From positions 248,001-312,000 of the forward strand of contig JAVXUO010000422.1 of NCBI GenBank assembly GCA_033065855.1: DNA of 64,000 bases, written 5' to 3'. The notes under the pieces are model-generated. The model ran no database searches, was not told the origin of the DNA, and worked only from the letters and a program-made list of their open reading frames with translations. Below, in pieces: positions 1 to 64,000 of this stretch (positions are counted from its first letter, which is position 1; every line of letters begins with the position of its first letter). This stretch comes from Escallonia rubra (Eukaryota > Streptophyta > Magnoliopsida > Escalloniales > Escalloniaceae). The translations under genes were made by a program, and so were the position numbers.

Positions 1-475
1 AGATTGGTTGATTTGGGTTAATTGTTTGAAACATGTTTGAATTTATAAGAAATAAAAATAAATAAAAAAATAGCATTTTTTAACTTTTAGCACGGAATTT
101 CGCCACTAAAAGTCTTTCTCCACATCAATAAACGTTTTTAGAGATAGATTTTTAGCATCTAAAGACTTTTGCAACGAACTTTTAGATACGAAAATTTTGG
201 CGATAATTTTTTAAAAAAATTTCAGAAAATTTAGAAATTAGACAAAATATAGAAAATATCTTCAGCGACAAAAAAAATCGGCTAAAAATAATTAATTCCA
301 TAGGTAAAAATTAAATTTTTACAGACGGACCACCAAATTTTGTCACTAATCTTTTAGCGATAAGGTTTTTACCTACAGACTTTTTACGACGGACAATCCG
401 TAACTAAAAGTCTTTACCAATGGAATATTCACTATTAGCAACCGAAAATTCTGTCGCTAAAAGTGAATTTTCTTG
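1..475. mobile_element. Right end of a CACTA-like non-autonomous element (unit A copy)
   Basis: This stretch matches the right part of the element at 16446-18417 and ends the same way, with a terminus that reads CACCACAAGAAAATTCACTT on the other strand. It is filled with variants of subterminal motifs such as TCGCTAAAAGT in both orientations, as is usual for CACTA elements. The left end lies before the window. No coding potential is visible. Confidence 0.6.
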
Positions 476-862
476 TGGTGAAGAACATAAAGGGATTAGT
501 TCAAATTCGTTATCCCACTAGCCTATCTATTTGTAGCCTTAAGCTAAAGAAGTTACCTGGAAATCTCCTTCCTTTTCTACGTGATACAATCTCCAAAATC
601 AAGACTTCGAAAATTTGGAGAGGCCAGAAACGCTGCATGGCGGAACTTTTATGTTGAGGCAACATTACACGTTTGCGTGTAGGCAAAGGTTGTTATATAA
701 AACTGCTCTAATCATGTCCAAGTCCTCTTTGATTAATGAACTTTTTCACTGTTTTGGTAGACTTCAAATGACATGTTTACGATCCGTTTCAGCACTCGAA
801 AATCAGCCAAAAGATATGAAGATTAAAAACTTTTACGCGGTTCCGATCTATACATGATTCCA

Positions 863-1114
863 GTACACGACGTATTGTAGAGTTGCCTATTACATTGACA
901 AGATTTAATTAATGTACATTAGCAATAGTATTTCCATATCGAAAGGTTGTCGTACTGTGGTACCTTACCAACTTTTGCATAAGCTAGCTAGGGAAATTTG
1001 TTATGTACCGGCTGGTACATGACGTATTGTAGAGTTGCATATTACATTGACAAGACTTAATTAATGTACATTAGCAATAGTATTTCCATATCGAAAGGTT
1101 GTCGTACTGTGGTT
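863..1114. repeat. Local tandem duplication, period about 151 bp
   Basis: The segment beginning with a CGACGTATTGTAGAGTTGC-like sequence and ending in AAGGTTGTCGTACTGTGG occurs twice, starting near 863 and near 1014. Unit B carries this segment only once, near 18541-18639. The duplication therefore arose in unit A after the large duplication, or was lost from unit B. Confidence 0.75.
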
Positions 1115-1970
1115 TGTTACTCAACCTTAAGTGACGAATTTCTTGCTATTATATTAGTGTACGTAATGCCTTATTTAATGTAGTGCCTTATTTAATGTCG
1201 TATTACAAGCCTTTCACCATTTAAAAAAGACACTCAACATGATTGCAGTCACAGTTACAGTTAATATCGTCCAATGTAATATGGAATAATATATTTAGCG
1301 TCACACACACATGCATGCGCGTGCGTAAATAGACACAGTCAATCAAATATATCTGATCTATGCGTGCATTGCATCCATGAAAGAGAGCTTACTAGCTAAC
1401 TATGTAAGTGGGTACGCTGGAGTCGTCATACAACAAATAGTACAAGTTTTGGATCAAAAAATAAATAAATAAACAAATATTACAAGTTTTGATAACACCA
1501 TTCATCACTTAAAACTGAAAATTTTCAGTGATTTCAAATTAAGTGCGTTTGGTCACGCGTTTTTTTTACCACTTAAAATAATAAGTGATATGTTAATTTA
1601 AGACCAATATTTTAAGACTAGCAAATATAGTACTAAGAGACAGCTCACATATATAATACGGAGTACTGGACAATGAAGTTAGTATTATGACATTTTTATA
1701 ATATCAAGTTTAATCTTTAAAATTTATTTAATTATATTTTTAATGAATTTTAGATTGTAAAAATCAAATATGCCCTTATAGTTAGTTATTTAAATTTAAA
1801 GTTCTTTTGTGTCACTTTTTTTTAAAATCTTGTTTAAATGGTAACTGTCATAAGTTTTTATTAGTAGTTATGTCGAGTGTCAACATTCTAGATAGGTAAT
1901 TACGTATTACCAAAAAGGGTGTTACACCAAAAAGACCGTTCTCTTTGTATATAGTAGTATAGATAGATAG

Positions 1971-1974
<4 letters not shown>

Positions 1975-2018
<44 letters not shown>
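1975..2018. repeat. (TA)n microsatellite, left flank of inserted element
   Basis: An alternating TA tract directly abuts the TIR element at 2019. The tract resumes at 7876 on the other side. Unit B has one uninterrupted tract at 19414-19447, which is the empty site. Confidence 0.9.
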
Positions 2019-2020
<2 letters not shown>

Positions 2021-2620
2021 GGAAAGCGAATATGTTGCTAGCCTTAGGCAAGTTGCCTAAGGCTAGCCGCTAAAACGACGTAGTTTTACACAGCTTCTTT
2101 AACTCTTCTTTTTTCTGTTTTTCTCTTTCCCCGTCACTCTCTCTCTCTCTCTTATATTCAGATCTGCCCACGATCATCCCATCATCAGCCATTGTTGACA
2201 GCCAACTCCACACCGATGACGCACACTACAAGAAAAAGTGTCATCAGTGACAACTTTTTTAATGACAATATAAAAGTTGTCACTGTTGATCACCAACTGT
2301 GACAAGTATAAAAGTCGTCATAATTGGTCTACTATAGTGTACTATCTAGTGACAAGAATAAAGTTGTCACTCAATTTCGTCATTAATTGCTCGACGAAAT
2401 AATTTTGATGAAGCTATAATGACAACTTTAAAAATGTTATCACTGTTTTAACTATGAATAGTGACAAAACTAAAATGTTGTCACTTTTGAAAAAGGAAAA
2501 TGAATTTTGACAAAGTTCTTATTGTCACAAAAATTTTAGGCGGGCTGCAAAAATAATATTTCCCGGTTCCCTTTTCATTCTAAAATTTTAAGATCTCTAA
2601 ACACTCCTAAATACACAGAG

Positions 2621-2771
2621 ATGTCAGGAGAGGCCATACGATCCCCAATTCCTCTCTCTCTCTCTCTCTGTCTTAGACGTTCTGCTCCATCGACAACCGA
2701 TCACCCACGCTCTCTCTGTCTTCGGATTTGCCGTTCGGATTCGGCTGCTCAGATTCTGCGTGTTTTCTCAG
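2621..2771 (+). other. Exon-like fragment inside the CACTA element
   Basis: An open stretch starts ATGTCAGGAGAGGCC, contains a (CT)n run and closes with CTCAG followed by GTTCGT, which looks like a 5' exon with a splice donor. A second short exon-like block lies at about 5279-5323 (after ATTCAG, before GTAAGC; it reads VIAKAVRNTLKKQ). The long AT-rich stretches between them look like introns. This suggests capture of host gene sequence. I cannot identify the source gene. Confidence 0.3.
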
Positions 2772-4297
2772 GTTCGTAAAGCACACCCACAAACAAACTA
2801 ACTCCCTACCTTTCTATATCTCTCTTCTTTATAATGGAATTAGCGCAATTAAAGGTTTCGAAGGGTATGGTATTGGACCATTGGTGAACATCTAAAGCCA
2901 CCATAGCAGATACATCCAAAGTGGCTCCTGAATTGCATCTATGGTGTGCTTGTCGACCGCTTAAACACTCTGTATTCTGTATTATGATACTCAAATGGGC
3001 AAGGCTCCTGGAATAAAACCCGTTTTCGTTTCAGCTATTTAATCTCTAAGACATATAGTTTGTGGTGTAGATCCTTTTGTTCACCTTGTAGAAGTTATTC
3101 TCAAAGTATAGCACAACCTTGGATGTTTTGCAGTATTATGCAGTACATTTAGATTATAAACTAATCGGTTTTTTGTTTATTTCTGGGCTTGATGACTAAT
3201 GTCTTAACGAGGTTCTTTCAGATATAGGCACCTGATTTAACTCCATCTTGGAGTAATAGGAAAATTAAGTTTCCTGTGTTTTGCCAAGTTTTTAGTTTAT
3301 TCAGCTCTTGTATTGTTGTACATTAGTTCACTTGCCGTGATGGAAAAATGAGGTACTTCTATTAAAGGGGTTAATGTAGTTCATGCTTGATAGTACTATC
3401 TTGTGTATTAAGGATAACATTTCACCTGCCGTAGGGAATCTTTTGTCTTTTGGGTATTTAGCAGGTAGGAATGTAGGCTGAAGGTCGAGTTGTGGTTGTT
3501 TTTTTCTTTTTTTTTTGGTTGGATTTGATCTTAGAGAATTGAGGTTTTTATTGGTGATTATTTAGTTTGATTATAATTATATCAGAATTCGGGATCCCTT
3601 TAACTGTTGGCTTGAAGCTGATTAATGGCTTGGCTAACTAAAGAACATGTTTATTTTCCTCCAATAGAACCAACTAATATGCATGTTACTGTGCCACCAG
3701 AAAAAAGACAAAGGTATATAATCAATCAGTGGGCTTCGCGTGTCTATCAATTTTGTGTGCAAGGACAGTCATTGTGTAATGATCAATAAATATGGTCCTC
3801 TTGCATACCTTTTTTCTTTTTTTCCAGATATTTATTGCCTTCGCACACAGTCTTATAAGTAGAGAAATGCACTCATTCTACTTGAATTCGTTCTAGATAT
3901 TGTTGTTACATGACTGCGAACTTCTGAAGTTTGTCCATTTAACTTCTATGTTTCGTTCAGGCATTGTTCTGCTTGCGCATAGACCTGCCTACTTTGAGAG
4001 TTCAAACTCAGTGTTAGTTTGGTAGTTTTTAGGTTTTCTACTGGAATGTCTGTCTTGTGTATAGAATGAGAAGCCTTTAAGACTGGTCGTATATTTCATC
4101 ATCACCAAAATTGGCTTGAAGTGTCTCAACCGCCTCAATCGTTAAGGAGCATAGCACGGGAATGGGAGTGAATAAAGCATTTAATTCACTCTATTATGTA
4201 CAGATTTTTCTATTATTTGATGCACCACAGTTCATCTAAATAATTCCAATTCTACTGCTTGAAAAAACCAACAGGTGAATCTCATTATATGAATTAT

Positions 4298-4301
<4 letters not shown>

Positions 4302-4341
<40 letters not shown>
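4302..4341. repeat. (AG)n microsatellite
   Basis: About 20 uninterrupted AG units lie in the interior of the CACTA element. Confidence 0.95.
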
Positions 4342-4344
<3 letters not shown>

Positions 4345-7300
4345 GAATATACTGGAGTGATTGGGACTCCAAGCATGGCAACTAATGGTTTGAGACACTG
4401 ATTCACATAGTTACCAATGGCGAAGATTCGCCCCATTTACATTTTGTACTTATACGTGTAATATTCTGGAAATAAGTTATGCTAAAATGCTGGGCCTGTA
4501 ATGTATTTTCTCGGAGACGATTGTCAGAGGGTTCTGTTCTGTTCCAGTATTCAAGCCTGAATTGACTGCAATTCTTGTCTCATTTATATCTACAGATTGG
4601 CATACTAGTTTTCACTTCGTCTTGTTCAGTGTGATGAGAAGGTTTTGTAATCTGTGAACTATGTAGCTCTTGCATGCCCATATGATTCGTTATGAAACCA
4701 CTGAGCTTTTGCTCTTTAATTTGAGTAGCTTTAACTGCACATAGCTACCAATGGCGAAGATTCGCCACTTCCCTGCACCCTATAATGACTGTTCCAATGG
4801 TCCTGCGACTTGCCTATGGGCCCAACACACCTCTCAAACCAATCCAAAGACCAGGCAAATATAGCTTTATTCACTACATGCAAGCCGAATCTTGTGTATT
4901 TAGGCCTAATGGATATAAAGGAATTACATGCTGTGCAGGGAGGGGGAAGAGGTTTGAAGTACTGAGGTGGGTCAGGCTTAGTCTTAGGCTTATCTAATTA
5001 TGCGTTCGCTTTGACATCTTAGCTCGGCTTAGGCTTTAGATGTTTGTCCACGGAGGGGGAGTCAGCACCTAAGATTGAAGGACCTTCAACAAAAACTTAC
5101 TTGTACCAGCATTATTGAACTAATTTTGGGATTGGGCATCTCACTTTTCTCTCCGGTTAGCAGATAGGTAGTTACCTCTTATAAATCCATTTCGGAATTC
5201 ATTTTTGATGCTATGCTTTTCTAATTTTCATTTTTGATATTGTTTGTGCTTACATGTTGGGTAATGTTGGTATTCAGGGTCGTAATTGCTAAAGCGGTGA
5301 GGAACACACTGAAGAAGCAAAGGTAAGCCGAATAATTATTGAACCTGATACAACTTGTTTACTCGATTAAAATCCCTGTGTTCATGATCACAAGAGTTTT
5401 CTCTTAATGTATATCAATAAATGCTTTACCACTTATGATAAGGAGTTGGCTGAGTGTGTGATTTGGTTATGGAATTGGCTTGAAGTGACAGACGATGCAT
5501 GTTTCGAGACAACAAGCCAAGCACATAGACGTACTTTCTGCTTTGAGGAAATTCTACCCAAAACAATACTGATGCTCTCATTTTCTTCTCTTCAACTCAA
5601 GCCATCGTTGTACTGTAAGTCCATCTCTCTTTATCTCCACAAATTGATTAAGAAAACCCACCCACTTCAAGATTCGTGGCCCTGCCTTCTTGTTTGGGGT
5701 TCCTGCTTGTACCTGCTTCCCCATTTGTTCATACACCCTATTTGCCCCCGAGTAGGATACAAACATTAATACATGTGGTCCACAGATTTCGTAATCGTTA
5801 CTATCTTTGGCTATTACAGTGGGTTTCAAATATGCTTTCTAGTAGATCTATAATTCAATCTGGTTTTTGAATGCACAATTGTCTGCATTCATGGTAGAAG
5901 AACATCAAAATACTCACTTATTGTTTAAGAGGTTTCATGTTGTATGGTGGATTTGCTATGTTTTAGGCAGTAGTTGCTACACGGGCTTCTCTCTAGTATG
6001 GCTATAGTTGTCTTATTTTTTAGTGTGATGATCAGGTTTTTTTTTTGTGCAGTGAAAAACTTTACTGAAGACGAAGATGCAGCAACATCCTTGTCCTAGA
6101 GTTATTGTACTCGGTGATTCTGTAAATGGAACCCTTTTAGTTTATATTACCATTAAGAAGACTCTTGTAATGGATGGTATCTTTATAATCGATGGTTTTG
6201 AATTAAATTCTCTTACATTAAAAGTTTATTCTCGTTATTTTTCTAGAAGAGTAATATGTACAGAGAATAAGATTTCATCACATGTGGCAACTTACAATTG
6301 TCACCATTACCGTGTAGAGAAAAGATTGTGATTGTCACTACATGAGTATATGTTCGTCACTAATGTGTATAGTGACAACATAAAAAAATTAAAACAGTGA
6401 CAACTAGAAGTTGTCAATGAATGTTCCAATAGTGACAATACAAATAATTGACATAAATGGCAATTTTGACAACATAAACTTTGACACAAATGAAAATTGT
6501 GACATCATTGTCGTCGTCATGAGAGAGAAACAGTGACAATATATCTTGTCACCGGATATCAACCCAAGTCAATTGGGAGGGTTATTTAGTGACAACATGC
6601 AGTTCTAGTGACAACTTTTTAGAACATTAAGTGACAAAAAAGTTGTCACTATATGTGATAAAAAAGTGACAACTTTAATGTTGTCACACGGCTTTAAGTT
6701 TTTGTGACAACTTGTTTGATGTCGTCACTTATAGTCTTTAGTGACGGGCCTATAGTGACAACTACTGTGACAACAAATTTTCGTCACTATACCAATCAGT
6801 GACAACTTTGCATTTTTTTGTGACAACTTTCGTTGTCACTAATTACCAATTTTCTTGTAGTGGCACCACCCTCACCATCACAAACAACCTTCAATTTGCA
6901 GAGACCCACGCCTCTGCTGATCCTATAGATTGTGCCACTTCCATCTGCGGCCTCCGTCCCCATCACCGACTGTCCTCCGTCTCTTAACGGCCTCCATCGC
7001 CGGCGACCCACCACCCCTACCATGACAAACAACTGCCACCATACGGAAACCCACCACTGTTGGCCCTCTCTCTTCCGACATCACAGAAGCAGCCACACCT
7101 TGCCCAATCGCCAACTTCCGATGTCGACAACACAGACCGACCGCTACAGTAGACCACCCAATTGAGAAATTCGCTGACGATTAAATCGAAGTATATCCAA
7201 TTGAAAATTTTAAATTCAAAATTAATGAATCCTTTTTTAAAATTCTAAAATTTAGAAGAGGACCTGTGTTTGGCTTGTCCGATGAATGGTGGTTGGTTTC

Positions 7301-7872
7301 TGTGCGGCGGTGATGGAGCAGTGTGGTGGCTGACGGAGGTTGGTGGTGGTGGCGGCTAATGTGGGTGCGGAGTTGGGGTTATAGATAGGGTTGGGTTCGA
7401 AGGTGATTGTCGCCGGCGAAGGAGCAGCGATGGCGAGATGAGTGAGGGCAGGCAGCGACGACGGTTGTGTGAGATGGTGACTTACTGGTTGTTTATGGTG
7501 TGGGCGGTGGAGATTGAGTGTCGCCGGCGATGGGGCGGCAACGGGTTAGTGCCAGCGATTTGGGGCGGCGACATGTTGAAGACGAGATTTGGGGCGGCGA
7601 AAGACTCTCTTGTTCAGGGCTTGCATGTTGACAGCCATGACAGAAGACGGCCGGCGACAGAGGCGGCAGATTGAAGTGGCCGGTGTGGAGGCTGGCCGGC
7701 GACGGTGGTGGCCGGCAATGGGGCAATTGTTGGTGTGTGTGCATATCTGAGGAATGAGAGAAAGAGAGAAAAAACAAGGAAAAAAAAAGAATTATAAAAA
7801 ATGTGTAAAACTACGTAGTTTTAGTCTCTAGCCTTAGGCAACTTGCCTAAGGCTAGCAACATATTCGCTTTC

Positions 7873-7875
<3 letters not shown>

Positions 7876-7916
<41 letters not shown>

Positions 7917-7938
7917 CTATATATATATATATATATAT
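7876..7938. repeat. (TA)n microsatellite, right flank
   Basis: This TA tract continues the one interrupted by the TIR element. It separates that element from the MITE that starts at about 7939. Confidence 0.9.
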
Positions 7939-8155
7939 AGCTAATCCGTTGATAGCTCTAGCAACTTAATTCAAGTTGCCAGCGCGATCTGGCCGTCCAG
8001 ACGCGAGAATGGACGGTCAGATCGCGCCCCACAACAGCAATTTTTTTCACCGTCCGCAACATAATGTAGCGGACGGTAAATTATCGTCCGCTACATTATG
8101 TTGCGGACGGTCAAATTGCGCTAGTAACTTGCTAGCGCTATCAACGGATCAACTT
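7939..8155. mobile_element. MITE with TIRs, inserted at a TA-rich site
   Basis: The ends read roughly AATCCGTTGATAGCTCTAGC and the complement of GATCCGTTGATAGCGCTAGC. The interior holds a second hairpin built from CCGTCCGCAACATAATG and its complement. It is absent from unit B. A longer relative with similar ends is at 29362-29721. It has no coding capacity. Confidence 0.8.
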
Positions 8156-8967
8156 TCATATATACATGTGTGTGTGTGTAGATATATAGTTATAGATATA
8201 TAAGCTCGTTAATTAGGACTAAAACAATTGCAGTTATTGTAGCTCCTTTAATTGGCATATGTGACCTGGTATCATATATCCAGATTTTTCCTTTTGAGAA
8301 TGGGTGTATGGGCGTGGGGAAGGGAGGAGGGGGGGGGGGGGGGGGCATTGATAAGCCAAAATATAATTGTATTGCATTTTTAAAAATTAATAATTCAATC
8401 AATCTGCCGACTACTTGTTTGTGTTGTTTCGGCTAGAGACTTTGTCCGTGGTATTCTGTTGATGTAACTTGGTTTACTTAGTCCGGATGGACTTGTCATA
8501 TCCACTTTTATTATGTTATCTTATAACTAAGTTCTTATATGCAAACGTTTCCTTTTATCAAGGTATATATTTTTATATTCACAAAAAAACAAAAAATCAA
8601 TCTGTCGACGACTTGTCGGATATGACACTAGAGATAGTGATCCAAATACGACTAGATACGATACGTTAGAAACGAGAAAATATTGTATTCACTGACTATA
8701 AAATAAACGTTTGATTTGAATAACCTTTCTTGGTAGTCAACTTGATGCAGAGGTTGGGAAGTCAAGATAGCCAAGAGGGACAATGGTTGTTTGCACTTAT
8801 TAACCCGTATATGTCGTGCATAATAGTTGACCACATAAAAGCATGATGATTACCTAATTAGTTGCATGTTGCATATGCAAAAGTTTAGTTGACTGAGGCG
8901 ACCTATCATCTTGATTCTTGAAACTTGAATGTTCGGGTTGCGTGTTACAAGCAGTCATTCATAAGGA
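8156..8967. other. Non-coding duplicated sequence
   Basis: This matches unit B at about 19448-20169. It contains a run of 19 G at 8328-8346 and the left 8-bp target duplication CATAAGGA (8960-8967) of the following hAT element. No gene is seen. Confidence 0.7.
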
Positions 8968-9730
8968 CAGTCGCGTAGCTAGCCGGGGGCACCGGTAGGC
9001 CGGCCGGGGGCCCACCTGCTTCTCCATCAATCTTTTTTTATATATAGTATGCTTAATATCCAATAATAAAAATACTCACCCGAAACTTTTAAAAATAATT
9101 TAAAGAGTTATCTTTTTAATCACGTTACGTGTTAGAATACCTAAACTTTTTAAAAACAGTACAAAAAATAATTTTGTAGTCATTTTAAATGCTTAACTTA
9201 CACAAAAAAAATAGAAAGGTAAAATACCAAATATATATAGTCAACAGAAAAAAGGAAGAGATAAAGTTTTCTTGAATCACTGCGTGTGTTTCCATTTTTC
9301 GAAACGACTAAATATAGTCTCTCACTCTTTTCAAAGCGATAGGCCGCAGACGTGGCGACACTACGACGGATAAAACGAGAACCGAGTCGGTCCCCTCACG
9401 GGCCACGGCCTCAACGGCTGAACCGCTCAACTTTTGCCTGTCACTACTGCAACTGTGAAAATAGCATTTTTCGCTATGAGGATTGTCAAGACCCGATTCG
9501 GTAATTTAATTGGAGATGAGTTTATGGATGATTATTTGGTCACTTATATATGTCGGAAAAAAATTGTTTGATAGTATTTAACATGATATACTTATTAACC
9601 GCTTTCAGAATATGTGACTTTGTCCTAGTCAATCGTAAAATGTCACCGTTCATGATTTAATATTATGTAATTCATTTTTGTGACAATTTTTTTCTTCTAG
9701 TTTTGGTGCCCACCTTGAATAATACTCTTG
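8968..9730. mobile_element. Non-autonomous hAT element, right end deleted (unit A)
   Basis: The left end CAGTCGCGTAGCTAGCCGG follows CATAAGGA, as in the complete copy at 20170-20958. Compared with that copy, unit A has lost about 28 bp, between two CTTG tetranucleotides, that include the right terminal repeat and the second target duplication. It contains no transposase. Confidence 0.75.
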
Positions 9731-10263
9731 AAACTCCAAGCCAAGGCATTAGAATTCGGCTCCCTCGATCATAGACCCCAATAAACGGAAATGTGAGCGG
9801 ATGCCACCTTTGTTTTCAACTGAGTTGGGGGCAGATTAATGTCGGCCTATTTGTCTTCATTATATAGCAAACCAAGTTTTGGAATTTTTATGTTTTCGGA
9901 AAATAAAAAGTCTCAGCACTTTGCATGGAGCCATTATCAGTTCCATTTTGGAGAAGAATTTCATTGATACACACCCATGAACCTTGAATGCCAATGGAAG
10001 AAATTTTATCTTCCACGTCCACCCACGGAAATGTTTTGGAGACACTTGTTTCAAGAACAATACAACTTTGAAAATTTAGGTACAACAATATATTCTTTGC
10101 AACCAAAAAAAAATAAAAAATATACAACTTATCGAAATAATGAAAAAATAATGACAGCTTAAAGCATATTACAGACCAATCTATTATTCGATGAATAATC
10201 ATACGGACAGGACGCCATTAACTCGCTGTGGCCGTGATTGGCATACAACGAATGGCGGGTGCA
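9731..10263. other. 3' flank of patatin gene 1
   Basis: This matches 20967-21505. A minus-strand open stretch at about 9888-10060 encodes protein-like sequence (SVSKTFPWVDVEDKIS and onwards) that is kept in both units. I do not recognise it, and it may be a relic exon. Otherwise nothing is seen. Confidence 0.4.
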
Positions 10264-12911
10264 CTACTCGAAGGATGTTTTGTTATGAGACGATTTTGAT
10301 TCTCGAAGTCTTCTTTCATCTGAGAGTAGCTTTGCAAACCTGCAGAAGTAATTGACCGATTAGTACTACTCTACCTGCTGAGTATAACAAAAACAAAATG
10401 TAATGTATATGCTAATTGACTTATATACTTTTTGAGAGCATCCTCGTTTGTGCCACCATGTTCTACTGGTTCAGAGAGACCCGTCTCCAAATTGACCCTT
10501 GAGACTGGTTTCTTCAGTAGACCATCGCCGATTTTCACAAGATTGTCCAAGTTCTCCTTTGTGGAAATATCAACCGAAGATACTTTTCCGCGTAAGTTGT
10601 CCTCCTGGTTTTGCATGCAGTAGAATGAGGACTTAATTCGACGCACCAAATTGAGAACTCAAACAAAAACCAAATGAGTATTTATACTTAAGCTTACTTG
10701 GATTCGGAGGTAGTTTTCTTCAGAATGAAGGGCTTGGAAAACAACAGAAAGATGAAAATCAACCATGTCTTGGCTTGCTTGGGTAAATACATCTACTAAT
10801 GGAGTCGAACCTCCATGAAGTAACCAGCCCAGGACTCCCCATTTGCCTGCCATTTTAGCGTTATAATTTTTTTGCCCCTTCGAGGACCCTGTCCCTATTG
10901 AGATAACTAGCAAGCGACCATAGTCCATGGGCTTGATGGGGAACAAATCTGGGTCTTCGTTGAAAATCTGTTTGGTTACCTGGCTTATGGCAACCAGAGC
11001 CTGGAATCATCCATGTGAACAAAGAAAAACAGTCAGCTTTGTACTTCAGATATTACTTAAATACTGGATGGATTCAATTTCCTAAAAAAATCATCGCAAG
11101 GAAGCGGGGGACATATATCAACTTAAAAGAGATCTCTAAGTGTAATTTCTTTGATAATTAACAGTACCGGATTATTTGCAGCAACACCACCATCAATAAG
11201 ATTGAAGTCATAAGCAAAGCCATTTTTATCTAGTTTCTTGAAGTTGTAGGCTGGAAGATAAGTTGGAGCTGCTGAGGTGCTGATGCAGATATCCGACAAT
11301 CGAGCATCCAATTGTTGATATCTTTTTACCTGCATGCGATCGATCAAGATTCTAATTAAGATCTGTCGCTTTCAAAGTTAATTTAACGTGGTAGTATATC
11401 ATCAATGCTACATGTAGCAATGCTACTCATTCCAAATTTTCTTTTTCTTTCTCCTTAATGCTGACATAGAGTTTCAAAAGTTCGCATAATTCAGGCATTG
11501 CGCAACCTAAGTTCCTAGTTTTCCGAAAATTTGTTTGTGAGTCATATCATGTCATTTGCAATTTTTAAAAAACTAGTTGATCATGAAAAAACATGCATGT
11601 AGGCTTGCATATATCCATAGCTTGCAACTCCTCTTTTAGTGACGAAAAGGACACCGCGTAGGTAAATTTGTGTTCTCTTTGGGCCTAAAACTTTTTTCTT
11701 CTACAGGTCATGCCTAAAATAAAGTAAACTTCTCTTTAAGTTCAAAATATTCCAAAATAGTCTGTTTTGGGGATAAGGATCCTCTGTTGTACAGCGATAC
11801 AACATAGGATCTTTCTCCCAAATTTCGATATTGAAATCATATACAGAAAATCTTCAGAGAGAGAGAGGAACCTCGTAAGTAGAGAAAATGGTTGGCTGCA
11901 AATTCTTGATGTCAAAAGTTGGAATTACTATGTTGGTCAAGGTGTGACTCAACCGAGTATCTCCTAGCTTCTCCCTGACGAGCTCATGAAGGTACTTCCC
12001 GTTGTATTTTGGTCCTCTTAATTCCTTTAACAAGGTTTTGATTGATCCAAACGGGCCCCTGCAACTCGGCACAAACGTATGCATGGTCGATTAGCAGTTC
12101 CCTCATTGAAGGTAATAACCAAAAAAAAAAAAAACATCCTAAAATGTGTCATACTGGTGCCTATGCTGCGATTTTCATGCTATACTTTCGCTCATGTTGA
12201 AGATATCGCGACAGATGTTGTGCACTATAAAGGCAAAGTCCCTAATCATCAAGGTTACCTCCTCTGGGGGAATATCTTAGGGCCGTGTTCCAGATAAAAT
12301 GGCATGATATCTTTAGCCGCATATAGAGGACGGTTGCTTTCATCCGGAGCAGTTAACATGGCTGTTACGAGGCCACCGGTGCTTGTTCCTGCAATAACGT
12401 CAAAGTAATCTGCCAGTCTTGCTTCCTGCCCATCCAGCTCCTAAATAATGTCATAACTTACCGTTAGTATATAATTAGATTATAATAAAAAAGCATGTTT
12501 TTGTGTTGGACGGATTCATTTCATGCTCTCTAATCAAATCTTGTGCATTTCAAAGGGTTTTAGAAAACACCGCATGGGAAGAAAGATGATGAAGCCCATA
12601 TATTTTTCTCCTGGTTCAGTTTAAGAGAATGAATGAAGGTTCACGTATATGGTAATTCAAGGCATGCTCAATAAATACTACTCTTTTTACATCTCCTTCA
12701 AGTTTTTTTCCTCCAAGTCATTACATCAGCGACAACATTTTTCGATAGTTTCTCTGATAGGTGTGTTCCGTGCGAATACCTGAAGTTGAGATTCCAGAAA
12801 AGCAAGGATGGTACCAGGAATAATCCCTCTAATACCACCTCCATCTATGCTGAGAATGGTCACCAGATTTCCGTATGCTGGGGGTTGGATTTGAGAAGCG
12901 GATGATTCCAT
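10264..12911 (-). CDS. PLP2: Patatin-like phospholipase A / lipid acyl hydrolase, copy 1
   Basis: This predicted soluble acyl hydrolase of the patatin family cleaves fatty acids from membrane phospho- and galactolipids. It has seven exons on the minus strand, in coding order 12911-12780, 12440-12259, 12058-11872, 11329-11168, 11000-10698, 10604-10429 and 10339-10264. They join in frame to 405 residues, the usual length for the group. Visible motifs are the oxyanion loop GGGIRG near residue 24, the nucleophile elbow GTSTGG with the catalytic serine near residue 62, and the catalytic aspartate in DGG near residue 216. All are intact. No signal peptide is evident, which fits the PLP2/PLA-IIA clade. 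An earlier in-frame ATG lies 15 bases upstream. The chosen ATG matches the short N-termini of copies 3 and 4. It differs from copy 2 at five residues by my hand translation. Confidence 0.93.
11845..11871 (-). repeat. (CT)n tract at the exon 3 splice donor, patatin copy 1
   Basis: Intron 3 starts GTTCCTCTCTCTCTCT in coding sense, so the donor is unlike the plant consensus GTAAGT and runs straight into a CT microsatellite. The tract is longer in copy 2 and much longer in copy 4, and absent in copy 3. Confidence 0.7.
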
Positions 12912-14361
12912 GCTCTGAATGAACATTCTTAAGATTGTAAAAAAGTGTAGTGCTTAAGTGCAATTTACAGGAGTCAAGCTAGAATAGGAAGATCACAATG
13001 TAGAAGTTGGTCTCAAAGTTTTGGATATGATACATGTTTCAATGCCTAAACGATCTATTTATAGGCCTCAAGCTTGAAAAGGATTCTTCCTGGTAGTCTC
13101 TTCTGTTTGGCCACGTTTTGTACTTTGTAATTCCATTAATTTAGTAGAAACTCAACCAACATGCGTCCTTAGCATTAACGTTACTAAAAGTATTTTGATC
13201 GTTATTGATAAACTTTGTAGCGACGTTTTTTTATCGCGAAATGCATTTAATGGCTTTTGTTGCAACAAAAGATGTAAGCGGTTAGCCTCTCCAAACACTC
13301 AAAAGAACAACTATTATATTCCCATGGTCAAGTCAATGCGGATATCAATTGACCTCACGAGTTGTTAAGACCTACACGTACGGTTTAGTGACCTGTTCAT
13401 ATCCGATATTATCATCTTTGATAAAAGCTAGAACAATAATAAAAGGCTGCATGGCGCCTTGCAGCCTCCTGTACCTATCCAACCTCACAAGATTGCATGA
13501 ACATGAGTTTAATAAAAGTACTAATCCCACGTTAATCATCAACTTGGAGGCGAATGTCCTTTAGTACCTCCCTTAGAAAGAGACTACTTTTTTTTCAAGA
13601 AAATATTGATTACAAAGATAATAAGGATGGTAAATTAAAGGTTTTCTATCATCCTTGACTATATGAAGAACCATAGATTACTATGACATTTGGGCAAGTC
13701 ACTTTATTTAGGAGTCTTAAAAAACTGTATTTGGTTGTTGCTAATACTTTATAAACAAAGCATGAATATTCGAGCGACAAAATGATAGATAAGCAAGAAC
13801 ATCATTGTAGGATTTTCGATAACTTATTACATCGTGTGCACTAGAGCTAGCTACCATATTTAGACACGAAAACTAAGAATTATTCCTAATTTTCAAAAAG
13901 AAGGTCTCCCTTCAAAGGGCCGAAGAAAACTTGTAATATTAGGATTGCGGCACGAGAATTGTCTCCATAGTGTCGTCCATTTTACGATGCCGCAGCAAGA
14001 ATATTAGATTAGCTAGCTTTTGATAGTCTGTCACAGTCTTTGGTTTGGAATGCATGCAGTTCTATCATTATTTTATAATCCTCACGCAGCTTCACGACAC
14101 GCTTCCTCTGGAAAATTTTAGAGGGAGACAAGTGCTGGCGGCTACCAGTTTTCTTGCAAATCAGTGCTGATCTATTGTTTCAATTTTGGTGTCCTAAGAC
14201 TGGGTAATCTTCAATTTGCGTTGGTTACCAGTAGGAATATAAACCATTACAGTAACAAAGTCAGGCCATCAACACAAGCATCATAGATGTCAGCAAACGT
14301 AAAGCGGATGACATTCTCATCGGATAGTGTAATATGATCATTTAAGTGCTACCGGAGATTG
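12912..14361. other. Upstream region of patatin copy 1, to the end of duplicated unit A
   Basis: This is nearly identical to 24146-25587. It holds the promoter (TATA box listed separately). The two units stop matching right after GCTACCGGAGATTG, at 14361 and 25587. No gene is seen. The open frame at 13349-13564 is kept in both copies but shows no protein-like character. Confidence 0.75.
13055..13063 (-). promoter_or_regulatory. TATA box, patatin copy 1
   Basis: TATAAATAG in minus sense lies about 145 bp upstream of the chosen ATG. It is conserved in copy 2, and a similar motif lies upstream of copy 4. Confidence 0.6.
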
Positions 14362-14728
14362 AGCGACTGTCTAAGTTTCTTAAGTATCCATTTCTCTTTG
14401 GTCAAAAACATATATTACTTGGAAGGAGTAGTCACATAGCTAAGTCCATGAACTTCTCACGACTTAGAATAAAGAAAAACAAACTTTGGCTCCTACCCAG
14501 GTTGTAAAAATCTTCCTCCAACCCAGTGTATGGTGACAATTAATAGTCCTTAAATGTTTTTAGTAGCTTTTCTTTTAACACTTTTAACGACAATTATTAC
14601 AGAACTTTGTTAGCGTCACTAAATTAAAGTCACTAAAAACATTTAGAGACGATCAATTGTCGTTATATAGGAGATAAGAAGAAGATTCTTCCGGCGGAGT
14701 AGCATCCAAATTTTTTCAATAAAGAAAG
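14362..14728. other. Junction spacer, probable start of duplicated unit B
   Basis: There is no match elsewhere in the window except for the short hairpin element at 14529-14672. It ends in TAAAGAAAG (14720-14728), the left target duplication of the following Mutator-like element. Confidence 0.5.
14529..14672. mobile_element. Short hairpin MITE
   Basis: The arms GACAATTAATAGTCCTTAAA and CTAAATGTTTTTAGTGACTT (in complement) fold back on each other. A related, more diverged copy is at about 41500-41632, with the same flank ending in GTTATAT.GGA.GATAAG. Confidence 0.6.
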
Positions 14729-15261
14729 GGATCATTTGCACATAAAACCCTATAGTTTGAGGGTTTGTGCGCATTTCACCTCACTATTTCAATTTTTGCG
14801 CAATTCACCTTACTGTTCATTAATTTGTGCTCAATTTACCAATTGACGGGCTGAAATCCAATTTTTTGGATGTCCATCAATTTCTCAGGGGCAAATTCGT
14901 GACTTCAATCCTCCAATCTACCTTGGCAATTACATGTCCACCTCACCAAATGTTAGCCTAATCAAAATCGTCCACCTTTGCAAACCACATCACCGTTGCC
15001 CAACACAAAGTCTTTGACCGGCAAAATCCAAAGCTCTATGGAAAAGGGCTAAGGCGATGGTAGAGACAAATGCCAGTCCCACCAGCGCAATCCAAATCCA
15101 ACCACCGTAGAACCCTCCAAACCCTTAACAGCACTATCACCGTCCAAACCCCACCACCGTCCAAACCACCTCCATCACAAAGTCGTTCAACCCCCACCAT
15201 CACAGAGTCGTCCAACGCCCCCCAAGCGCCAGTCCTTCAAACCCTCAACGGTGTTAGCGCT

Positions 15262-15362
15262 GTCCAAGCCCAACTCTCGATGATGACGTCGAACTCCGTC
15301 TTCTCCTCGACGACGGCATATCCTTCCACAGTGGCGCCGGGAGCACCGACGGTAGCCGGGGC
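15262..15362 (-). pseudogene. RPL12: Captured plastid ribosomal protein L12 fragment (copy a)
   Basis: In minus sense the DNA reads APGATVEGYAVVEEKTEFDV, which corresponds to the hinge and the start of the C-terminal domain of chloroplast L12 (the VEEKTEFDV signature). It breaks off into unrelated sequence after this segment. It duplicates the matching part of copy b, and the surrounding non-coding sequence is duplicated too (about 15170-15370 against 15405-15600). Confidence 0.8.
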
Positions 15363-15507
15363 GAAACCCCACCACCATAGCGCTGTCTAACCCACCTCCA
15401 TCACAAAGTTGTTCAACCCCCCACCATCACAGAGTCGTCCAACGCCCCCCCACATGCCAATCCTTCAAACCCCCAATGGCACTGTCCAACAAACCCCCAA
15501 CGGCACC

Positions 15508-15960
15508 GTCCAAACCCAACTCTTGATGATGACGTCGAACTCCGTCTTTTCCTCGACAACGACAGATGCTTCCACGGCGGCACCGGGAGCAGCGAAGGCG
15601 GCGGCAGTGATGTTGAGCCTGTCCTTGAGGTACTCGACAAACTCTACGCGTCGGCAAGGGATAGCTTAGAGATATCGTTGCTGAGGGCGACCACGTTCTT
15701 GGGGGAGTCAACGGTGGCAATAGGGCGTCAACGACGGAGTGCGATTAGGAGGTACAATGAGTTGAGGCCTGAGGTGTTCGAAGGAGAAGAAGGCAGATAA
15801 GGCGAGAAGGGAGGCAGGGGAGGAGGATGCAATGCCGACACCGACACTGGCAGAGTTGAAGATGCCTTTGGGGGAGTTGAGGAAGCTGAGGAAGGTTGGG
15901 ATCAGGTTGGGCAAGAGGTTGAAGTGGGAGATTGAAGGCTGATGTGGCTGCCAATGTGGT
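15508..15960 (-). pseudogene. RPL12: Captured plastid ribosomal protein L12 fragment (copy b)
   Basis: In minus sense this begins with a transit-peptide-like segment (ATSAFNLPLQPLAQ). It then gives VVALSNDISKLSLADA, a frameshift, then FVEYLKDRLNITAAAFAAPG followed by VVVEEKTEFDVIIKS. This is the N-terminal helical domain, hinge and start of the C-terminal domain of chloroplast 50S L12. The rest of the C-terminal domain is missing. The frameshift and truncation rule out a working L12. Confidence 0.88.
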
Positions 15961-16221
15961 TTGGGGGTTCAATTGACCATTCTACCCCTAAAATTTTGAC
16001 GGGCATCCAAAAAATTGGACATCAGCCCGTCAATTGAGCACAAATTAATGAATAGTAAGGTAAATTTCGCCAAAATTGAAATAGTAAGGTGAAATGCGCA
16101 CAAACCCTCAAACTATAGGGTTTTATGTGCAAATGATCCTAAAGAAAGAGGCATCTTACTGCACACTAACATAATTGTATGCACGTACACAATACGCACC
16201 CACATACATCAAGAGTAGAAG

Positions 16222-16440
16222 AGATGGTTGGTTGTTGCAAATGCTTGATATCGAAAGTTGGGATGACAACATTGGTCAAGGTTTGGTACAGCCGAGCCTC
16301 TCCTAGCTTCTCCCTCACAATCATCTTGGTCCTAAACAATGTTCTCTTGATTGCACCACAAAAATCCGAGCCACTAAAACTATAATGTTGTTCATTACAA
16401 ATTCCATGAAATCTGGTTCCATGTCAATAAAATGAATATC
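16222..16440 (-). pseudogene. Patatin-like gene relic (parts of exons 2 and 3)
   Basis: In minus sense 16222-16350 reads [20 protein letters not shown], then [12 protein letters not shown], which matches exon 3 of the four patatin genes here. Before it, GAIKRTLFR matches the start of exon 3, but about 45 bp (the [12 protein letters not shown] part) are deleted. Further upstream AKDIHF matches the end of exon 2. A CACTA-like element starts right after this. No other exons were found, so this is a fifth, dead patatin copy. Confidence 0.8.
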
Positions 16441-16445
16441 TTTTG

Positions 16446-18417
16446 CAAGTTCAAGAAAATCCGTCGCTAAAGTCACTTTTAGTGATAGATTTTTTCGTCG
16501 GTAAAAGTTTGTCGCTAAAGATCTTTATCAACGGAATGTTTTCGTAGCTAAATATGTTTTACCGACAGAAAAATCTGTCGCTACATGTTACTTTCGAACT
16601 TATTCCTTATTTTTTTTCCCAAAAAATTTTAAAAAAAGTTTTCGCGGCGAACTTATACGTATCTGTACAAACCATCAGTAAAGTCAATATTATAATTTTT
16701 AATGACCTTTGGTGACGGAATTTTAGCAACAGCAAAAGGTGACTAACACTCTATTTCTTTCTCTTTCTCATTCTCCCCGTCGTCACTCTCTCCCTCTGAC
16801 TTACGTCGCCCACCTACCATGTCATCCCGCCCCCACTCGCTAGCCCACCCTGTCTTCCCCACCCTTACCCCGACTTCACCACCCCCTTGTCCCACACACT
16901 CCATCGTCAGCATTTCGAAAGGGATACCAATTTAGTAGATCTGGAGTCACGCCATCCAGTATTAACCTTAGTCTTTTATCCTTCCATTTCACAATTTTTG
17001 TCTCTTTTATTTTTGGACATCCATAGGATATAATTTGAATATTTGAAACATTAGCAAGTATAGATTTTCTGAGATTAAATGGGGTATTGTTTGACTAAGA
17101 ATCATTTTGACCGTAATAAAGCGCTTATCTTGGAGGTTGAGTAGATTGTTGAATTTTCTATTAATTGAGTTAATTAGTATGTCTTACTGTTTAACTCATT
17201 TAGGACGAGTAATAGGTAGTCGAAGGTGTTAATATCTGATGAAAATGCTCATTGCATTTCGGTGAACAAAAAGAAATAGGGAAATATGAGCGAAGCATAG
17301 GAAAGAATGTACTAATAAAAAGGAAAAACAAAAAAAATGAAGGGAAGTTGGGATAGTGTGGGATGGATTTTATTTGCACCTTTTGGAAATTTTTGTAATG
17401 AAAAAGTATGTGATCAAGTTTACATTTGCATTGGGTGAACTTTGAATTCTCATCTAAAAGGAAATTTGGTGTTGTTCCACATTTCTATATGGTTGTTAAT
17501 TTTGCTAGTGTAATTATCAAATAATTGAATAATTAGCTACTCCATTATTGTCTTTGGCTCTATGATTTTTGCATAATTTATTGCAGCTGGTTTTGACTGA
17601 ATTTTTAGTTGTAATTTAACAAGTAGTCTTCTTCTATTTATTTTGTTCACTGTAAATGAATTTTGTACAACCGATGCTCATTTTTAGGTTATGATGGATA
17701 AAGAGGAACAAGTAACAACTTTGGGCGGAGAGATAATGTGCAGACTTTAGAGCAAAGATCTTGATTTATATTTTTTTAGTTTCAATGAAACTTGTAATTT
17801 TATTTTTGAGATCTGTACAATGTGATCTATTGAATTTAGTGAATATGTAATTTGTTGTATTGAGTGTTAGTTGGTGGTGTATATGATTTAAATTTTATTT
17901 GTATTACTTAAAATTTAGTAAAGGATGAATTCTAATTTAAAGAATTATATTATTATTGGATTGGTTGGTTAGGGTTAATTAATTGTTTAAAACATGTTAG
18001 AATTTATAAGAAATAAAAAAAATAGCATTTTTTAACTTTTAGCACGAAATTTCGCCGCTAAAAGTCGTTATACACATCAATAAACGTTTTTAAAGACATA
18101 TTTTTAGCTTTTGCAATGGACTTTTAGATACAAAAATTTTGGCGATAAGTTTTTTAAAAAATTTCAAAAATTTTAGAAATTAGACAAAATATAGAAAATA
18201 TCTTCAGCGACAAGAAAATCCGCTAAAAATTAATTAATTCCGTCGGTAAAAATTGAATTTTTGCAGACGGACCACCAAATTTTGTCACTAATCTTTTAGC
18301 GATGAGGTTTTTCCCACAGACTTTTAGCGACGGACAGTTCGTTGCTAACAGTCTTTATCGATGGAATATTCACTTTTAGCAACCGAAAATTCTATCGCTA
18401 AAAGTGAATTTTCTTGT
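16446..18417. mobile_element. Non-autonomous CACTA-like element (unit B copy)
   Basis: The right end reads CACCACAAGAAAATTCACTT in complement. The left end near 16446 is degenerate (TTCAAGAAAATCCGTCGCTA). Both subterminal regions hold many copies of TCGCTAAAAGT-like motifs in opposite orientations. The interior of about 1.2 kb is AT-rich, with no transposase frame. The right 470 bp match positions 1-475, the same element in unit A. Confidence 0.65.
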
Positions 18418-19411
18418 GGTGAAGAACATAAAGGGATTAGTTCAAATACGTTATCCCACTAGCCTATCTATTTGTAGCCTTAAGCTAACGCAGTTACCTG
18501 GAAATGTCCTTCCTTCTCTACGTGATACAATCTCCAACTGGTACACGACGTATTGTAGAGTTACCTACTACATTGACAAGAGTCAATTAATGTACATTAG
18601 CAATAGTATTTCCATATCGAAAGGTTGTCGTACCGTGGTTTGTTACTCAACCTTAAGTGATGAATTTCTTGCTATTATTCTAGTGTACGTAGTGCCTTAT
18701 TTAATGTCGTATTACAAGTTTTTTACCATTAAAACAAGAAACTCAACATGATTGCAATCACAGTTGCGGTCAATATCGTCTAACGTAATATGGAGTAATA
18801 TATTTAGCGTCACACACACATGCATACGCGTGCGTAAATAGACACAGTCAATCAAATATATCTGGTCTATGCGTGCATTGCATCCTCCCGCTGATCATGA
18901 AGCCATGCCTTACATTTTCCATTTGCTTTCACAATTAACTCGCGCAAAACGCCAAGGTTTTGTTTCAATAATGAAAGAGAGCTTACTAGCTAACTGTGTA
19001 AGTGGGGACGCTGCAGGCGTCATGCAACAAATAGTACAAGTTTTATATTACAAAAAAAAATAGTACAAGTTTTAGACTAAGTCTAGCAAATATAGTACTA
19101 AGAGACGGCTCACGTATATAATGCGGAGTACTAGACAATGAAGTTGGTATTATGATATTTTTATAATATCAAGTTTGACATTTAAAATCTATTTAATTAT
19201 ATTTTTAATGAATTTTAGATTGTAAAAATCAAATATGCCCTTATAACTAGTTATTTACATTTAAAGTTCATTATTTTGTGTCACTTTTTTTGAAAATCTT
19301 GTTAAAATGGCAATTGTCATAATTTTTTATTACTAGTTATGTCGAGTGTCAACATTCTAGATAGATAATTACGTAGTACCAAAAAGAGTATTAAATCAAA
19401 AAGATCGTTCT

Positions 19412-19450
<39 letters not shown>

Positions 19451-20169
19451 CTCGTTGATTAGGACTAAAACAATTGCAGTTATTGTAGCTCCTTTAATTG
19501 GCATATGTGACCTGGTATCATATATCCACATTTTTCCTTTTGGGAGTTGGTGTATGGGCGTGGGGAATGGACGGGGGGTGGCGGCCATTGATAAGCCAAA
19601 ATATAATTGTACTGCATTTTAAAAAATTAATAATTCAATCAATTTGCCGACTACTTGTTTTGTGTTGTTTCGGCTAGAGACTTTATCCGTGGTATTCTGT
19701 TGTTGTAGCTTGGTTTACTTAGTCCGGATGGGCTTGTCATCCACTTTTATTATGTTCTCTTATAACTAAGTTCTTATATGTAAACGTTTCCTTTTATTAA
19801 GGTATATATTTTTATATTCACAAAAAAACAAAAAATCAATCCGTCGACGACTTGTTGGATATGACACTAGATATAGTGACCCAAATACGACTAGATGCGA
19901 TATGTTAGAAACGAGAAAACATTGCATTCGCTGACTATAAAATAAACGTTTGATTTGAATAACCTTTCTTGGTAGTCAACTTGATGCAGAGGTTGGGAAG
20001 TCAAGATAGCCAAGAGGGACAAAGCATGATGATTACCTAATTAGTTGCATGTTGCATATGCAAAAGTTTAGTTGACTGAGGCGATCTATCATCTTGATTC
20101 TTGAAACTCATATGTCTCTCCAAAACTTGAATGTTCGGATTTCGTGTTACAAGGAGTCATTCATAAGGA
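18418..20169. other. Non-coding left part of duplicated unit B
   Basis: This matches unit A at 476-2018 and 8156-8967, joined across the empty TA site. It ends in the target duplication CATAAGGA at 20162-20169. No gene is seen. Confidence 0.7.
19414..19447. repeat. (TA)n microsatellite, empty site of the unit A insertions
   Basis: The sequence on both sides equals that beside the interrupted tract in unit A. It shows where the TIR element and MITE inserted. Confidence 0.9.
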
Positions 20170-20958
20170 CAGTAGCGTAGCTAGCCGGGGGCACCGGTAG
20201 GCCGGCCGGGGGCCCACCTGCTTCTCCGTCAATCTTTTTTTTATATATATAGTATGCTTAATATCCGATAATAAAAATATCCACCCGAAACTTTTAAAAA
20301 TAATTTAAAGAGTTATCTTTTTAATCACGTTACGTGTTAGAATACCTAAACTTTTAAAAAACAGTACAAAAAATAATTTTGTAGTCATTTTAAATTCTTA
20401 ACTTACACACAAAAATGCAAAGGTCAAATACCAAATATATATAGTCAACAACAAAAAAGGAAGAGATAAAGTCTTCTTGAATCACTGCGTGTGTTTCTAT
20501 TTTCCGAAGCGATTAAATATAGTCTCTCACGCTCTCACTCTCTTCAAAGCGATAGGCCGCAGACGTGGCGACACTGCGACGGATAAAATGAGAACCGAGT
20601 CGGTCCCCTCACGGGCCACGTACGGCCTCTACGGCTGAACCGCTCAACTTTTGCCTGTCACTACTGCAACTGTGAAAATGGCATTTTTCGCTATGAGGAT
20701 TGTCAAGACCCGATTCCGTAATTTAATTGGAAATGAGTTCATGGATGATTATTTGGTCACTTATATATGTCGGAAAAAATTGTTTGATAGTATTTAACAT
20801 GATATACTTATTAACCGCTTTCAAAAGATGTGACTTTGTCCTAGTCAATCGTAAAATGTCACGGTTCATGATTTAATATTATGTAATTCATTTTTGTGAC
20901 AATTTTTTTCTTCTAGTTTTGGTGCCCACCTTGAATAATACTCTTGGTGCCACCGCTG
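20170..20958. mobile_element. Non-autonomous hAT element, complete (unit B)
   Basis: The ends begin CAGTAGCGTAGC and, in complement, CAGCGGTGGCACC. A perfect 8-bp target duplication, CATAAGGA, flanks it (20162-20169 and 20959-20966). An 8-bp duplication and CAG ends are typical of hAT elements. It is 789 bp long and has no transposase. Confidence 0.85.
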
Positions 20959-21505
20959 CATAAGGAGAACTTGAAACTCCAAGCCAAGGCATTAGAATTC
21001 GGCTCCCTCGATCATAGACCCCAATAAACGGAAATGTGAGCGGATGCCACCTTTGTTTTCAACTGAGTTGGGGGCAGATTAATGTCGGCCTATTTGTCTT
21101 CATTATATAGCAAACCAAGTTTTGGAATTTTTATGTTTTCGGAAAATAAAAAGTCTCAGCACTTTGCATGGAGCCATTATCAGTTCCATTTTGGAGAAGA
21201 ATTTCATTAATACACACCCATGAACCTTGAATGCCAATGGAAGAAATTTTATCTTCCACGTCCACCCACGGAAATGTTTTGGAGACACTTGTTTCACGAA
21301 CAATACAACTTTGAGAATTTAGGTACAACAATATATTCTTTGCAACCAAAAAAAATAAAAAATTTACAACTTATCGAAATAATGAAAAAATAATGACAGC
21401 TTAAAGAATATTACAGACCAATCTATCATTCGATGAATAATCATACGGACAGGACGCCGTTAACTCGCTGTGGCCGTGATCGACATACAACGAATGGCGG
21501 GTGCA
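20959..21505. other. 3' flank of patatin gene 2
   Basis: This matches 9731-10263 and includes the same unrecognised minus-strand protein-like stretch (about 21131-21303). Confidence 0.4.
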
Positions 21506-24145
21506 CTACTCAAAGGATGTTTTGTTATGAGACGATTTTGATTCTCGAAGTCTTCTTTCATCTGAGAGTAGCTTTGCAAACCTGCAGAAGTAATTGACCG
21601 ATTAGTACTACACTACCTGCTGAGTATAAGAAAAACAAAATGTAATGTATATGCTAATTGACTGATATACTTTCTGAGAGCATCCTCGTTTGTGCCACCA
21701 TGTTCTACTGGTTCAGAGAGACCCGTCTCCAAATTGACCCTTGAGACTGGTTTCTTCAGTAGACCATCGCCGATTTTCACAAGATTGTCCAAGTTCTCCT
21801 TTGTGGAAATATCAACCGAGGATACTTTTCCGCGTAAGTTGTCCTCCTGGTTTTGCATGCAGTAGAATGAGGACTTAATTCGACGCACCAAATTGAGAAC
21901 TCAAACAAAAACCAAATGAGTATTTATACTAAAGCTTACTTGGATTCGGAGGTAGTTTTCTTCAGAATGAAGGGCTTGGAAAACAACAGAAAGATGAAAA
22001 TCAACCATGTCTTGGCTTGCTTGGGTAAATACATCTACTAATGGAGTCGAACCTCCATGAAGTAACCAGCCCAGGACTCCCCATTTGCCTGCCATTTTAG
22101 CGTTATAATTCTTTTGCCCCTTCGAGGACCCTGTCCCTATTGAGATAACTAGCAAGCGACCATAGTCCATGGGCTTGATGGGGAACAAATCTGGGTCTTC
22201 GTTGAAAATCTGTTTGGTTACCTGGCTTATGGCAACCAGAGCCTGGAATCATCCATGTGAACAAAGAAAAACAGTCAGCTTTGAACTTCAGATATTACTT
22301 AAATACTGGATGGATTCAATTTCCTTAAAAAATCATCGCAAGGAAGTGGGGGACATATATCAACTTAAAAGAGATCTCTAAGTGTAATTTCTCTGATAAT
22401 TAACAGTACCGGATTATTTGCAGCAACACCACCATCAATAAGATTGAAGTCATAAGCAAAGTCATTTTTATCTAGGTTCTTGAAGTTGTAGGCTGGAAGA
22501 TAAGTTGGAGCTGCTGAGGTGCTGATGCAGATATCCGACAATCGAGCATCCAATTTTTGGTATCTTTTTACCTGCATGCGATCGATCAAGATTCTAATTA
22601 AGATCTGTTGCTTTCAAAGTTAATTTAACGTGGTAGTATCATCAATGCTACATGTAGCAATGCTACTCATTCCAAATTTTCTTTCCCCTTAATGCTGACA
22701 TAGAGTTTCAAAAGCTCACGTAATCCAGGCATTGCGCAACCTAAGGTCCTAGTTTTTCGAAAATTTGTTTGTGAGTCATATCATGTCGATTGCAATTTTT
22801 AAAAAACTAGTTGATCATGAAAAAACATGCGTGTAGGCTTGCATCCATAGCTTGCAACTCCTCTTTTAGCGACGAAAAGGACACCGCGTAGGTAAATTTG
22901 TATTCTCTTCGAGCCTAAAACTTTTTTCTTCTACAGGTCATGCCTAAAACAAAATAGACTTCTCTTTAAGTTCAAAATATTCCAAGATAATCAATTTTGG
23001 GGATAAGGATCCTCTGTTGTACAGCTATACAACATAGGATCTTTCTCCCAAATTTTGATATTGAAATCATCTACGGAAAATCCTCAGAGAGAGAGAGAGA
23101 GAGAGAGAGGAACCTCGTAAGTAGAGAAAATGGTTGGCTGCAAATTCTTGATGTCAAAAGTTGGAATTACTATGTTGGTCAAGGTGTGACTCAACCGAGT
23201 ATCTCCTAGCTTCTCCCTGACGAGCTCATGAAGGTACTTCCCGTTGTATTTTGGTCCTCTTAATTCCTTTAACAAGGTTTTGATTGATCCCAACGGGCCC
23301 CTGCAACTCGGCACAAACGTATGGTTGATTAGCAGTTCCCTCATTGAAGGTAATAACCAAAAAAACCATCCTAAAATGCGTCATACTGGTGCCTATGCTG
23401 AAATTTTCACGCTATACTTTTGCTCATGTGTTGAAGATATCACAAGAGATGTTGTGCACTGTATAGGCAAAGTCCCTAATTATCAAGGTTACCTCCTCTG
23501 CGGGAATATCTTAGGGCCGTGTTCCAGATAAAATGGCATGATATCTTTAGCCGCATATAGAGGACGGTTGCTTTCGTCGGGAGCAGTTAACATGGCTGTT
23601 ACGAGGCCACCGGTGCTTGTTCCTGCAATAACGTCAAAGTAATCTGCCAGTCTTGCTTCCTGCCCATCCAGCTCCTAAAAAATCTCATAGCTTATCGTTA
23701 GTATACAATTAGATTATAAAAAAAAAGCATGTTTTTGCGTTGAACGGATTCATTTCATGCTTTCTAATCAAATCTTGTGCATTTCAAAGGGTTTTAGAAA
23801 ACACCACATGGGAAGAAAGATGATGAAGCCCATATATTTTTCTCCTGGTTCAGTTTAAGAGAATGAATGAAGGTTCACGTATATGGTAATTCAAGGCATG
23901 CTCAATAAATACTACTCTTTTTACATCTCCTTCAAGTTTTTTTCCTCCAAGTCATTACATCAGCGACAACATTTTTCGATAGTTTCTCTGATAGGTGTGT
24001 TCCGTGCGAATACCTGAAGTTGAGATTCCAGAAAAGCAAGGATGGTACCAGGAATAATCCCTCTAATACCACCTCCATCTATGCTGAGAATGGTCACCAG
24101 ATTTCCGTATGCTGGGGGTTGGATTTGAGAAGCGGATGATTCCAT
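21506..24145 (-). CDS. PLP2: Patatin-like phospholipase A / lipid acyl hydrolase, copy 2
   Basis: This is a near-identical duplicate of copy 1 with the same predicted lipid acyl hydrolase role. The exons in coding order are 24145-24014, 23674-23493, 23300-23114, 22571-22410, 22242-21940, 21846-21671 and 21581-21506. All are the same lengths as in copy 1, and they join to 405 residues. GGGIRG, GTSTGG and DGG are intact. Relative to copy 1 I see F to L early in exon 3, Q to K, K to N and G to D in exon 4, and K to R at the end of exon 6. Most other changes are in introns. The intron 3 donor again starts GTTCCTCTCT and its CT tract is longer. Both copies appear functional. Confidence 0.93.
23088..23113 (-). 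repeat. (CT)n tract at the exon 3 splice donor, patatin copy 2
   Basis: In coding sense the intron starts GTTCCTCTCTCTCT and continues for about a dozen CT units, longer than in copy 1. Confidence 0.75.
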
Positions 24146-25587
24146 GCTCTGAATGAACATTCTTAAGATTGTAAAAAAGTGTTGTGCTTAAGTACAATTT
24201 GCAGGAGTCTAGCTAGAATAGGAAGATCACAATGTAGAAGTTGGTCTCAAAGTTTTGGATATGATACATGTTTCAATGCCTAAACGATCTATTTATAGGC
24301 CTCAAGCTTGAAAAGGATTCTTCCTGGTAGTCTCTTCTGTTTGGCCACGTTTTGTACTTTGTAATTCCATTAATTTAGTAGAAACTCAACCAACATGCGT
24401 CCTTAGCATTAACGTTACTAAAAGTATTTTGATCGTTATTGATAAACTTTGTAGCGACGTTTTTTTATCGCGAAATGCATTTAATGGCTTTTGTTGCAAC
24501 AAAAGATGTAAGCGGTTAGCCTCTCCAAACACTCAAAAGAACAACTATTATATTCCCATGGTCAAGTCAATGCGGATATCAATTGACCTCACGAGTTGTT
24601 AAGACCTACACGTACGGTTTAGTGACCTGTTCATATCCGATATTATCATCTTTGATAAAAGCTAGAACAATAATAAAAGGCTGCATGGCGCCTTGCAGCC
24701 TCCTGTACCTATCCAACCTCACAAGATTGCATGAACATGAGTTTAATAAAAGTACTAATCCCACGTTAATCATCAACTTGGAGGCGAATGTCCTTTAGTA
24801 CCTCCCTTAGAAAGAGACTACTTTTTTTTCAAGAAAATATTGATTACAAAGATAATAAGGATGGTAAATTAAAGGTTTTCTATCATCCTTGACTATATAT
24901 ATGAAGAACCATAGATTACTATGATATTTAGGCAAGTCACTATATTTAGGAGTCTTAAAAGCTGTTTTTGGTTGTTGCTAATACTTTATAAACAAAGCAT
25001 GAATAATCGAGCGACAAAATAATAGATAAGCAAGAACATCAGAGTATGATTTTCGATAACTTATTACATCGTGTGCACTAGAGCTAGCTACCATATGTAG
25101 ACACGAAAACTAAGAATTATTCCTAATTTTCAAAAATAAGGTCTCCCTTCAAAGGGCCGAAGAAAACTTGTAATATTAGGATTGCGGCACGAGAATTGTC
25201 TCCACAGTGTCGTCCATTATACAACACATAGATGCCGCAGCAATTAAGAATATTATATTAGCTTTTGATAGTCTGTCACAGTCTTTGGTTTGGCATGCAT
25301 GCAGTTCTATCATTATTTTATAATCCTCACGAAGCTTCACTACACGCTTCCTCTGGAAAAATTTAGAGGGAGAAAAGTGCTGGCGGCTACCAGTTTTCTT
25401 GCAATTCAGTGCTGATCTATAGTTTCAATTTTGGTGTCCTAAGACAGGGTAATCTTCATTTTGCGTTGGTTACAAGCAGGAATATTCAGTCCATGAACAC
25501 AAGCATCATAGATGTCAGCAAACGTAAAGCCGGATGACATTCCCATCAGATAGTGTAATATGATCATTTAAGTGCTACCGGAGATTG
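24146..25587. other. Upstream region of patatin copy 2, to the end of unit B
   Basis: This is nearly identical to 12912-14361. Identity ends after GCTACCGGAGATTG at 25587, the right breakpoint of the tandem duplication. Confidence 0.75.
24289..24297 (-). promoter_or_regulatory. TATA box, patatin copy 2
   Basis: TATAAATAG in minus sense lies about 145 bp upstream of the ATG, identical to copy 1. Confidence 0.6.
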
Positions 25588-26660
25588 TTTTACCTTTTAC
25601 TACTTATGTCTTACTCGAATTATCTCGAGCAAAGCAAGTATGAAGGATTCTACTTACTACAGCCATAGTTATAACAACGAGGCTAGAATCTCTTACTCAA
25701 AAATGAAACCGCTTCTTAGCGACGTTAATTCCATCAATATATAGATAGAATTCTATGATGGCCATTTAGAATGAGATGGACAAAATGATTCCAAGCAAAA
25801 ACAATTCTCATTATCTCTTGCAGCGAAATGAATTTAGTGGAAAATCGAAGCCACGGCTGATCGCTCTTTTCATTTTAATTTTTTTATGATAATTCTTTTT
25901 TGGGATATCACATGCATCGGCAATCCGGCAACAAAATATTCCTAGTGATTTGAGTTATCCAATACTAGTTGCCACGCCGTGCACCGGGACTACAGATCTT
26001 TAAAAAGTGGGAAATTACCACCTTGCAAAGGTAGTTAATTATTTTTCGTTTTTGGTAATATATAAGTGTTATATTTAAGGATGTGTCGGTTTCTTAGCGC
26101 GTAACACCAAGAATAGGTACCTAGCACCAAATGCATAGACGAGGAAGCTTGTATACTTGGCCCTATTAGCTCGCTTAGCTGTGCTTATGTTCAGGCTCGT
26201 TTAGCAGGGATCATCTTCTGGAGTCAGCTTGTGGACGAGTCTCAGAATTTTTACTTAAGTGCTTGTTCGTCAAAAATAAAAAAGAACTCCTGGCCCGGTG
26301 GGCTCGTTTGGCTCTGCTAAAATTTAGGCGTCTTGAGCAGGTATAGTGTTTAGGCTGACTCGGTTTCGTGTGGAGCTGATGAATTGTTGCGCAAGCTTGT
26401 GTTCTTAAGCCTTGGGAGGACTAGCTGCTCCTGGTTGCCCCGTCACCGCTCTTTCAGTTAAATGAGTTCTGGCTCATGATCATGATTGTTGAGCTAGGCT
26501 ACTTAATCTTTATTAACTAAGTTATCCCGAATTTCGAGATCAAACTATCATTATAAACATTAAAATTAGGTATAACTGTATGGTACATTGTATACAATTA
26601 TACTTGAAAGTTGATGAAATTAGCTACTTTTGAAAGTTGATGAAATTAGCTAAAGGAGCG
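25588..26660. other. Intergenic, no gene seen
   Basis: This is single-copy-looking AT-rich sequence. A short direct repeat (TTGAAAGTTGATGAAATTAGC) lies just before the LTR-like element at 26661. Confidence 0.5.
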
Positions 26661-28361
26661 TGTGGATGTTAAATTATATATATTAATATGGAAATTACAT
26701 TATCGCTATTGTCTTAGTCTATAACATTTTATAGTTTCCCCAACTTGTATAAGATTCTATTTTCTGTTTCTGGTAGGACAGTTTTCTCTTACATATATAA
26801 AGGTCTCATTTTACTCAGTTTTATTAATGCTCTCTAATATAATTATCTTTCCATTTACCTTTTCTAACATGGTAACGCTAGCAGCGCCATACGATCTGCC
26901 GGTTTGAGAGTTTTTCAACTATTTTCGCAAATTCCGGGGAACGGCATAATCGATCAATTCATGTGTTTTTGTTTCTTCTCGTGCTTTTCTTTTCTTCTTG
27001 AGTTCAAAATTTTGGTCTTTCTTTCCTGCCCTTTCTATACAGTGATCTTCGCTTATATGCTGAAACCTTAGCCACTGCCCACTCTTACCGTTCATCAACT
27101 CTATTTTATTTCGCTCAAATATAAAAAAAGAAAAAAATTCCTCTTATGTTACCTCTGTCGATTTCCTTTAGCCCAAACTTTAATCCAACAGCCCCATAAG
27201 ATTTTGTTCCCTCCACCGATCACAACGCTGCTAACCATGCCACCATTTTCATCCCCACGCGCCCCCACGCACCGCTCAAAGTTTCGATCTTCAACCCATG
27301 CGTCACTATAGAGCCACGCGCTCAGTTCTCCAGACACGATTCTGGGTTGACCCACAGAAATTGAGGCCGTTTTTCCGACCCGACCCTGTTTTCTAAGCGG
27401 TTTGCTGTTTTCAGTTCACTTAGACCAGTTTTTCTACTTTTGACCAGTTCACTTGATTTCGACCTGGTTTTCTCACATCTCAAACTGGTTCCCACCCTTT
27501 TTTATCATCTTGAACCCATTTCCGATATCTGTTTGCTCCACTCTTTATATTTTTTTGCTTTGAGCCTTTCTTTATGTTCCTTCATTTTTGTTACTTGTTT
27601 TCTTATTCTTGGCTACCATGGATCTTGTTCTTAGTCCTCGGACCTCACCCTGAGACCTTTATGGTCGTCAGACCTCACCCCGAGACCTTTATGGTCGTCG
27701 GACTTTGCCCCGGGACTCTTGCTCTATTCTTAGTCGCCAAACCTCGTTCTAAGACTCATGCCTTGTTCTTAGTCGTCGGACTTTACTCCGAGACCTTTAT
27801 GGTTGTCGATATTTGCCCTGGAACTCATGCTCTGTTCTTAGTTGTCGGACCTTGTTCTGGGACTCCTTCCTTGTTCTTAGTCGCCGAACTCACCCCGAGA
27901 TCTTTATGGCCGTCAGACTTCGCCCCGAAAGTACTCCTGATCTGTTCTTAGTCGTCGGGCCTCGCCCTGAGACTTTGATAGTTGTCTGATTTCGCCCCGG
28001 ACTCTTGGTTGTTCTTACATCGTCAGACTCTACACATGGAATTCATCTCAACTTAGATCTCACATAGTGCAGGTAGTAACAAGACACCGCTCCGGACTTA
28101 AACTCCAAACTCAAACTTGTTCATTCTCTACCAACTTGAGTTTAATGGGGTATGTTCGATGATACATTATATATTAATATGAAAATTACCTTATCACTAT
28201 TGTCCTATGTCTAGAACATTCTAAAGTTATCCTAACTTATATATAATTTTCTTTTCTGTTTCTTGTAGGATAATTTTCTCTTGCCTATATAAAGGTCTCA
28301 TTGTACTTAATTTTATTAATGTTCTCTAATATAATTATCTTTTCCTTCACTTTTTCTATTA
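26661..28361 (+). mobile_element. Probable small non-autonomous LTR element
   Basis: Two direct repeats of about 209 bp (26661-26869 and 28153-28361) share the layout TGT, then TTATATATATTAATATG-like sequence, then a TATATAAAGGTCTCATT block (a possible TATA region), and a TTTTCTA end. The left one closes with AACA, followed by TGGTAACGCTAGCAG, which resembles a degenerate primer-binding site for initiator methionine tRNA. A short purine-rich run (AATGGGG) lies just before the right repeat. The interior of about 1.28 kb has no gag or pol, only the tandem array at 27628-28030. No clear 5-bp target duplication was found, so the call is tentative. Confidence 0.55.
27628..28030. repeat. Degenerate minisatellite with 30- and 39-bp units
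   Basis: About 11 units run head to tail, each starting near GTCGTCGGAC. Short units end in GAGACCTTTATG and long ones in TTGTTCTTA. Part of the array stays open in one plus frame, giving a repetitive peptide (PETFMVV and ALFLVVG blocks). Imperfect units and the lack of a gene context argue against a real protein. Confidence 0.85.
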
Positions 28362-29361
28362 GTGTACATATGAACGACCTGATGATATTCAAGCTCAACT
28401 AATTTGTTATCCGAGATCAAACTTTGACATGAAGGTCCGTGACATTATATGCTCAAATCACTTGTTGCACTACGCAATTGGAGCCCTGAAAGTTAAAGAC
28501 TTGTTTACAACTTACTCGAGTTTTGCTTTTCAATTTGGTAAGGAAATATACATTCAAGGAGAGAGGTTGAGAAGAAAACGGGCTTTGATGAGCAATAAGG
28601 AGAGGCATGTTAATTTCCTATGAGGACTAATTGGAAAAAAATTGTTCAATAATTAGTTTACTAAAGTTTTTAACCGACGTGGTTTTATATAATTACGACA
28701 AGGTAGCTCTCGTCAAAATTCATAAATCTTGCATAATGTGTATGTTACATTTTGTTTGTCAAGTATAATAGATTTACATTCTTTTTAAAATTTATAAATC
28801 AAAATAGCTAGTCTTCTACATTCTAAACCTCAAATTTTAACTTTTGTTTTCTTGATATATAGGTTTTTAATTGTAAAATTATTTCTAGAGATATAATAAT
28901 CATAATTAAGTCAAAATGCTAATAATTACTACAAAGGTTTACTAATTAGTCTATCGTTCTCGTGAATTCAGTTGATTATAAAAGTAAGGAGCCCTTTATT
29001 TGTCGACGGGTAACCAACATACAAGTTGTTGGTTCGTACACGTTTTACCATGAATTTTGTAAGATTTTCATGTTACGTGTGGATATTTACCATTAAGAAT
29101 TGTTCTCAAATATTATAAGGTTATTTAATTATTTCTTCTAAATCACATATGCTATTTCTTCTAAGTCTATCTTGTATATGGGACATAATAGTTCAAACTA
29201 TCTTGTTGTTCTTGAAATTCGATTAGTTCTAAAAATACAAAAGTTCTTTTGTCGCGAGTCCCAGCCAAAAAGATGGTCTATATTTGGTTTACCATATATA
29301 TATTAATTATTTGATATAGTAATTATGTATCCACTGATATATATAGTAGAAGTATATATAG
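28362..29361. other. Intergenic, no gene seen
   Basis: This is AT-rich. The open frame at 28429-28623 has no recognisable domain. Confidence 0.5.
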
Positions 29362-29721
29362 GAGCTGATCCACGGCCGCTAGCAACTTAAACTAACTTGC
29401 CAGCACGATCTGGCCATCCGTCTATCGTAGATGGACGAGCCAGATTTAACTTTAAAAAACAGAAAATAAAACTATTATCCACTACCTTATGTAATGAACG
29501 GAAATTTTGACCAAAATGCCTCAGAGGAATTTAACGAGTCCAAGGGATTCCCAGACAAATATGGGGGATAGTATGATAAATTTCACCGTCCGCTATATAA
29601 TGTAACATATGGTAAAGTTTACTTAAAGAAACAGATCTGACATGTCCATCCGCGATGAACTGACAACCAAATTGCACTGGCAACTTAGCTTAAGTTGCGA
29701 GCACTATCAATTGATCAACTT
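29362..29721. mobile_element. MITE related to the one at 7939-8155
   Basis: The left end GCTGATCCACGGCCGCTAGC, with the following AACTTGCCAGCACGATCTGG, matches the smaller MITE. The right end reads in complement AAGTTGATCAATTGATAGTG. The interior differs and is longer. No coding sequence is present. Confidence 0.65.
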
Positions 29722-30579
29722 CAGATATCCAGGAATATAATAAACTATACTAGATACAACTAATATTTATCAATTATAACATCACTTTTTTACTCTTATG
29801 TTATTTTTGCTTTTTAAAATATATGCTCTTTATTTCATTACTAGAGAGTGATTTTAAGGTTACAATAATCAAAATTAAGTCGTGATAAGTTAGTACATTG
29901 GTTACGTATTTTGATTTAATTTTCAATTTACATAAAGCTTACTATCACAGAGCTCATCATAGTTTTGCAAAGTTGATAAATTCAAAACTAAGGGCTCATC
30001 CAAACTATTAGTCAGAGACCTTTAGACACCCTAATATACTTACTATATAGCTTTAAGTCTTTTGAGGTAGCTATCGTAATTTACTACTTATTGGTTTTGC
30101 AAATTTAGCTAATTAAAAACAACCCCACTTTTTTAATCGTGAAGTCCCATTGAAACTTGTCCCTTTTACCAAAAGGATTTATTTAGATAATTTTTGGCAT
30201 TTGTTATGGTAGATATATATTGAAATAAAATAAACTTAACTAAAATGTCACGTCGACTTAGTTTTTCTAAATCCCGTATGTTATTTATGATTTCTGGATC
30301 TATAGATTTCTATTTTAATTTTCATACTAGAGAATCCTTTTACGAATATGAAAATAGAATTCACTCTGAATAAGTAATTATAGGATTTATTATAAATCTA
30401 CTTAATCAATAATTAAGGACCTCTGGAGACCTTACGGTTTTAATGAATTTAATTAAAGTGCCATTAGTCATTATTGAGAGTGCTAATAGGATTACTCTTT
30501 CAAGTAGGAAAGGGTTATTGTGTTGTGATACGATTCTACTAGGAACTGAATTCTGCTAGCAACTGTTTACACTACTCGT
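29722..30579. other. Intergenic and promoter region of the WNK gene
   Basis: This is AT-rich sequence without genes, leading to a TATA box at 30581. Confidence 0.5.
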
Positions 30580-30580
30580 C

Positions 30581-30588
30581 TATATATA
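30581..30588 (+). promoter_or_regulatory. Probable TATA box of the WNK gene
   Basis: TATATATA is followed by a C/T-rich start region. It places transcription start near 30610, about 300 bp before the kinase ATG. Confidence 0.45.
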
Positions 30589-30685
30589 TCGACCTCGATC
30601 AACGAAAACCAATTTCTTGCCTACAACTTGCAACATACAGCCATCGTTGTCTCGATCGCGAGGGTACCCAATTGATGAAGAAACA

Positions 30686-30841
30686 ATGGCGTCAGTCGAG
30701 AACCAAAGCCATATGATCTCGAACATGAGTTTGGATTTGAAGTCTTTCCACATAAACTTCGTAGCCTGTCGATTCCGTCGTTCTGCCATCGATTCCTTCT
30801 CCGTTGCCATAGAAGCCTTCTCCGAGCAGGTTATTCTTTGA
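30686..30841 (+). other. Upstream ORF in the WNK leader
   Basis: If transcription starts near 30610, the leader holds a 51-codon ORF (starting MASVENQSHMISNMSLD) that ends at 30841, 76 bp before the kinase ATG. An overlapping 13-codon ORF starts at 30675. Either could reduce translation of the kinase. I do not recognise the peptide. Confidence 0.35.
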
Positions 30842-30917
30842 TCCCTTTTTCTTTAACCTAGGGTTTCCAAGTTCTTGCATTTTTTTGGGCATCCGTTTCA
30901 ATATCGTTGTCGGCGCT

Positions 30918-32582
30918 ATGGATTATGAGTACGAGGAGGGTGTCGTTGAGGAGTCGCCGGACGGTCGGTACATCCGGTACGCTGAAATCTTGGGTAGTGG
31001 AGCTTTTAAGGTTGTTTACAAGGGTTTTGACCAGGATGAGGGCATAGAGATTGCTTGGAATCAGATGTGTATGAAAGACGACGCTTTACAGTCAGCGACA
31101 CATCGGGAAAGATTGCTTTCAGAGGCGGTGCTGTTAAAGTCGCTAAAGCATGACAACATCACCAAGTGCTATTGCTCTTGGGTTGATGAACAGCACAAAA
31201 CTGTGAACATGATCACCGAGTTATGCAGTTCCGGGAGTCTGAGTCAGTACAGGAAGAAACACAAAAGCGTGGACTTGAAGGCGATAAAAAACTGGGCGCG
31301 ACAGATTCTGCATGGGTTGAACTATCTGCACACTCATAGTCCTCCTATTGTTCATAGAGATTTGAAGGGTGACAATGTGTTTGTTAATGGGAACCACGGC
31401 CAGGTTAAAATCGGGGATTTAGGGTTTGCAACATATTTGGAGCAGGGCACCGCGAGGACCGTTATTGGTACGCCGGAATATATGGCCCCGGAACTGTTTG
31501 AAGATGATTATAATCAACTAGTGGACATATATGCCTTTGGGATTCTGATGATAGAGTTGGTCACTCGTGAGTACCCTTATAGCGAATGCAAGAATTTCGG
31601 GCAGGTTTATAAGAAGATCATATCGGGTGTAAAGCCGGCTGCTCTTGATAAAGTGAAGGATCCCCAGGTAAAGGAGTTTATTGAGAAGTGTTTGGTTCCA
31701 GCCTCTCAGAGGTTGCCTGCGGCTGAGCTTCTAAAAGACCCGTTCCTCGTATTTGGAAATTCGAAGGAGATTGTGCGTGGACATTCGAAGTCACCCATAG
31801 ATCCCTTGCTCAAATCATTGAATGTACCCAAGCCTGATTCTCAGATTTCCATGGTCCTAGAGCCTAGTTTTGGTGCGAGGAGCACGAGTGAAACTCCATC
31901 AAGCATCGATTCTTGGAGCTCCAGTGATAAGAAGGAATTCAGATTGAGAGGGAAAAGGATTGATGAGAAGTCGGTCTCATTTGTATTGAACATCACTGGC
32001 TTGCGCAAGAACAAAGTCGAGTTTGTGTTCGATCTTGGTGCTGATACTACACTTTCAGTAGCTAGTGAGATGGTTGAGCTCGACGAATTTTATACTGAAG
32101 ACGTGGCTCCTGTAGCCGAGTTGCTGGACAGGCTGCTTATGAAACTTGTACCAAGCTGGAAAATTTCATATTATGGAGCACATACCTCACATGAGAATTC
32201 TGCTCAAGGGAACCATTTCGCTGAAGAATCAAGTGTGTCAGACGACAAGGAAGTACTACATGCTGACTGCTGTACTGAGGAAGGCACTAAGGATTCAATC
32301 CAGTATGGTTCTGGAAGATGTTTGGGCAGTGTTTATGAGTCAGTCAAATCAAAGGAAATGCTGAGTTCATGCAGCGGCATGTCTGAGGATTCGAGCTTGA
32401 CTGCGTCTTCAATCTCACCGCCAGACGTTGATCACTTATATGGGCTGAAGCTAGAGCTAGATGTAATTGAATCTCAGTACCAGCAGTCTTGTCGCCAACT
32501 CTTCAGGCAAAGAGAGGAAGCAATGGAGGAAGCCAAAAAGAGGTGGATGGAAAAGATTACTCGTGTTATTGGATGTAAGTAG
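30918..32582 (+). CDS. WNK8: WNK-family serine/threonine protein kinase, WNK8-like, intronless
   Basis: This cytosolic kinase belongs to the with-no-lysine family. Plant WNKs act in osmotic and salt signalling, flowering time and the circadian clock. The first ATG in frame gives 554 residues (start MDYEYEEGVVEESPDGRYIR), close to Arabidopsis WNK8. The kinase domain covers about residues 20-280. The ATP-binding lysine sits in the glycine loop (GSGAFKVVYKGF) and subdomain II reads IAWN, the WNK signature. The catalytic loop HRDLKGDN, the metal site GDLGFA, and GTPEYMAPEL are intact. A small WNK/OSR1-type domain follows (EFRLRGKR to LLMKLVPSW). The C-terminus is a charged helix likely to form a coiled coil (LKLELDVIESQYQQS). 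Family genes usually contain several introns, and this copy has none, which suggests retroposition. It lies between divergent minus-strand patatin genes and is unrelated to them. Confidence 0.93.
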   Translation: MDYEYEEGVVEESPDGRYIRYAEILGSGAFKVVYKGFDQDEGIEIAWNQMCMKDDALQSATHRERLLSEAVLLKSLKHDNITKCYCSWVDEQHKTVNMITELCSSGSLSQYRKKHKSVDLKAIKNWARQILHGLNYLHTHSPPIVHRDLKGDNVFVNGNHGQVKIGDLGFATYLEQGTARTVIGTPEYMAPELFEDDYNQLVDIYAFGILMIELVTREYPYSECKNFGQVYKKIISGVKPAALDKVKDPQVKEFIEKCLVPASQRLPAAELLKDPFLVFGNSKEIVRGHSKSPIDPLLKSLNVPKPDSQISMVLEPSFGARSTSETPSSIDSWSSSDKKEFRLRGKRIDEKSVSFVLNITGLRKNKVEFVFDLGADTTLSVASEMVELDEFYTEDVAPVAELLDRLLMKLVPSWKISYYGAHTSHENSAQGNHFAEESSVSDDKEVLHADCCTEEGTKDSIQYGSGRCLGSVYESVKSKEMLSSCSGMSEDSSLTASSISPPDVDHLYGLKLELDVIESQYQQSCRQLFRQREEAMEEAKKRWMEKITRVIGCK

Positions 32583-33351
32583 AGATAGTTCTACGTCTTA
32601 ATTTTTTCTCTGCTTTGTACTTCGCTTTTATATAATGAAGTCAATAATATCTCCCATTTTTTTCAATCAAGATTTTTGAGTTTACACCTTTCAAGCTACT
32701 TTGTAATGCTAATGGTAACGAAGTGAGTTCAGCCATAGCACTTCAGACTCTTAGCAGAAGAAATAATAATGCTAACAGAATGTAACTTCTACGCGAAAGG
32801 AGAAGCATAAAACGTGGTGGGGAAGATGGGACATATCCAGTATATATAATTCGAGTGCAACATTGTAGCAATAATGGTTGTACTCGGCCGGTTTATATAC
32901 TTACAATTTATGCGCTTCAGTTAATAAGGTAGGTAGTCGTGAGAACAACAATGTTCGTTTTACATTAAAAATCCTATGGTTGACACCCTATTTATAATTA
33001 CCTTGGACATTTGTAGAGCAGAATTTTTCATCTTCCAATTGTTTCGTTTAATGCAAAGACTATAGAATTCTCTTTACCTAGACTTTTCTAGATAATCTGA
33101 AAATTACAAGTTAATTGAACTTTCCAAGTTCCAACAGCTATAAGATAGGGTTTACATATATCATCGTAACTATTCGTTGATACAATGTCCTCGAGTATTA
33201 CATTTCATTTTAATTGGCAATTAAAGTGATGAATTGGAATGAAGACATTTAAAAAGCACATAATGAAAAGGGAACAAATATTCATTTTATTCGGCTACAA
33301 ATTCTTGTCATCCTTTTGTAGTTATCAGCCTGTCACTCTTGTGGGTATGAT
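32583..33351. other. Intergenic between WNK and patatin copy 3 (convergent ends)
   Basis: This contains the 3' flanks of both genes. No additional gene is seen. Confidence 0.6.
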
Positions 33352-35527
33352 CTAGGCCGGAGAAATCATTGTACTGCTTTGAGCTTTCTGCAATTTTGGT
33401 GATTTTGACTCTCGAAGTTTCCTTTCATCCGAGAGTAATTTTGCAAACCTGCATGAGTTAGGATAAGAATACTTAGTTGTCGAGTAGCATTAAGTACTCG
33501 TGGTTAGAGTTCCCAGAAAGCTATTTCTTTTTTATACCTTATGAGGGCATCCTCATTGGTACCAACATTCTCAATCAGTGGAGAGAGGCTTGTCCCCTGT
33601 TTGACCCTTGCAACTGGTTTCTTCAATAGCCCTTCACCGATTTTGGCCAGTCTATCCATATTTTCTTCTGTAGCAACATCAACAGAAGAGTCTGTACCAC
33701 TCAGTGTGGTATCCTGATTGGGAAGCAGCTTCATAAGCTTAGTTGAAGTTTCTTAAAAGTGACAACAACTATGTAGCACCTCCCAGTGTAACTGATTATG
33801 TTTACAATTATCTTAATAAGCTTAGTTGAATTCGGAGGAAATTTGATTTGGAACGGAGAGCTTGGAAAACCTCACAAAGAAGAAAATCAACCATATCGCT
33901 ACTTGCTTGAGTAAATGCATCCACCAATGGACTAGAACCTCCATGAAGTAACCAACCTAGAACACCCCATTTGGCTGCCATTTTAGCAGTGTATCTCTTT
34001 TCTACCTTTGACGTGCCAGTGCCAATCGAGATAACCAAAAAGCGGCCATAATCTATAGGCTTAACCGGGAAGAAGTCTGGATTTTTATCGAAGACTTGAT
34101 TGGTTACTTGGCTTATTGCAACTAAAGCCTGAGCACAGTATCAACAAATCAAGAAAGATATTATTTGTATTGCAACGCATAACCGTCTGCAACTGTGCAT
34201 GTATGTATAGACAGACTACTTCGGCATCACAAAGTTCTTGCAGTAGTTTTTACCGGATTATTTGCAGCAATACCACCATCAATACGATTGAACTCTTGAA
34301 CATTTCCATCTCTACCTTCATTCTTGAAATAATGAGCAGGAAGATAAGTTGGAGCTGCCGAAGTGCTGATGCATATGTCAGATAATCGAGCATCCAAAGT
34401 TGGAGAGTTTTCTACCTGGTTGGATCAAGAATTGTTTAGGCCTAGTAACACAATGTGCCATCTTCTTTACCTCTAAACATAAAGTTGATGACTAGTTGTG
34501 GTCACCAAATTGTATATTGAGAACTTTCAGAAGAATACAACAGGCGTTGGTCAATCAACGGTTGGGGGTCAATTCCCTTTTTCTGTCATCTAGAATCTAA
34601 AAAAGTTCAAACCTTTCATTTTGCAGGAAATTATGCATTGCAATCTTTAAAGTCCTATCTGTTGCTTGAAAGAAAAAAAAATTCTTACACGAACAAAGTA
34701 AATTCACGATTGGAAGTACAGAAAAAAAGGACCGGCCGCAGGTTTTTTATTAAAAGTTTCTACTTGAAAGACAAAGAGTATCGAGGTAGAGACCTCGGAA
34801 GAGGAGAATATAGTTGGCTGCAAATTCTTAATATCAAAAGTTGGAATAACAACATTCGTCAAGGTGTCGCTCAGCCGCTTTGCTCCCAGTTCTTCCCTAA
34901 TAAGCTTGCAAAGGTACTTCCCATCATACTTTGGTCCCGTTAATGATCTGAACAAGCTTCGAATCATTCCATAGAAACCCCTGCCATATTAACGAAAAAA
35001 TTTGAACTTTAAACCATATTACAAAATGAAAACAGTACACCTTGAAAAGAAGTTAGCAGGGATAACTAAATTAAAATTGCCTTTTTTGGGGGAAAATCTT
35101 GGGGCAGTGCTCTGGATAAAAGGATTTGATATCTTTGGCAGCATAGAGTGGACGATTTTTTTCATCCGGAGCAGTTAGCATCGCCGTCACTAGTCCACCG
35201 GTGCTTGTTCCTGCTATCACATCAAAGTAATCTGCAAGTCTTGCATCCTCGCCATCCAATTTCTATATACCAATGTCACATTCTTAGGTTTTACCATAGC
35301 AATTATCCACCTTGACTTTTGGCCAACTTGTTATGCATGCTCTTTTGGAAAACCAGTGAACTAAAATAATTAGTAAAAGAAGATGATGAAAGCTAAACCT
35401 GAAGTTGAGATTCAAGGAAAGCAAGGATAGTGGCAGGAATGATCCCTCTGATACCACCTCCATCAATGCTGAGAACAGTGATTAGGTCTTCATTTGCTGG
35501 GGGGTGGATTTGAACAGATGGTTCCAT
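33352..35527 (-). CDS. PLP2: Patatin-like phospholipase A, copy 3, with defective splice donor
   Basis: This has the same seven-exon layout, in coding order 35527-35399, 35262-35081, 34980-34794, 34415-34254, 34128-33826, 33713-33538 and 33448-33352. The joined frame is 411 residues, with GGGIRG, GTSTGG and DGG intact. There are two oddities. Intron 2 begins GC rather than GT (AAAAG then GCAATT), a tolerated rare donor. Intron 5 begins CT (CAA then CTAAGC) where copies 1, 2 and 4 have GTAAGC. If intron 5 is retained, the protein stops six codons later (LSLLR then stop). It would keep the catalytic residues but lose the last roughly 90 residues. Either a cryptic donor is used, or the gene yields a truncated product or is becoming a pseudogene. 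Exon sequences are otherwise open, so the decay is recent. Confidence 0.85.
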
Positions 35528-36800
35528 TATCACAATCCGAAATGACAAGTGAAAGAACACCGAGACAAGTGAAAGAGACAAGAGAGGTCTTCATTTCGTG
35601 CGTGGAATCTATCTATATATAGCGCGCAGCAAGAAAGGAACTTTCGCAATGTCTTCTGTGGCATTGATGGCTTAAACGTTTTAGGTGAATTACGCAATAT
35701 TTTGGTCAAGTTAGGCTAAAGTTGAGTCAGGCTGTAAAACAACTTGGGCTGGTCCATTCAAGTGCTTAATTGGGCGCGATGATGCCAAAATTTAATGAGC
35801 CTGAGGACGCATATATTAAATTTTGCTAATTTGACGTATTCATACCAAACTGAAGAAGTTCATGTGAAGAGTCTTCACCACCTAATCAATGTCATGATGT
35901 GCTGGTGCATCTGAGCCAGATGCAGATTTGAGTGAGAGAGCTCTAGCTACTTTTCTTCATCAATTTCAGGTAGCGTAATCTTATTTACTGGTTGGCTAAC
36001 ATTAATGTGCTGATGGGAACTCCAGATTTTTCCTTTCAAGAGAGAGGGCCAGCATTTTAATGAAAGGCTATACAAGAGGGTTTAAGGAACAAGAGACAAA
36101 CCAAAAGTTATAATAATATTGCTATTTTTGTAATTTGAAAGATAAGTAATTTGGATCCTCCTCCAATTCTTCCTGGTCTAAGCTGCATGAATTTTTTTCA
36201 TTTTTCAGCTCTTCTATTTACATATAACATTCAAGGATTGGAGGGAAAGTAAGTTGCAAATACTTCAAAATGTTGAAACTTGTTGCTTATAAATTACCGT
36301 ATTCAAGTGAGAAGTTGCCGACCCTCGGCATCATAACGTTTGGCTCAATCTCATTGATTAATAATGAGCTCAAATAGCAGCTGCGCATTTTTTGTCACAT
36401 CACTCACAACATTTTTTTGTCACATCTCCCCCAAATTTTCTACAACGATAAAAGCATCACTCGAGTGCAGAATGCTGCGCGCTCAACACACGTACGATTA
36501 TTCAACCATAAACATGAAGCACCCTCAGGCGTCCCTTTTAAGAGAATCTTCTTAAGCTTTAATGTTACAAGCTAGCTTGAGAATAAATTGACTAAACAAA
36601 TTACAATCCTTTATTGCAATAGGAATACAAGGAATGATAACATAGCCTCTAGCACTATCACTTAATTACAAGGTCATGAGTCCAGCTCCCGACGAAAGAA
36701 TCGCCTGTTATGTACCATCTCTTCAACGTTCTTGGTTAAGTTATTCCCAAAAGATATATAATCAGAGGAATCATAGCTTGATTGGTTGACATGTGACGAT
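35528..36800. other. Intergenic between patatin copies 3 and 4
   Basis: This carries the promoter of copy 3 (TATA at 35613) and the 3' flank of copy 4. No gene is seen. Confidence 0.6.
35613..35621 (-). promoter_or_regulatory. TATA box, patatin copy 3
   Basis: TATATATAG in minus sense lies about 86 bp upstream of the ATG. Confidence 0.55.
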
Positions 36801-38267
36801 CTAGAGGTAAGAAACCATTGTACTGCTTGGAGCTTTGTACAACTGTGGCGATTTTGACTCTCGAAGTTTCTTTTCATCCGAAAGTAGCTTTGCAAATCTG
36901 CATGGGTAGGAAAGAACATGATAACTTTAGCTCGTAGAGAATATGTAATTTATCAATAGAAATATAGCATTTAAATACTCAAAATATAGCCTTCTTAATA
37001 TGGTATACTTTTTCAGAGCATCCTCATTGGTTCCACCATTCGTGATTGGCTCAGTGAGACCTGTCTCCAAGTTAACCCTTGCAACTGGTTTCTTCAATAA
37101 CTTTTCGCCAATTTCGGCAAGCTCATTCAGGTTCTCATTTGTAGCAACATCAACTGTAGAGTGTGAGCCATTCAATGCATCATCCTAAGTTGAAATAAAA
37201 GGTAGATTATTAACTATGACATTATTAAGCTTTAGTGTCACAAAAGTATAGTGGACTGGTGGGCAAGAGTATATGCAAGCTTACTTGAATTCGGAGGTAA
37301 TTTGCTTCAGAATGAAGAGCTTGAAAAACTACAGAAATATGGAAATCAACCATATCGCTACTTGCTTCAGTAAATACATCCACCAATGGACTAGAACCAC
37401 CATGGAGTAACCAACCCAAAACACCCCATTTAGCTGCCATTCTAGCATTGTACTTTTTTGTTGCCTTCGACGTGCCGGTACCAATTGAGATGACTAGAAA
37501 GCGACCATAATCCATAGGCTTTATGGGGAAGAAATCTGAATTCTGATTGATGATTTGATTGGTTACTTGGCTTATGGCAACTAAAGCCTAGAATGAACAT
37601 CCCAACCAATAAACAACATCATCAGAAAAAGTTATATACGTAGGTTAGCATGTGCATCTGTGTGTAGACAAAATTTATTTCGTTATAATATCGAGTATTA
37701 GTAGAACTATACCGGATTATTTGCAGCAACACCACCATCTATAAGATTGAATTCCCTGTCTTCATTCCTGAAGTAATGGGCAGGAAGATACGTTGGAGCT
37801 GCTGAGGTGCTGATACATATATCTGATAATGAAGCATCCAAGCTAGAAGACTTTTTCACCTGCGGCAGTTTTCAACTCTCTTAGGCCAATTACCATATAC
37901 AATAGTCGCTGCTCAATTCAGATTTATTGTAGACAAAAGTTTTATGTCCCCAAATGTGTTTTTAGGTTGTAGTATCCGTATCAAAAAATTAAGATACCTA
38001 CTGATCAAGCGATTAGCTATATCAACATAGATTTAGGAAAGAAGAATATGGTCTAGGTGGACTAGCTATCTTTTCATGTTTTGGGTAATTTAAGAGTTGA
38101 ATAGCACTGTTACAAAACGCTTTTGTGAAGTCCATGCCGCAGGGAAACAAATGCTACATCAATCTGGGCTGTTCTTTATTTTTTTTGGTACAAATATTGA
38201 AGACAATTAATCTTGGTCTAGATGTTATAGAGAAATAATTCTTGTCCGTGAATGTGCGTGTTTATAT

Positions 38268-38312
<45 letters not shown>

Positions 38313-39472
38313 CATAAGATGAGAAAATCGTTGGCTGCAAATGCTTAATGTCAAAAGTTGGAATAACAACATTTGTCAAGGTGTCGTGCAACCGGGTTGT
38401 TCCTAGTTTCTTCCTTATAACTTTGCGATGATACTCTCCACTGTACTTTGGTCCTGTCAATGACCTTAACAGCTTTCGTATTTTTCCCCAGATGCCTCTG
38501 CCATTCAAGCAATACGTAATCAGCAGTCTATATTCATACGTTGTAAATGAAGGACCCGTAAAATTGAATCAAAGTGAGTCAAAACTACCTCTTTTGAGGG
38601 AATATCTTAGGACATTGTTCAAAATAAAAGGGCTTGATGTCTTTGGCATCATACAAAGGACGACCATTTTCATCAGGAGCAGTTAGCATGCCCGTTATGA
38701 GACCTCCTGTACTCGCTCCTGCAATAACGTCAAAATAATCCGCGAGTCTTGCGCCCTCACCATCCAGTTCCTGTTGATATGTATTCCTTAAGTTCGGTCA
38801 CATAATCATCTCGACCTTGTCAAAAACGAAAATTGAAAACAAGCCAACCTTTCCCCTGCTAGTATTTGACATGGTATCCCACTTCATGCCCAATTATGGT
38901 ATACAGTACGATCATCGTAGAATGATTATTAAGAAGCCTTCATCTAATTAATTTCCTTTCTTGCATGGAACCATGTTATACATAAGGCATTCATATTCCT
39001 CTTTCGTTCCCATTACAACAGGGCTTCACTCTAAGTTTCACCATTCCATTGACTTCGAGTCATTCCTTCACACTTCTGCATGGCTCGATTATGTGCTGTT
39101 CGGTTTATTCCTTACCCTATTGTTATTAAGTGTATAAGAGGATCACGAACAATTTGAAACAATTCATTGTCCCAGTGTAATCCACTGATATGATAGACGT
39201 AGTTTCATAAGGACTGAAAGACTTTGATATAGCTCAAATGGATGAGTAGTTCCGTCTTAACAAAATGTTATATCATGAATTACAGTACATAGCCTTAACG
39301 CCAAAAAAAAAAAAGGAAAAGTTGCATTTACCTGAAGTTCAGATTCAAGGAAAGCAAGGATAGTAGCAGGAATGATCCCTCTGATACCACCTCCATCAAT
39401 GCTGAGAATGGTGATTAGGTCTCCATAAGTTGGAGGCTGAATGTGAAGAGGGGGCGATTTTGTTTTCTCCAT
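36801..39472 (-). CDS. PLP2: Patatin-like phospholipase A / lipid acyl hydrolase, copy 4
   Basis: The exons in coding order are 39472-39332, 38770-38589, 38497-38311, 37859-37713, 37587-37285, 37184-37009 and 36897-36801. They join in frame to 410 residues. It starts [18 protein letters not shown], close to Arabidopsis PLP2. GGGIRG and DGG are intact. The nucleophile elbow is GASTGG instead of GTSTGG, still a valid GXSXG. Exon 4 is five codons shorter than in the other copies (the loop after HYFRNED). The intron 3 donor GTCTCTCTCT leads straight into a CT tract of about 20 units. All other donors and acceptors are canonical. It appears functional and is clearly diverged from copies 1 and 2. 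Confidence 0.93.
38271..38310 (-). repeat. (CT)n microsatellite at the exon 3 splice donor, patatin copy 4
   Basis: About 20 GA units on the plus strand lie immediately beside the exon boundary, so the intron starts GTCTCTCTCT in coding sense. Confidence 0.9.
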
Positions 39473-40152
39473 TGTGTTTTAGTACCCAATTGCCTTGTGC
39501 AGGAACACGTAGAAAATCTATTTATAGCCGTCTCTATAGACAAAGTCTCTTGTTACTTAATCTGATCAGAACCTATTGGCTGCTAAGCTACACTATAAGC
39601 GACCAGTAATGAACTTCAAAGACCAAGAATTTTCAGAAGACATGGACTGGTAGGACACGTTGCGTGGACATAGAATTCATTCAATCTGAAGTGGGTTTGA
39701 ATTTTCCAGTTCAAATGCTGGTTAGGTTACTTGAATTCATAAGCAAGTGAAGAGGATAAGAGTTTCCTTGCGTGACATAACTTGTTGCACAAACTTTCAA
39801 GTCGTGTAATAATATTCTACGGCAAAAATCTTTTAAGGCTGGAACCTGCCTCCCCACCCCACTGCGTGCGTTCGTGATAATTTGGTACAATTTTTGTATT
39901 AATCGTAACTTAATTAACCGGATTACCGGAGAATTAGGGTGCGCGTTGGCCCCTCTCAAAATTTTGGTGTCTTTCACTTTGGTATACTTATCCATGTAGA
40001 TGCTCACAAAAGTCTTAAAAGTTCATCTTGTTCGGCCATTTTTCATATGAACTGCCGGTTCATCTCGACCGTAGCAACTTAAATTTTTTATATATCTTGG
40101 GCAACAATTTTTTGTTCATTCTGGTCTTGGTTAAAGATATGATGAAGAGAGT
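39473..40152. other. Promoter region of patatin copy 4 and intergenic sequence
   Basis: A TATA box lies near 39518. No gene is seen beyond it. Confidence 0.6.
39518..39526 (-). promoter_or_regulatory. TATA box, patatin copy 4
   Basis: TATAAATAG in minus sense lies 46 bp upstream of the ATG. Confidence 0.6.
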
Positions 40153-40556
40153 GTTTGTGATTGATTCTAAAATAGTCAAACTGATTAAATTCAGATTAAA
40201 TCAGGTTTGAAGTGTTTGACAAAAAATCGTAAACTGATTAAATCTGCTCTCCTGTACTCAAAACTGATTAAATTCATAATCCTTATTTTCTTGGATTAAG
40301 ATTTAATTAGTTTTGAAGAATCAGGCTTGATCAAAAGAATTACCAAAATATCCTTATATATAAATAGACATTAATGCTCATTTTCAACTTGATAGCACTC
40401 TATGATAATTTTGTCACACTAAACCTACTTTAATCATTTTTTATCTAAACACCTTCAACAACTTTTAATCTATTGTACTCAAAATGTATTAAAACTGATT
40501 TTAGAAACTGATTCTAATTTAATCAAAATTTATTTTTAAGAATCAATCTCAAACGG
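40153..40556. mobile_element. Probable MITE
   Basis: The left end GTTTGTGATTGATTCTAAAA and the right end, in complement GTTTGAGATTGATTCTTAAA, are inverted repeats. Both are followed inside by TGATTAAAT motifs, which recur through the element. The target duplication is not clear. No coding sequence is present. Confidence 0.5.
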
Positions 40557-43346
40557 CCTCGAAGTTTCCTTGTCATTTATATCTTAATCAAGTGATACAA
40601 AATCAAACTGTTGAATTCAAGTGAAAGATCGATGATTGAAAACAGAGGAAAGTTCATGCACCAAAATACTCCTCGTTTCTAAATAACTTGACGTAGTAGA
40701 TTCTTTTATTAAGAACATTACGACATAATTTCTATACTGCTTGAATTTGGCCCCTGTCGCTCCTCCCCAGGTGTGTTTGTTGTCCAGTCAAAACCACATC
40801 CGCCGATCCATGAACAGAGCATTGAGACCATTTTTAGCTTCTTCTTTTCTTTCTTTTTTTCCTTTGGTACATAGAAATCTGCTTATTGTTAGCAGTACTG
40901 CTACTATAGAAGATTTTGTGTGGACAATGTTTTGTCTAAAGCAATGGAATTAGTCCAATTTTTATCCAAAAGCAAAAGAAACGGTACTAGATAAAGCAGC
41001 ACCCATGTCATACATAATTATCTCAAAAAAAATTATGTTCCTTCATTTACTTTCTTTTCCCTGACCTAGTGGATGGGGTTGTCATCCACGTTACGTTACG
41101 TTCCTTCTTTCCCCCCTTAGTATATATTTTTACTTCTCATCAAAAAATATATATATATTATCTCAAAACAGTAGCTCATTGTGTGGTTTGCGGCCTTATC
41201 TAGTACGAAAAAGTATTATTTGTTTGGTACATGTCATGATCTTTGGACTCATATCATATACATATACACCTGTAAATGAATATAAACCAATAAATTTGAT
41301 CATTGTTTGATAAAAGAAAAGAATCATCTCATAGTAAACACGATTTTTTGTTAGTTTATCTTCAACAATAAGAAAAAGCGTAAAATAAGCAACGAAATTA
41401 CATTATTCAACATATCGACCAGCACTAATATGCCACTCTAAGAACATATTTTGCCTGTTACTTGGGTTGTAGAATCTTGTTCTAATCCCGTACATACTGA
41501 CAAATAATAGTAGTTAAATATTTTTAGTGATTTTTCTTCTAACACTTTCAGTGACAATTCTTAAAAATATTTTTCTAGCGCCACTAATAAAAGTCACTTG
41601 ACATTTAACGACCAGTAATTATCGTTATATGGAGGATAAGAAAAAACGTCTTTCGACCCAAGTAGCAATTAAAACAATTTCCGCTCTATATTCATTTAAG
41701 CCACATGCTAATATGAAAAGAGTATGTGATCAACGCAATCAGCAGCAGAACTAAGAATTCTCGATGGTACTAAATGGACTTATCATGCACGCTCACTATC
41801 CACCAATCGTCATGCTAGACATCTTTTTGACCTTCATGCAAGGCCTAACACAGCCGCCTGACTGAAATTCCATGCATTTTCGTGAGTCATCCCATGCCCC
41901 GCGCAATTTTTTTCAGTTAGGAAATATGGTTGTGTTTTTATCATTTTTGTCAGTTTTTTTTTTTTTTTTTTTGTTATTTGTGCACTCGTACCATTTTAAT
42001 TTTCTAGCTACTTCACTTTTCCTAAATGTCCTAACTATTTATGTGCGAAAGTGCCATAAAACCCCTAAAATCCTTCTAGTTGTTAGTTCTATGACCCACC
42101 CTAGTCAGATTCAACCCCACCCTTTTTTCCTTTCCCAACGACAAGATTTCCCAGGTTATCGCCGCCGCAAATCCCCAATATGCACAACTACCACTGCCAT
42201 CATCAATAGGCGGAATCGGTGGTTGACAGTTGGTATTGAGGCTATGATGGTGTTGGTATCATTGGTTGTGAATGGTGGTGGAGAGAAAAAAGACGATTGT
42301 GGGTGCGGTTGTATTAGTGGTTGAGGGTGGTGTTGCAGTGGTGTGACTGCGCTAGAGGATCGCGTATGGTGGTGGAAAAAAGATCGATGGTGGTTTTGTG
42401 CTGGAGTGGTGGCAATGAGGGTGTGGTTTTGTGCTGGAGTGGTGGCAATGAGGGTGTGGTTTTGTGGTTAAGTTACAGTCATATGAAATGAGATTTGAGG
42501 TGTTTGTCATAGTGCGAAAAAAATTCTACCAACCGAACCTGCTGACACCCATTTTAACACATTTCTTAAACATTAAAGCTCTTTTAACTCGAGCTTAAGA
42601 TAATCTAGTGGTCTCCTGCATCGTTCCTACCGTGGTCCAAAAATTAAATAACAAATACAAAATAGATGAATCATAAGGGGGTTGCTTTTACATTTTAAAC
42701 AAATCTCAATCCACAAGTAACAGTTTGGTCTGCTTTTTGGGCCTTCAAATTGGGTTCGTGGTACTGGTAAAAACTTTGGGTATCTCTCAGCAAACTGCTG
42801 ACGAAAGATCCGACAGCCCAAGCTTTGGGCTAAAATCTCCGCAACAGCTACAGCAGCTTAAATGGGCTAGAGACCAGACTGTTGCTTGACCAGTATTCGT
42901 GTATCTCTTGTTTATCATTTTCTCTTGCGTTACGGCCCACTCTATTTTTGTTTTTGTAGGCTCATAAGTCTAGTTCTATAAACAAAAGGGCTCCAATCGT
43001 ATCATATCATGTACATATAAATGTACACACACATACCATCTATAATTTTAATGCCATCTTTCGTTTAACATTTTTGCATGACAAAGTGACAAACTTACTA
43101 TTATGTTGTTCTTTGTACATATTTATTAGTAGGACTTACGATCTCAGTATATGTAAGCAAAGAAAATCACTTTCACTTTCACTTTTTTTTTTTTTTTTTT
43201 TTTTTTGCGTTTCAACGACATTTTAAAGTGAATTTACGTTAACGGTTTAAGACCTTTAACGACAAAAATATAAAAATTGCTTTGCACGCTGCACGAGTGA
43301 GGGAGAACTAAGGAATCTATAATGTCGTTAGCCAGGAAAACTTTTT
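40557..43346. other. Intergenic, repeat fragments only
   Basis: This holds a diverged copy of the hairpin MITE (41500-41632), poly-T runs (41947-41970 and 43182-43205), and a roughly 33-bp tandem repeat (GGTTTTGTGCTGGAGTGGTG) at 42391-42460. The open frame at 41872-42324 is low-complexity and shows no domain. No gene can be supported. Confidence 0.5.
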
Positions 43347-44573
43347 AAGGGATAATATCACTTATATCCCTGAGTTTTGGGGTAAATTACAGTCAAAGAC
43401 ACAAGTTTTAAAAATTTGCACTCTTATCCAAAATGTTAAAATTTTGTATCATATATGACCACCGTTAGGGTTCTGTGACCCTAACTAACGATTTTTGCTG
43501 ATGTGGTAATATCATATTTTGAAAATGACAATATTACCCCTAATACATATTTTATACATATCTTCTTTCTTCCCATTTTCTCTGTTCTCTTTCCATTTCT
43601 TCTTTTCTCGCTCTCATAATCTTGATTATGTCTTCCCATCTCTATCTAATTCTAATGTCTAATTCCAAAACAAAATGCCACCACCTACGACCTCCACGGT
43701 CGTCCCACCATCGGCGTCACCTCCAACACGAAAACCAAAACCACCACCATACCCACCCACACCACCACCATCAGTCCAGCCATACGCACCACCACCGTCG
43801 TTTCAGTCATAAACCAGCCAGTCAATGGGGAATCACCAGTCACCAAACCCATCACAGATTCGATCCACCACCACCACGGCACATTTCCCGTATCTTCATC
43901 CCTATCTGCCACCATCATACCCAGATCTCCATCCTTATCCACCATACCGAGATCTGGGTATGGTGCCAATGCTTCTTAGGGTGGTTTTGGTGGAAGGAAG
44001 TGGACAACTGCAAGTCCCAATTTCTGCCGGAGTTTTTTGACGGGATATCAGCGTCTAAGAACCCCAGGTTTTCAAATACTACAGGAACTCGATAATTAGA
44101 AGTTTCAGGGAGAATCCTAGGAGAAAGGATAAGCTTTACAGAGGCCAGGAAGAGCATAATTGCAGACGTGGGTTCGGTTCGGAGGGTATTTGATTTCTTG
44201 AAGACTTGGGGTTTAATTAATTATTTTGGTCCAAATAAGCAGTTTAAGTGGATTAATAAGGATGGCAAGTCTAGTACCGTGGTGGCGAATGGCAGTAATG
44301 ATTTAGTATATAATTTCTTGGTAGTGGTTATGGTTATTGGATGTGGAAGAAGGTGAATGACAATGGTGGTTCGATGGGTTTGAGAAGGGATAGAAAAATA
44401 GAATGGGAAGAGAGAGGAGTGGTTTGTTCTAGAGGGCAATTATGTCATTTTACACGAAAATTTAACACCATCCGTATTCCGTGTAGTCAACGGATATAAT
44501 TGATATAAACACAAACTTGTGCCATCGGCTGTAATTTATCCCTAAACGAGGGATATAAATGATATTATTCCTT
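43347..44573. mobile_element. TIR element (Pack-MULE-like) carrying a SWI3 fragment
   Basis: The ends are imperfect inverted repeats of about 60 bp, beginning AAGGGATAATATCACTTATA on the left and AAGGAATAATATCATTTATA in complement on the right, with a shared TAAATTACAG further in. No matching target duplication was found, so the superfamily is not proven. Its build resembles the two Mutator-like elements in this window. The interior holds a proline/histidine-coding low-complexity stretch and a broken SWI3 gene fragment. Confidence 0.7.
43963..44290 (+). pseudogene. SWI3B: Captured SWI3-like (SWIRM domain) fragment
   Basis: Three frames together read GWFWWKEVDNCKSQFLPEFF, DGISASKNPR, then VFKYYRNSIIRSFRENPR, then ISFTEARKSIIADVGSV and RRVFDFLKTWGLINYF. 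This is the SWIRM domain order of plant SWI3 chromatin-remodelling subunits (SWI3B-type is the best fit from memory). At least two frameshifts separate the parts, so it is not a working gene. It lies wholly inside the TIR element, so it was most likely captured and carried there. Confidence 0.85.
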
Positions 44574-46193
44574 GATTGTATTGCCATTTGCATCAAGTGA
44601 TTTGACAAAGAAAAGGTCAATTGATACTACTAAATGGATCACTCGCAACAAAAAGCGTTATTACTTGGCTGCACTCTGCTGCATCTCAGTTGTGGATTGA
44701 AGCCTTAGAAGCAATGTTCAAGATTTTGTCAGAATAAAAAAATGGAAATATGAGCACGAAGGCGCATGGATTTAGGAGGTTAAGATGAGGAGAGCAATAG
44801 TGCAAGAGCAACATTAGTTTCTCAAAAAAAGTAAGGAGATTGTAACAATCTAGGTCAACGACTCTACCTACAGATAACCACATATGATATCGTTCGGCAA
44901 GGTCTCAGATCAAACCCAAAACTAACATTTTTCGACGTGAGACGTGATGTTATAATATCCCCTTATTTAACCTTAATGAGACCACTAAAACAACTCTACA
45001 GGGATTGAATATAGTTTTTGAAAATTAATTGAGAGTTTAAGCAAATCACAAACATGTATCTCAATCAAACTAATGAATTAGCTCAACCAGTATGCTAGCT
45101 ATACAATTTCAAACAATTATAGAGTAATAAAGATTGAGTTAGAGATACTTGACAAGGAGATTCAAAATGATTCGGCTTGAACTACCCTCAAATACACATA
45201 GGAAATGTGGTAGTAAAATTTTAAACCCATAACGAGTGCGGGTCAAATTTGGTCAGTCTAACTTGCCCTATTATACGACCCCACCCCTTGACCTGTACCC
45301 GCTCCGCATATTTACCCAACCCTAAATCTGATGTAATATCCGTTGTCCATGTTGGCCCTAAAATAAAGAACCAAAAACCCTACCCACAGTTTCTCTTTTT
45401 CTTCTTCTCTTTTCTTTTCCTTCCGCCCCACTCACCCCCCATTCACCTCTTCTTTGCTTAGCTTCCACCCGACCCACTATCCACTTTACCACTTTCATTC
45501 TCTCTACGCCGCTTTCACCCATGCATTTCGGTTCTGGGCACCACCTCAGCGGACCACTCTAATTAAGTTGTAGTCATCAATCCAAGCATCAAATTAAGAT
45601 TAATTGTATAATAGTAATGACCAATATCAATTAAAAGTAACTTAACCACTGCATTAGTTGTTATTCTTTTACATTGAAAATGACGAAACTTTCTTAGCAT
45701 TTACAGTATAGCTTTTAATTACTTCGATTTCAATCCACATATCCAAAATTTCAAGTGTCTTCATAAGTTGTATACATATGCCTACTAACAATCTACTCAA
45801 AGCACACATTAAAAGACAATCAAATATCGGTAACTTGACTGTATAGCATAGTCCAAGCTGTCAAAATTCGATCCGATGCCATTTTTAATGACCCTACGGA
45901 GGTTTCCCTAGAAATGTAAGCATTGAACAATTAGGGCTTAAGAAGAAAGCTTCGATCCGAATTCCGAAAGAAGATGGTAGGGAGCAAAGAGGCAGAGGGT
46001 ATGAAAGAGAGAGTATTTATTTCATAAAAAGCAAAAGAATATGACAATTAGAAAATAATTGGAGGGTTCATGAGTAAGAGCATCGGTAATTCAACATTTC
46101 AAAGGCCTATTCGCACTTGCAACCAAGCTTTCCCACCCTAATATTCCAGTAGACTACACTACATCATTGATAATCATTGAAAAGAAATCATTA

Positions 46194-46235
<42 letters not shown>

Positions 46236-46399
46236 ATCTCCGCAATCTTTGTCACCTATCTTCTCCTCACCCCTAAACGACGACGTTTCATGGAAACTAG
46301 TGCAAATAACAAACCACATCTACAACGACCTCTCAATCAACCGCCATCATTCAGGTCTAACCGAGTCCTCCTTACCCCGAACGAACGATCGTGAACCGG
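44574..46399. other. Intergenic and 5' region of the SERAC1-like gene
   Basis: This is AT-rich and contains a (TA)n tract at 46196-46232, about 170 bp before the gene start. No additional gene is seen. Confidence 0.5.
46196..46232. repeat. (TA)n microsatellite
   Basis: An alternating TA tract in the presumed leader or promoter of the SERAC1-like gene. Confidence 0.9.
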
Positions 46400-49300
46400 A
46401 TGAAACAGACCGGCTTGGCCGCGGCGGTTTTGTGGAAATCGTTGCGGTCCGTCATGTCCTCGGCCAATTACGAGGTCCGGTCGGGATTCGAGCTGAGGGT
46501 GGCGGCGTTGCTGGCGGACATTGCGGCGGCGAATGAGCGGCGGAGGGTGGCGCTGGTTGCCGCCGGCGGCGGCGCTGTGCTGGACTGGCTGCTGGATACG
46601 GTGTCGTCTTGTGGGGACGGGTGTGTGGCGACGCAGTCGGAGTCAGCTAGGGCCTTGGCGTACCTGATCGCCGATCCCAACGTTTGCGAGGCAGTTTTTG
46701 CTCGGCCTTGTGCCGTTCCGAACTTTCTCAAGTTCATTTTCTCTGCCCAGCCTCGGCAATCCAAAAAGGTGAAGAGCCTTAATTTTGTAGTTCTGTGATT
46801 GAAATGCAGTTTTAGTGCCCTTTGCTGATTAATTGTAAGAATTAGCTTTTACTACAGCTCCATTTTGTTGTACCGTGTGACGATTATGAGTGTTCTTAAT
46901 TGTGCTGTTGCCATTTTATTTCACAATTTGGGTAACGAGGGTTGAAATGTAATACGTCAATAGAACCCAAAATGAAGATTTTGTTATGCCCACTTAAGCC
47001 TTATGAAATTTTGTAGAAATACTGCCAGTTTATAGGTGTCTGGGTAGCTAAAGTTCTAGGGTTCCATGTTACTTACTACAAACAAGTTAACAGTTTGAAC
47101 CTATACTGTCAGTTAATTGAGTTTCTAATTTTTAAAGGATCGTATAATTCAGTTGCAATTTTTAATTGTATGAATTTGTTGACTACTCTGGTTAGTTTGA
47201 CAATTAGATTGTGTGTTAGTTGCTATTTAATTTCATAATTTGGGTACAATGCTTAAAGTGAAACTTCTGTCGTGCCCATTAAAGCATTCCGATTTTAGGC
47301 AGGATTAGCACAACTTATAATTTAGGTAGAATTAGCACACGATATCTAAGTCCTTCATCATATGGTTTGGTCTTTGTTTGTCTTGTAAAATTCCTGCTAT
47401 CTTAGTGATAATACATGGAATTCAATTTGGCAGTGTATATTGTGTATGTATCGCTGCTTTGATACGTCTTGAATTTTTACATGAAATTTCTGCTCGTAGA
47501 GGTGAAGAAGAGGATCACTTGAATTATAATTCTATACTATAACATTGATATACTGCATTTCTGTGGGAGCAGCAAGGAAGACATAGTTCATTCGATCTTT
47601 CTAATTCTTTGGAAGGTAGGAGCATGCTTGTTGCAGCAATAATGGATATTGTTACTTCCAACTGCGACAGCGGCAACAAGGTATTGCTTAAGCCCTCACT
47701 TCCTGGAGATGCTGATATTCGAGATATTGCCGCCGCCATTGAAGTTGTTGAAAAAGGTGGCATGCATTTGGATGACCCACATGGAAGTGAAGAGGATGAC
47801 GATGGTGGAAATGGGTTGAAGGGCATTGGAATGAAGGTTCTGGGAGGTACATCAGTTGTAGGGCTTTCAAGAACTAATGGACTTATGGGGTTGGAGCATT
47901 CTGTTCCCACAGGATCAGAGTCGTTGAAATTTGCTCCCAAAAAATATCTCTTTAACAGAATAAATGATAGCTCACCAGGACAGTCTTCAGCTGTTGTTCC
48001 TGGCCTATGGGATGATTTGCACTCTCAACATGTTGCTGTGCCTTTTGCTGCATGGGCGTTGGCAAATTGGGCAATGGCATCAGAGGTGAATAGATCGCAT
48101 ATCCAAGAACTGGATCGAGATGGGCATGCCGTCATGACTGCTTTAATTGCTCCTGAGAGATCAGTGAAATGGCATGGGAGTTTGGTGGCTCGGTTGCTGT
48201 TAGAGGACCACAATCTACCATTGAATGATTCTGTATCTGAGTGGAGTTCCACTCTTCTTTCTACTGTTTCTCAAGCAAGTAAAAATCAGGACATCTCTTT
48301 GGCTCAGGCGGCTTTATCTGCATTTTTGGTTTCTCTTGAGAGAAGCCCTGAGGCCCAGAAGGTGGTAATGGAGAAGGGTCTTAATCAGCTTAGAGAAACT
48401 GCTAAACGGTCAACGAAGCATAAGTCTGTACAAGAAGCACTTGCAAAGGCTTTAGAATTGCTTTGTATATCGGACATGCATTTATCTCTTGAAGAAAGTA
48501 AAAAATGGTCAGGTGTTCTGCTTTCTTGGGTCTTTGGGGAGCATTCCTCGGACACTATAAGATCTTCAGCTATAAAAGTCCTTTCACGCATTCTTGAAGA
48601 CCATGGGCCATCTTCCATACCAATTTCCCAAGGATGGTTAGCTATTTTGCTAAAAGATGTTTTGGGATCCCAGAAGTCATCAGTCAAAGGAAGCACTCAG
48701 CCAAGTGACAAAGTGAAGGTTTGTATATAAAGCATATAACTTACAAATAGTAGTATACTGATGCGTCGACTCAAACTACTGCCACACCCGTACCACCGCC
48801 GCCGCCATGCCAAAACTGCACCACCACTGTTGTGGCCACCTGCGGCCGCCACGCCAAACCGCACCACCACTGCCATACCGCAATCACCACCAACACATCT
48901 ACAACAGAAACAACCAACACCACCATTACCAGTCCCCATCACCCAATCCATAACCACCACCGCCACTCCAGCGATACAATCTCCATCATATCCACAACAA
49001 CCGCCACGAGTCCACAACCAGTCTATCACCAAAAACACTAATATGTAGAATCCAAAATCCTTCCCTATAAATCTCTCTGCTAAGTCGACGATCAAGCTTT
49101 TTAAAATTTGAAATCCTTCCCTATAGCCACCACCGTCGCTGTCGCTCTGTCACCATTGCCGCCCTGTCGCCTTGCCACACGGAACTAATAATCTAAAGGT
49201 TTGAAGATCAACCCAAAGCAGCAGATCTGTTAAAACCCCAGATCTGAGCCAAGATGGTGGTTCTTGCGGTGGTGACGTTGACGAAAGATTGGCGGGGGGG

Positions 49301-52300
49301 GGGGGGGTGACGGCAGGTGGCAACGGAGATGGCAATGGTGGGTTGTCCCAAGTCAGTATTGTTTCACAACTCCGAACTTGCACTCCTGGCTAAGTAAAAC
49401 TGTAGGTTATGTTTTATGGTTAGATGGGCACTCATTTATATACCATTTAAATTCGTCGGTTATTGGGTTTTTATATATACTGACCCATTATTCCCAGCTA
49501 TTAAATGGATGGGTTTGGTTTCTAGTAGGCAGATTTGGGCAGGTAAATGGGTTTGCATTGTGATTGCCACCTCTACTGATGCATAGCACCTCTTTTTTGT
49601 CCTCACCGCAATTATTATTAATACAAATTTATATGTGGGGCCATATGTTGACAAGCATTCATGAAGCTACTTAGTTTTTGCAGACTCAAATTTATCAGGC
49701 AAATATACGCAACACAGATTGTTGATCAGTTGGTGGATTCTAGTATATTATTATGACTATAGATGCATTTATGGACCCATATTTTGACCGGTATTCACGA
49801 GCTTCCTAAATCTTTGCAGACTCAAATATACCAGGCAAATATAGTTTCCGCAACACAGATTGTAAATCAGTTGGCGGTTGCTGTTGTCAATTTAGCAATA
49901 AAACAGTTGGGAGCTGCAACTGATAATCATGATTCATCTCCTCTTGAGGATCTCCTTTCCCTCGAACCTTTTGATGGACCTTTTAAAAATTTGAAGAAAG
50001 ATAATCTGCCTAAATTTAGTGCTGCAGATTCTGCGTTGGCTTCTCTCAAGGGCATAAAAGCTCTGGCAGAAATTTGCAGTGAAGACTCTCTTTGTCAAAA
50101 CAAAATAACCGACTTTGGTGTACTGTGTTTGCTAAGGCGCTTTTTGTTGCGAGATGATTTTGAAAATTTGGCTGCAATAGAAGCATATGATGCATCACGA
50201 GACATGGAAGCACAGGAGCGCATCTCAAATGTTCCGGGTGAATCTTCTGTTACTGATTCTAATGATCCAAGTAGTGTCCGAGTTGCACCAACAGCTCATA
50301 TCCGCAGACATGCAGCTCGTCTGCTAACTATTCTTTCTGTCCTCCCGAAAGTTCAAAAAGTGATTGTGGGAGATGAAACTTGGTGTAAATGGCTTGAGGA
50401 CTGTGCTAATGGAAAGATCCCGGGCTGCAATGACCTTAAAATTCAGAGTTATGCAAGAGCAACGCTTTTAAATATATATTGTACTGAACAAATGGGAGGA
50501 AAACCGGGCGATGATTACAATCCTGACAACAGTATTTTGAACAAAAAGCATACTTGTTCACAATACTCGGACATGATCTTTCTGGTCAATCCTGATCAGT
50601 CTCACTGGAAGTGCCCTGAAAATGTAGATGTGAATTCTGTTGGAGGGGTATCAGCAAAGAATCCACTTTCTTATAATAGATCATTGCCAGCCAATGAAGA
50701 TTCTGTTGATGGTGAACATAGACGTCTAACCAGAGTTTCCAGTGATGATTCACCCTCTACTTCTGATCGTGAATTTGGAAGCCCCTTGTCTGAGGATCCT
50801 TTACTGGATGTCATCTTCGTCCATGGCCTGCGTGGTGGGCCTTTTAAGACTTGGCGCTTATCAGAAGACAAGTCATCCACGAAGTCTGGCCTTGTAGAGA
50901 AGATCGATGAAGAAGCAGGGAAGGAAGGAACATTTTGGCCGGGCGAATGGCTTTCAGCTGACTTCTCACATGCCCGCTTGTTTACTCTGAAGTACAAGGT
51001 TGTGTCCCACATCTATTTACTTCCTAATTTTGTTCAATCATGAGAAGTTAGTGGAATATGTAGTAACCAAATGTGGTATAAGTATTTTTCCCTTCAGTTG
51101 TGGCTACTCTATGTTTTGTCTTAGTTGTCATTTACATGATCAGGAGGATAACGTATGACCTCTAGTTGAATGGTTTTATGCAGACAAATCTTACACAGTG
51201 GTCTGGAGCAAGCCTTCCTCTTCAGGTTCGTTCCTGTTCTTTGACAACCAAGAATGATCACAATCCACCAATACATGTTACTTGGGCTGTTAATGGACTC
51301 CATGTAATATGTAACATGAGCTTTTTATAGTTCAATATTGAACCTGGCTGAATCTAAATCTTAGATATAGCCCCCAATGTTGTTACTGACAATTATGGAA
51401 GATGTAACTGTTTCTTTCATGACTCTTTTGGTTCATCGATGTTTTTGTGTTTTTATGCGTTTTTTTAAATCTTCATGAACAGCTAGGGTCCAAGTAAACA
51501 AAAGGCACATGATTATGCCTGTCGCGCTAATATTGGCTTGTAGATTTGAGAAGTCAGTCGTTATGGCAGGCTATAGGTTACGGCATTTTAAAGGAAACAG
51601 CTAACACACTTTCTTTATTCACTGTCTAGATTATGTTATAGGATTTAATCCATATTCTGATGGAGCCATATTTTTCATTTCGAATAGGGGTACATGACAG
51701 TGGTCCATCCTGGCTACATCCTTTGCGCATTGGCATGTTGTTTTTTCATATCAAATAAGAGTACAGATCAGTAATCCACGTCCTTCTTTTATTGGCTTGT
51801 TGTTTAGCAAATCAAAGATCAAATTGTAGTTAGGATTCAAATTACCAAACACTTCTAATGTAATTTGAGCTTGTCGTCTCTGCCTCCACTTTAGCTATCG
51901 ATTGTAAGCAATCTTCGAAGTACTATGTTGCATTTCATGAATTGAGTTAGTGATATGTGTCATGTTTGAAAGTACAAGATTTGTCAACACATATGAGCTG
52001 AACATAGTCTAAGTCTTAAAGTTCTGTTAGAAAACCCATATAATACAAATTTTCCTCTTTGGTGAACGTACCATCCTTCATTGTGATATTATCTGGTCTC
52101 CAGTGTATCTTCACTGCTTGCAGATTATGTTCATATGCAGAAGTCCTTTTCATCTATCTAGGCATTTTGTTAAATACTGAACATGCACGAATATGCAGGA
52201 AGTTAGTTCGGTGCTATTAGAGAAGCTTGTTGCTGCAGGCATTGGGAATAGGCCAGTTGTGTTTGTGACTCATAGGTACTTTCCAGCCCAACAATTTAAA

Positions 52301-52738
52301 CAGCAATAAGTTTGGGACTTGGGTTGGCCGGAAGAGGAAGTGGATAATATTTAGACTAGAAGCAGTCCTTTAACGTGCATATCATTCTTGTAGACGGTAC
52401 TAAACTCTGACATGATCGTTGCCACATTATCTGCAGCATGGGCGGCCTGGTTGTCAAACAGATGCTGTATCAAGCAAAAGCAGAAAAGAAGGATAACCTT
52501 GTTAACAATACCGCTGGAATCGTATGCTTCCTTTTCGTCAGTAGATGTTTGTGTTGCATATCTTTCATCAACTCTGCATCACTCACTGTATATATTTTGC
52601 CTTCTGGTTTCAGGTGTTCTTCAGCTGCCCGCACTTTGGCAGCAAACTTGCAGACATGCCTTGGCGCATGGGTCTTGTGTTTCGACCTGCGCCCAGTGTA
52701 AGTGCTTCATTTCTGTGCACTTAGCAGCTTCAGTCACC

Positions 52739-52769
<31 letters not shown>

Positions 52770-54139
52770 ACACTCTCCTCCCACTTACATTACATTACAT
52801 TACCAACACCGGTCCACCGCCACAAGGCAAAACTGTAAAAATGTGCTTGGAACTTTTTTTTTCTCTCTTTTTTTTTTTTTTTTGTGAGGGTCGAACAGAT
52901 GTTGATAGTAGCTGTTGCCATTTAGCAGATTGGGGAGCTAAGAAGTGGGTCTCCGAGATTAGTTGAGCTTAATGACTTTATTCGTCATCTTCACAAGAGA
53001 GGGATGCTTGAGGTTCTCAGTTTCTGTGAGGTAATTGGCTTGCACTCACAGTCATCATTTAAACTTGTGATGCTTTTCTCTGAGAATGCACCATGTGCAT
53101 TTTGGAGTTTAATATGCTGATGACTGTCTTGCAGACCAAGGTAACTCCAATTGTTGAAGGTTATGGCGGATGGGCCTTTCGAATGGAAATTGTACCGATT
53201 GAATCAGCATACCCTGGATTCGGTGATCTTTTTGTAAGTTTTTACTTTGGCGTTGTAGTGTACCTTCAACAGTAAATATATTGTGTGAATGTACTTGATT
53301 AAAGTGTTGAGAAAAATATTGCTCATTGTAGATACTTAATTATTTTAGAATCTCATGATTAGTGAAGTTTCCCCTTACTTTCTGGAAGCTGGTGTGTTAG
53401 CTATTAGGTATGTCATTCTTTATGAATCTGTTGTAAGCAGTAATGAATTTTTTTAAGATGGAATATTATGTAAATTGTGAAACAAAATATTGTGAACATT
53501 ACTTATTGCCGTCTCCATTGGAAATCCTGGCTTCCCTCTTTGCATGGATATCCTTTGGGAGCTGTGTTGAAGGTCAAGTGTAAGCAAGTAAGATTGTAGT
53601 ATTAAAATACGAGTGCAGCGAATTTCTGCAATGCAGAGAAAGGCTATATTTTTCTTTTTCAAGGCCTTCTTAAGAAAGAAGAATCTCTTAGATAGGTATG
53701 GATTTAGTCCGTATTAATAATTGGTTGAACTGTTGTTTGCTGGCAAAAAGGAACCTTTTACCTGTGCGAGATGTGTAGATTAAATGAGAAGGCAATCAAT
53801 TGCTTTGTACTATAAGCTTTTGTTTTCTGTTGTGCACAATTAGTGAAAAGAAAGGAACTTTCTATTCCTACTCCATCCTTTCCGGTGCCATCAGCAGACC
53901 AAACATTGATGTCTTACACCTCGAATGAGGCAACTCAGACCATTGAAATAATCTATGTGCATGCGTTGAATATTTTGTTCAACTGACAGATTTTTAGTGT
54001 TTTTACTCTGTTTTTGAATTGTTCACAGGTGTTAGATTCAACGGATCATGTAAATTCTTGCAAACCTGTTAGCCGGTCTGATCCTTCTTACAGAGAAACG
54101 TTGGAATTTTTGAACAAGCTGAAATCACATTATACTTGA
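46400..54139 (+). CDS. SERAC1-like alpha/beta hydrolase with N-terminal armadillo-type region
   Basis: This is the plant homologue of SERAC1 (serine active site containing 1), a predicted lipid-handling serine hydrolase of mitochondria or ER contacts. The ten exons are 46400-46768, 47573-48718, 49820-50998, 51184-51225, 52199-52275, 52437-52521, 52614-52697, 52929-53030, 53135-53233 and 54029-54139. They join in frame to 1097 residues. The N-terminal two thirds is helical, with armadillo-like segments and acidic linkers. The C-terminus is the hydrolase. It has DVIFVHGLRGGPFKTWR (oxyanion loop), THSMGGLVV with the nucleophile serine split across the exon 5/6 junction, SCPHFGSKLAD, and a terminal DHVNSCKP with the probable catalytic histidine. 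The ATG is the first in frame, and a longer N-terminus cannot be excluded. Intron 2 contains a duplicated exon edge. An AATAAA lies near 54497. Confidence 0.9.
48719..49659. other. Intron 2 of the SERAC1-like gene, low-complexity insert
   Basis: A Pro/His/Thr-codon-like CCACC-rich stretch (48760-49040), a repeated AAATCCTTCCCTATA (49050 and 49110) and a G run (49287-49306) lie here. This looks like inserted non-coding sequence. Confidence 0.5.
49640..49735 (+). pseudogene. Degenerate duplicate of the exon 3 start in intron 2
   Basis: TTTTTGCAGACTCAAATTTA followed by TCAGGCAAATATACGCAACACAGATTG-like sequence repeats the intron end and first codons of exon 3 (49810-49875). The copy lacks a few bases, has a TAG before the splice site and soon loses the frame. 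The flanks are duplicated too (about 49635 against 49770). The true exon 3 continues the reading frame. Confidence 0.8.
52737..52773. repeat. Poly-C and (CA)n tract in intron 7
   Basis: A run of about 19 C is followed by about nine CA units. Confidence 0.95.
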
Positions 54140-55100
54140 AGACACATCTAGCTACGATTTACATGAATAGGATTTTGTAGATAAGCAGTTAGGCCTGGCA
54201 CCGTTGGTAGTGCTTGGAGCTTCCCGTATTATGTTGGCTGCGGCGTTTCAAATCGTCTATGAGAGTCAGGTGGGTCTTGGGCCGCCTGTCGAGATACAAA
54301 GCTTGCAGAGGATGGATGATCCATGATGCCTTAGCCGTGGCTTTTACCGCGGAATTTTTTACTCATTGGAGTCTATATTACACCATTTGATATTTAGGAA
54401 TATTTTACCTCTAAAATATTTTTCCCCTTCAACCCTCTTTTGTATTTCAGAGATAAGAGGGTTAGCCGTGGGAGATGTACAATGTTACTTTGTACAATAA
54501 ACCTTTGATAGCGATTGTACATACCTTACTTGTGAAAAGAAAATGAGAAGGCAGTCAATTATTTGTGTCAATATTGTGTTCCATGTTGCTTCTTTCTCCG
54601 TTCCTCTTTTACCCACATCACACACGCAAAGTTCCCATCAGGCAGCAAAGGTTCTCCTTCCTGAAGCAGGAGCTGTAACCTTCCATTGGGGGATGCCAAT
54701 CCGGAAAGTAAAGATGGGGAGAGGGACAGTTTTGAAATGAATTGGTGATGCAACTCTAAAATTGAATTAACTCGCTTCATCATATCATGTTTCACATGAA
54801 TAATAGTATCAGTTTAGAGCGTCTAGTTCAATTTAAGATTGAAAACTCTTTTTTGAAATTAAATTAGTAATTATAACAATTTTCAAATCAATAAAATTTA
54901 TAAAAATTTATATGCAACGTCTTTGACTTTAAGAACCGGTCTAAAGTTGAGATTCATGTTATTATGTCAAACATATAACCATCATGATCTTTCTTTTATA
55001 CTCTCATTCTTTAAAATTATTATTTGATCATGTTAATTTGTATTATGATAGAGGGCGTGACAGAAAGTGAGACAGAAAAGAGAAAATTGATTGGGTAAAT
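54140..55100. other. 3' flank of the SERAC1-like gene, intergenic
   Basis: A probable polyadenylation signal AATAAA lies at about 54497. No gene is seen. Confidence 0.5.
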
Positions 55101-55383
55101 TTGTTTTTTTTGTGCAATAAAGACTGGACCGTAAAGCTCTAATCCAACCGGCAGGGAGTATTGCGCCTCGGGGACCTACAAGGTCACCACATACATCTGA
55201 GCTCCCGAATCCCGCACCTATGTCGGGGCCGAAACGCAAAAGGACCCGTGTGTGAAGCACATGCAGGGCGAAAACGTAAATTTGCCACCAACAACTACAA
55301 GTACGGCAGGCAGGATTCGAACCCATGAGAAAAACCTGGATTAGGATCTTGAGAACCGCTGAACCAACCCTTATTGACATTAA
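55101..55383 (-). mobile_element. tRNA-derived SINE
   Basis: In minus sense it starts near GGGTTGGTTCAGCGGTTCTC (an A-box-like promoter), followed about 40 bases later by GGGTTCGAATCC (a perfect B box). A non-tRNA body follows, ending in TTTATTGCACAAAAAAAACA. Flanks ATTGGGTAAATT (55090-) and ATTGGGTAAGTT (55383-) look like a target duplication with one mismatch. Internal polymerase III boxes plus an A-rich tail are diagnostic of SINEs. Confidence 0.75.
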
Positions 55384-55974
55384 TTGGGTAAGTTTTTTTT
55401 TTGGGTAAATGTAGAGAGGAAAAACACATACAGAATAAAGTGATCAATTTTTCTGATGATTAATTTTTTTTAGGACGGATTAATTAAGACATCAGGGGGG
55501 TTGGGGGTTAAAAAAGTGTACTTTTGAAATTGTTGGGGGAAAGTAGGGAATGACCCCCTCTACTATACACGTTGTGCGATTTGCCCCCCTCCACTTCAAA
55601 CTTAAGCACTAAACCCCCCCACAGTTTGAGAAATTGGGCACGATTGACGGATCCGTTAAAAATAGCGTGAAATGACCAAAATACCCTTATTTCTTTATTA
55701 GCTAATGACCCCCTGTACTATACACGGTGTACAATTTCCCCCCCTCAAATTTAAATTACAATTTTTGCCCATGACCCTCCTCCTCTGGTCAACCCCGCTA
55801 CAATTGGTGATTCACTGAGCACAACCACTTCACTGAGCACAACCATTGGTATTTTTCTCCGACCACCGGTGAATTACAAAAAAAAAAAAAAGGAACCGCG
55901 ATTGCCGTTAGGTTTAGCAACTAATTTGCAAATTAAGCTTTTGAAATGCTAAATTAGAAGATTTGAAATCCTGA

Positions 55975-56105
55975 TTTAAAAATTAGGATTTTGAAACCTT
56001 AAAATTAGGGTTTTGAAACCTTAATTTTGGAATTAGGGTTTTGAAACCCTAATTTTGGAATTAGGGTTTCAAAACCCTAATTCCAAAATTAGGGTTTTGA
56101 AACCT
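55975..56105. repeat. Short tandem and palindromic repeats, TTAGGGTTTTGAAACC type
   Basis: Several units of about 28 bp in one direction are followed by the inverse, which would form a long hairpin. Confidence 0.8.
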
Positions 56106-56279
56106 CCTTCTCCAGATTTGATCCCGCCGCCGGCAGCCAAGTGTCCTCACCCCACGCCGCCGGCAGACTCGCCCCACCCCACCACGCCGGCGAGCCCCTT
56201 GGCAAACCCACCTCACCACGCCGGCAGCCCTTTCTCTAAATCCCATTTCAATTTTTCAATTCAATTCAATGGATCACCT

Positions 56280-56475
56280 CGACGGGGAAGGGGAAGGGGA
56301 GGGCGGTCGCGGCGACGGGGAAGGGGAAGGGGGAGGCCGGTCGCGGCGACGGGGAAAGGGGAAGGGGCAGGGCGGTCGCGGCGACGGGGAAGGGGAAGGG
56401 GGAGGCCGGTCGCGGCGACGGGGAATGGGAAGGGGGAGGCCGGTCGCGGCGACAGGGAAGAGGGAGGCAGACGGG
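56280..56475. repeat. GC-rich minisatellite, 33-34 bp unit
   Basis: About 5.5 copies of a unit beginning CGACGGGGAAGGGGAAGG and ending GGTCGCGG. They stay open in several frames and produce artificial Gly/Arg-rich ORFs. Confidence 0.9.
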
Positions 56476-56838
56476 GGAGATGAAGGGGTGCGGTGGTCGG
56501 GGGAGTTGACAGAATTGGGTTGGGGGATAGGGGGGTTGGGTGGCGGGGGGTGGTGGTTAGAATTAGGTTTTTTTCTGATATTCTTTTCTAAAAGGGCAAA
56601 AACGTCATTTACAAAAAAAAATCGTTAGTCAACGCGCGTGTTGACCACGCGCTGTTATATTTAACGGTTTCCGTCAATCGTGCCCAATTTCTCAAACTGT
56701 GGGGGGGTTTAGTGCTTAAGTTTGAAGTGGAGGGGGGCAAATCGCACAACGTGTATAGTAGAGGGGGTCATTCCCTACTTTCCCCAAATTGTTGAGAAAC
56801 GCAGAAGAAAGAAGGTTAGAGTGAGTGAAGAAAGGAAG

Positions 56839-59421
56839 ATGGTAGCAACAGTGCTCAACCTGTCTTCTGCGGCCACATTAGGCTCGCTAATGCAATTTCC
56901 TCCAATCTCACGCCCATCTCGCTCAAACTTCCAGTTCTGCACAATCCCTTCAACAAAGCACAAAATACACTCAAATCACACAATCCAATCCAGGGTACTT
57001 AACAAACCCTTTTGTTACTCCGACTATGCACCTACAACAACCCCACCACCAGAATCAGACCCACCGGCGGCGAATAATACGCCGCCGCCGATAAGGAGGA
57101 GGAGGAGGAGGTACAGAAAGCAGTACCCAGGTGAGAAGAACGGCATTACTGAAGAGATGAGGTTCGTCGCGATGAAGCTCCGTAACAATAATGCCAAGAA
57201 AGGCAGCAAGAAGGAAAATGAGAGCGATATTAGCGATGAAGAAAATGATGATGAAGGTGTTGATGAAAGTGATGAGTCAGTTTCATTGGGTGAGGAAGAA
57301 GATGGTGGTGGGTGTGGGGAGATTTGGCAACCTAGTATGGCAGGGTTTGTCAAGTACCTTGTTGACAGCAAGCATGTTTTCGAGACCGTCGAGCGCATTG
57401 TTGACGAATCTAGTGACGTTTCTTGTGAGTTTCCGCTTTGCCCATTCGACAAAAATTTGTTCTTTGCAATTCCTTCATGTGTTACGGTTCTTTGTAGGGC
57501 TAATCTTAAGTTATTGTAATTAAGGGATACTTGGATGTTTTTGTTCTCGGTTCAAAGGGGGGGCGTTTCTTTTCATGCTTTATTAACTGAGTTCTTGAAA
57601 TGGCACGATGGTTTGAGTTGCAGGTGCTGATTTTGCATCATAAAAGGAAGCAATAGTTTTCATATTCAGTCCTTGGCTTTAGTTTGTGATTGTGAATGAG
57701 GTATTGGAGACAAGATGCTGGTTGTCTTTAACTACTTACCAATATGATTCCTTGATAGAGGATAAGGAGCAAGAGGTTTAGATTTGTGTGGGAAGTTTAC
57801 ATTTTCCTTTTCTACTTTGATTTAAGTCTAGGAATGTAATAGTTTCATGGATCATTTATGTTTGTCTGTTTCTATATGGGACTCTTACATGTTGAATCTT
57901 GTGATATCTTCTGAGTTCTGATCAATATTGACTGCAGATGCCTACTTCAGAAATACTGGGTTGGAACGATCAGCTGGTCTTTCAAAGGATCTAGAATGGT
58001 TTAGAGAACAAAATATTGAGATCCCAGAATGTAGTAGTCCTGGAGTTACTTATGTAAGCTATTTGGAGAAAATTGCGGAGACGAGTCCTCCTTTATTTTT
58101 GTGTCACTTCTACAATATATACTTCTCCCATATAGCAGGCGGTCAAGTGATAGCAAAACAGGTACATCACCGTTTGTCTCCTAGATTCAGCGGTCCCTTT
58201 TTGTTAGATTAAAAGCTTTTTTATCTAATGTTCTGACTGTTTCAGAGTAAATAAATACCGAACATCTTTACAGCATTTTTACTTATCAATTTGTACATAT
58301 CTTTTTTAGGTCAAGCTTTAGAACCAGTCCTTGCTTCTTAGTGAATGCTTTTGTCACTTCAACAACTACCAGAGCGTGAGCATGAGTAGGATATGATTAG
58401 CTTATATGAAATTAGATAGCTTCTTCTCCTTGGTAAGCATCATTCTTGTGGAAGCCTGAGATTCATCAAACCTTGCAAGTCATATTTGAATATTACAGTT
58501 TTTCCCTTCAACTTTTGTGCTTTTTGAATGGAAGTGCTAAACTACATTTGGGGATAGAGCAAGAAGTGAATACACAACTTCTTAGGCGGATTAGTTAATT
58601 CTCCCAATCAATTAGCAAAAAAAGTTAGTTAATCTCATGATTAATGTCACCAAATAGGGCCTTCACAAACTACGGACTATTTTGTTGTTTCAAGCTTGAT
58701 TTCCCCTTAGCAGTGGTTGTTGCTTTCCTCTTGAACACCAGGAGAGATAGACGACAAGAAGTTTGAGAGAATAATGCATTAGACTGTGAATGAAAACAAA
58801 CTCGTGAAAGCAATGACAGCAATTAGTAGGACGGTAACAATTGAAAGAACAGTAAGGACTCGTACTATGTAAAGTCTCTTTGTAGTTGTACCATTGGGGC
58901 ATAGCCTTTACCAGCCTACCAGGGAGTTCTCCAAAAGTCTACCTAGATTTTTACGAAAAGACTTCACCAATCCCCTTTGATAGCCCTTCTATGGACCATC
59001 CCAAAATACCTAGATGTCTCAAACACAATACCTATGTACAAGAATGGAGAACTAGATCCCAATGATTATTCTACAACATGCTCTCTGTATAAAAATTCTC
59101 CTGAAGTTAAGTGTTTTTCTCCTTGCAATTAGGTCTCGAGAAGGCTCTTAGAAGGAAGGGAGCTGGAGTTTTATAATTGGGAAGGGGATACATCAGAGTT
59201 GTTGAGGGGGGTACGAGAAAAGCTCAACATGATTGGAGAGGTCAAAGCCTGAGATTCGGTTGACTTGTATTGTTATCTCGTGGAGGGATTGCTTGATACT
59301 TATTTGTTGTTTGTGGTTCTCATTGCAGCACTGGACCCGAGACGAGAAAAACAAATGCTTAAGAGATGCAACGAAGTCATTCCGGTTTCTGGGGCAGATA
59401 GTTCGCCTGATCATTTTGTGA
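56839..59421 (+). CDS. HO2: Plastid heme oxygenase-like protein 2 (HO2)
   Basis: This is a plastid member of the plant heme oxygenase family, linked to phytochrome chromophore and tetrapyrrole metabolism. The four exons are 56839-57424, 57938-58161, 59133-59240 and 59329-59421, giving 336 residues. The N-terminus is Ser/Thr-rich with hardly any acidic residues for about 60 positions, as in a chloroplast transit peptide. A Pro and Arg stretch follows, then EEMRFVAMKLRN. An acidic insert follows (SDISDEENDDEGVDESDES), typical of HO2 and absent from HO1. The body has FVKYLVDSKHVFETVE, TGLERSAGLSKDLEWF and CHFYNIYFSHIAGG. Where HO1 has the heme-ligating histidine (MRLHT), this has arginine (MKLRN). 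That fits Arabidopsis HO2, which binds protoporphyrin IX but is not a true heme oxygenase. The gene's 5' leader abuts a Mutator-like element. Confidence 0.95.
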
Positions 59422-61400
59422 AACAAACTCATTTTCAATTTGTATGTTGCGATGTTTGAATGAGGTGAAGACGAGATACTGATATTTTTCAGTTCCTTTC
59501 ACAACAGAGATTAGCAGCAACCTAATTTTCACTCTTTCTTGTGCCCAGGTAGCATGTCTCCTATTCAGACTTAACACCCATACATGCATATTGATCTTCG
59601 CCGAACAGAAAACTAGACAGCTAGTTGGTACTTGTAAGTACAACTACCAGCTTCTCCAGTCACAGAGACTCAAATTATCTCGTTGTTTGTCTGTAAAACA
59701 TTGTTCGGATTACTTTACAGCAGAATGAGCAGCAGCGACGGTGTCCCTGTCCTAGGAAAGTATGGTGGTAGTGGTATCCTTTTCTGTTTCTCCATGGAGT
59801 CACCAGCCACTTACGGTTAAATGGCAACAAATTGAAGCGAAACAAGGTAAAGCCGGTAGTCGCCCTTGAGTTTGGTACAAGATGCCACAAAAGCGCTTGT
59901 ATGGCTTTGAAGGCGTTCCATATGTATTCTTCACATAGTTCAAATATTGACAGATCTCTTCCTCCAGTGTTCTTGTGAGAGCAGGTTAGCCAAGGAGGTT
60001 CTTTTTTTCTTTTGGTTACTCGTAGGAAGTATTTATGGAGTAAGAAGAGCAATGTAATAATCCTCAAAGAAATAAACTGGTTTTAATATGTGATGGATTC
60101 CCTTCTTCCCTATAACATAACATGTTATGACTGATGGCTCCATTTAAAGTTTATCAAAATTCTTTGATGTCATTGCGAAAGACAGATCATGCAACTTCAG
60201 GGATAGATGATTAATTATCGTTTGGCAGCGAGATGACGTTCAGCTGCATGTGCCAACCAACTCCATTCATCTGATGTAGAACTTCATACTTCAGAAGTGA
60301 GTGCAGGACGTCTTCCCAACTCTGGAGCTTATCACATTAATTTAGCTTTGCGTCTGAATCTACCCGTACAAAGAAGCTTCACCTAGCTGCTAACCGCTAC
60401 AAGGGAGGACAGGAAGCGAAATACTGGTTTTGATACAATGTTGGTCCAATTGACTGCTTCTATATGAACATCGAAAAAGCCGCAACATGTATATTCTGAA
60501 AGATCAGCGTTGTTCAGTTTCGTATTAGTGATTGAATCCCTCTACGAGTTTAACGGGTTTTAAGCCAATTCGGTTTGGAAAACGATATTTCAAAAGAATT
60601 ATCAGGTTTTGTCAGAGGAATTGGTGCTCTTAATAGTTTCAGATTGACATAAATCAATAGTTGCAGATCATTTTGCACTCGCCAACATTGTTTTGCACTA
60701 GTACTAGTAATCCCCTTTTTCGAGAGAGGAATTGCATGTGTAGAAGTAAATACCCCTTTGCTCCAAATGCATAATGGACAAAGCAGCTTGCAGCCGTGCT
60801 GGCTTTCACAGTGAGAAATGTGACCAAAATCCTTCAGTAAATGCAGTGTTGTGAACAGGAGTGGCACTACTGACTTTAGTTAGTGCAATGATAGTGTCAT
60901 TAGTCACTAGCAAAGCTATATACATATTCGGGTCCATCCACCAGATTCATAAACACGACGCGTTATTTGATCGCACATTACAATTATATAGTAGGCATGC
61001 AGTACAATCACTCGATGCATCTGCTGCATAAATATGTGGAATACCGTATTCCACATATTCTGATTGGTTAAAGCCCATTATGACCCAGCTCAAATTGCAG
61101 TCCTAGGAATACGACTACCAACGCCACCATTGCTGCTGCTATCTCGCTCTTCATCCCTCTCCGGTACCTCTCGCTTTTATAACCTTGCACCGGTACATGT
61201 TTTGGTTTTTGTTTTGCGGAAGAAAGATTTACTCTAAATCCAATGATTTTTTTTCAATTTTTACGCTAGAAAGGCTGGAAAGAAGACTTATCTCAAGTCT
61301 GGACTCTTGAGCATTGTTATAACTGACCGAAAGTGGGCAAAACGAGTAAGAGAAACAGATGACATTTTTCAGGAAAAAGGCTATTTGGCTTTCATGTTCC

Positions 61401-61443
61401 TCTCTCTTTCTCTCTCGCGCGCGCGTGCGCACACACGCACACT
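61401..61443. repeat. Compound CT/CG/CA microsatellite
   Basis: A CTCTCTTTCTCTCTCG run is followed by CGCGCGCGTGCG and ACACACGCACAC. Confidence 0.85.
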
Positions 61444-61480
61444 CAAACACATTTTGTTGAGGCCTTCAACAATTAGTCTC

Positions 61481-61697
61481 TTAGTTAGTTGCCTGCAGGC
61501 TCAAGTACTTGCAACAACCTCTTAACGGATTGGACTACTTCAAGACCACCAGGGACATCCTTATTTACAATGAGCATATCGTCCTCTTAGTTGGTTGTCT
61601 GCAGACTCAAGTACTTGCAACCACCTCTAACGGATTGGACTACTTCAAAACCACCAAAGACATCCTTATTTACAATGAGCATATCGTCTTCAGCCAA
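61481..61697. repeat. Tandem duplication, unit about 110 bp
   Basis: Two copies start with CTTAGTTAGTTGCCTGCAGG and CTTAGTTGGTTGTCTGCAGA and continue through AACGGATTGGACTACTTCAA to CAATGAGCATATCGTC. A few substitutions and one deleted base separate them. In minus sense the second copy is part of an open frame (about 61587-61808) reading LIVNKDVFGGFEVVQS, which I cannot assign. Confidence 0.85.
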
Positions 61698-62952
61698 TCG
61701 TTCGGCAAGCCGAACATTGTAAACCACCTTTTGGCTGGTGCTTTCTAGCTTGTAATTTTGCTTATAAACCATGGGGAATTCTTTGTGCAGAAACTTGTTG
61801 AGTTTCAAGAGCTTCTACGGTTACCATATTGAGACATCACGACCCTTCGGGTTAAGATACACAGAGGATCCCCGTCGAAACACATTGAGAACTGGGAAGA
61901 TATCCAGAGAGCACTGAAGAGACATCATCATTCAGAGCTTCCTCCATGAAGACTACTAACTGTAATCCAAGAGCTCTAGCCTCTAGGTTCATGTAAAGTA
62001 TAGCAACCGGCTACGGAATTTTAACTTAACAAGTGAAGTCCGAAAGGGCTGGAGTATCTTTTTTCTACTTTCATTAATATGACACATTCAAGAAAACTTT
62101 TCCACTCAATATGTGTAAAAAAACCTTGGTTTTCTCAGTAACGTATTGATGCATTATCAACTAAATTTTGCCTGATTGTAGCCAAACATAGTGCAGCAGG
62201 TGCAGCTAGGTATACCCTCTGAATAATTCCTTTTTGTTTTCTTCCTTCAACTCCCCATCACGTAGATAAAAACTACAACTCTGTAATTAATAATTAAAGA
62301 TTGCAGCTCCATGGGAGTGCTACAAGGTGGAAAGGAAGGATCCAGCAGGAAGATTCATGACTTATCTAATGAATGATTCACTGATGGTTAGTTATGCAGA
62401 TGATGTATGAGACAATCAAAACAATCTAATTAAGATGACATTACAACTCGACCATGTTTGCAACTACGGTTACAGAAAAACTCCAACTTGATGGTCTAAC
62501 ATCTTCAATATCACTTCCACGAAAAGCAAACGTTTCTACACTTCAGCATTGGGTGTTTGTCATTGTTACCTAAACAACCCGTCACGTCATGATCTGGGGG
62601 AACCCTTACAACCAAACTCCCTGAACAATCCATCGATCTACTTTTCACGTGATCATACCTATTCGACTGGTTGCTATGTTAACATGAGCCTGAACAGACA
62701 ATTGAAGCAACAGAACTATTTACAAAGGATGCAAAGACCATCAAGCTAATGTGTTCTTTTGTTTTCGGTGCCTGGCAGCCTGATCTATCAGCTTTGCCTT
62801 TCACTTTTCTTCTCCCCCCTCCCCCACCCGGGATCATACAACGGGCATACCTATCTATTTTCCTTCTATATTTAAAACGCAAGTTACAACAACAAGGTTA
62901 CATAAGCAGATTGCCAGATCAATGCGTGATTTACCCAATGATTATTCCCAAG

Positions 62953-64000
62953 TCAGTTCTGTGTCTGCTGAATAACAAAATGATCAACAATCCGAACAGT
63001 GTTTACTGGGTCCTGCTGATAAGAAGCTGCTCTCCATTTGCTAGGATACTCTCTGAGGTGGTTTGGCTGCTGTGGTTGTTTTGGCTCCCCATCCCAGTCA
63101 GGATCCAGCTTCCATTCTTTAGGAACCTGCATATCCAAATGAATATGTGTAAACCTAGAGAAAAAACATTAAGGTTTTGGATTTGACTCCACGTCTCCTA
63201 ATTACCGGGAAAGTCTAAACTAATTGAGATCGAGTAATGCTAGGTGGGTCACTAATGTAATAAATCCAGAGTAGACTGCATGAGATGGCATCTCTGTTAA
63301 AGGAAAAAACTAACAGTATAGGTAGATCCCTGGTCTTGGAAGCAACCAAAGTATCTGGAAAAGAGAGAAGGTTTCGCATGAATGGTAATAGACTTGATGG
63401 AAAAACTTCTAAAGACCGTCAAAATTGCGTTTGATGCCACGCCAAGTAATATTTCATTTGGAATCCGACCAATTTGATGCTTGTATTTTTTGTATCATTA
63501 ATGACTAGCCATACGACGAACTATTATTAACAGGAGCGCATATAGTGCAGAATGGTATTACATTATAGAGTGTCTTACCAGCCCAGAGTGCAAGGCCACT
63601 ACCCAAAATCAGTTAAAACGAGCACAATCAACTTTTTGGAAAACGCTATAGTTCAAACAGATTCAGATTCTCATTTAACACCGTCATTTTGTTTCAAGGA
63701 TTTTCAACATGTCCAAACGCAAACACCACAAGACGGAAAAGAAGTGACTTACCTTATCAACTGCTAGCGTGAAAACTTCAAGATCACCCGTGCTATTGAT
63801 ATGGAACCGTGTAAATGACTTGTAATTAGCAATCCGGAGTGACGAAAAAGCTTCATCAAAGTGTATGTGAAGCCAGTTTATGCAAATGTACAAGTAGCTT
63901 CCGAACACCAAAGACACAACAGGAGTTGAGAACACCCAGAAATAAAGGAAGACAGATGCATAGTATATGATGGCACCCCCTCGGGAGAGTGAATGCATCC
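62953..64000 (-). CDS. Calcineurin-like metallophosphoesterase family protein, 3' end (partial)
   Basis: The last two exons of a minus-strand gene continue past the right edge. The visible exons are 64000-63753 (open at its 5' side) and 63126-62953. They are joined by GTAAGT and TGCAG splice sites in phase 0. The first codes for one or two membrane segments (AIIYYASVFLYFWVFSTPVV onwards), then HFDEAFSSLRIANYKSFTRF and GDLEVFTLAVDK. The second codes for VPKEWKLDPDWDGEPKQ and ends VRIVDHFVIQQTQN. From memory this resembles the C-terminus of the roughly 1000-residue plant calcineurin-like phosphoesterases with membrane anchors (Arabidopsis At4g11800 type). The catalytic domain is outside the window, so the name rests on the tail only. 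Confidence 0.55.

Follow-up and report, generated by a model that had tools for sequence, protein, structure and literature searches.

A chimeric Pack-MULE family in Escallonia rubra with fragments of a bL12c-like gene and a CRM-domain gene

Results

The window analysed here is a stretch of 64,000 bp (C2144:248001-312000) from a 566-Mb genome (G000) of Escallonia rubra, and all comparisons between loci were made within this genome. It contains a non-autonomous Mutator-like element of 1411 bp (14729-16139), whose parts are listed in Table 1. The initial annotation had described long terminal inverted repeats (TIRs) and a perfect 9-bp target-site duplication (TSD), and both are present: TAAAGAAAG stands on either flank, and the TIRs, about 200 and 191 nt long, match at 83.5% overall and at 95% over their outer 111 nt. 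Pack-MULEs have a 9-bp TSD. Pfam scans of ten frames detected no transposase in the element, the matches being Ribosomal_L12_N and one weak HTH (E 0.12). The TIRs, the TSD, an interior made of host-gene sequence and the lack of a transposase inside support the earlier reading of the element as a Pack-MULE. The left interior gave no Pfam match in the five frames scanned and shows likeness to other family members only. Directly to the left of the element, the window holds an inverted repeat with 70-nt arms (71%; 14506-14690), perhaps an older small transposon. Elsewhere in the window, a 589-codon frame (30813-32582) carries protein kinase and OSR1_C domains and is presumably WNK-like.

Table 1. 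Parts of the element and its flanks, in window positions
Feature	Position	Strand	Evidence
Left target-site duplication, TAAAGAAAG	14720-14728		perfect copy at 16140-16148
Left terminal inverted repeat	14729-14928	+	outer 111 nt 95% complementary to right end; ends recur on other members
Left interior	14929-15145		also present in subfamily C, whose copies showed no L12 cargo
Internal duplication, unit 1	15146-15352		77% to 15364-15598 over 235 columns
Short bL12 fragment	15276-15365	-	90 bp; donor nt 1429-1518 (of reversed L048); 83.3%, E 1.1e-22
Internal duplication, unit 2	15364-15598		77% to 15146-15352 over 235 columns
Long bL12 fragment	15522-15727	-	donor nt 1297-1518, CDS nt 151-372; 79.3%, E 3.5e-54
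CRM-domain (CRS1/YhbY) gene fragment, coding exon	15740-15929	+	83.9% to the C3143 gene (L066 3947-4131), E 3.2e-54
Right terminal inverted repeat	15949-16139	-	pairs with left repeat
Right target-site duplication, TAAAGAAAG	16140-16148		perfect against left copy, 9 bp

The initial annotation had recognised three L12 peptide segments, in a longer and a shorter copy, and we recovered both copies (206 and 90 bp), each antisense. All three are read from the minus strand; one frame contains FVEYLKDRLNITAAAF and VVEEKTEFDV, and VVALSNDISKLSLADA lies in another as a result of a 1-nt deletion against the donor. Pfam, phmmer and a nucleotide match to the bL12 gene of the same genome all pointed to L12. 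Among ten stop-to-stop frames, one matches Ribosomal_L12_N (E = 3.3e-5, 23.9 bits; curated cut-off 25), and phmmer matched the L12 piece of the window to solved bL12 with E = 4.2e-6. Since the window piece falls just under the Pfam cut-off, which 17 of 29 element loci pass, the naming of the cargo rests on the donor match. In that match, 206 nt of the long copy stand against 222 nt of the donor, and its frame is broken by the 1-nt deletion, with a 15-nt deletion besides; the short copy has neither stops nor indels.

The search for the parental RPL12 gene, suggested in the initial annotation, led to C2904. Six loci of the genome encode an L12 C-terminal domain (six of six candidates), and C2904 is the sole bL12c-like gene found. 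It has an open frame of 215 codons with PF00542 and PF16320 and reads like the cargo, encoding RPIAAVDAPEKVVALGNEISELSLADAQKLVEYLQDKLNITAAAF...EEKTEFDVVIE, which is the cargo's sequence; by eye, the other five loci differ. We take the donor and the cargo to be plastid-type L12, with a transit peptide, and the other five loci to be mitochondrial-type L12. The captured piece covers 222 bp (CDS nt 151-372, codons 51-124) inside one open frame without an intron, and thus fits capture from DNA or RNA alike.

The L12 origin of the cargo stood, but L12 is not its sole source. A second piece of about 190 bp, missed at first and lying in sense orientation, derives from a CRM-domain gene at C3143. In this donor, the captured piece lies in a frame of 284 codons with a CRM domain (PF01985, E 4.2e-15). 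A second CRM domain, in a frame downstream, also passes the cut-off (E 4e-12), and a third frame has a partial match that does not (E 8.2e-5). Some plastid intron-splicing factors are CRM proteins. In six of 28 copies, whose junctions were inspected, 10-17 nt separate the two pieces, which face each other with their 5' ends. The cargo is thus derived from two nuclear genes of the same genome, the bL12 donor at C2904 and the CRM donor at C3143.

Other members of this MULE, which the initial annotation had proposed to look for, were found in number. In a DNA search, 40 of 397 candidates were scored, and these yielded at least 146 matching pieces. The CRM cargo was matched at 32 element loci (33 matches among 34 candidates, the remaining match being the gene itself), and the L12 N-terminal model, with an E of 10 as the limit, was matched at 29 of these 32 as well (31 matches among 33 candidates, two being genes). 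There are thus at least 32 cargo-bearing loci, with elements of about 1.2-1.5 kb, and they fall into two subfamilies. Group A, that of the window element, has ten loci, nine of them with both ends and all of these with the internal duplication; the tenth (C2656) is truncated, which hides any duplication there. Group B, the older one, has 22 loci, 19 of which were aligned after exclusion of three interrupted or broken copies (C2685, C1646 and C1835). Two of its members, C1092 and C117, differ so little that they may be a single locus that was assembled twice. Copies are on average 95.3% identical within A and 89.4% within B, against 82.8% between A and B.

Perfect 9-bp TSDs without boundary shift flank all nine full-length A copies. 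In group B, 11 of 18 copies have a perfect repeat of at least 9 bp when the boundary may slide by up to 4 bp, and the nineteenth (L067) has none, giving 11 of 19 full-length copies overall. In group C, which matches the window element from position 1-12 to 519-546 in all seven copies, such a repeat was found in five of seven, one of the five being a run of T. The seven C copies showed no L12 cargo, and have the ends and the left interior in common with the window element. A 44-nt TIR pattern allowing up to three mismatches had 121 matches in the genome (64 and 57 by strand) and none in a reversed control. This count, together with nine of nine full-length copies of the same layout whose perfect 9-bp duplications differ in sequence, argues that the structure did not arise by chance.

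Twenty stretches around matches to the TIR pattern, drawn from part of the 121, were examined. An element of 5764 bp (C841:106679-112442) has TIRs only 81-83% like those of the window element, and separate frames in it carry DBD_Tnp_Mut (E 4e-13), MULE (E 1e-19) and SWIM (E 3e-4) domains. Its TSD, TTATTATTA, lies in a TTA run, and the element may not be intact. Two more short families with these ends have other interiors, one of about 1.2-1.3 kb (L075-L081, L091) and one of about 1.4 kb (L082-L086, L089), the interior of L086 being repeated about three times. L074 (G000:C302:37503-39370) has the same type of ends and an interior related to the latter family, plus about 415 bp of additional sequence. 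This sequence is crossed by a frame of 143 codons that matches a leucine-rich repeat below the cut-off (PF00560, E 8.5e-4), and it may stem from a further gene capture. L073 (G000:C1447:721589-726089) is a 4.5-kb element with the same ends and with frames of at least 100 codons, and the same end also occurs at C1448.

The internal duplication of about 230 bp described for the window element is real (Table 1), and it marks one subfamily: a long self-duplication is present in nine of nine group A copies and in none of the 19 aligned B copies. A 40-nt interior repeat in two of 19 B copies, and repeats of 76-142 columns in six of seven C copies, suggest that the interior is prone to repeats. Compared over 90 bp, group A's two L12 copies are 85.8% alike and are 83.4% and 82.3% like the donor, and each is 75.8% like B (16 B copies). 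These values place the duplication on the A lineage, ahead of its spread; that the two copies are only slightly closer to each other than to the donor is a point against this history.

Regarding the capture, donor nt 1518 is the end point of the long L12 match in nine of nine A copies and in 14 of 19 B copies. As capture edges and junction agree between the groups, capture preceded the split of A and B. When the group majorities were compared with the donor, eight L12 positions were changed alike in both groups, 18 in A only, 21 in B only and one in both but differently. Seven of the eight shared changes are at third codon positions, so that they are probably in the main changes of the donor gene. 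With so few shared and so many group-only changes, A and B seem to have parted soon after the capture.

We found no support for protein-coding constraint on the L12 cargo, where the counts of changes fit the null (Table 2). The stem of B has 17 non-synonymous and 4 synonymous L12 changes and is rich in amino-acid changes, while the CRM frame of B has a synonymous excess (P = 0.04, one of twelve comparisons); these are weak departures from neutrality in opposite directions. Thus, there is no consistent coding constraint, and changes in the L12 frame are consistent with neutral drift. In all nine A copies the same 1-nt deletion interrupts the long L12 frame, yet they spread. Counted on both strands against group majorities, C-to-T changes account for 64% (A) and 57% (B) of the changes; per site they are 1.9-2.8 times more frequent in CG and CHG than in CHH. 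A C-to-T decay biased to CG and CHG is expected of methylated plant transposons, and we assume that the copies are methylated.

Table 2. Changes in the two captured frames, observed and (in brackets) expected under the null
Frame and group	Non-synonymous	Synonymous	Stop
L12, B (18 copies, C117 dropped)	108 (109.4)	75 (72.2)	2 (3.4)
L12, A	37 (31.9)	16 (21.3)	1 (0.4)
CRM, B	71 (77.9)	47 (38.2)	3 (3.7)
CRM, A	20 (19.7)	12 (11.8)	0 (0.4)

Discussion

The window element is a well-resolved chimeric Pack-MULE of an already known kind. We are highly confident of its anatomy and history as a whole, that is, a capture from two donors before the subfamilies split, a later internal duplication in one lineage, and spread. 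We infer the order of these events from the sequences of the copies. Before the split, a MULE would have taken 222 bp of the bL12c-like gene in antisense and about 190 bp of the CRM gene in sense, presumably from DNA. The A lineage would later have doubled an interior stretch of about 220 bp, gaining its second L12 copy of 90 bp, and the duplicated lineage would then have spread to the ten loci known, that of the window among them. We assume that the family was moved by the transposase of a relative whose ends are of the same type; judging by its domains and TIRs, the C841 element is likely to represent the type of this mobilising partner.

The family most probably has no role in the host and is decaying passenger DNA, which at most seeds small RNA against its donors. 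One could think of transcription starting from one end, which would yield antisense L12 RNA together with sense CRM RNA, and of small RNAs that damp both donors. The L12 pieces are indeed opposite in sense to the CRM piece, and long perfect matches to the donors are common: the longest to the L12 donor reaches at least 26 nt in nine of nine A copies and at least 21 nt in ten of 19 B copies, and the longest to the CRM donor at least 21 nt in eight of nine A and 17 of 19 B copies. Given the stretches of at least 26 nt in all full-length A copies, an antisense effect on the L12 donor, as suggested in the initial annotation, is possible. However, the invariant L12 stretch measures 29 nt among the nine A copies (P = 0.052 by site shuffling), not clearly beyond chance, and 9 nt among 18 B copies (P = 0.18), so that the L12 piece of these copies contains no significant conserved perfect-match block suited to a small RNA. 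We regard damping of both donors as improbable. A stronger version, in which the family would be a two-gene source of small RNAs jointly tuning two steps of plastid gene expression, seems to us a good deal less probable still. If it were true, it would concern some 30 dispersed copies, most of which match the plastid-type ribosomal protein gene, the CRM gene or both in perfect stretches of 21-35 nt.

It is very unlikely that the B copies encode a selected short peptide, with the L12 dimerisation segment or from the CRM piece. The aligned L12 stretch is without stop or frameshift in 16 of 19 full-length B copies, and the amino-acid changes in the B stem and the small surplus of synonymous changes in the CRM frame of B could be read in this sense. 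Against it, L12-frame changes in the B copies fit the null in all three classes, no shared start codon was established for such a peptide, and group A spread with the long frame broken in every full-length copy.

What the family offers is a gene-capture history well traced within one genome, from the two donors and the edges of the captured pieces, through the two subfamilies and the later internal duplication, to a more recent spread. It also provides about 30 natural copies in which to ask if amplified gene fragments make small RNAs against genes that plastids need.

Pack-MULEs are reportedly the subject of Jiang et al. 2004. Gene pieces are also carried by Pack-CACTA elements and by Helitrons, according to excerpts of PMC8903248 and PMC13317346 respectively, but a Helitron, CACTA element or retrocopy was rejected on end structure and target duplications, and long TIRs with 9-bp duplications, together with related TIRs that enclose MULE transposase, Mutator DNA-binding and SWIM domains, leave such an origin next to no probability. 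The element is, then, compared with other Pack-MULEs. Like those of rice, tomato and other plants, it is non-autonomous and has long TIRs and host-gene fragments. The excerpts of PMC3310237, PMC8903248 and PMC13317346 describe amplified Pack-MULE families, the capture of sequence from several loci, and siRNA that arises from captured pieces; capture of more than one locus, as seen here, occurs sometimes (PMC8903248, in part), and the sizes of tomato Pack-MULEs peak at 1.0-1.2 kb (PMC3310237, in part), against about 1.2-1.5 kb here. Within the available parts of the Pack-MULE literature searched, the L12-CRM family is not described, which does not prove its absence from print. What sets it apart from known Pack-MULEs is the donor pair of a bL12c-like and a CRM gene, the internal duplication of cargo and its at least 32 loci. 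The closest parallel in the excerpt of PMC3310237 is the amplified PM-ZIBP family of tomato, with 13 copies with tandem TIRs and one with single TIRs, which likewise has a structurally duplicated form. In PM-ZIBP, as described there, the TIRs are duplicated and the duplicated form is the commoner, whereas here the duplication affects the interior and its cargo, and the unduplicated form has more loci (22, against ten of group A, nine of them seen to be duplicated). As far as these excerpts go, our family departs in nothing from the known kind of Pack-MULE, and its value lies in the completeness of its history.
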